35,915 nt of DNA, from contig VGTG01000049.1 in NCBI GenBank assembly GCA_016874795.1, positions 1 through 35,915 on the forward strand. The letters are read 5' to 3'. Below the pieces are notes generated by a model. That model worked only from the letters and a program-made list of their open reading frames with translations, was not told the origin of the DNA and ran no database searches. Within the stretch, counting starts at the first letter, position 1, and every line of letters starts with the position of its first letter. Of this stretch, positions 1-35,915 are shown in pieces. This DNA is from Deltaproteobacteria bacterium (GTDB taxonomy: Bacteria > Desulfobacterota > Binatia > UBA12015). The position numbers were made by a program, and so were the translations under genes.

Positions 1-25
1 GGATCTGGTGAGAAATGCAGGCTAG
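1..25. repeat. Right end of a truncated copy of the 178-bp inverted-repeat element
   Basis: Bases 2-21 are identical to the right terminal repeat of the complete element at 2735-2754 and are followed by the same tetranucleotide CTAG (22-25). The rest of this copy lies outside the window. It ends only 14 bases before the start codon of the TonB-dependent receptor, so any promoter of that gene must lie in or beyond this element. Confidence 0.85.
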
Positions 26-39
26 CGAAGGCGCGCCTC

Positions 40-2576
40 GTGGCCGCACACCGTATGCTCGCGCCGCGCCTACTCCTCTTGTTCCTGTGCCTACTCCCCG
101 GGGTCGCCGCGGACGCCCATGCACAAGCCGGCGGTGGCACCGCGGGCGGCAGCGGGCCAGCGTCCGCAGACGATTCGAACGAATACCGGATCGAGGCGCC
201 GGCAGCGGAAGAAGCCGCGGCGGAAGTCGGCGAGAGCAGCGGCTTCGCCACCGAGATGGACGCGGGCGAAGCGCAGGCCGCCGATGCCGCCGGAGGGCAA
301 TCTGCCGGGCTCTCTCCGCGCACGCGCACCGAGGTCGAGCAGATCGTGGTCAGCGCGCGAAAGCGCTCCGAGCTGCTCGAGGAAACGCCGGTCTCCGTCA
401 CGGCGCTCGGCGCCGAGACCCTGATCGCGGCGGGCGTCACGCGGATCGACCAGATCCAGAACCTCGTCCCGAACCTGACCATCCTCGGCGATCCGAGCGG
501 CCAGCTCGGTTCGTTCATCATTCGCGGCGTCACGAACTTCCCGTTCGTCTTCTTCGACCAAGGCGTCGGCGTCTACGTCGACGGCGTGTTCTTCCCGCGC
601 AACGCAGGCAACCTTCTCGACGTGGTCGACGTCGCGCAAATCGAGGTCCTGCGCGGCCCGCAGGGTACGCTTTTCGGCAAGAACACCGTCGGCGGAGCGG
701 TCAACATCACCACCGTGCAGCCGCACGACGAGCTGGAGGGCTACGCTTTCATGCGCGCGGGCAGCTTCGGCACCTTCGACACGCGGGCAACCCTGAACGT
801 TCCGGTCGCCGCCGGCCATTTCGAGGACCGCCTGTTCACCCGCTTCTCCTTCGGCTCGTTTCAGGACGAGGGCTACACGGTCAATACGCTGCGCGACGAG
901 ACGGCAACCGACCGGAGCTCGCTCAGCTTCATCGGTTCCGTCAGGTATCTCCCGGCGGACGACGTGAGCGTGCTGGTCTATGGGTCGTGGGAGCGCAGCC
1001 ATACCCGCGGTCCGGGTGGGCAGTGTGTGTTCATTCAGGACGTCGCGACGAGCGTGTTCCTCCCTCCGGGCTACCGCGAAGCCTGCGAAGCCTCCGAGCC
1101 GTTCTCCTTCGCGGCGGATACCCATTCCGTCTCCGACCTCGAGAGCTACGGCACCTGGGGCAACGTCGAATGGGACGTGGGCGACCTGGGCCCGCTCGAG
1201 AATCTCGTCGTCAAGGCGACGGCGGCCTGGCGCGAGCAGATCCCGAGCGTCCGATCCGACTGGGACATGACGGGATTTCCTGTCTTCAAGCAAGCGCAGA
1301 TCGGCGGGGCGAGAACGACGGCGAGCCCGGCTTTCAGCAGCAGGCCCAGCAAGAGCTGCAGGTGAACGGAAACGCGCCCGACGGCAGCCTCACCTACGTG
1401 GGCGGCGTCTTCGGCTTCCAGGAGGAGGTGAACCAGAACACCTCGCTCGTCGTCTTCCCGGGCACACCGGTCGAGTTCCTCGGCGTGAGCCGGGGCCTCG
1501 TCGAGACCGACAATTGGGACTGGGCGGTCTATGGACAGGCGACCGCGGATTTGGCCGATTGGCTGAGCTTGACGGCCGGCCTCCGCTACACCGAGGAGAA
1601 GAAAGGGCTCGACCGGACTCTCCTCGAGCCCCTGAACACGCAAGCGCCCGTCGCCGTGTCGTTCCAGGGAAGCGAGACGTTCAGCGCCTGGACGCCGATG
1701 GCGAGCCTCGCGGCGATCGCACCGGAGGATTGGCTCGACGGCTGGCTCGCGCCGCTGTCGCTCGATCACCTGATGGGCTACTTCACGTTCGCGGAGGGGT
1801 TCCGCGGCGGCGGCTTCAACGGCAACGCGCGAAGCCTCGAAGCGGCGCAGCCGTTCGAGCCGGAGTTCGTCGACTCCTTCGAGGTCGGTTTCAAGACGAT
1901 CGCGCTCGACCGCCAGATCAGCATGGACCTGTCGCTCTTCCTCGCCGACCGCTCGAACATGCAGGTACCTCAGGTCGTGACGATGGAATGTGGCCCGGAC
2001 GATCCGCCGGACTGCCTTCCGTCTGCGGACGTCCTGATCACGAACGCCGGCGAGGCGAGCACGCGCGGCTTCGAGTGGGAAGCGGAAGCGCGCCCGATCG
2101 ACGGGCTGCAGATCACCGCTTCGGTCGGCTACGCCGACTCACGCTACGACGACTTCCCCAACGCCGAGAACGCGATCACCGGAGAGCCGCAGAACCGCTC
2201 CGGCGAGCGCATCCCGTTCTCGCCTCTCTGGCAGACACACGTCGCCGTCCAATATTCGTTCGAAGTCTCGTTCCCCGGCCCGGCCTGGCTGCAGGGATGG
2301 CTCACACCACGAGTCGACTGGTCCTTCGAGAGCACGGTCGAAAACTTTGCCCCCGAGCTCACTCAGCTCACCCAGCCGAGCTACGACCTCGTCGACATCC
2401 GTCTCTCGTACGACTTCGCCGACGACCGGACACAGATCGCCTTCTGGGGAAGCAACCTGACGAACGAAGAATACTTCAAGGACTCCCTCGCCCTGCAGAC
2501 GCCGGTCCTCGGGACCGCGATCCGGTACTACGAAGCGCCGCGCGCCTTCGGCGTCGAGCTGAGCTATCGGTTCTAG
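40..2576 (+). pseudogene. TonB-dependent outer-membrane receptor, interrupted by a one-base frameshift
   Basis: This would be a ligand-gated outer-membrane transporter of about 845 residues for a siderophore, vitamin or carbohydrate; the substrate cannot be told. The GTG at 40 is preceded by GAAGG (27-31) at good spacing; ATG 55 is the alternative. A signal peptide (LLLLFLCLLPG, then an AHAQA cleavage site) is followed by an acidic/alanine-rich linker. The plug domain follows, with IVVSARKR, ETPVSVTAL, a VYVDGVFF segment and LRGPQGTLFGKNTVGGAVNI. The first frame continues to about base 1309 and meaningful protein then resumes in the next frame (GENDGEPGFQQQ onward) to the stop at 2574-2576. 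The shift is explained by one missing G in the run GGGG at 1306-1309. The barrel half ends in SYRF, the terminal aromatic residue expected for outer-membrane barrels. The stop codon lies within the CTAG that borders the downstream element. Both halves are otherwise undamaged, so this is a recent lesion or a sequencing error. Confidence 0.88.
1306..1309 (+). other. Frameshift site in the receptor gene (GGGG run)
   Basis: Adding one G to this four-G run joins the plug-containing frame (QIGG) to the barrel frame (GENDGEPG) with no stop and no loss of sequence. A four-base run is short for phase variation, and no slippery heptamer or downstream stem is obvious, so mutation or base-call error is the simplest reading. 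Confidence 0.75.
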
Positions 2577-2758
2577 CCTGCATTTCTCACCAGATCACGT
2601 CGCGAGGCGGTCGAGAGTGCCGAAGATTCGCGAGCCTCGGACCGGAGGGCGACGCAGGCGTACTTGAACAGTACGTCGAGGAGCCCGGAGGGAGAAGCTC
2701 GCGAAGATTCGGTGCTATCGGCCGCCGCAGTAGGGATCTGGTGAGAAATGCAGGCTAG
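2573..2758. mobile_element. MITE-like 178-bp inverted-repeat element with CTAG on both sides
   Basis: The left end CCTGCATTTCTCACCAGATC (2577-2596) is the exact reverse complement of 2735-2754, a perfect 20-bp terminal inverted repeat. Inner arms are also partly complementary: 2624-2643, around AAGATTCGCGAGC, pairs with 2698-2718. At the centre is a short palindrome (GTAC, TTGAACA, GTAC). CTAG lies directly outside both ends (2573-2576 and 2755-2758) and also outside the truncated copy at 1-25. That fits a four-base YTAR-type target duplication as known for IS5-group insertion sequences. There is no transposase inside, so mobility would need an enzyme supplied elsewhere. The remaining non-coding bases to 2903 show no gene or clear terminator. 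Confidence 0.8.
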
Positions 2759-2903
2759 GAGCGGCCCTGTGCGAGCAGCGTCAAGGTCCGCGCTGCTGCC
2801 ACCGATGACGGACGAGGGGCGAACGAAATCTCGAACGAGGTACCGCCGCTGCAGACGCGCCATCTCGATTGACCTTCCCTGCCGGATTGGTCGGAAGCGT
2901 CCG

Positions 2904-3683
2904 TCAATCTCCCATTTGGGACAGGTGTTCGATCGTGAAGAGGTTGTCGGCGAGGCCGCGGTTGTAGTCGATCTCCGCCAGCTCGACGAGGGTCCGGTAG
3001 CCGTCGGTCGGGCTCCGCATCTCGACCTCGAGGATCGTCGGGATGCCGCCGACGATCTCGGTGCGCGTGACCAGCATCGTCTTCAGCAGCCCGTCCGCGT
3101 AGAAGTCGACGCGTGTCGGAAGCCGGGTCTCGCGGTCGATCGACGTGCGCAGGCGCCGGTACGCGAACTCGCCCTCGGGAAGGGTCGTCTCGACGATCCA
3201 GCAGCGGCTCTCGCCGTACTCGCTCTCTCCCTCGAGGCGGTGCGTGCCCTCGAAGTCGAGGAAGAAGACCGCGACGAGGTCCTCGTACGTGAACATGCTG
3301 CCCTGGAAGTTCTCGCGCCGGATCGAGGGCGGCACCCGTCGCACGCGGCGCTGGCCCGGGAAGTAGACCCACAGCGAGTCCGGGCTGCCCTCGTTCTGCC
3401 AGGCGAGAAAGCCGGTTCCCTCGAGCTCCTGCGGCGAATCGAAGATCCACAGAACCTTCCGCGCCTCCGGGTCGTGCTTCTCGTATCCGCGCAAAATGCG
3501 AACGCGCTCGTCGCCCGAGGGCGCGCGTACGCGCATCGTGACCCGCATGCTCTTGTCGCGCACCCCCGAGAGCACCGCGCGGGCCTTCTCCAGCACGGCT
3601 TCGCCGGTGGGCGCCGTTTCGCCGCCCGCACCGGAAGAGACGAGCTGGAGCGCGAGAGCGACGGCACCGGCGACGAGGCGCAC
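2904..3683 (-). CDS. LolA-like periplasmic lipoprotein-sorting family protein
   Basis: The product is 259 residues with an N-terminal signal peptide (MRLVAGAVALALQLVSSG). The body matches what is known of the LolA-like/outer-membrane lipoprotein-sorting family: repeated amphipathic strands, with DKSMRVTMRV, ARKVLWIFDSPQELEGTGFLAW, WVYFPGQRRVRRV, and a final DNLFTIEHL. Members bind lipid or lipoprotein in a half-barrel in the periplasm and often sit beside RND/MMPL exporters. No exporter is visible here, so its partner is unknown. It is a single gene, converging on the receptor; a perfect palindrome (3745-3765) lies about 60 bp upstream. True LolA activity is not established by family membership. 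Confidence 0.8.
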   Translation of the reverse strand: MRLVAGAVALALQLVSSGAGGETAPTGEAVLEKARAVLSGVRDKSMRVTMRVRAPSGDERVRILRGYEKHDPEARKVLWIFDSPQELEGTGFLAWQNEGSPDSLWVYFPGQRRVRRVPPSIRRENFQGSMFTYEDLVAVFFLDFEGTHRLEGESEYGESRCWIVETTLPEGEFAYRRLRTSIDRETRLPTRVDFYADGLLKTMLVTRTEIVGGIPTILEVEMRSPTDGYRTLVELAEIDYNRGLADNLFTIEHLSQMGD

Positions 3684-3744
3684 GCCTCCTCCTTAGCCCG
3701 CCCCGCCGAAGCGGGAAAGCGCGCACCGCGCTGGATGGGGGCAG

Positions 3745-3765
3745 GATGGATTCCGGGAATCCATC
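3745..3765. promoter_or_regulatory. 21-bp perfect palindrome between the cyclase and LolA-like genes
   Basis: GATGGATTCC and GGAATCCATC are perfect inverted 10-mers separated by one base. The site lies 16 bp after the stop of the cyclase-like gene and about 60 bp before the LolA-like start, on the same strand. It could be an operator for the latter or a transcript-end hairpin for the former. No U-tract follows on the minus strand, which argues against a classic intrinsic terminator. Confidence 0.5.
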
Positions 3766-3781
3766 TCCAGGCCGGGCCGGA

Positions 3782-6700
3782 TCAGGCCGCGGGCTCGGCG
3801 GGAGCGGAAGCGACCGGCGGAAACCCTTCCGCTTCGATCAGGCGCCGCGCCTGCGTGGCGAAGTGCTCGAGGCCGACCTCGGTGAAGATCTGCAGCGCCA
3901 CCTGGGCGTGCTCCCGAACGGCGTCCGCACGCCCGCGGATCGCCGCGACGCTCGCGAGGCCGAGATGCGCACGTCCGACGACCGAGCGGGCGCCGAGCCC
4001 CCCCGCCATCTCGAGCGCCTCGCGGAAGAGGTGATGGCTCCGGCACGGATCGCCGTCGTGTCCCGCGGCGACGACCTCGCCGAGCGCGAGACGATTCCGC
4101 GCTTCGCGGAGCCGTCCACCGGAGCGCTCCGCGGATGCCTCGGCGAGACGCCGCGCCCGCTCGAGCTCACCCGCGGCGAGGAGGGCCGAGATGATCAGGT
4201 CGACGTTCAGCGCGAGGTCGCCGTCCTTCAGGAGCCCGCGCTGCATGGAATCGAGCTCGCCTTCGCGGCACACCGGCTCTCCGAGCTCGACGCGCGAGAG
4301 GCAGCGCACCGCGAGCGCGGTCCGGACGGCGGCGACGTTGTCGATCTGGCTCGCCTGCTCGGCCGCGCGCGTCGCCCAGTCGATCGCTTGCGCGTAGCGC
4401 GCACGCGCGAAGAAGAGCGTCGCGAGACCCGCGGCGGAAGCGCTCTCGAGCGTGCGATTGCCCGCCTCGCGCGCGAGCTCCCACGAGCGTCGTCCGTAGG
4501 ACTCCGCCTCGTCCATCCGATCCGACTCGTACAGGACGCGGTAGTGGAAGTAGCGCGCGCCGATGTAGGTGTCCGAGCGCCGGTCGTCGTCGCCGAGCCG
4601 CTCCAGCTCCGCGATCGTCTGCTCGATCTGCGCGTTCGCGTCCTCGAAGCGCCCGTCGAGGAGGTACGCGAACGCGAGCGCCCGCATCAGCGTCGCGGTC
4701 GCGTGCTCGAGGCCGGCGCCTCGTGCGATCTCGTAGCCTTCGCGTAGGAGCGCGAGCCCTTCCGTGAAGCGCTCGCGGCCGCTGTTCATCACGAGGAAGC
4801 CGCGGCTCGCATGGAGGCGCGCGAGCGAGTCCGCGTCGTTCAGGTCGCGCGCGAGCTCGATTCCGCGCTGCGCCGCCTGCTCCTCGTCGCTCGCGTGTGC
4901 CGCTCCGTAGAGGACGCTCGCGTTGCTGTAGCGAACGGCGACGCGGAGCGCGGAGCGTCGCAGGTCCTCGCTCGGTGCAGTGGTCTCGCGCAGCGTCGTC
5001 TCGGCGAGCTCCCATGCTTCGCGATAGAGCCGGATCGCGTCGCCGTAGGACGGGATCGCCTCCGCCTGCTCGCCGGCCTCGAGGAGCGTGCGGATGCCGC
5101 GCTGCGGATCGGAGCCGCGCGCGAGATGCCGTCCGATCCAGGCGACCTCGCCGCCGAGCCTTCGATCGTGGCTCTGGAGAAGCCGCTCCGCGACGAGGTC
5201 GTGCAGCCGCCGTCGCTCGCGCAGGAGGAGCCCGTCGTATGCGACCTCCTGCGTGAAGCTCTCGCCGAAGCGGTATTCCGTCTCCGACACGCCGGACTTC
5301 CGGTGGATGACTCCTGCGCGCTCGAGCTCGGCGAGCTCGGCGTGGACGTCGATCACCTCGCCGTCGAGGAGGTGCACCAGCATGTCGCGGTCGAACTGGC
5401 GTCCGAGCACGGCGGCGACCTGGGCGACCCGCTTCGCGCCGGGCCGCAGGCGATCGATGCGCGCAGCGACCAGCTCCTGCACCGTCGCGGGGATGACGAT
5501 CTGATCGATCGCCTGCGTCGCGACGGCACGGCCGTCTCGTCGCGCGATCGCGCCCCCCTCGAGCAGGGACCGCGTGACCTCCTCGAGGAAGAACGGGTTG
5601 CCTTCGGCGCGGACGAGGATGCGCTCCTCGAGCGCTCGCGGGATCTCGCCGCCGGCGATCGCGCGCACGATCGCGGCACCGTCCTCGTCGCCGAGCGGGC
5701 GCAGCCGGAGTCGCGTGACCGCGCCGTCCGCCTGCCAGTCGTGCTCGTAGTCGGGCCGATGCGTCGCGACGAGCATCGAGCCGCGCACCTCGAGGCCGCG
5801 CAGGCCGCCCTTCAATCCCTCCAGCGAGGCCTCGTCGATCCACTGCAGGTCTTCGATCAGGATCACGAGGCGTCCGACCGTCGACGCACGCGCGAGCATG
5901 TGCACGTACGCCTTGCTGGTCCGCTCGGCCGTGATCTCACCCGGCTCCGCGGCGATCTCGGGCGTCGAGACGCCGAGGAAGCGCGCCAGGTACGGGGCTT
6001 CGTCCGCCATCGTGTAGCCGGTCTCGACGGTGCGGAGCCGCACGCGCTCGTTGATCTCCTCGGGAGAGTCGGCCGGGCCGAGTCCGGTGAAGGCCCGCAG
6101 CATCGTCTGCCAGAGCCCGTAGGGAACGTTGCGGTTGAGAGCGGAGCAGCGCCCTTCGAAGACGATCGTGCCGAGCGGCTCGATGCGACGGCGGAACTCG
6201 TAGAGGAGCCGCGACTTGCCGCTGCCTGCAGGACCGACGACCGCGACGATCTGGGAGAGCCCGTGCTCGATGCTGCGCACGCCGGCTTCGAGCTGCTCGA
6301 GCTCCGCCCGTCGTCCGGCGAGCGGCGTCAAGCCACGTGCCGCGGCGATCTCCATCGGCGTCGTCGCCTCGGAGACGGCGAGCACCTCGTGCGCGACGAT
6401 CGGCTCCGTCTTGCCCTTCACCAGGAACGGGTCGAGGCGGCTCAAGCGAAAGCGGCCTTCGACGAGACGCGCGGTCGCGTCGCTGATCAGGATCGTCCCG
6501 GGGCGAGCGAGGCTCTGCAGGCGAGAGGCGAGGTTCGTCGTGTCGCCGATCGCGGTGTAGTCCATCTTCAGGTCGTTGCCGACCGTGCCGGCGACGACCG
6601 TACCCGTGTGGATTCCGATCCGCGCTTCGAGCGGGAATCCGGTCTGCAGCTCGAGCGACTGGCTGAGCTCGGCGAGCGCGGTCTGGATGCCGAGGGCGGC

Positions 6701-7246
6701 GAGGACCGCGCGCGCGGGCTCGTCCTCGTGCGCGATGGGCGCGCCGAAGAGCGCCATCAGGCCGTCTCCTGCGAGCTGATTGACGAGACCCTCGTAGCGC
6801 GAGATCTCGGCGAAGGTGAGAGCGAGGTAGCGCTCGAGGATCTCGCGGTAGACCTCGGGATCGAGACGCTCCGCGATCGCCGTCGATCCCGTCAAGTCGC
6901 AGAAGAGGACGGTCGCCCGCTTTCTCTCCCCCGCTGCGCCGGAAGAGGCGCGGAGCTTGTCCGCGAGGGCGCTCGGCAGATGGCGAAGGCGCGGATCGTC
7001 GAGGGGCTGCGCAAGGGGCGACGCCGTCGGAGCCGCGGTCGGCGCAGGCACACCGGCGAGCGAGTGTCCGCAGTCGGGGCAGAACTGGAAGGCGGCCGAG
7101 ATCGGCGCGCCGCAGCTCGGACACTCGCTCGCGACGCGCGTTCCACAAACGTGGCAAAACCGCTTCCCCGGGATCAGCTCGCTCTGGCAGCTCCGACAGC
7201 GCACCTTCCGAGCTTGTGCGTCGGCGGGCGCTGGGTCAACAGCCAC
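3782..7246 (-). CDS. Zinc-ribbon, class III adenylate/guanylate cyclase, AAA ATPase and TPR protein
   Basis: This is a 1154-residue multidomain signalling protein with a GTG start. Residues 17-61 form a double zinc ribbon (four CxxC pairs: CRSC, CHVC, CPSC, CPDC). Residues about 110-285 are a class III nucleotide cyclase with metal-binding Asp in FCDLTGST and in AGDGLMALFG, and the N-x3-R transition-state pair in TTNLASRL, so it looks catalytically competent. Residues from about 305 form an AAA/NACHT-like ATPase with Walker A GPAGSGKS (about 337) and Walker B VILIEDLQWID (about 464). The C-terminal half is helical TPR-type repeats. There is no membrane segment. The architecture is known in many soil and marine bacteria and is thought to couple ligand sensing to cyclic nucleotide synthesis; the signal is unknown. 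The neighbouring genes do not point to a pathway. Confidence 0.9.
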   Translation of the reverse strand: MAVDPAPADAQARKVRCRSCQSELIPGKRFCHVCGTRVASECPSCGAPISAAFQFCPDCGHSLAGVPAPTAAPTASPLAQPLDDPRLRHLPSALADKLRASSGAAGERKRATVLFCDLTGSTAIAERLDPEVYREILERYLALTFAEISRYEGLVNQLAGDGLMALFGAPIAHEDEPARAVLAALGIQTALAELSQSLELQTGFPLEARIGIHTGTVVAGTVGNDLKMDYTAIGDTTNLASRLQSLARPGTILISDATARLVEGRFRLSRLDPFLVKGKTEPIVAHEVLAVSEATTPMEIAAARGLTPLAGRRAELEQLEAGVRSIEHGLSQIVAVVGPAGSGKSRLLYEFRRRIEPLGTIVFEGRCSALNRNVPYGLWQTMLRAFTGLGPADSPEEINERVRLRTVETGYTMADEAPYLARFLGVSTPEIAAEPGEITAERTSKAYVHMLARASTVGRLVILIEDLQWIDEASLEGLKGGLRGLEVRGSMLVATHRPDYEHDWQADGAVTRLRLRPLGDEDGAAIVRAIAGGEIPRALEERILVRAEGNPFFLEEVTRSLLEGGAIARRDGRAVATQAIDQIVIPATVQELVAARIDRLRPGAKRVAQVAAVLGRQFDRDMLVHLLDGEVIDVHAELAELERAGVIHRKSGVSETEYRFGESFTQEVAYDGLLLRERRRLHDLVAERLLQSHDRRLGGEVAWIGRHLARGSDPQRGIRTLLEAGEQAEAIPSYGDAIRLYREAWELAETTLRETTAPSEDLRRSALRVAVRYSNASVLYGAAHASDEEQAAQRGIELARDLNDADSLARLHASRGFLVMNSGRERFTEGLALLREGYEIARGAGLEHATATLMRALAFAYLLDGRFEDANAQIEQTIAELERLGDDDRRSDTYIGARYFHYRVLYESDRMDEAESYGRRSWELAREAGNRTLESASAAGLATLFFARARYAQAIDWATRAAEQASQIDNVAAVRTALAVRCLSRVELGEPVCREGELDSMQRGLLKDGDLALNVDLIISALLAAGELERARRLAEASAERSGGRLREARNRLALGEVVAAGHDGDPCRSHHLFREALEMAGGLGARSVVGRAHLGLASVAAIRGRADAVREHAQVALQIFTEVGLEHFATQARRLIEAEGFPPVASAPAEPAA

Positions 7247-7277
7247 GACGTGCGTTCTAGCGCGCCGGCTGGAGCTC

Positions 7278-8561
7278 CTACTGCGAGGCTTCTTCGAGCG
7301 TCAAGCCGCGCGTCTCCGGAGCGCCGGAGAGGAAGATCGGGATCGAGGCGAGGATGGTCGTACCGGCGAGGAGCGTGATCGCGATCGGGAAGTCGCCGAT
7401 CCAGGCGAGCAGCAGCGAGAGGATCAAGTAGGACGTCATGTTTCCGATCGCTTCCGCCATCGCGTTCGCACCCGTGTACGTGGCGCGCAGGTGCGTCGGG
7501 AAGCACTCCGAATCGAGGAGTCGGTTCGCGACCCCGAACGCCTGGATTCCGAACGTGAAGGCCGCGAAGGTGAAGCCGAGGCCGAGATAGGTCATGAGCC
7601 CGCGGCCACCGGGGATCCAGAAGTACGCGACGCCGAAGACGAGGGTCGCCGCGACGTTGATGACGAGCGTCGGACGCCGGCCGAAGCGGTTCGCCATCCA
7701 GGCGCCAAGTGGATTTCCGAGCATGCTCAGGCCAGCGCCCATGAAGATCCAGGTCACCTGCGATGCGGGCAGCCCGAGGTTCTCGACCGCGTGATAGTAG
7801 GCCCAGCTACCGAGCGCGACGAGGCCGATCGGCCGAAGCGTTCCGGCGGCGAGTAGCGCGATCGAGCGGCGGCGGTACCGCGGCGCGAAGAGGTCGCGCG
7901 CTCGGGAGATCTCCGTCGTGCCGAGGCTCTGCGCGTACGTGAAGCGCCGCGTCTCCGGCAGCGAGCGGCGGACGAATGGGAGAGCGAGGAGCGGAAGCGC
8001 CGCGATCGCGTAGAGCCAGCGCCAGCCTCCGGGGGTGTTCTCGAGCACGCCCGAGAGAATGATCGGGATCGCGCCGCCGATCGCGGCGATGAGGCCGAAC
8101 CAGGACTGCAAGCGCGCGCGATGCTCGTCGCGTGCTTCCTCGCTGAGCGCGACCGAAAGCACCATCTGAAGCGCAACGATGCAGGCGCGGAGCGCCGTTC
8201 CCGCGATCATGAAGAGGACGACGGTTGGGGCGAGACCCGACGCGACCGAGGCGGCGGTCGCGAAGATCGTCGTCGTCAGGATCGCGCTTCGGCGACCGTG
8301 TCGATCCGCGCGGCGTGTCAGCCAGAACGTCCCGAGAGCGCCGAAGGAGGCGAGGCCCTCGATGAAGCTCATCGAGGCGTCGTCGAGGGCGAACTCGCGC
8401 GCGATGAAGGGACGCGCGAACATCGGCAGCATCAGCGCGTAGTAGGTGTACGCGGCGAGGCTGAAGAGAGGTGTGAGAGGAATGCCGTCCGCGCGCGGCG
8501 CCGCCTCCGGGTTTTGCGGCGAGGCCTCGTCCCCGAGCGCGTTCGACTGCGGCTCAGGCAA
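7278..8561 (-). CDS. MFS transporter
   Basis: The product is 427 residues with about twelve hydrophobic segments and the family A-loop basic motif between helices 2 and 3 (TRRADRHGRRSAI), repeated in variant form in the second half (ANRFGRRPTL). It is an inner-membrane secondary transporter; the substrate cannot be inferred. The open frame begins with TTG at 8561, overlapping the stop of the upstream thioesterase by 8 bp (TTGCCTGA), so the two are probably translationally coupled. No ATG occurs before the first helix. The gene lies 31 bp before the cyclase-like gene on the same strand and may be co-transcribed with it. Confidence 0.88.
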   Translation of the reverse strand: MPEPQSNALGDEASPQNPEAAPRADGIPLTPLFSLAAYTYYALMLPMFARPFIAREFALDDASMSFIEGLASFGALGTFWLTRRADRHGRRSAILTTTIFATAASVASGLAPTVVLFMIAGTALRACIVALQMVLSVALSEEARDEHRARLQSWFGLIAAIGGAIPIILSGVLENTPGGWRWLYAIAALPLLALPFVRRSLPETRRFTYAQSLGTTEISRARDLFAPRYRRRSIALLAAGTLRPIGLVALGSWAYYHAVENLGLPASQVTWIFMGAGLSMLGNPLGAWMANRFGRRPTLVINVAATLVFGVAYFWIPGGRGLMTYLGLGFTFAAFTFGIQAFGVANRLLDSECFPTHLRATYTGANAMAEAIGNMTSYLILSLLLAWIGDFPIAITLLAGTTILASIPIFLSGAPETRGLTLEEASQ

Positions 8562-9225
8562 GCGGATTCTCGATCGGCTTCTCGAGACGGGGTGACTCCA
8601 CGAGGACCGCCTCCGCTTCCGCGGTGACGACGTCGCCGTGGCGGATCTCGGCGTGGACGCGCCGCTTCCGGCTCGCCGTGCCTCGCGGCTCGGCCCACGC
8701 GGCGAGGTGAAGCTCCTCGTACAGCGGCGTCGGACGGCGAAAGCGGACCGTCATCGCGCCGGTCACGCCCGGCGTGCCGGCTCCCTGTCCCGCCGTGGCG
8801 AGGAGCTGATCCATGATCCCCGCGACGATCCCGCCGTGCGCCGTCGCCGGGGGACCGATGTACGGCTTGCCGAGACGCACCCGGCCGGCGACGCGGCCGT
8901 CGGTGAGCTCGAGCACGAGCGGCGGCGCGATCGGGTTGAAGGTTCCGATCCACGGGCTCAGCGGGACGCTACGATGCGGCGCCGAGTGATCGATCCCGTC
9001 GCGGCCGAGGAGGCCGGAGTAGTGTCCCGTGTGCCTCCGCGCGTCGAGACGCGCCGTGACCGCGGCGACGTCCGCTGTCGCGGCCTCGATCTCCTCCGGC
9101 TCGACGTCGGTGCTGACGGTCGCGTCGATGAGCTCGCGGACGCGCGCGGCGAGGCTTTCGAGAGCCGCGCGACGGGCGCGGCGTCGCTCCTGGCGGTCGG
9201 GGGTCTCCGGTCGGGGATCGCTCAC
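8554..9225 (-). CDS. PaaI-like hotdog-fold thioesterase
   Basis: The product is 223 residues. The C-terminal 130 residues form a hotdog domain with the active-site region PATAHGGIVAGIMDQLL and the strand VTGAMTVRFRRPTPLYEEL. This family hydrolyses acyl-CoA thioesters. The N-terminal ninety residues are charged and helical and have no clear function. The chosen start is GTG at 9225 (VSDPRPETP); the open frame runs much further upstream only as antisense shadow of the neighbouring plus-strand hydrolase gene. It is the first gene of a pair with the MFS transporter and is divergent from the lipoprotein hydrolase at 9358. Confidence 0.82.
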   Translation of the reverse strand: MSDPRPETPDRQERRRARRAALESLAARVRELIDATVSTDVEPEEIEAATADVAAVTARLDARRHTGHYSGLLGRDGIDHSAPHRSVPLSPWIGTFNPIAPPLVLELTDGRVAGRVRLGKPYIGPPATAHGGIVAGIMDQLLATAGQGAGTPGVTGAMTVRFRRPTPLYEELHLAAWAEPRGTASRKRRVHAEIRHGDVVTAEAEAVLVESPRLEKPIENPLA

Positions 9226-9357
9226 GTCGGGGGAGCTAGCCTGACTCCCGATCGCTCGCAACGCCGCGGTGCGACTGCGGCGACCGAGGGCTTCGAGCGG
9301 TGCTTCGAAACCCGAAAGAGCCTTGGCCGCAAGGCCGTTCGATGACAGGATCCCCCG

Positions 9358-10482
9358 ATGCTCAGGACGACATCCCCTCGAACCGACTCCTCTTCGGAGC
9401 GCGCACGCGCCGGACGCAGCCCCGTCTGGGCGCTCACCTTGGCACTCGGGCTCCTCGCGGCCTGCAGCAGCTCGAGCGGCTCCGGCGATGACGCGCCGGA
9501 TCCCGCTTCGCCGGGGCCGCATTCCGTCGGCGTGACGCGCATCGAGCTCTTCGACGAGTCGCGCGATCGCGTGCTCCTCACCGAGGTCTGGTATCCGGCC
9601 GACGAGTCCGTGCGCGACGATCCGCCGGCGCCGGCCGGAAGCTACCTGCCGGACGATCTCGCGTTCCTCGCGGACAACGCGACGATCCCGCTCGTCGCCG
9701 TGCGCGACGCGCCGATCGCCGACAACGGACCGTTCCCGCTGGTCGCCTTCTCGCACGGCTCGGGAGGCATCCGCTTCCAGAACACGTTCCAGATGGAGCA
9801 CCTCGCGAGCCACGGCTACGTCGTCGTCGCGCCGGATCACGCCGGCAACACGTTCTTCGACAGCTCGGGAAGCCCGAACGGGCTCGAGGTCGATCGGCCG
9901 CTCGACGTGCGCTTCCTCCTCGATGCGTTCAGCGACTTCACCGACGACCCCGGCAATCGCTTCGAGGGCTGGGTCGACACGAGCCTCGGGTTCGGCGTGA
10001 CGGGACACTCCTTCGGCGCGTTCACGTCGCTCGCCGTCGCGAGCCAGGACCCGCGCATCGTCGCGGCGCTGCCGATGGCGCTCGGCGGGCCGGTCTCGAG
10101 CTCGTACGACGCTGCGACGTTCCTGATGCTCGCGACCGAGGACAAGACGATCGGCCTCGAGGGAAACCAGGGCGTGCGCGCCACGTACGCGTTGCTCCCG
10201 GGACCGCGCTTTCTCGCCGAGCTGATCGACGCGGGCCATTACAGCTTCAGCTTCGCGTGCCAGACGGGGCTCGGGATCGGCGACGGCGACGGCTGCAAGA
10301 CGGGAACCCGCCTCGAGGACGGATCGCCCGTGACCTTCATCTCTGACCTGCGCGTCTGGACCCTCGTCGACACCTACTCGGCGGCGCTCTTCGGGCGCTA
10401 CATCAAGGGGATCGAGGAGTACGAGGACGTGCTGACGACGAACCTCGATCCCGAGATCACGCTCTTCACCGCGGAGCCCTGA
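9358..10482 (+). CDS. Secreted alpha/beta-hydrolase lipoprotein (dienelactone hydrolase/PAF-acetylhydrolase-like)
   Basis: The product is 374 residues. A long N-region is followed by a hydrophobic core and lipobox LLAAC (Cys36), predicting a lipid anchor in the cell envelope. The fold shows LTEVWYPAD near the start, the oxyanion segment VAFSHGSGG, the nucleophile elbow GHSFG (Ser218), an acid in ATEDKT (Asp262) and a base in DAGHYSF (His294), a complete triad. Related proteins cleave esters or phospholipid acyl groups. AGGA seven bases before ATG 9358 supports the start. It is transcribed toward the respiratory operon, with 221 bp between the two stops. Confidence 0.85.
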   Translation: MLRTTSPRTDSSSERARAGRSPVWALTLALGLLAACSSSSGSGDDAPDPASPGPHSVGVTRIELFDESRDRVLLTEVWYPADESVRDDPPAPAGSYLPDDLAFLADNATIPLVAVRDAPIADNGPFPLVAFSHGSGGIRFQNTFQMEHLASHGYVVVAPDHAGNTFFDSSGSPNGLEVDRPLDVRFLLDAFSDFTDDPGNRFEGWVDTSLGFGVTGHSFGAFTSLAVASQDPRIVAALPMALGGPVSSSYDAATFLMLATEDKTIGLEGNQGVRATYALLPGPRFLAELIDAGHYSFSFACQTGLGIGDGDGCKTGTRLEDGSPVTFISDLRVWTLVDTYSAALFGRYIKGIEEYEDVLTTNLDPEITLFTAEP

Positions 10483-10498
10483 GGCTCGAGGTTTCGCC

Positions 10499-10694
10499 GT
10501 GAGCCGCCGTCGAACTCCGCCATCGGCCCTCGGCACCGAGTGGGAGCCGACCACGCCGGCGAGCTCCAGCGAAGCGGATCTCGCGTGGCTCGACGAGATG
10601 TGCGCGGGAGGTCGACCCGGACGACGTGTTCCACTTCGCGCAGAGCATTCCCGTGGCGGGCCCGAGCACGGCCGCGGCACGCCGCGCGGCGTGA
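10499..10694 (+). pseudogene. Possible small frameshifted coding remnant
   Basis: In the gap between two convergent stops, a GTG-initiated frame reads protein-like to DEMCA. Protein-like sequence then resumes one base later as EVDPDDVFHFAQSIPVAGPSTA and ends at TGA 10692. Removing one G from the GGG at 10606-10608 joins them into a roughly 64-residue product. Third-position GC is high in both parts. I do not recognise a family. In a genome this GC-rich such frames arise by chance, so it may be nothing. Confidence 0.2.
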
Positions 10695-10703
10695 TCGCGA
10701 AGC

Positions 10704-11129
10704 TCAGTGCGCGGCGCCGTGCGCCGTGTCGGGCGCCGCGGCAGGTGGTGGGGCGGGTGGTGGGGCGACCTCGGGCGTCAGGCCGTCGAGCCCCTGCACC
10801 GAGAAGTCGAGCATCTCCGGACGAAGCTCCGCGGGAAGATAGGTCTTCGACTCGCGCGTCAGGTCGTCGTTGAGGCTCGCCCCGAAGAGAAGTGCCACGC
10901 CGGCGAGCGCGACGAGAACCGCGACCCGCGTCATGCGGTCGCCCCAGCGAAGCCCCATGAAGTAGAGCGCGACGAGGCTCGCCTTGAGCGAGGCGATCGA
11001 GAGCGCGACGACCGCGTTCCATTCGCCGAGGTCGACGAGCGCGACCGCGACGGTGACCACCGTCAGCACGATCAGCGTCACGAAGATCCGCTGGTAGAGG
11101 GCCACGGGAACGACGACGTGCTGCGACAT
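10704..11129 (-). CDS. coxD: Cytochrome c oxidase subunit IV (prokaryotic COX4 family)
   Basis: The product is 141 residues with three hydrophobic helices, the conserved segment LKASLVALYFMGLRW between helices 2 and 3, and a proline/alanine/histidine-rich tail. This small subunit belongs to aa3/caa3 oxidases and helps assembly or stability of the membrane core. It is the last gene of the operon, 12 bp after coxC. AGGAGG nine bases upstream supports ATG 11129. Confidence 0.88.
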   Translation of the reverse strand: MSQHVVVPVALYQRIFVTLIVLTVVTVAVALVDLGEWNAVVALSIASLKASLVALYFMGLRWGDRMTRVAVLVALAGVALLFGASLNDDLTRESKTYLPAELRPEMLDFSVQGLDGLTPEVAPPPAPPPAAAPDTAHGAAH

Positions 11130-11141
11130 CGGTGAGCCCTC

Positions 11142-11838
11142 CTAGTGCCTTCCGAGGAGGTAGAGCATCGGGAAGAGGAAGATCCAGACGAGGTCGACGA
11201 AGTGCCAGTAGAGCCCGCTCATCTCGACCGGCGTGAAGTAGGCGGCCGAGAAGCGGCCGCGGCGCGCCATCCACACCAGGACCAGCAGGACGCCGATCCC
11301 GATGATCATGTGCAGCGCGTGGAGGCCGGTCAGCGCGAAGTAGAACGAGAGGAAGAGCTCGTGCTGCGCCGCGCCCGGGCCGTCGTAGCGGAAGCCGATT
11401 CCGGGGACGAGGCCTTCTTCGAACTTCGAGCCGTACTCGAACGCCTTGATGACGAGGAACGCCGCCCCGAGGGCGAGAGTCCGCACCAGCCAGCGCACCT
11501 GCGTGCGCGCGTCCGCCGTCTGCGCAGCGTGGACGGCGCGCGCCATCGTCAGGCTGCTCGTCAGGAGGATCACCGTGTTCAGCGCGCCGAGCGCAAGCGA
11601 CAGATGGTTGCTCGCATCCTCGAACGGGTCGACATAGGTGACGAAGTAGATCGCGTAGGCAGCGAGGATCGCGCCGAAGAACATCACCTCCGTCAGGAGG
11701 AAGATCCACATGCCGAGGGTCGCCGCGCCGAACTGCTGCTCCGCGTCGTCGAACTGATGCGCGACGGCGTGGCCGGCGTGGCCGGCGTGGGAATCGTGGC
11801 CGTGGTGGTGCGCGTGCGGGACCGAAGCTGCGTGTGAG

Positions 11839-11846
<8 letters not shown>
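11142..11846 (-). CDS. coxC: Cytochrome c oxidase subunit III
   Basis: The product is 234 residues with five predicted helices and the family segments [29 protein letters not shown] and [18 protein letters not shown]. Subunit III stabilises the catalytic core and proton uptake. The start appears to be TTG 11846 inside the coxA stop (TTGCCTGA, 8-bp overlap). The first thirty residues are extremely histidine-rich ([16 protein letters not shown]), a feature outside the usual family core. Confidence 0.93.
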
Positions 11847-13470
<1,624 letters not shown>

Positions 13471-13476
13471 GTCACT

Positions 13477-14484
13477 TCACCCCGCTGTCCCTTCGGTCGC
13501 GGCTTCCGTCTTCCGCTGGGTGACCTCTCCCAGCGGCGTCGAACCGCGATCGCGCAAGGATTCGATGTACGCGATCAGCTCGAGGACCTGATCCTCGCCG
13601 ACCAGACCCTGATAGGTCGGCATGATCGGTTGGTAGCCGGCCGTGACGCGCTGCTGTGGCCGCAGGATCGACTCGCGCAGGTATGCCGAGTCGGCGACGA
13701 CGCTCGAGCCGTCGCTCAGCTCGACCGCGCTTCCCGCGACGTTGACGAGCGAAGGGCCGCGTCCGGAGTCGTCCGTCTGATGGCACGTGACGCAGCCGAG
13801 ATCCGTGAAGAGGCGCTTGCCGGCTTCGGCCATGCTGACCGGCGCCGCGCCGCGCTCCGTCCCGGAGAGCCACGCCTGGAAATCCGCCGGCTCCATCGCG
13901 ATGACCTGGCCGATCATGCGCGCGTGCTGGCTTCCGCAGAACTCCGCGCAGAAGAGGTGGTAGCGGCCGGGCTTCGTCGCCTCGAACCAGAGGTCCGTGT
14001 AGCGGCCCGGAACGGCGTCCTGCTTCACGCGGAAGGCGGGAACGAAGAAGCTGTGGATCACGTCCTCCGAGGTCAGCGTCACCTTGACGGGCTGGCCGAT
14101 CGGGACGTGCAGCTCGTTGATCTCGCGGCGTCCTTCGAGGTGCTGCATCTTCCACATCCACCGCTTGCCGACGGCGAACACCTCGAGAGAGTCCGCAGGC
14201 GGCCGCCGCAGGTCGATGAACAGCATGGCGCCCCAGTAGAAGATCACCATCGAGAGCACGAACGGCAGGACCGTCCACCCGATCTCGAGCTGGAGCATCC
14301 CGAAGTCCTCGGGCCTCTCGAGGCGAACGCGCCTTCGCCGGTACCGAATGGAGAAGGCGATGATCAGACCCGCCACGAGCAGCGAGAAGAAGGCGCTCAG
14401 GGCGATCAGGAAGAAATAGAGCTGGTCGACCGGCCCGGCCATCGTCGAGGCTTGCTCGGGGAAGAGTGGAAGCTCCGGGATCAC
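13477..14484 (-). CDS. coxB: Cytochrome c oxidase subunit II with fused cytochrome c domain (caa3 type)
   Basis: The product is 335 residues. Two membrane helices (about 22-47 and 68-90) precede a cupredoxin domain whose CuA ligands are all present: His144, Cys179, Glu181, Cys183, His187 and Met190 (CAEFCGSQHARM). A cytochrome c domain follows, with heme-binding CVTCH (231-235) and an axial Met in PIMPTYQ. The fusion marks a caa3 oxidase that accepts electrons directly, probably from ActE/ActA of the alternative complex III. The GTG start overlaps the sco stop by 4 bp. Confidence 0.96.
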   Translation of the reverse strand: MIPELPLFPEQASTMAGPVDQLYFFLIALSAFFSLLVAGLIIAFSIRYRRRRVRLERPEDFGMLQLEIGWTVLPFVLSMVIFYWGAMLFIDLRRPPADSLEVFAVGKRWMWKMQHLEGRREINELHVPIGQPVKVTLTSEDVIHSFFVPAFRVKQDAVPGRYTDLWFEATKPGRYHLFCAEFCGSQHARMIGQVIAMEPADFQAWLSGTERGAAPVSMAEAGKRLFTDLGCVTCHQTDDSGRGPSLVNVAGSAVELSDGSSVVADSAYLRESILRPQQRVTAGYQPIMPTYQGLVGEDQVLELIAYIESLRDRGSTPLGEVTQRKTEAATEGTAG

Positions 14485-15356
14485 GGGCGGTCTCCGATGT
14501 CACCGCGACGGCGACGCTCGCGCCAGAGGGCGGCTCCGATGAAGAGGGCGAGCGAGGCGGCGGTCGCGGCTCCGGCCACCCGCACGGCGCCGAGCGTCGC
14601 CGCGCTGTAGCGGCCGTGCGCCGGGTCGTAGCGGAAGCAGAAGAGCAGGACCTGGTCGACGGGTGTGCCGATCTTGCCGTCCGACGACTCGATCAACGCG
14701 AGGCGAAGGTCGCGCGGCGCGGGATCGATGCCGAAGAGGTAGCGCGAGATCTTCCCGTCCGCAGTCGCGACGACGACGCCCGACGGATGCGCGAACTCGC
14801 CCGTCTTCTCGTCGCGCGCGTAGCGGTAGCCGACGGCGCTCGTGAGCTCGCGGATCGCGTCCGCGTCGCCGGTGAGGAAGTGCCAGCCGTCGTCCGTCCC
14901 GTCGCGCCCGTACTTGCTCAGAGCCGCTTCGCGGAGGCGCTTCGCGTCCTCCGCGCCGTCGGCGGGGTCGAAGCTCGCGACGACGACGTCGAAGTCGGAG
15001 CCGACGTCGAGGGAGAGCGGCTTCAGCGCTTTCGCGAGCCCGTCGATCGAGAGCGGGCACAGCATCGGACAGCCGTAGTAGGCGAGGAGGAGGACGACCG
15101 GGCGGCTTCCGAAGTAGCCGCCCAGCACGACGTCCTTCCCGGAGGAATCGCGGAAGGGGAGGTCGAGAGGAAGCGGATCGCCGAGCTTCTGGTCGTACGC
15201 GACGTCCGACAGCTCGGGAGGCCTTCCCATCGCCTCGGGCGCCGACAGGATCCCTCTCGGCGGAGCCGCGGGAGGTGCCGCCGTCGCACTTCCGTCGGGA
15301 AGCACGGCGAGCAGCACTGCCGCGAGCGCCAGCGCGACGGTCGCGTGCTTCCTCAC
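14481..15356 (-). CDS. SCO1/SenC copper chaperone for CuA assembly
   Basis: The product is 291 residues. A signal peptide or anchor at the N-terminus is followed by a thioredoxin-like domain with the copper-binding CPMLC (Cys96, Cys100) and a likely third ligand His190 (EFAHPSGVVV). A C-terminal membrane helix (about 260-282) ends in a basic tail. SCO proteins deliver copper to, or reduce the cysteines of, the CuA site in subunit II, which fits its position directly upstream of coxB. The GTG start was chosen because it overlaps the preceding TGA as GTGA, the pattern used through this operon. Confidence 0.93.
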   Translation of the reverse strand: MRKHATVALALAAVLLAVLPDGSATAAPPAAPPRGILSAPEAMGRPPELSDVAYDQKLGDPLPLDLPFRDSSGKDVVLGGYFGSRPVVLLLAYYGCPMLCPLSIDGLAKALKPLSLDVGSDFDVVVASFDPADGAEDAKRLREAALSKYGRDGTDDGWHFLTGDADAIRELTSAVGYRYARDEKTGEFAHPSGVVVATADGKISRYLFGIDPAPRDLRLALIESSDGKIGTPVDQVLLFCFRYDPAHGRYSAATLGAVRVAGAATAASLALFIGAALWRERRRRGDIGDRP

Positions 15357-15718
15357 GGCTTCGCCTTCTCCTCGGCCGCCGCTCGCGCCGCGACGATCTC
15401 CATCGCGCGCTCGATCGGGATGCGGACGACGCCCGTCTGCGGGTCGACCCAGCCGTAGCTTCCGAGAGAGTGCTCTTCGGCGGCGCGGAGCGATTCGATG
15501 TCCCGATCGGGATTCACCTGCAAGCGCGGCGCGGGCGGAATGCGAAGCCCGTACTCCGCGGCGAGCGGATTCGCCTTCGGCCCCGTGCGCTCGCGGTGCG
15601 AAACGAGCGCGTCCTCGAGCCACGTCGGGAGGATCACGCCGAGCACGATCAGCACGGCGATCGAGCCGAGCCCGATCACGAGCGGCCGCGCGGGAGTCCG
15701 ATCGCCTTCGTGGCTCAC
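15353..15718 (-). CDS. Small membrane-anchored protein in the ACIII-oxidase operon
   Basis: The product is 121 residues. It has one N-terminal membrane helix (PLVIGLGSIAVLIVLGVILPTW), then a hydrophilic, probably periplasmic part with PPAPRLQVNPD, SYGWVDPQTGVVRIPIERAMEIV and a lysine/glutamate-rich end. I do not recognise a named family with certainty. Comparable small proteins with the motif W-V-D-x-x-x-G-x-V-R-I-P-I-x-x-A-M occur in cytochrome c oxidase loci, so an assembly or accessory role is a fair inference. It overlaps actF and sco by 4 bp each (GTGA), so it must be co-expressed with them. Confidence 0.8.
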   Translation of the reverse strand: MSHEGDRTPARPLVIGLGSIAVLIVLGVILPTWLEDALVSHRERTGPKANPLAAEYGLRIPPAPRLQVNPDRDIESLRAAEEHSLGSYGWVDPQTGVVRIPIERAMEIVAARAAAEEKAKP

Positions 15719-16899
15719 GCTTCCTCCTCCGCGAAGGCGGGATCGTACACCGGCACGACGGCGTGGCGCGCGAGGTGGATCAAGTAGAACCAGATCCACA
15801 CGCCGCCGATCGCGATCGGTGCGAGGATGTCGAGCAGGTGCAGCGAGAAGCCGTTCGTCTCGTACGACGGCGCGACGAGCCAGAGGATCTCGACCCAGCG
15901 CCCGAAGATCAGCCAGAGACCGACGGCGGCGAGGATCACGCCGCGCTGCTTCGCGTTCCGCGACAGCAGGACGAGGAACGGCAGGGCGAAGTGGAAGACG
16001 ACGAGGAACGTCGCGACCCAGCGCCAACCACCGATCGAGCGCCGGAGATACCAGGAGATCTCCTCCGGGATGTTCGCGGACCAGATGATCAGGAGCTGGG
16101 AGAGCGCCAGGTACGCCCAGATCATGATGAACGCGAGGAGGAAGCTGCCGAGGTCGCGGAGCTGCTGCGGCCGCACGGCGGAGTCGAGCTGCAACGTCGA
16201 CATCAGGACGACGAGGACCGGGATCGCGAAGGCGAACGCCGAGAGCCCTTGGCTGCCCATGACGAGCAGCCCGAAGATCATCGAGAACCAGTGCGGCTCG
16301 AGCGACATCACCCAGTCGATCGCGGCGAAGGTGACGGTGAGGCCGTACGCGAGGAGTGTGGCACGGCTGAGCATCTCGAGGCGGCGCGTCGTCCGGGGAT
16401 CGCCGGCGACGTCCTGCTCGATCGACCAGCGGTTCATCAAGAGCGCGATCAGCAGCCAGATGGCGAAGTAGATCACGGCCCGGACGAGGAAGAACGGGAC
16501 GTTCAGGTAAGCCGCCTTCTCCGCGAGGATCGGATCCTCGGCGACGACGCCGGGATGCGCCCATTCGTAGAGGAGCCCGACGCCGAGAGCGATCGGCACG
16601 AAGAGGAGTGCGAGGAGCGGCAGGGTTCGCGTCGCCGCCTCGAGCGGACGCCGGATCACGGCGCCCCAGGCACCGCCCGCGATGTGATGGATCGAGAGGA
16701 TCGCGAGCGACCCGAGCGCGATGCCGAGCCAGAGGAGGTAGCCGATCAGGTACGAGCGTACCGCTTGCTGCGGGTCGAAGATCGCCCAGAGCCCGCAGAT
16801 CGCGAGGGCGACGAGCCCGACGACGAGCGCACGCGGCCCCGCCTTGCGCAGCGGATGGTCGAGCGGCACGCGGACCGAGGGAAGAGCCGTCGTCGCCAT
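15715..16899 (-). CDS. actF: Alternative complex III membrane subunit ActF
   Basis: The product is 394 residues with about ten membrane helices, including LAILSIHHIAGGAWGAVIRRPLE and the long conserved stretch around TFAAIDWVMSLEPHW. ActF is NrfD-like and is known to sit beside ActC in the membrane arm of the quinol:cytochrome c oxidoreductase. ATG 16899 follows the actE stop directly (TAGATG), with a GGAGGA site just upstream inside actE. Confidence 0.94.
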   Translation of the reverse strand: MATTALPSVRVPLDHPLRKAGPRALVVGLVALAICGLWAIFDPQQAVRSYLIGYLLWLGIALGSLAILSIHHIAGGAWGAVIRRPLEAATRTLPLLALLFVPIALGVGLLYEWAHPGVVAEDPILAEKAAYLNVPFFLVRAVIYFAIWLLIALLMNRWSIEQDVAGDPRTTRRLEMLSRATLLAYGLTVTFAAIDWVMSLEPHWFSMIFGLLVMGSQGLSAFAFAIPVLVVLMSTLQLDSAVRPQQLRDLGSFLLAFIMIWAYLALSQLLIIWSANIPEEISWYLRRSIGGWRWVATFLVVFHFALPFLVLLSRNAKQRGVILAAVGLWLIFGRWVEILWLVAPSYETNGFSLHLLDILAPIAIGGVWIWFYLIHLARHAVVPVYDPAFAEEEA

Positions 16900-17502
16900 C
16901 TAGCGCGCTCCTCCCGCGGAGGCCTGCAGCGTGCCGCGCTCCGCTTCCGGCACGTCGTCGAGGCTCGCGTTCTGGCTGAGCTGCAGCGCGCGGATGTAAG
17001 CGACGATCGCCCAGCGATCGTTCGTCCGGACTTGCGCTCTGTAGCTCGGCATCACGCCGAAGCCGCGCACGATCACGTCGTAGAAGTGTCCGTCGGGCAT
17101 GCTTCGGAGACGCTCCTCGTGGAACGAGGGCGGGCGACGGTAGCCGCGCTGCACGATCATGCCGTCGCCGTCGCCGAGCCCGCCGTGGCACGGCGTGCAG
17201 TAGATGCCGTAGCGCTGGCGTCCGCGCTCGAGGAACGCGAGGTCGACGGGAAGCGGGACGCGATCGATCGGCTTGCCGTCGATCAGCCCCGTCTCGATCT
17301 CCGGCGACTCGAAGCGCTCGCTGCGGGAAACGACGCCTTCGACGAGAGGACGGACGGACGTGCCGTCGGGGAAGAACTGGCTCGGGCTGTTCGGCTCGTA
17401 GCGCGGCTGGTCCTGCATGTCGTTCCGGCAGCCGACCGCGAGGAGCGCTGCGCAGACGAAGAGGCCCCGCCGCCACGCCTGTCGTGCGCGCGGGCTAAGC
17501 AT
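16900..17502 (-). CDS. actE: Alternative complex III monoheme cytochrome c lipoprotein ActE
   Basis: The product is 200 residues. Lipobox LAVGC (Cys25) predicts a lipid-anchored periplasmic protein. One heme c site, CTPCH (102-106), and an axial Met in GVMPSY (Met151) are present. The conserved early motif MxDQPRYEPxxPSxFFxDGxxxRP is typical of ActE. It probably carries electrons from ActA to the cytochrome c domain of CoxB. ATG 17502 overlaps the actD stop by 8 bp. Confidence 0.94.
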   Translation of the reverse strand: MLSPRARQAWRRGLFVCAALLAVGCRNDMQDQPRYEPNSPSQFFPDGTSVRPLVEGVVSRSERFESPEIETGLIDGKPIDRVPLPVDLAFLERGRQRYGIYCTPCHGGLGDGDGMIVQRGYRRPPSFHEERLRSMPDGHFYDVIVRGFGVMPSYRAQVRTNDRWAIVAYIRALQLSQNASLDDVPEAERGTLQASAGGAR

Positions 17503-18030
17503 CGACCTCGCTCACGGCGCGCGGAGCCTGGCGCTCGAGGAAGCGGCGCACCTCGTCGGCGTCAAAGCGCGGATCGGTCGCCTCGATGCAGAGGAAGAAG
17601 CGGTCGCTGCTCGCGAGCGCGAAGCGCGGCGCGTTGAAGATCGGGTGATGCGGCATCGGGAGGCCGTTCAGCGCGAGCATCCCGAGGACGGCGGAGAGCG
17701 CGGCGAAGAGGATCGTGCACTCGAAGACCACAGGGATGAACGAGACGAGGCTGTTGTATGGACGCCCGCCGACGTTCAGCGGATAGTCGATCGCGGACGT
17801 CCAGTACTGCAGCGCGAATCCCGAGATCGCGCCGAGGATCCCGCCGACGAGGACGATCCCCGGCAGCGCGGACCCGTGATGCCCGAGCGCCTCGGAGACC
17901 TCCTCCACCGGATACGGCGTGTAGGCGTCCATGCGCTGGTACCCCGCCGCACGCGCTTCCTCGATCGCGCGCAGGAGGTCCGTCGGATTCGTGAACTCGG
18001 CGATGACGCCGTGGAGACGCGCGGGCGTGC

Positions 18031-18034
<4 letters not shown>
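17495..18034 (-). CDS. actD: Alternative complex III subunit ActD (DUF3341)
   Basis: The product is 179 residues. A ferredoxin-like start ([24 protein letters not shown] then YTPYPVEEV) is followed by two membrane helices (about 59-78 and 103-124) and a cytoplasmic tail. ActD is a structural subunit of the complex with no cofactor. The GTG start at 18034 overlaps the actC stop as GTGA; the longer open frame upstream is only a shadow of actC. Confidence 0.92.
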
Positions 18035-19418
<1,384 letters not shown>

Positions 19419-19422
<4 letters not shown>

Positions 19423-22400
19423 GCGTGCCCTCCGTGGCCTTTCTTGCCGCCGCCCTTCGTCTTCGGAGCGAGCTCGGGATTCGGATTCCGCACCGACGCG
19501 AGATAGGTCGTGCGCGGCCGCGTGTTGAGCTCGGCGAGGACGGAGTAGTTGCGCGGATCGGCCTTGGCCTTCGCCACCTGGCTCTCGGGATCGTTGATGT
19601 CGCCGAAGACGATCGCCTCGGCGGGGCAGACCTGCTGGCAGGCGGTGCGGATCTCGCCGTCGCGCACCGGGCGGTTCTCCTTGCGCGCCTGGTTGCGAGC
19701 CTCGTTGATCCGCTGGATGCAGTAGGTGCACTTCTCCATGACGCCGCGGCTTCGCACCGTGACGTCCGGATTCCGCTGCAGCTTCAGGCTCTCGGTGTTC
19801 CAGTCCGCGTACAGATAGAAGTTGAAACGCCGCACCTTGTAGGGGCAGTTGTTCGAGCAGTACCGCGTACCGACGCAGCGATTGTAGACCATCAGGTTCA
19901 GGCCTTCGCTGTCGTGCACCGTCGCGTTCACCGGGCACACGACCTCGCAGGGCGCGCGCTCGCAGTGCTGGCAGAGCATCGGCTGGTAGTGGACCTCGGG
20001 CTCCTCGGGCTCGCCCGTCCAGTAGCGGTCGATGCGGATCCACTGCATCTCGCGGCCGCGCGCGACCTGATCGGCGCCGACCACCGGGATGTTGTTCTCC
20101 GCCTGGCAGGCGACGATGCAGGCGTTGCAGCCGACGCAGGCGCCGGTGTCGATCGCCATGCCCCACGCCTGCCCGTCGTACGGGTAGTTCGGGTAAAGCG
20201 TGTCGTCGAGGGCGGGCTCGTGCTCGACGTGTTGCGCGAACTCCGGATCGCGGCGGAACTCCTCGACCGTCGCCGAGCGCACGATGTGCCGGCCGTGCAG
20301 CGTGCCGTGGTGCTGCGTGCACGAGAGCAGCTGGTGGTCTCCCGTGGCCTTCAGCACGAGCCCCGGCGCAAAGCCGAGGCCCTCCGTCGTGCGGAGCTGG
20401 TAGGCGTCGAACCCGCGCCCGTCTCCGACGCGTCCCGCGCGCGTCCGCCCGTAGCCGAGGTGCGCCGTCGCCGAGCTCGCCGCGTGTCCCGGAACGAGCC
20501 AGACCGCACCGCGGACGGATCGCCCCGCGAGCTCGAGGGTCACGACGTCGCCGTTCTCGACGCCGAGCGCGGAAGCCGTCTCGGGAGCGAGGAGGACGGC
20601 GTTGTCCCACGTGAGCTTCGTCAGCGGCTCGGGGCACTCCTGCAGCCAGCCGTTGTTCGCGAACTGGCCGTCGTCGACGGTCGGGTGCGGCCGGAACACG
20701 ACCTCGAGCCCCTCGGCGGAAGCCGGCGGCGCGGGAAGAATCGAGGCAAGGTTCGCCTGCAGCGAGACCGGTCGTGCTGCCGCGCGCGTGTCGGGGACGA
20801 CGCCGTCGTGCAGTGCCTTCTCCCAGCGCTTCTCGAAATCGACCGAGCCGAGGCGTCCCTGCCAGTGCTCGCGAACCGCCTGGTAGCTCGTCTGCTGGGC
20901 CTTCCCGAGCATCACCGAGAGGATCTCGTGGCGCGTCCGCCCTCCGTAGAGCGGTGCGATCAGCGGCTGGACGATCGTGACGGTGCCGTCGCCCGAGCGC
21001 GCGTCGCTCCACGACTCGAGGAAGTGCGCCGAAGGAACGTGCCAGTGGCAGAGGCGCGCCGTCTCGTCGTCGTAGAGCGAGACCGCGACTCTGTGGCGCA
21101 CGCCGCCGAGCGCCCCGGCGAAGTCGAGATCCGCGGGCGCGTCGTAGACCGGATTCGTCTCCAGCACGACGAGGACCTCGACGCTTCCGGCACGCATGTC
21201 GGCGACGAGCGACTGGATCGATTCGAGCTGCGAGCTCGGATCGGCGGCGACGGGCTCGATCGTGTCGACCGTCTTGCCGACGTTGCCGAGCACCTCGTTC
21301 ATCGCGCACGCGAGCGCGTGCACCGCCGCGGGCTGGCCGTCGCCCGCGATCACGACGCTCGAGCCGCGGTGCGCGGCGAGGTCGGCGGCGACCGCGTCGA
21401 TCCAGGCGGAAGCGGCGGGCGAGAGGCTGGCAGCATCGTCGTTCGCGCCGACCGAGACGCCGACGCGGCTCGCGATCGCGCGTGCGAGCGCGAAGGTGCG
21501 TCCGGCCTGCAGTGGAAGGCGATCGTCCGCGACGGATCCGGTGATCGTCCAGCCGCTCTCGGCGACGTACAGCCGGCTCGGATCGATCGTGTGGCCCTTC
21601 GGGCGACGTCGCGAGACGAGCTCACGCGTGTGACGGAGCCGGTCGGCGCCTGATCCGAGGAAGTCCGCGTCGAGCGACAGGATCACGTCGGCGCGGTCGA
21701 GGTGGTGCACCAGATCGACGGGCTCCCCGTACGCGAGGACGGCGCCCGCGTGCGCGGTATCGCGATTCACCGGCTCCCACTGGTGCCAGCGCGCCGACGG
21801 GAAGCGCTCGCGGAGCGCCGCGAGCTGCGCCGCGAGGGTCGGCGACGTCACCGTCCCGGAGAGGACGCGCACGCCCGCGCCGCCGTTCGCCTGGGCGCCG
21901 TCGAGGACGCGTCCGAACGACTCGACGAAGCGGTCCCAGCCGACGATCTCGTTCACGCGGCGGATCACCTGCGCGCGGTCCGGGTCGTACATCGTCAGGA
22001 CCGAGGCCTGCGCGAACGCGTCGGTCGCGCCGAGGCTCGCGGGATGATCCGGATTTCCCTCGACCTTCGTCGGGCGGCCTTCGTGGCTCTCGACGAGGAG
22101 TCCCGTCGCGTAGCCGTGCAGCGGCATCGCGGTCGCGAAGTAGAGCGCCTTTCCGGGCGTCTCTTCGGGCCAGTGCACGGCGGGGACGATCCGCTCGGAG
22201 GGCTGGCGCGTGCACGCGCCGAGGCCGGCGAGCGCGAGCGAGGCGCCCATCAGCTTCAGGAAGACGCGGCGGTCGATCCCTTCCTCGACCGCGGACGGGA
22301 ACTCCGCGTGGAGGAACGCCTCGAGCTCCTCGCTGCCGGCGAGCTCCTCGAGGCTTCGCCAGTAGTCCGGACCGGTCCGTCCGGCGAGGCGTTCGCGAAT

Positions 22401-22424
22401 GGGTTCCAGGTCGAGCTCGCGCAC
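19419..22424 (-). CDS. actB: Alternative complex III iron-sulfur subunit ActB
   Basis: The product is 1001 residues, with a Tat-type signal near residues 50-71 ([21 protein letters not shown]), unusually far from the N-terminus as is normal for ActB. Residues about 75-700 are a molybdopterin-oxidoreductase-like fold without an N-terminal FeS or Mo-ligand motif. The ferredoxin-like C-terminal part (about 745-950) holds four cysteine groups: [35 protein letters not shown], and CTYC with CQQVC. The protein carries electrons from the ActC quinol site to the hemes of ActA. A GTG start with AGAGGA five bases upstream, 9 bp after actA, supports the call. Confidence 0.95.
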
Positions 22425-22433
22425 GGGTTCCTC

Positions 22434-23087
22434 TCAGCGGTGGCAGGCGCCGCACTCGGTGCGCGGCCGGACGTCGTACTCCGCGAGCAGCTGCAGGCCG
22501 AGCGAGAGCTGGTCCGCGGGCGGGTGGTAGCTCATCGAGAACACCTGGTCGCGCGGGCGGAGGTGCTGCTCGGGCTCGCGATGGCAGCCGAGGCACCACT
22601 CCATGTGGAGCGACGGGTTCTGCCAGAGGACGTTCATGTCGTCGACGTCGCCGTGGCAGCTCTGGCAGCCGACGCCCTTGTTCACGTGGACGCTGTGATC
22701 GAAGTAGACGTAGCCGGGGAGGTCGTAGACCTTGATCCAGCGGATCGGCTTCTCGTCGCGCCAGCTCGCGCGCACCGGCTCGAGGAACTCGCTGTCGCTC
22801 CAGATCTGCACGTGGCACGTCATGCACGTCTGGGTCGTGGGCATACCGGCGTACGCGAGGTCCTCGACGGTCGTGTGGCAGTAGCGGCAGTCGATGCCGA
22901 GCTCGCCCGCGTGGTGGCGGTGGCTGAACTGGACCGGCTGCTCGCGCGCGATCCCCTGGCGCGTCGCCCAGGGCGAGCGGTTGATGGCGGCGAGGAGGAA
23001 GAGCGCACCGACGACCGCGAAGAGTCCGCCGAAGATCGTGACCCTCGAGATGACGTTGGTGCTTCGGTGGAAGACCTGCATCCCCAT
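22434..23087 (-). CDS. actA: Alternative complex III pentaheme cytochrome c ActA
   Basis: The product is 217 residues. One N-terminal membrane helix (about 15-35) anchors a periplasmic domain with five heme c sites: CRYCH (67-71), CMTCH (88-92), CQSCH (141-145), CLGCH (165-169) and CGACH (212-216). It takes electrons from ActB. It is the first gene of the operon; an ATG two codons later is an alternative start. Confidence 0.96.
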   Translation of the reverse strand: MGMQVFHRSTNVISRVTIFGGLFAVVGALFLLAAINRSPWATRQGIAREQPVQFSHRHHAGELGIDCRYCHTTVEDLAYAGMPTTQTCMTCHVQIWSDSEFLEPVRASWRDEKPIRWIKVYDLPGYVYFDHSVHVNKGVGCQSCHGDVDDMNVLWQNPSLHMEWCLGCHREPEQHLRPRDQVFSMSYHPPADQLSLGLQLLAEYDVRPRTECGACHR

Positions 23088-23238
23088 TCGAGGGTACGCG
23101 GGGCCAGCCGAGTCTCAAGATAAGAAGTAGAGAAAAATCTTGCAGGAATCGATTAGGCAGACGAATAGTCGAGCCACGCCACCCGCTCGTCCTCATACCA
23201 CGGAAGGCGCGAATCCGGAGCACGCCGCGCGGAGTTTG
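23088..23238 (-). promoter_or_regulatory. AT-rich leader of the respiratory operon
   Basis: This is the only gap before actA. Bases 23115-23170 are clearly AT-richer than the surroundings (runs such as AGAAAAATC), as expected for a promoter. No confident -35/-10 pair stands out; TTATCT on the minus strand near 23117-23122 is a candidate -10. The same gap also contains the end of the thioesterase message from upstream, so a separate promoter here is likely but not proven. Confidence 0.4.
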
Positions 23239-23694
23239 TCAGCTCTTGGGGGGGTCCGAGATGAGGAGAGTGCCCTGGGCGAGGCACGCCGGGCGTCCGT
23301 CGTTCGTCACCTCGACGCGGACGACGGCGGTGCGCCGGCCGAGCGAGAGCACCTTCGACTCGGCGACGAGCGTCCCCGCTTTCACGGGAGCCAGGTAGTT
23401 GAGCTTGAACTCGGTCGTCGCGGCCCACTGGCCGCGCTCCATCAAGGGGTAGAGTACGCAGCCGAGCACGTGGTCGACGAAGCCCGCCATCACACCGCCG
23501 TGCAGCGTGCCGAAGGGCGTCAGCAGCTCCTGCTTGACGTCGAGGTGGGCGATGAGCCGTCCCGGGCTCATCTCGTCGAACACGACGCCGAAGTAATGCG
23601 GCAGCCCGGAAGTGGACTCGTTGTTCACCCGGACCATCCCCTCGGCGACCTTGGCGCTGAAGTTCTCGAAACGGGGAACCTGGATCTCTGCCAT
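23239..23694 (-). CDS. PaaI-family hotdog thioesterase
   Basis: The product is 151 residues, a complete single hotdog domain with LTPFGTLHGGVMAGFVDHVLG (active-site loop) and TTEFKLNYLAPVKAGTL. It probably hydrolyses acyl- or aryl-CoA esters in the cytoplasm. ATG 23694 has GGGAGG six bases upstream, which fixes the start. It follows the SnoaL-like gene by 11 bp on the same strand, so the two form a small operon immediately before the respiratory operon. It is only distantly similar to the other thioesterase at 8554-9225. Confidence 0.87.
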   Translation of the reverse strand: MAEIQVPRFENFSAKVAEGMVRVNNESTSGLPHYFGVVFDEMSPGRLIAHLDVKQELLTPFGTLHGGVMAGFVDHVLGCVLYPLMERGQWAATTEFKLNYLAPVKAGTLVAESKVLSLGRRTAVVRVEVTNDGRPACLAQGTLLISDPPKS

Positions 23695-23705
23695 CGTGGC
23701 CTCCC

Positions 23706-24116
23706 TCAGCCGATCTGACGCAACAGCCCCGCGAGGTCCGTCAAGTGAACGTCGTCGACGACGAGCCCGTCCGGACCGAGACGCGTGAACGTCGCGCCCT
23801 CGACGCGCACGGTGCGACCCGTCGCCGGGATGCCGAAGAGCTCGCCGCGGTGCGTGCCCGTCATCACCCAGCGATCCGCGTGACAGGCGCCGTCGATCAC
23901 GAGTGCCACGCGCTCGAGATGGAAGTCCGGAAAGGCCGCGAGCAGCGCCGCGGCACGCTCGCGGATCGCGGCGCGTCCGCGCGCCTCGGTCGGATTGCCG
24001 ACCTCGCGAACGACCGCGTCCTCCGCGAAGATCTCCGCCACGGCATCCGGGTCGTGACGGTTCCACGCCGCGTAGGTGTGGTCGTTGACCTCGAGAGTTC
24101 GTGCACGGTAGTCCAT
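23706..24116 (-). CDS. SnoaL-like (NTF2-fold) protein
   Basis: The product is 136 residues from ATG 24116 (MDYRARTLEVNDHTYAAWNRHDPD); a longer version from 24155 is possible. It shows the alpha+beta cone pattern of the SnoaL/NTF2 group: YAAWNRHDPDAVAEIFAEDAVV, GRAAIRERAAALLAAFPDFHLE, WVMTGTHRGELFGIPATGRTV. Members include polyketide cyclases, isomerases and hydrolases as well as non-enzymes, so no reaction can be assigned. It is divergent from the SDR gene (53 bp) and upstream of the thioesterase. Confidence 0.8.
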   Translation of the reverse strand: MDYRARTLEVNDHTYAAWNRHDPDAVAEIFAEDAVVREVGNPTEARGRAAIRERAAALLAAFPDFHLERVALVIDGACHADRWVMTGTHRGELFGIPATGRTVRVEGATFTRLGPDGLVVDDVHLTDLAGLLRQIG

Positions 24117-24169
24117 CCCACGCGCACCGTATCCCTGGTGTCGCGCACCCTTCAAGCAAGGAAGATCGA

Positions 24170-24922
24170 ATGAAGCGCTTCACGGGCAAGGTCGCTCTCG
24201 TCACCGGGGCGGGCTCGGGAATCGGCCGGGCGACGTGCCTCCGGCTCGGCTCGGAAGGCGCTCGTCTCTATGGGATGGACGTCGATCCGCGTGGCCTCGA
24301 GGAGACGGCGCGCCTCGTCCGCGAAGGCGGCGGCGAGATCACGACCGGAGTCCACGACGTCTCGAAGCGCTCGGCCTGCGGCGAGGCCGTCGCCGCGTGC
24401 GTCGCCGCGTACGCTCGTCTCGACGTCCTCGCGAACGTCGCCGGGATCGTCCGCTTCTCGCACGCGACCGAGACCAGCGAGGAGGAGTGGAACCAGGTCC
24501 TCGCGGTGAACCTCTCGGGTCCGTTCTTCATGAGCCAGGCCGCGATTCCGCACTTGCTCGACACGGCCGGCAACATCGTCAACATCGCTTCGAACGCGGG
24601 CTTGATGGGGCAGGCGTACACGGTCGCCTACTGCGCGAGCAAAGCCGGCTTGATCAACATGAGCAGGGCTCTGGCGATGGAGTTCGTGAAGCAGAAGATC
24701 CGCATCAACTGCGTCGCGCCCGCGGGAACCGTGACGAATCTCGCGCTGAGCGTCAAGTTTCCGAGCGGCATCGAGCCGGCCCTGATCGATCGCTACCGCG
24801 GCTTCCGCGGGATGAGCCAGCCGGACGAGATCGCGAGCGTCGTTGCGTTCATCGCTTCGGACGAGGCCTCGGCGGTGCACGGCGCCGTCTGGGAGGCGGA
24901 CCAGGCCGTCTCCGCCGGCTGA
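24170..24922 (+). CDS. Short-chain dehydrogenase/reductase
   Basis: The product is 250 residues, a classical SDR. The nucleotide-binding TGAGSGIG lies near residue 12, NVAG stands in place of NNAG, a catalytic Ser lies in NIASNAG, and the YCASK motif supplies Tyr and Lys. An Asp after the second strand (MDVDP) suggests NAD(H) preference. ATG 24170 has AAGGAAG upstream; the in-frame extension back to 24101 lacks a ribosome site. The substrate is unknown. The divergent pairing with SnoaL and thioesterase genes suggests a shared pathway for a CoA-linked or cyclic compound. Confidence 0.88.
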   Translation: MKRFTGKVALVTGAGSGIGRATCLRLGSEGARLYGMDVDPRGLEETARLVREGGGEITTGVHDVSKRSACGEAVAACVAAYARLDVLANVAGIVRFSHATETSEEEWNQVLAVNLSGPFFMSQAAIPHLLDTAGNIVNIASNAGLMGQAYTVAYCASKAGLINMSRALAMEFVKQKIRINCVAPAGTVTNLALSVKFPSGIEPALIDRYRGFRGMSQPDEIASVVAFIASDEASAVHGAVWEADQAVSAG

Positions 24923-25010
24923 CCGCGCGGCGCGTCCTCGGGGTTCGCTTCGCTCGCTCTCGCCCGTGGTGTAGAACCCGGCCATCCTCGGGGTGGAAGG
25001 GAGTCGTACG

Positions 25011-26315
25011 ATGGCGCGATCGGTGGATGGGACGGCGAGGCTCGGGTGGTGCGCGCTCCGCGCGCTCGCGGCGTCAACGACGCTCTTGGAGCTGGCGGCG
25101 CTCGTGACGCTCGTGATCGCGATCTGCGCGGACGCGGCGTCGCCGCGCCCGGCCTGGGCGCAAGCACGGGCGCTGGGTCTCGGTGCGGAGATTCCGATCA
25201 CGCCAGGTCGGACGCGCTTGGCGGTGCGACGTCCGCCGCGCCAGGTGCACTTCGTCCCGAACACATTCCGGTTCTGGGACAATCCGCGGTTCGCGACGAC
25301 GACGAACCCGCCGAAGCCCGCGTATGCCGACGTCGTCCTCGAGCCCTCGAACTTCCTGCCCTGCGCCGGTGGCCCGTTCGCGCTCTGCTACTACTCCGGA
25401 CCGAGCGACGGCCCCGAGGACCTCTCGTGCACGCTCACGGAGGATGGCCGCTTCGCGAACTGCAACTGCTACGAGATCCCCTTCGGATCGTACTTCGTCG
25501 ACATCAACGCGATCCTGAACTACCCGGTCTACCTCGAGACGATCGACGCGTGCGGAGAAGACGGGAGCAAGTGCCTCGCCCCGAACTCCGCTCCCGTCTG
25601 CAAGCACGTCAACGAGAACACGCTGATCCCCGGCGCGGACCTCTTGTCGACGTTCAGCTTCGACTGCATTCCGGAGGACGGCATCGGGCAGACGCCGTGC
25701 GGGCAGTCCGCGCCGCCGTATGCCGGCTGCATGACGGCGCCGTGCTACCGCAACCACGAGGATCCGGGCATCGTGACGTGCTCTTGCCCGGTCTTCGACG
25801 GCCCGTACCAGGTGGGCCTCGACGACGAGACCTGCGACCTCGGGGGCGATCTCGTCTGGTCGGCGGCCTACGCGCCGAACGGTCCGACGTATCCGACTCC
25901 GCCGACGTGCATCCCGGACGCGCCGGGGAGCGTCGGGTGTCCGCTGTTCGAGGAGGGCGTCACGCCGCTTCCGCCCGGCACCGACTGCGACGAGATCTGC
26001 GAGGCGTACGCGTGCACGATCGACGGCCTCGAGCCCGGCTACACCTGCGATTCCGTCCTCTGCACGAGCGAGTGCAACGACCGCGGTCTCGTCGCCGACG
26101 GCTGCGGAAACCTCGGGAAATGTCCGAGCTCCGGCACGCAGGCGATCCTCGAGCTCGAATCGGAAGCAGGCTGCAGCTGCTGCGCGAGCCAGCTCTGCGG
26201 GTGCGAGCCGAGCGCCGCGACGAGCGAGGCCATCTTCGAGCTGAACCAGGCGCAGCGCGACGTCGGGATCACGCCGCAGTGCGACGTGAACGGGACGCTC
26301 TGCGGCACGCCGTAG
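25011..26315 (+). CDS. Secreted cysteine-rich protein of unknown function
   Basis: The product is 434 residues. The start is ATG 25011 with GGAAGGGAG seven bases upstream. A hydrophobic segment (about 20-42) and AWAQA indicate secretion. I do not recognise a family. After the signal there are 32 cysteines, many in close pairs: FANCNCYEI, VTCSCPVF, GCSCCASQLCGC. Proline and glycine spacers and aromatic motifs such as NTFRFWDNP and CYYSGPSDGPEDLSC lie between them. Such density implies many disulfides or metal sites. No heme CXXCH motif is seen. It stands alone between the SDR and the acyltransferase, each on the same strand. Confidence 0.75.
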   Translation: MARSVDGTARLGWCALRALAASTTLLELAALVTLVIAICADAASPRPAWAQARALGLGAEIPITPGRTRLAVRRPPRQVHFVPNTFRFWDNPRFATTTNPPKPAYADVVLEPSNFLPCAGGPFALCYYSGPSDGPEDLSCTLTEDGRFANCNCYEIPFGSYFVDINAILNYPVYLETIDACGEDGSKCLAPNSAPVCKHVNENTLIPGADLLSTFSFDCIPEDGIGQTPCGQSAPPYAGCMTAPCYRNHEDPGIVTCSCPVFDGPYQVGLDDETCDLGGDLVWSAAYAPNGPTYPTPPTCIPDAPGSVGCPLFEEGVTPLPPGTDCDEICEAYACTIDGLEPGYTCDSVLCTSECNDRGLVADGCGNLGKCPSSGTQAILELESEAGCSCCASQLCGCEPSAATSEAIFELNQAQRDVGITPQCDVNGTLCGTP

Positions 26316-26424
26316 GAATTCCGTCTTTACGCGCGAGCGACGGCGGTGATACACCCGTCCACGCCACGAGGTTCCTCCCGGAGGCGTGCACGCGTATGCC
26401 GAACGGCGCCACCTTCGAGCGGGG

Positions 26425-28434
26425 ATGACGAGGATGTCGGAAGCTCCTCGCACGCGTCCGCGCTTGCCGTACTATCCCGCTCTCGACGGCTTTCGGGCGA
26501 TTGCGCTGTCCGTGATGCTCCTCTTCCACGGAGGCTTCGAGTGGGCGAGCGGAGCCTTCCTTTCCATCTCCGCCTTCTTCACGCTCTCCGGCTTCTTGAT
26601 CACCGGACTTCTCGTGCTGGAGCACGAGGGCACCGGGACGATCCGGCTGGCGTCCTTCTGGGAGCGTCGCTTCCGTCGGCTCATGCCGGCCGCCGTTCTC
26701 GGCCTCCTCGGCATGAGCCTGTACGCGGCGTTCGTCGCCGCTCCGGACGAGCTCATGCAGATCCGGGGCGACGTGATCGCGGCGCTCCTCTACGTCGCGA
26801 ACTGGCGCTTCGTCTGGACCGATCAGTCCTACGCCCGGATCCTGACCGATCCCTCGCCGGTGCAGCACTTCTGGAGCCTGGGCATCGAAGAGCAGTTCTA
26901 CTTCTTCTTCCCGCTGCTCGTTCTGGGCGTGCTCCGCTTCGTCCCGGGCTCGCGTCGAGGGCTCGCGCTGGTCCTGGCGATCCTCGCCGCGGCTTCCGTC
27001 GCGCTGATGTCGTGGCTGCACGTTCCCGGCGAGGATTTCTCTCGCGCGTACTACGGGACCGACACGCGGGCAGGCGAGCTCTTCGTGGGCGCGATCCTCG
27101 CGCTCGTGTATGCCGGTCGTCCTCTCGATCCCCGTCGCTGGGTCACGATCGCGACGAACGTGGCCGGCGGCGTCGCCCTGGTGCTGTCGGTCTGGCTCTG
27201 GGTGACCACTCCGGAAGGCGCGGACTGGTTCTTCGAGGGCGGATCGCTCGTCTACGCGCTGCTGACGGCAGCCGTCATCGTCGGGGCGATTCGACCCGGT
27301 CCTCTGCGCTCGTTCCTGTCGTTCGCTCCCTTTTGCTGGGTCGGGTGGATCTCCTATGGGCTCTACGTGTTCCACTGGCCGATCTTTCTCTGGCTCGACG
27401 GCGAGCGCACCGGCCTCTCGGGTTGGTCGCTCTTTGGGCTTCGCATGCTCGTGACCTTCCTCGTGGCGATCGCTTCCTACCGGCTGCTCGAGGTGCCGAT
27501 TCGCTCGCGTCGCTTCGTCGGCGAACGCGTCGGCTGGTTCGTGGCGCCGACCGCGCTCGCTTCGGTTGCGCTCGCGATCGTCATGGTCAGCGATCAGCTG
27601 TACCGGCCCGGGTTCGCGGCGGCGGAGGTCGCTCACGCCGAATCGCGGGGCACCGTCCAGCCGCCCAGGGAGGACGCCTTCCGGATCCTCTTCGTCGGAG
27701 ACTCCGTCGCCTGGAACATGGGCGTGGGAGCGGAAGTCTGGCTCAAGAGCCGGGAAGACCTCGACGTCTAGGTCTCCAACCGGGGCAACCTCGGTTGCGG
27801 CGTGGTTCGCGGCGGCATTCGTCGCCTACGGAAGCCGATTCAGGGCGGCTACAGGCGCAAGTGCTGGCGGTGGGAGCAGGAGTGGGGGGCGGAGGTCGAG
27901 CGCTTCCGGCCGCACGCCGTCGTGATCACGACGGGCGTCTGGGATCTCGCCGATACGCGTCTCACGGCCGACGGCGAGTACCTCTCGACGGGCGATCCGG
28001 CGTTCGACGACTGGATGGTGGAGGAGTACGTGCGCGCGGCGCGCACGCTCTCCGCGGACGGCGCGCAGGTCTTCTGGGCGACGTACCCGTGCCTCGGACC
28101 GCAGGCCAAGCCGGGCCGGGACGACGGCGCGCGGCGCTTCGACGGAAGCGGCGCGTTCTCCAACGACCGCATCCGGCACCTGAACGAGAAGATCCTCCTG
28201 CGCGTGCGCGAGCGTCTGGGCGGCCGCATGTCGATCGTGCCTCTTTACGATCAGATGTGCCCGGGCGGCGAGTACACTTCGAAGATCGGGGGCGTGAAGA
28301 ACGCTCGCCCCGACGGCCTGCACCTGAACGTGCCGGAGGCCCGCTGGGCGGCGGAGTGGATGTTCGACTCGCTGCAGGAGGCGGCTCCGCCGAAGTGGCG
28401 CCGCCCCTCCGAACCCGTCGGATCGTCGAGCTGA
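26425..28434 (+). pseudogene. OafA-like acyltransferase-3/SGNH fusion interrupted by an in-frame TAG
   Basis: One frame of 670 codons codes for a membrane O-acyltransferase. It has an acyltransferase-3 domain of about ten helices (YPALDGFRAIALSVMLLFHGGF, FFTLSGFLITGLL, ERRFRRLMPA, HFWSLGIEEQFYFFFPLL, YGLYVFHWPIFLWL) and then a periplasmic SGNH hydrolase domain. The SGNH blocks are FVGDSVAWN (Ser427) and RPDGLHL (bases 28312-28323). A TAG at 27769-27771 falls between them with no frame change, and coding potential continues unbroken to 28434. Such proteins acetylate surface polysaccharides. As written, the product would lose the catalytic Asp/His, and the downstream piece would lose the Ser. 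ATG 26425 is my choice; GTG 26386 and ATG 26434 are possible. Confidence 0.85.
27769..27771 (+). other. In-frame amber codon within the acyltransferase/SGNH gene
   Basis: The codons read DLDV, TAG, VSNRGNLGCG. TAG is used as an ordinary stop elsewhere in the window (actD, actE, biotin carboxylase, SDR at 34237), so reassignment is unlikely. A single G-to-T change from GAG (Glu) would explain it. Confidence 0.8.
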
Positions 28435-28456
28435 ACGAGCTGAGCGGGGGCTCGAC

Positions 28457-29182
28457 TCAAACCGGCTTGCGCGTATGAGCCGGCCTGCTCGGGATCTCCG
28501 ACGGATCGACGAGCCCATGCCGTCGCCAACCGGTGCGTGCGAGCCACGTTCGCGCTCCTGCGACCTCGGGGACGACATCTCGAGGCGCTTCGCTCGAGGA
28601 TCTATCGTTGCTCCAGCCGTCGAACCACCGGGCCGAAGAGGCGGCGTCGAGCCGCACCGGCGGGACCCGGCCGAATCGCTGAAGCCAATGCTTGCGCGCG
28701 TTCAGCAGGACGTAAGCGAGCGCCGCCCGTACCTCGCGCGGCGTTCGCAGCAGGTGAAGGTGGTAGCGCCCGTCGAGAACCGCTCCAACGCGCCGGAAGA
28801 CGCGGTTCACCGTACGCGCGAGCCGCGCACCGATCGACTTCATCCCGCGTGCGAGCGCGTGCCGGGAATCCGCCTCGACGACGAAGTGTGCGTGATCGCG
28901 CTGGAGCGAGTAATGGAGCACGCGAAAATCGCCCCGCTCGCACGCGCCGCGGAGGCTTCTGTGGAACTCGCTCACCAGCCGGACAGAGCGAAGATTCGGA
29001 ATGTCGCGGCGAACGCGCAACGTCACGTGAGCGGGGCAGGGTCCGCAGAGCTCGGCTCGTTTGCGATGCCGCACTCGAGCGCGAAGTGACTTCGGCCGCC
29101 CTGCGCCATCGCGCGGGCCGCCCCACCCGGAGTGACGACGAAGCTCGTCGAGCGTGAGCCGTGCAGAAGACACCCGACGCAC
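28457..29182 (-). CDS. REP-associated Y1 (HUH) transposase-like protein
   Basis: The product is 241 residues. The N-terminal GWGGPRDGAGRP and PAHVTLRVRRDIPNLRS, the HUH motif in RDHAHFVVE (His97, His99), GAVLDGRYHLHLLRTPREVRAALAYVLLNARKH and the nucleophile candidate Tyr157 match the RAYT branch of IS200/IS605-type Y1 transposases. These enzymes nick and join single-stranded DNA at hairpins and are thought to spread REP palindromes. No REP hairpins flank it here that I can see. Its stop lies 22 bp from the stop of the convergent acyltransferase. The GTG start is backed only by a weak ribosome site. Confidence 0.85.
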   Translation of the reverse strand: MRRVSSARLTLDELRRHSGWGGPRDGAGRPKSLRARVRHRKRAELCGPCPAHVTLRVRRDIPNLRSVRLVSEFHRSLRGACERGDFRVLHYSLQRDHAHFVVEADSRHALARGMKSIGARLARTVNRVFRRVGAVLDGRYHLHLLRTPREVRAALAYVLLNARKHWLQRFGRVPPVRLDAASSARWFDGWSNDRSSSEAPRDVVPEVAGARTWLARTGWRRHGLVDPSEIPSRPAHTRKPV

Positions 29183-29545
29183 GACGGAACTCTATATCGG
29201 GATCGCGTCGAGGTCAAGAAAAAATAAAGAAAAGAGCGACTTGAATCGGGCGATGTTCTCGATGTCGTTTTCTTCTCGACCGATTGCTCATGGTGTTGCA
29301 TAAACACAACGAGCCACGCCGCAGTCCGTCACGGCGTGAGCTGGGGCACAAGGCGCGGCAAGCGGAGAAAGCCCCAGGCCTCGCTCGAAGGCCTTCTCGA
29401 CGAAGCGCTCGATGCGCGCCGGGGCGCGGCGGTCGCGGCAATCGCTGGCTGCTTTGCGATGCTGGAAGAACCTCGCTCGGGAGAAAGCGTCGCGAGCCGC
29501 GCGCCCTCTTCGCCGTCGACCGCCGCCTCTTCGAGTCCCCTACCC
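29183..29545. other. 363-bp gap between the transposase-like gene and biotin carboxylase
   Basis: No convincing gene is present. Bases 29213-29320 are notably AT-rich, with an A-run at 29218-29235 and a small inverted repeat (GTGTT, GCATA, AACAC). Bases 29376-29396 hold AGGCCT repeated around seven bases, a weak hairpin that could mark the end of the carboxylase message. The composition change is consistent with an old insertion boundary. Confidence 0.45.
29189..29217 (-). promoter_or_regulatory. Possible sigma70-type promoter of the Y1 transposase-like gene
   Basis: On the minus strand TTGACC (29212-29217) is followed after 17 bases by TAGAGT (29189-29194), overlapping TATAGA (29191-29196). 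This lies just behind an AT-rich block. The -10 is only about seven bases from GTG 29182, so the message would be nearly leaderless, or the true start lies further inside. Confidence 0.35.
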
Positions 29546-32302
<2,757 letters not shown>

Positions 32303-32316
32303 GCGGAAGATCTCCT

Positions 32317-33981
32317 TTACTCGAACTCGCGCTGAGGTCCGCTCATCGGCGAAGGCGTGTAGGTCCTCATCAGGAAGCTCAGGTTCTCGGCGAGGATGCG
32401 GCGGCTCGTGCCGGGCATCACGATGCGCGAGATCGAGCCGAGCGAGAGGGCTTCCTTCGGGTTCATGAGATCGCGCTCGTAGCGCTCGGAGAGCTCGGCC
32501 AGGCGCGCGTTTCGCGCGCGCGTCGCGTCCGCCTCCGGCGTTCCCGCGGCGACGGCCTTGCGGAAGGCGGCGTCGGCGTCACGGATCTCGTCCTTGTAGA
32601 CGAACTCCTTGCCCGCCGGCCCCATCACCGCGACGCGCGCCTGCGGCATCGCGAAGACCATGTCCGCGCCGACGAAGTGCGAGTTGTAGCTCGCGTACGC
32701 GCCGCCGAACGCGTTCCGGATGATCAGCGTGATCGACGGCGTGCGGAGGTCGATGATCGAGTCGAGGAAGCGGCGGCCTTCGAGGATGATGCCGCCCGAC
32801 TCCTGCTCGCGTCCCGGCAGGAAGCCCGTCGTGTCCTCGAGGAACACCATCGGGACGTTGTAGACGTTGCAGAAGCGGATGAAGCGCGAGCCCTTGCGCG
32901 CCGCGTGCACGTCGATCTGTCCCGAGGCGACCGCCGAGTTGTTCGCGACGAAGCCGACGACGTGTCCGCCGATTCGCCCGAACGCCGTGATCAGGTTCCG
33001 CGCGCGCTCCGGCTGGAGCTCGAAGTATTCGCCGTGGTCGCAGATCAGCTGCATGAACAGCGTGATGTCGAGCGGCGCGTTCATCCCCGCCGGCGTGTTG
33101 AACGTCTTCCGGAAGAGGTTGTCCTCCTCGACGGTGAACCGGTCGACGGGATCGGACGTGGGCCCGAACGGCGCCAACGACCGGTTGTTATCCGGCAGGT
33201 AGCCGAGCAGGCGGATCGCGGTGCGGAGCGAGCCGAGCTCATCGGGCGTCGTCAGGTCGCAGACGCCGTTCCGGCCGTGCACGCCCGGTCCGCCGAGGTC
33301 GTCTGCGGACACGTCCTCGCCGAGGACGCTCTTCACGACACCGGGGCCCGTCAGGCCGATGAAGGTGTCGTCGCACTGGATCATGAACGATCCCTGGCGA
33401 GGGAGGTACGCGCCGCCGCCCGCGTTGTACCCGAACATCAGGCTGATGCTCGGAACGAGGCCGCTGATCTTGCGGAGCGCCGTGAACGCTTCGCTGTAGC
33501 CGTCGAGGCCGCCGACGCCCGCGGGAACGAAGGCGCCCGCCGAGTCGTTCATGCCGATGAGCGGGATGCCGCGCTCGCCCGCCATGTAGATGAGCCGCGC
33601 GAGCTTCGCGCCGTTCGTCGCGTCCATCGAACCGGCGCGCAGCGTGAAGTCGTGGCCATAGACGGCGACGTCGCGCCCGCCGATGTCGAGGATACCGCAG
33701 ACGATCGAGGCGCCGTCGAGCCCCGGCCCCCAGTTCTGCCAGAGGAGGTTCGGCTCCTTGTCGGTGAGGACCTTGATGCGCTCGAAGACCGTCATCCGGC
33801 CCTTGGCGTGCTGGACGCGGACGCGGTCGGGACCGCCGCCTTGCGACGGCTTCTCGAGGAGCTCGCGGCCGAGCGCGAGGGACTCGTCGTAGATGGAGCT
33901 CTGAGCGACCGCTTTCCCGTCCTTCGCCGGGTCGGGGCGGAACGGGTTTTCGAGGGAGTAGCTCTTGGCGGTCATCTCCAT
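32317..33981 (-). CDS. Acyl-CoA carboxylase carboxyltransferase subunit
   Basis: The product is 554 residues with both crotonase-fold halves. The first has [35 protein letters not shown] and [20 protein letters not shown]. The second has [28 protein letters not shown] and [13 protein letters not shown], the glycine pairs forming the oxyanion holes. It transfers the carboxyl group from biotin to an acyl-CoA such as propionyl-, methylcrotonyl- or a longer acyl-CoA. It is 14 bp upstream of the biotin carboxylase gene, so the pair is an operon. ATG 33981 has AAAGG about ten bases upstream. Confidence 0.93.
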
Positions 33982-34236
33982 GCGGCCCAGCCTTTAGCAG
34001 AAGATCGGGCGAAGCCAGCCGATCGCCGGCGCCCTCCGGGCACCGTTGCAGGTGGACCTCCGAGGGCCGAAGAACGCTGCCGCTACGGGCAGTCGGCCGG
34101 TGCGGGTGAGCTTCGAAGCGCGCGCCGGGCTTTCGCCCTCGTGACGGAGCGATGGAAGCTCGCGCCGGATCGGGCCTCGGAGGCCGCCCTCGACGCGCCC
34201 ACGGAGCGCACGCTAAGCCGCGCAGGGAGGAACCGC
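33982..34236. other. Divergent intergenic region, carboxylase operon and SDR
   Basis: This stretch of 255 bp separates two divergent starts and must hold promoters for both. I see no clear -35/-10 hexamers, operator or RNA structure. The ribosome site GGGAGG for the SDR is at 34225-34230. Confidence 0.5.
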
Positions 34237-35037
34237 ATGGGTCGTCTCGAGAAGCGTGTCTCCGTCGTCACGGGAGCGGGGAAGGGCATCGGCCGCGGCA
34301 TCGCGCGGCGCTTCGCGCGCGAGGGCGCGCGCGTCCTCGTCGCCGAGATCGACGCGGAGAGCGGCGTCCGCACCGCCGCCGAGGTCGAGTCCCTCGGAGG
34401 CGAGGCGCGCTTCGTGCGGACCGACGTCGCCGTGAAGGAGCAGGTGCAGGGCGCGGTCCAGGCCGCGGTCGACGCCTGGGGCGCGGTGCACGTCCTCGTC
34501 AACAACGCTTGGGGCGGCGGCACGATCGCGCGGCTCGAGTGGAAGACCGACGCGCAGATGATGCACGGCGTGCAGACCGGGTTCCTCTCCGTCTTCTGGG
34601 CGATGCAGGCGGCGTTCCCGCACATGAAGGCGCAGGGCGGCGGCAGCATCGTCAACCTCTGCTCGCTGAACGGCGTCAACGCGCACATGTACTCGGCCGA
34701 GTACAACACCGCGAAGGAAGCGGTCCGCGCGCTGACGCGCACCGCGGCGCGCGAGTGGGGACGCCACCAGATCCGCTGCAACGCGATCTGCCCGGCCGCC
34801 GCGACCGAGGCGTACGAGGCGTTCCGCAAGGCGAATCCCGACACGGCGGCCGCCATGTTGCGCCAGAACCCGATGGGGCGGATGGGCGATCCCGAGACCG
34901 ACGTCGCGGGTGTCGCGCTGTTCCTCGCGACCGACGACTCTGCTTACCTGACGGGGAACACGCTCTTCGTCGACGGGGGAAGCCACATCAACGGAGTCAC
35001 CTGGGCTCCCGAGCTTCCGGAAGAGCTGCCGAAGTAG
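34237..35037 (+). CDS. Short-chain dehydrogenase/reductase
   Basis: The product is 266 residues. It shows TGAGKGIG, an acidic residue after strand 2 (AEIDAE, suggesting NAD), VNNAWGGG in place of NNAG, a catalytic Ser in LCSLNG, Tyr and Lys in YNTAK, and the C-terminal VDGGSHINGV. ATG 34237 with GGGAGG seven bases upstream fixes the start. It is about 30% alike by eye to the SDR at 24170, so the two are not recent duplicates. It is divergent from the carboxylase operon and five bases upstream of the next gene. Confidence 0.9.
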   Translation: MGRLEKRVSVVTGAGKGIGRGIARRFAREGARVLVAEIDAESGVRTAAEVESLGGEARFVRTDVAVKEQVQGAVQAAVDAWGAVHVLVNNAWGGGTIARLEWKTDAQMMHGVQTGFLSVFWAMQAAFPHMKAQGGGSIVNLCSLNGVNAHMYSAEYNTAKEAVRALTRTAAREWGRHQIRCNAICPAAATEAYEAFRKANPDTAAAMLRQNPMGRMGDPETDVAGVALFLATDDSAYLTGNTLFVDGGSHINGVTWAPELPEELPK

Positions 35038-35042
35038 GCCTC

Positions 35043-35915
35043 GTGGCTCCGAAGGATGCGAACAGATCCCGCCGGCGGGCGGTCCGCCGCGGCTTCGCCG
35101 GCGGTGTGGCCGTCGTCGCGGCCTTCGGTGCGGGGCTCGCGTGGCTCGCCGTACCGCCGCTCGGCGGCGCCGCCGAGAGCGAGCCCGCACCGCGCCCGAA
35201 GCCCCTCGAGAGGATCGTCCGCCGGCTCGGCCCCGAGGCGTTCGGCGTGCAGCCTCCGGCCGGCCGCTTCTCGGTCGTGCAGGTGAACGACCAGGCGCGC
35301 GAGGTCGTCGCGAGCCCGGCGCGCATCTCGATCGCGCACGAGCGCGGCGTCCTCTTTCGCGACGGCGTCGCGCGCGTCCCCGTGAAGCTTCCGCCGGAGG
35401 TCGCGTCGTTCCCCGACTCGAGCTTCGAGCTGAGCCTGATCCACGTGCCGTTCGAGATCGAGCTCGACGAGAAGACGCTCGACGGCTTCGAGACGAAGGG
35501 CCGCTTCAAGCGGCGCGAATCGGCCTGGCGCCTCGAGCGCGATCCGAAGGATCCGTCGGCGGCGACGCTCGTCCTCTTGCCGGGCTCGGAGAAGGGGAAG
35601 GGTCAGCTCATCCTGCGCTTGGACGCGCTCGGTCCCGTTCCCAGCTCGCTCACGAGTGAGCCGTTCGAGCTGCCGCGAAACGGCGTACTCGAGCTCGGCT
35701 GGGCGGCGACGCCGCAAGCCGCCGGCGGCGCGGCACCGCTCGCGTTTCGTGCGATGCTCGACTGCGGCGAAGGCGGGGGCGAAGGCGAAGGCGAAGGCGA
35801 AGGCGAGCGCGAGGGCGAAGGCGAAGGCGAAGGCGAAGGCGAAGGCGAGCGCGAGGGCGAAGGCGAAGGCGAGGGCGAGGGCGAAGGCGAAGGCGAAGGC
35901 GAAGGCGAAGGCGAA
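35043..35915 (+). CDS. Secreted protein with Gly-Glu repeat tail, cut by the window end
   Basis: At least 291 residues are visible in one open frame from GTG 35043 to the last base. A basic start (RSRRRAVRR) and hydrophobic VAVVAAFGAGLAWLAVPPL form a signal peptide or anchor. A beta-rich domain follows (RFSVVQVNDQAREVV, FELSLIHVPFEIELD, GQLILRLDALG, GVLELGWAATPQ). A single late Cys (MLDCGEGG) precedes a long Gly-Glu dipeptide repeat. I do not recognise the domain. It starts five bases after the SDR stop, so it may share its transcript, though the ribosome site is weak. Confidence 0.6.
   Translation, partial: MAPKDANRSRRRAVRRGFAGGVAVVAAFGAGLAWLAVPPLGGAAESEPAPRPKPLERIVRRLGPEAFGVQPPAGRFSVVQVNDQAREVVASPARISIAHERGVLFRDGVARVPVKLPPEVASFPDSSFELSLIHVPFEIELDEKTLDGFETKGRFKRRESAWRLERDPKDPSAATLVLLPGSEKGKGQLILRLDALGPVPSSLTSEPFELPRNGVLELGWAATPQAAGGAAPLAFRAMLDCGEGGGEGEGEGEGEREGEGEGEGEGEGEREGEGEGEGEGEGEGEGEGEGE
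35766..35915 (+). repeat. (GGCGAA)n tandem repeat coding for Gly-Glu
   Basis: About 25 hexamer units run to the window end, all in the reading frame of the preceding gene. There are a few synonymous or conservative variants (GAG for GAA, CGC for GGC giving Arg-Glu, one GGG). The Arg-Glu variants recur at intervals of about twelve codons, pointing to larger duplication units. Such repeats change length by slippage and often break assemblies. Confidence 0.95.

Follow-up and report, generated by a model that had tools for sequence, protein, structure and literature searches.

The window, that is, the whole stretch of DNA analyzed, measures 35,915 nt and corresponds to contig C49 (positions 1 to 35915) of a host assembly of 6.27 Mb in 360 contigs. 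A TonB-dependent receptor gene, a hairpin element, and a LolA-like gene follow each other at its left end, with the features listed below.

1 to 25, plus strand: second copy of the element, final 25 bases, cut at the contig end; its own CTAG at 22 to 25
55 to 1365, plus strand: TonB-dependent receptor, first part (Plug domain), frame 1
1362 to 2576, plus strand: TonB-dependent receptor, second part (beta-barrel), other frame, with its stop inside the left CTAG
2573 to 2758, plus strand: complete copy of the hairpin MITE, 186 bp long with its two CTAGs and 178 bp without them
2573 to 2576: left CTAG of the target duplication; TAG at 2574 to 2576 is the stop of the barrel frame
2577 to 2596, plus strand: left terminal repeat, CCTGCATTTCTCACCAGATC; its first 17 nt plus CTAG equal an IS1380-family end
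2735 to 2754, minus strand: right terminal repeat, the exact inverse of the left one
2755 to 2758: right CTAG of the target duplication (compare the flanks of other copies)
2759 to 2903: stretch from the right CTAG to the LolA-like gene, dissimilar to the orthologous place in three congeners; right-hand synteny break at about 2905
2904 to 3683, minus strand: LolA-like gene (PF17131), whose orthologues in the congeners G001 to G003 were used for the synteny test

At the opposite, right end of the window, an array of 6-bp repeats (GGCGAA/GGCGAG) occupies positions 35766 to 35915.

An earlier note, made from the letters of the window, had described a repeat recurring around the receptor as the ends of a 178-bp inverted-repeat element. 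The recurrence is exact: the 24-mer (20 bp plus CTAG) stands at 2 to 25 and at 2735 to 2758, and its reverse complement stands at 2573 to 2596. The length of 178 bp is likewise what we measured between the CTAGs of the complete copy. Since the window begins at a contig end, the copy at 2 to 25 is cut. In the complete copy, the terminal inverted repeats agree at 20 of 20 bp, or 24 of 24 when the CTAG is counted. The 186-bp element has room for at most 62 codons, which is too short for a transposase, and forms a near-complete hairpin of −127.9 kcal/mol (200 shuffles: mean, −67.5; SD, 3.9; z, −15.4). Membership in a known structured-RNA family found no support, as no Rfam score exceeded its threshold: 0 families passed the gathering score in the window, the best match between 2500 and 2830 was only WT1-AS_3 at an E value of 9, and the sole match up to an E value of 1 in six related loci was MIR8622, with 40.5 bits against a cutoff of 197. 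A consensus scan of the element revealed no terminator, no promoter, and no terminator-like T run, and the plasmid sequences searched with the element gave no match.

Copies of the element and their target site

The repeat is by no means confined to this locus, since the genome search that the earlier note had suggested located it at about 122 places. This number derives from 245 genome-wide matches to the 19-bp end (at most 2 mismatches; 0 matches for a reversed control) and from 123 matches to one of the two ends taken together with its neighboring bases, many of the elements being cut by contig edges. A search with the whole element returned at least 40 copies at 100% identity over 186 bp (best 40 of 257 candidates scored), and in a set of 55 complete copies, each with its own flanks, 41 share the same 178-bp sequence, 30 of the 55 having been drawn from the 100%-identity set. 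So many identical copies point to a recent burst of the element, and since the end pattern TAGCCYGCATTTCTCACC occurs in only 7 of 148 genomes of the class (that of the window included) and in 0 of 3 congeners, this burst would be lineage specific as well as recent. The congener G002 holds one partial match to the element, of 84 bp. On the sequence evidence, we firmly conclude that the repeats around the receptor are copies of a protein-less mobile element whose recent spread took it to about 120 places.

The first of the two readings offered in the earlier note, two non-autonomous insertions with a YTAR-type target duplication, is supported by the flanks of many copies and by empty sites at two other insertions, the duplicated sequence here being CTAG. 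The near flank ends in CTAG in all 49 rows listed, a set for which a left CTAG was not required, and the far flank starts with CTAG in 41 of the 42 complete copies of the same set. The larger set of 55 copies was selected for a left CTAG, so that there only the right side tests the duplication; it reads CTAG in 53 copies, CCGG in one, and CTAA in one. Outside the CTAG, the flanking bases display no clear further consensus. To look for empty sites, the flanks of seven copies were joined and compared with 14 genomes of the family, including that of the window; element-free orthologous sites aligned across the junction for two of them (L113 in G001, G002, and G003; L016 in G001 and G003), the L113 empty site reading CTAA in G001. 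For the other five joined sites, the matches listed contained no alignment across the junction; with the joined site of the window's copy as query, the matches in relatives were to receptor genes, through the receptor end, and none of those listed covered the right flank. Flank alignments and empty sites thus display the CTAG duplication that had been predicted, and we encountered neither a repeat restricted to one locus nor an empty-site comparison that lacked the duplication. Given its short length, inverted ends, target duplication, and many near-identical copies, we firmly regard the element as a MITE.

Two observations on hairpins in the host genome are added here. The copy at 1501 to 1686 of L014 has flanks that are mutually inverted (ATCTGCACC ... 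GGTGCAGAT), as if it lay inside another hairpin. Another hairpin element, 158 bp long, unrelated to the first and with ends TGCACCGCCGTCGAGATAGCGTC, is present at L005:1083-1240, L119:1325-1482, L125:1335-1492, and L147:7419-7576; CTAG is found on at least one side of all four copies and on both sides in L125 and L147, and the element adjoins a copy of the 186-bp element in L005, L119, and L125.

Stop codons and the rarity of CTAG

Genes were delimited with a home-made caller. Of 55 insertions, 33 lie exactly on the TAG stop of a gene, 22 are intergenic, and 0 fall inside a called gene; in 4 of the 33, the stops of two convergent genes are involved at once. CTAG itself is rare, with 67 occurrences in 433 kb of the host genome versus a Markov expectation of 321. 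These background sites, taken from 20 stretches chosen without a listed copy of the element and from the rest of the window, comprise 24 stops of called genes, 36 intergenic positions, and 7 coding positions (insertions versus background, Fisher p values of 0.011 and 0.016). The target sequence alone explains most of the bias of the copies toward gene ends. From a density of 0.155 CTAG per kb, we estimate about 970 free CTAGs, so that roughly one CTAG in nine would carry a copy.

Because CTAG reads TAG on both strands, an upstream gene on either side of the target regains its stop once CTAG is duplicated, and we infer that CTAG sites tolerate insertion since the stop is rebuilt. This habit provides a simple and countable account of how about 120 copies can exist without broken genes, the target stop being rebuilt at each insertion. 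The stop bias is weaker outside the host genome, where 31 elements comprise 8 on stops, 16 intergenic, and 7 coding, as judged with a gene model trained on the host genome and with many of the copies decayed; their four-base flanks are equal in 14 of 31 cases (12 CTAG, one TTAG, and one TTAA).

The position of 33 of 55 copies directly after a stop codon, together with the strong and conserved fold, could also mean that the host retains the hairpin for its own use, for instance at mRNA 3' ends, where it would stop decay or transcription. We give this idea very little credence, given that a terminator-like T run is absent, that the element is evenly oriented relative to the gene (12 versus 17; p = 0.46), that no Rfam family was matched, that the distribution is patchy, with the exact end pattern in 7 of 148 class genomes, and that the CTAG target by itself accounts for most of the bias toward gene ends.

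The receptor between two copies

According to the earlier note, the receptor coding region fills the space between the copies and stops inside the CTAG. The stop, TAG at 2574 to 2576, is indeed inside the CTAG, but the receptor is broken into two frames. The nearest receptor homologue found, in G002 (71 to 72%), is a single open frame of 890 codons, and since this homologue is intact, the frame change at 1362 to 1365 would reflect an assembly error or a pseudogene. Receptors like that of the window are numerous, with 13 matches in the host genome, 41 in G001, 30 in G002, and 26 in G003.

On the other side of the complete copy, the orthologues of the LolA-like gene in G001 to G003 all (3/3) have their 3' end 3 to 15 bp from a convergent enoyl-CoA hydratase gene, the best host match of which (68% identity) is cut at the edge of contig C43. 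The sequence resembles the congeners only as far as the end of the LolA-like gene, a point about 146 bp beyond the right CTAG; compared with the hydratase side, the intervening stretch scores no better than shuffled sequence. By all indications, the area to the right of the copy is rearranged or was misjoined in the assembly, and the boundary does not lie at the copy.

The second reading of the earlier note, a receptor moving as a cassette, is not supported. Such a composite cassette, in which two copies would have moved the receptor as one block (compare the IS1380 members ISPme1 and ISEcp1), would fit with the receptor occupying the space between the copies, with the rearrangement of the place relative to three congeners, and with the mobilization of adjacent DNA by IS1380 members, described in PMC9330008. 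Against it, the right-hand break with the congeners falls not at the CTAG but about 146 bp beyond the copy (the left side runs off the contig), and the spacing is one expected by chance: the 100 left ends listed, together with the cut copy of the window, include four neighboring pairs at most 2.8 kb apart, versus 6.6 expected for 123 random places. We therefore deem a cassette most improbable, and the right side gives it no support. Since close pairs are expected by chance and the break is outside the copy, the bracket needs no special explanation, and the presence of the receptor between two independent insertions looks like a coincidence.

A transposase probably acting in trans

To find a partner, GTDB contigs were scanned for TAGCCTGCATTTCTCACC followed by a non-A base, which gave 105 stretches, 80 loci of which were examined. 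In Lichenifustis (L217), such an end belongs to a transposase gene recognized by the IS1380 model at an E value of 3e-112, and both L217 and L080 were assigned to the IS1380 family by NF033539 and PF13701. Of the 15 genomes to which these ends led, 13 contain PF13701, as do 18 of 58 relatives. The IS1380-type elements of a class-mate (G057) and of G157, G159, and G161 have CTAG or CTAA at both sides, and one IS1380-type end with CTAG was found in a family-mate (G010). The Bryobacterales MAG RHO3_bin_12 (G149) contains two complete ISs of 1.72 kb, L287 and L299, with ends CCYGCATTTCTCACCAG and CCCGGATATCTCACCAG and with duplications CTAA and CTAG; hairpin elements are present in the same MAG (in L177, L181, L212, and L229). 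The window element and L299 have 21 of 21 nt in common at one end, CTAG included, and 9 nt at the other, and their interiors share only words of 8 to 10 nt, with no visible similarity.

In the host genome, the PF13701 search detected no intact IS1380 transposase, only a fragment with a stop, and since the assembly is fragmented, the absence of a resident autonomous partner carries little weight. The same 19-bp end with another interior was found neither in the host genome nor in the genome collection, with a pattern that covers most interiors but misses those having C as the second base after the end, and with a collection scan that may leave out the host. The IS with the same 20-bp ends that the earlier note had called for thus has a counterpart elsewhere, in an IS1380-family end sharing 21 nt, but none was found in the host genome. 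Although the host assembly has only an IS1380 relic, an IS1380 element, resident or passing, probably was the mover, and the partner family is likely IS1380.

The lack of an intact IS1380 in the host and the sharing of 21 nt with one L299 end and only 9 with the other count against this assignment. The first point would also suit a mover of another YTAR type, such as an IS5- or IS701-type transposase, with only the ends resembling IS1380; IS5 also duplicates YTAR, according to PMC10359306, and the second, unrelated 158-bp hairpin of the host genome is also at CTAG. In the face of the 21 of 21 nt common with an IS1380-family end and of the resemblance of these ends to those of IS1380 elements flanked by CTAG or CTAA in G149, G157, G159, and G161, plus one end in G010, we regard such a mover as highly unlikely.

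We consider it very probable, judging from these sequence comparisons, that the element is a non-autonomous hairpin MITE that an IS1380-family DDE transposase moves in trans into CTAG. This enzyme, presumably supplied by a resident or passing IS1380 element, would read the outer ~17 bp (CCTGCATTTCTCACCAG), cut the element out, and join it to CTAG, which would be duplicated in what we take to be cut-and-paste chemistry. Insertion after a gene would rebuild the stop, and CTAG, being rare and located mostly at or between gene ends, would offer tolerant sites. The receptor would be the DNA between two such independent insertions. The lack, among the matches listed, of an alignable empty site for the window's own copy and the weaker stop bias outside the host genome count against this reading.

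Related hairpins in other phyla

Elements of 165 to 200 bp with both ends were recovered at 19 of the 80 loci, from 13 named MAGs: Gammaproteobacteria (five, Thiogranum and Thiohalobacter among them), Bryobacterales (two), Thermoanaerobaculia, another Acidobacteria MAG, Myxococcota, Fermentibacteria, Verrucomicrobiales (198 bp), and one unnamed bacterium. More elements are present in the class-mates G030, G031, G043, G051, and G105. Most measure 182 to 188 nt and have a similar fold. Since the elements of other phyla were collected by both ends (at most 3 mismatches) and by a length of 165 to 200 bp, the selection itself partly fixes the outer helix and the length, but not helices 2, 4, and 5.

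The alignment A1 comprises 24 of 34 elements, with a mean identity of 61%. The 10 left out (L067, L072, L074, L076, L176, L177:7477, L181:188, L212:1286, L218:1120, and L229) were omitted for odd length, damage, or near-duplication, L067 without special reason; the Verrucomicrobiales element of 198 bp was omitted. Pairing holds in 91.3% of the cells, against 32 to 44% with slid partners and 74% in shuffles, and covariation reaches 0.490, against 0.07 to 0.11 (slid) and 0.19 (shuffled), for a structure that was itself derived from A1. The observed values were reached by 0 of 500 shuffles, a control that does not correct for relatedness. Changes on both sides affect 33 of 52 pairs, including 14 of 14 in helix 2, 6 of 8 in helix 5, and 4 of 5 in helix 4. 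All 24 aligned elements agree in unpaired columns such as the GCGA close to the base, and the internal loops are fixed, with GCGAG facing CGCAG near the base and GCAGGC facing GTCGAG near the tip. At shorter range, 16 copies and fragments in G030 display 17 pair-keeping, 11 pair-breaking, and 0 double changes, the first two being single changes, with 36% pair keeping expected at random and with shared subfamily changes counted several times.

Long imperfect palindromes are known to be corrected by the copying of one arm on the other in replication or repair, and matching changes in the arms could arise in this way and not from selection on the fold. The lack of any double compensating change in G030 is consistent with such correction, which by itself would not be expected to keep mismatched loops such as the invariant GCGA columns; we consider it a rather unlikely source of the matching changes, yet one to be kept in mind. 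A similar length, similar ends, and a similar fold in several phyla, together with the covariation of inner helices, suggest instead a structure-constrained MITE family, and as length and fold are kept across phyla while the letters change, the inner hairpin is probably needed for proliferation. In its fullest form, this proposal is tentative, and we would place it a little short of even: a MITE family of about 184 bp, present in Acidobacteriota, Pseudomonadota, Myxococcota, Fermentibacteria, and the window's class, would combine IS1380-type ends with one fold; the folded strand, and not the ends alone, would be recognized by the transposition machinery or by a host factor; and the CTAG duplication would make and refill a harmless niche of its own, used also by the unrelated 158-bp hairpin.

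The usual view of bacterial MITEs is that they derive from ISs by deletion and have free interiors. In this element, the interior preserves length and fold from phylum to phylum, its letters covarying, and shows no similarity to the IS sharing its ends; if the fold is needed for movement, this would constitute a testable extra rule in DDE transposition.

Two IMG/VR contigs from one metagenome, L422:1-4768 and L421:1-6841, have a diverged element at the contig end (at both ends in L422). Portal and major head proteins are encoded on L422, hence phage-like DNA between copies.

Comparison with known systems

We read the element as a new MITE of the IS1380 type, with stop codons as an unusual niche and with a fold conserved in several phyla. 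The literature on IS1380 in connection with MITEs, CTAG/YTAR, palindromes, and stop codons, within a search that had ISfinder and most subscription journals outside its scope, contained no description of the family, and the terms "IS1380" and "stop codon" are absent from the main text of the 2024 review of prokaryotic MITEs (PMC10969869). As described in that review, bacterial MITEs are, like this element, short and non-coding, with terminal inverted repeats, target duplication, many copies, and a hairpin transcript; they are typically AT rich with AT-rich intergenic targets, whereas the window element is GC rich and targets CTAG, and it differs from the MITEs covered there by keeping one fold across phyla with covariation. 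REP and REPIN sequences (compare PMC3116915 and PMC2817692) are also short mobile palindromes found in many copies between genes, but the present element differs by its 186 bp, its CTAG duplication, and its DDE-type ends.

Members of the IS1380 family (NF033539 and PF13701; L287, L299, L286, and L288) share with the element ends of the type CCYGSATTTCTCACC and a 4-bp duplication, CTAG or CTAA; the element differs in having no transposase and an interior without visible similarity. PMC10813416 uses IS1380 as an outgroup to piggyBac, which likewise duplicates a fixed TA-centered tetranucleotide, TTAA, but is eukaryotic and autonomous. A parallel to piggyBac is seen here in the hairpin element L189, which has TTAA on both sides.
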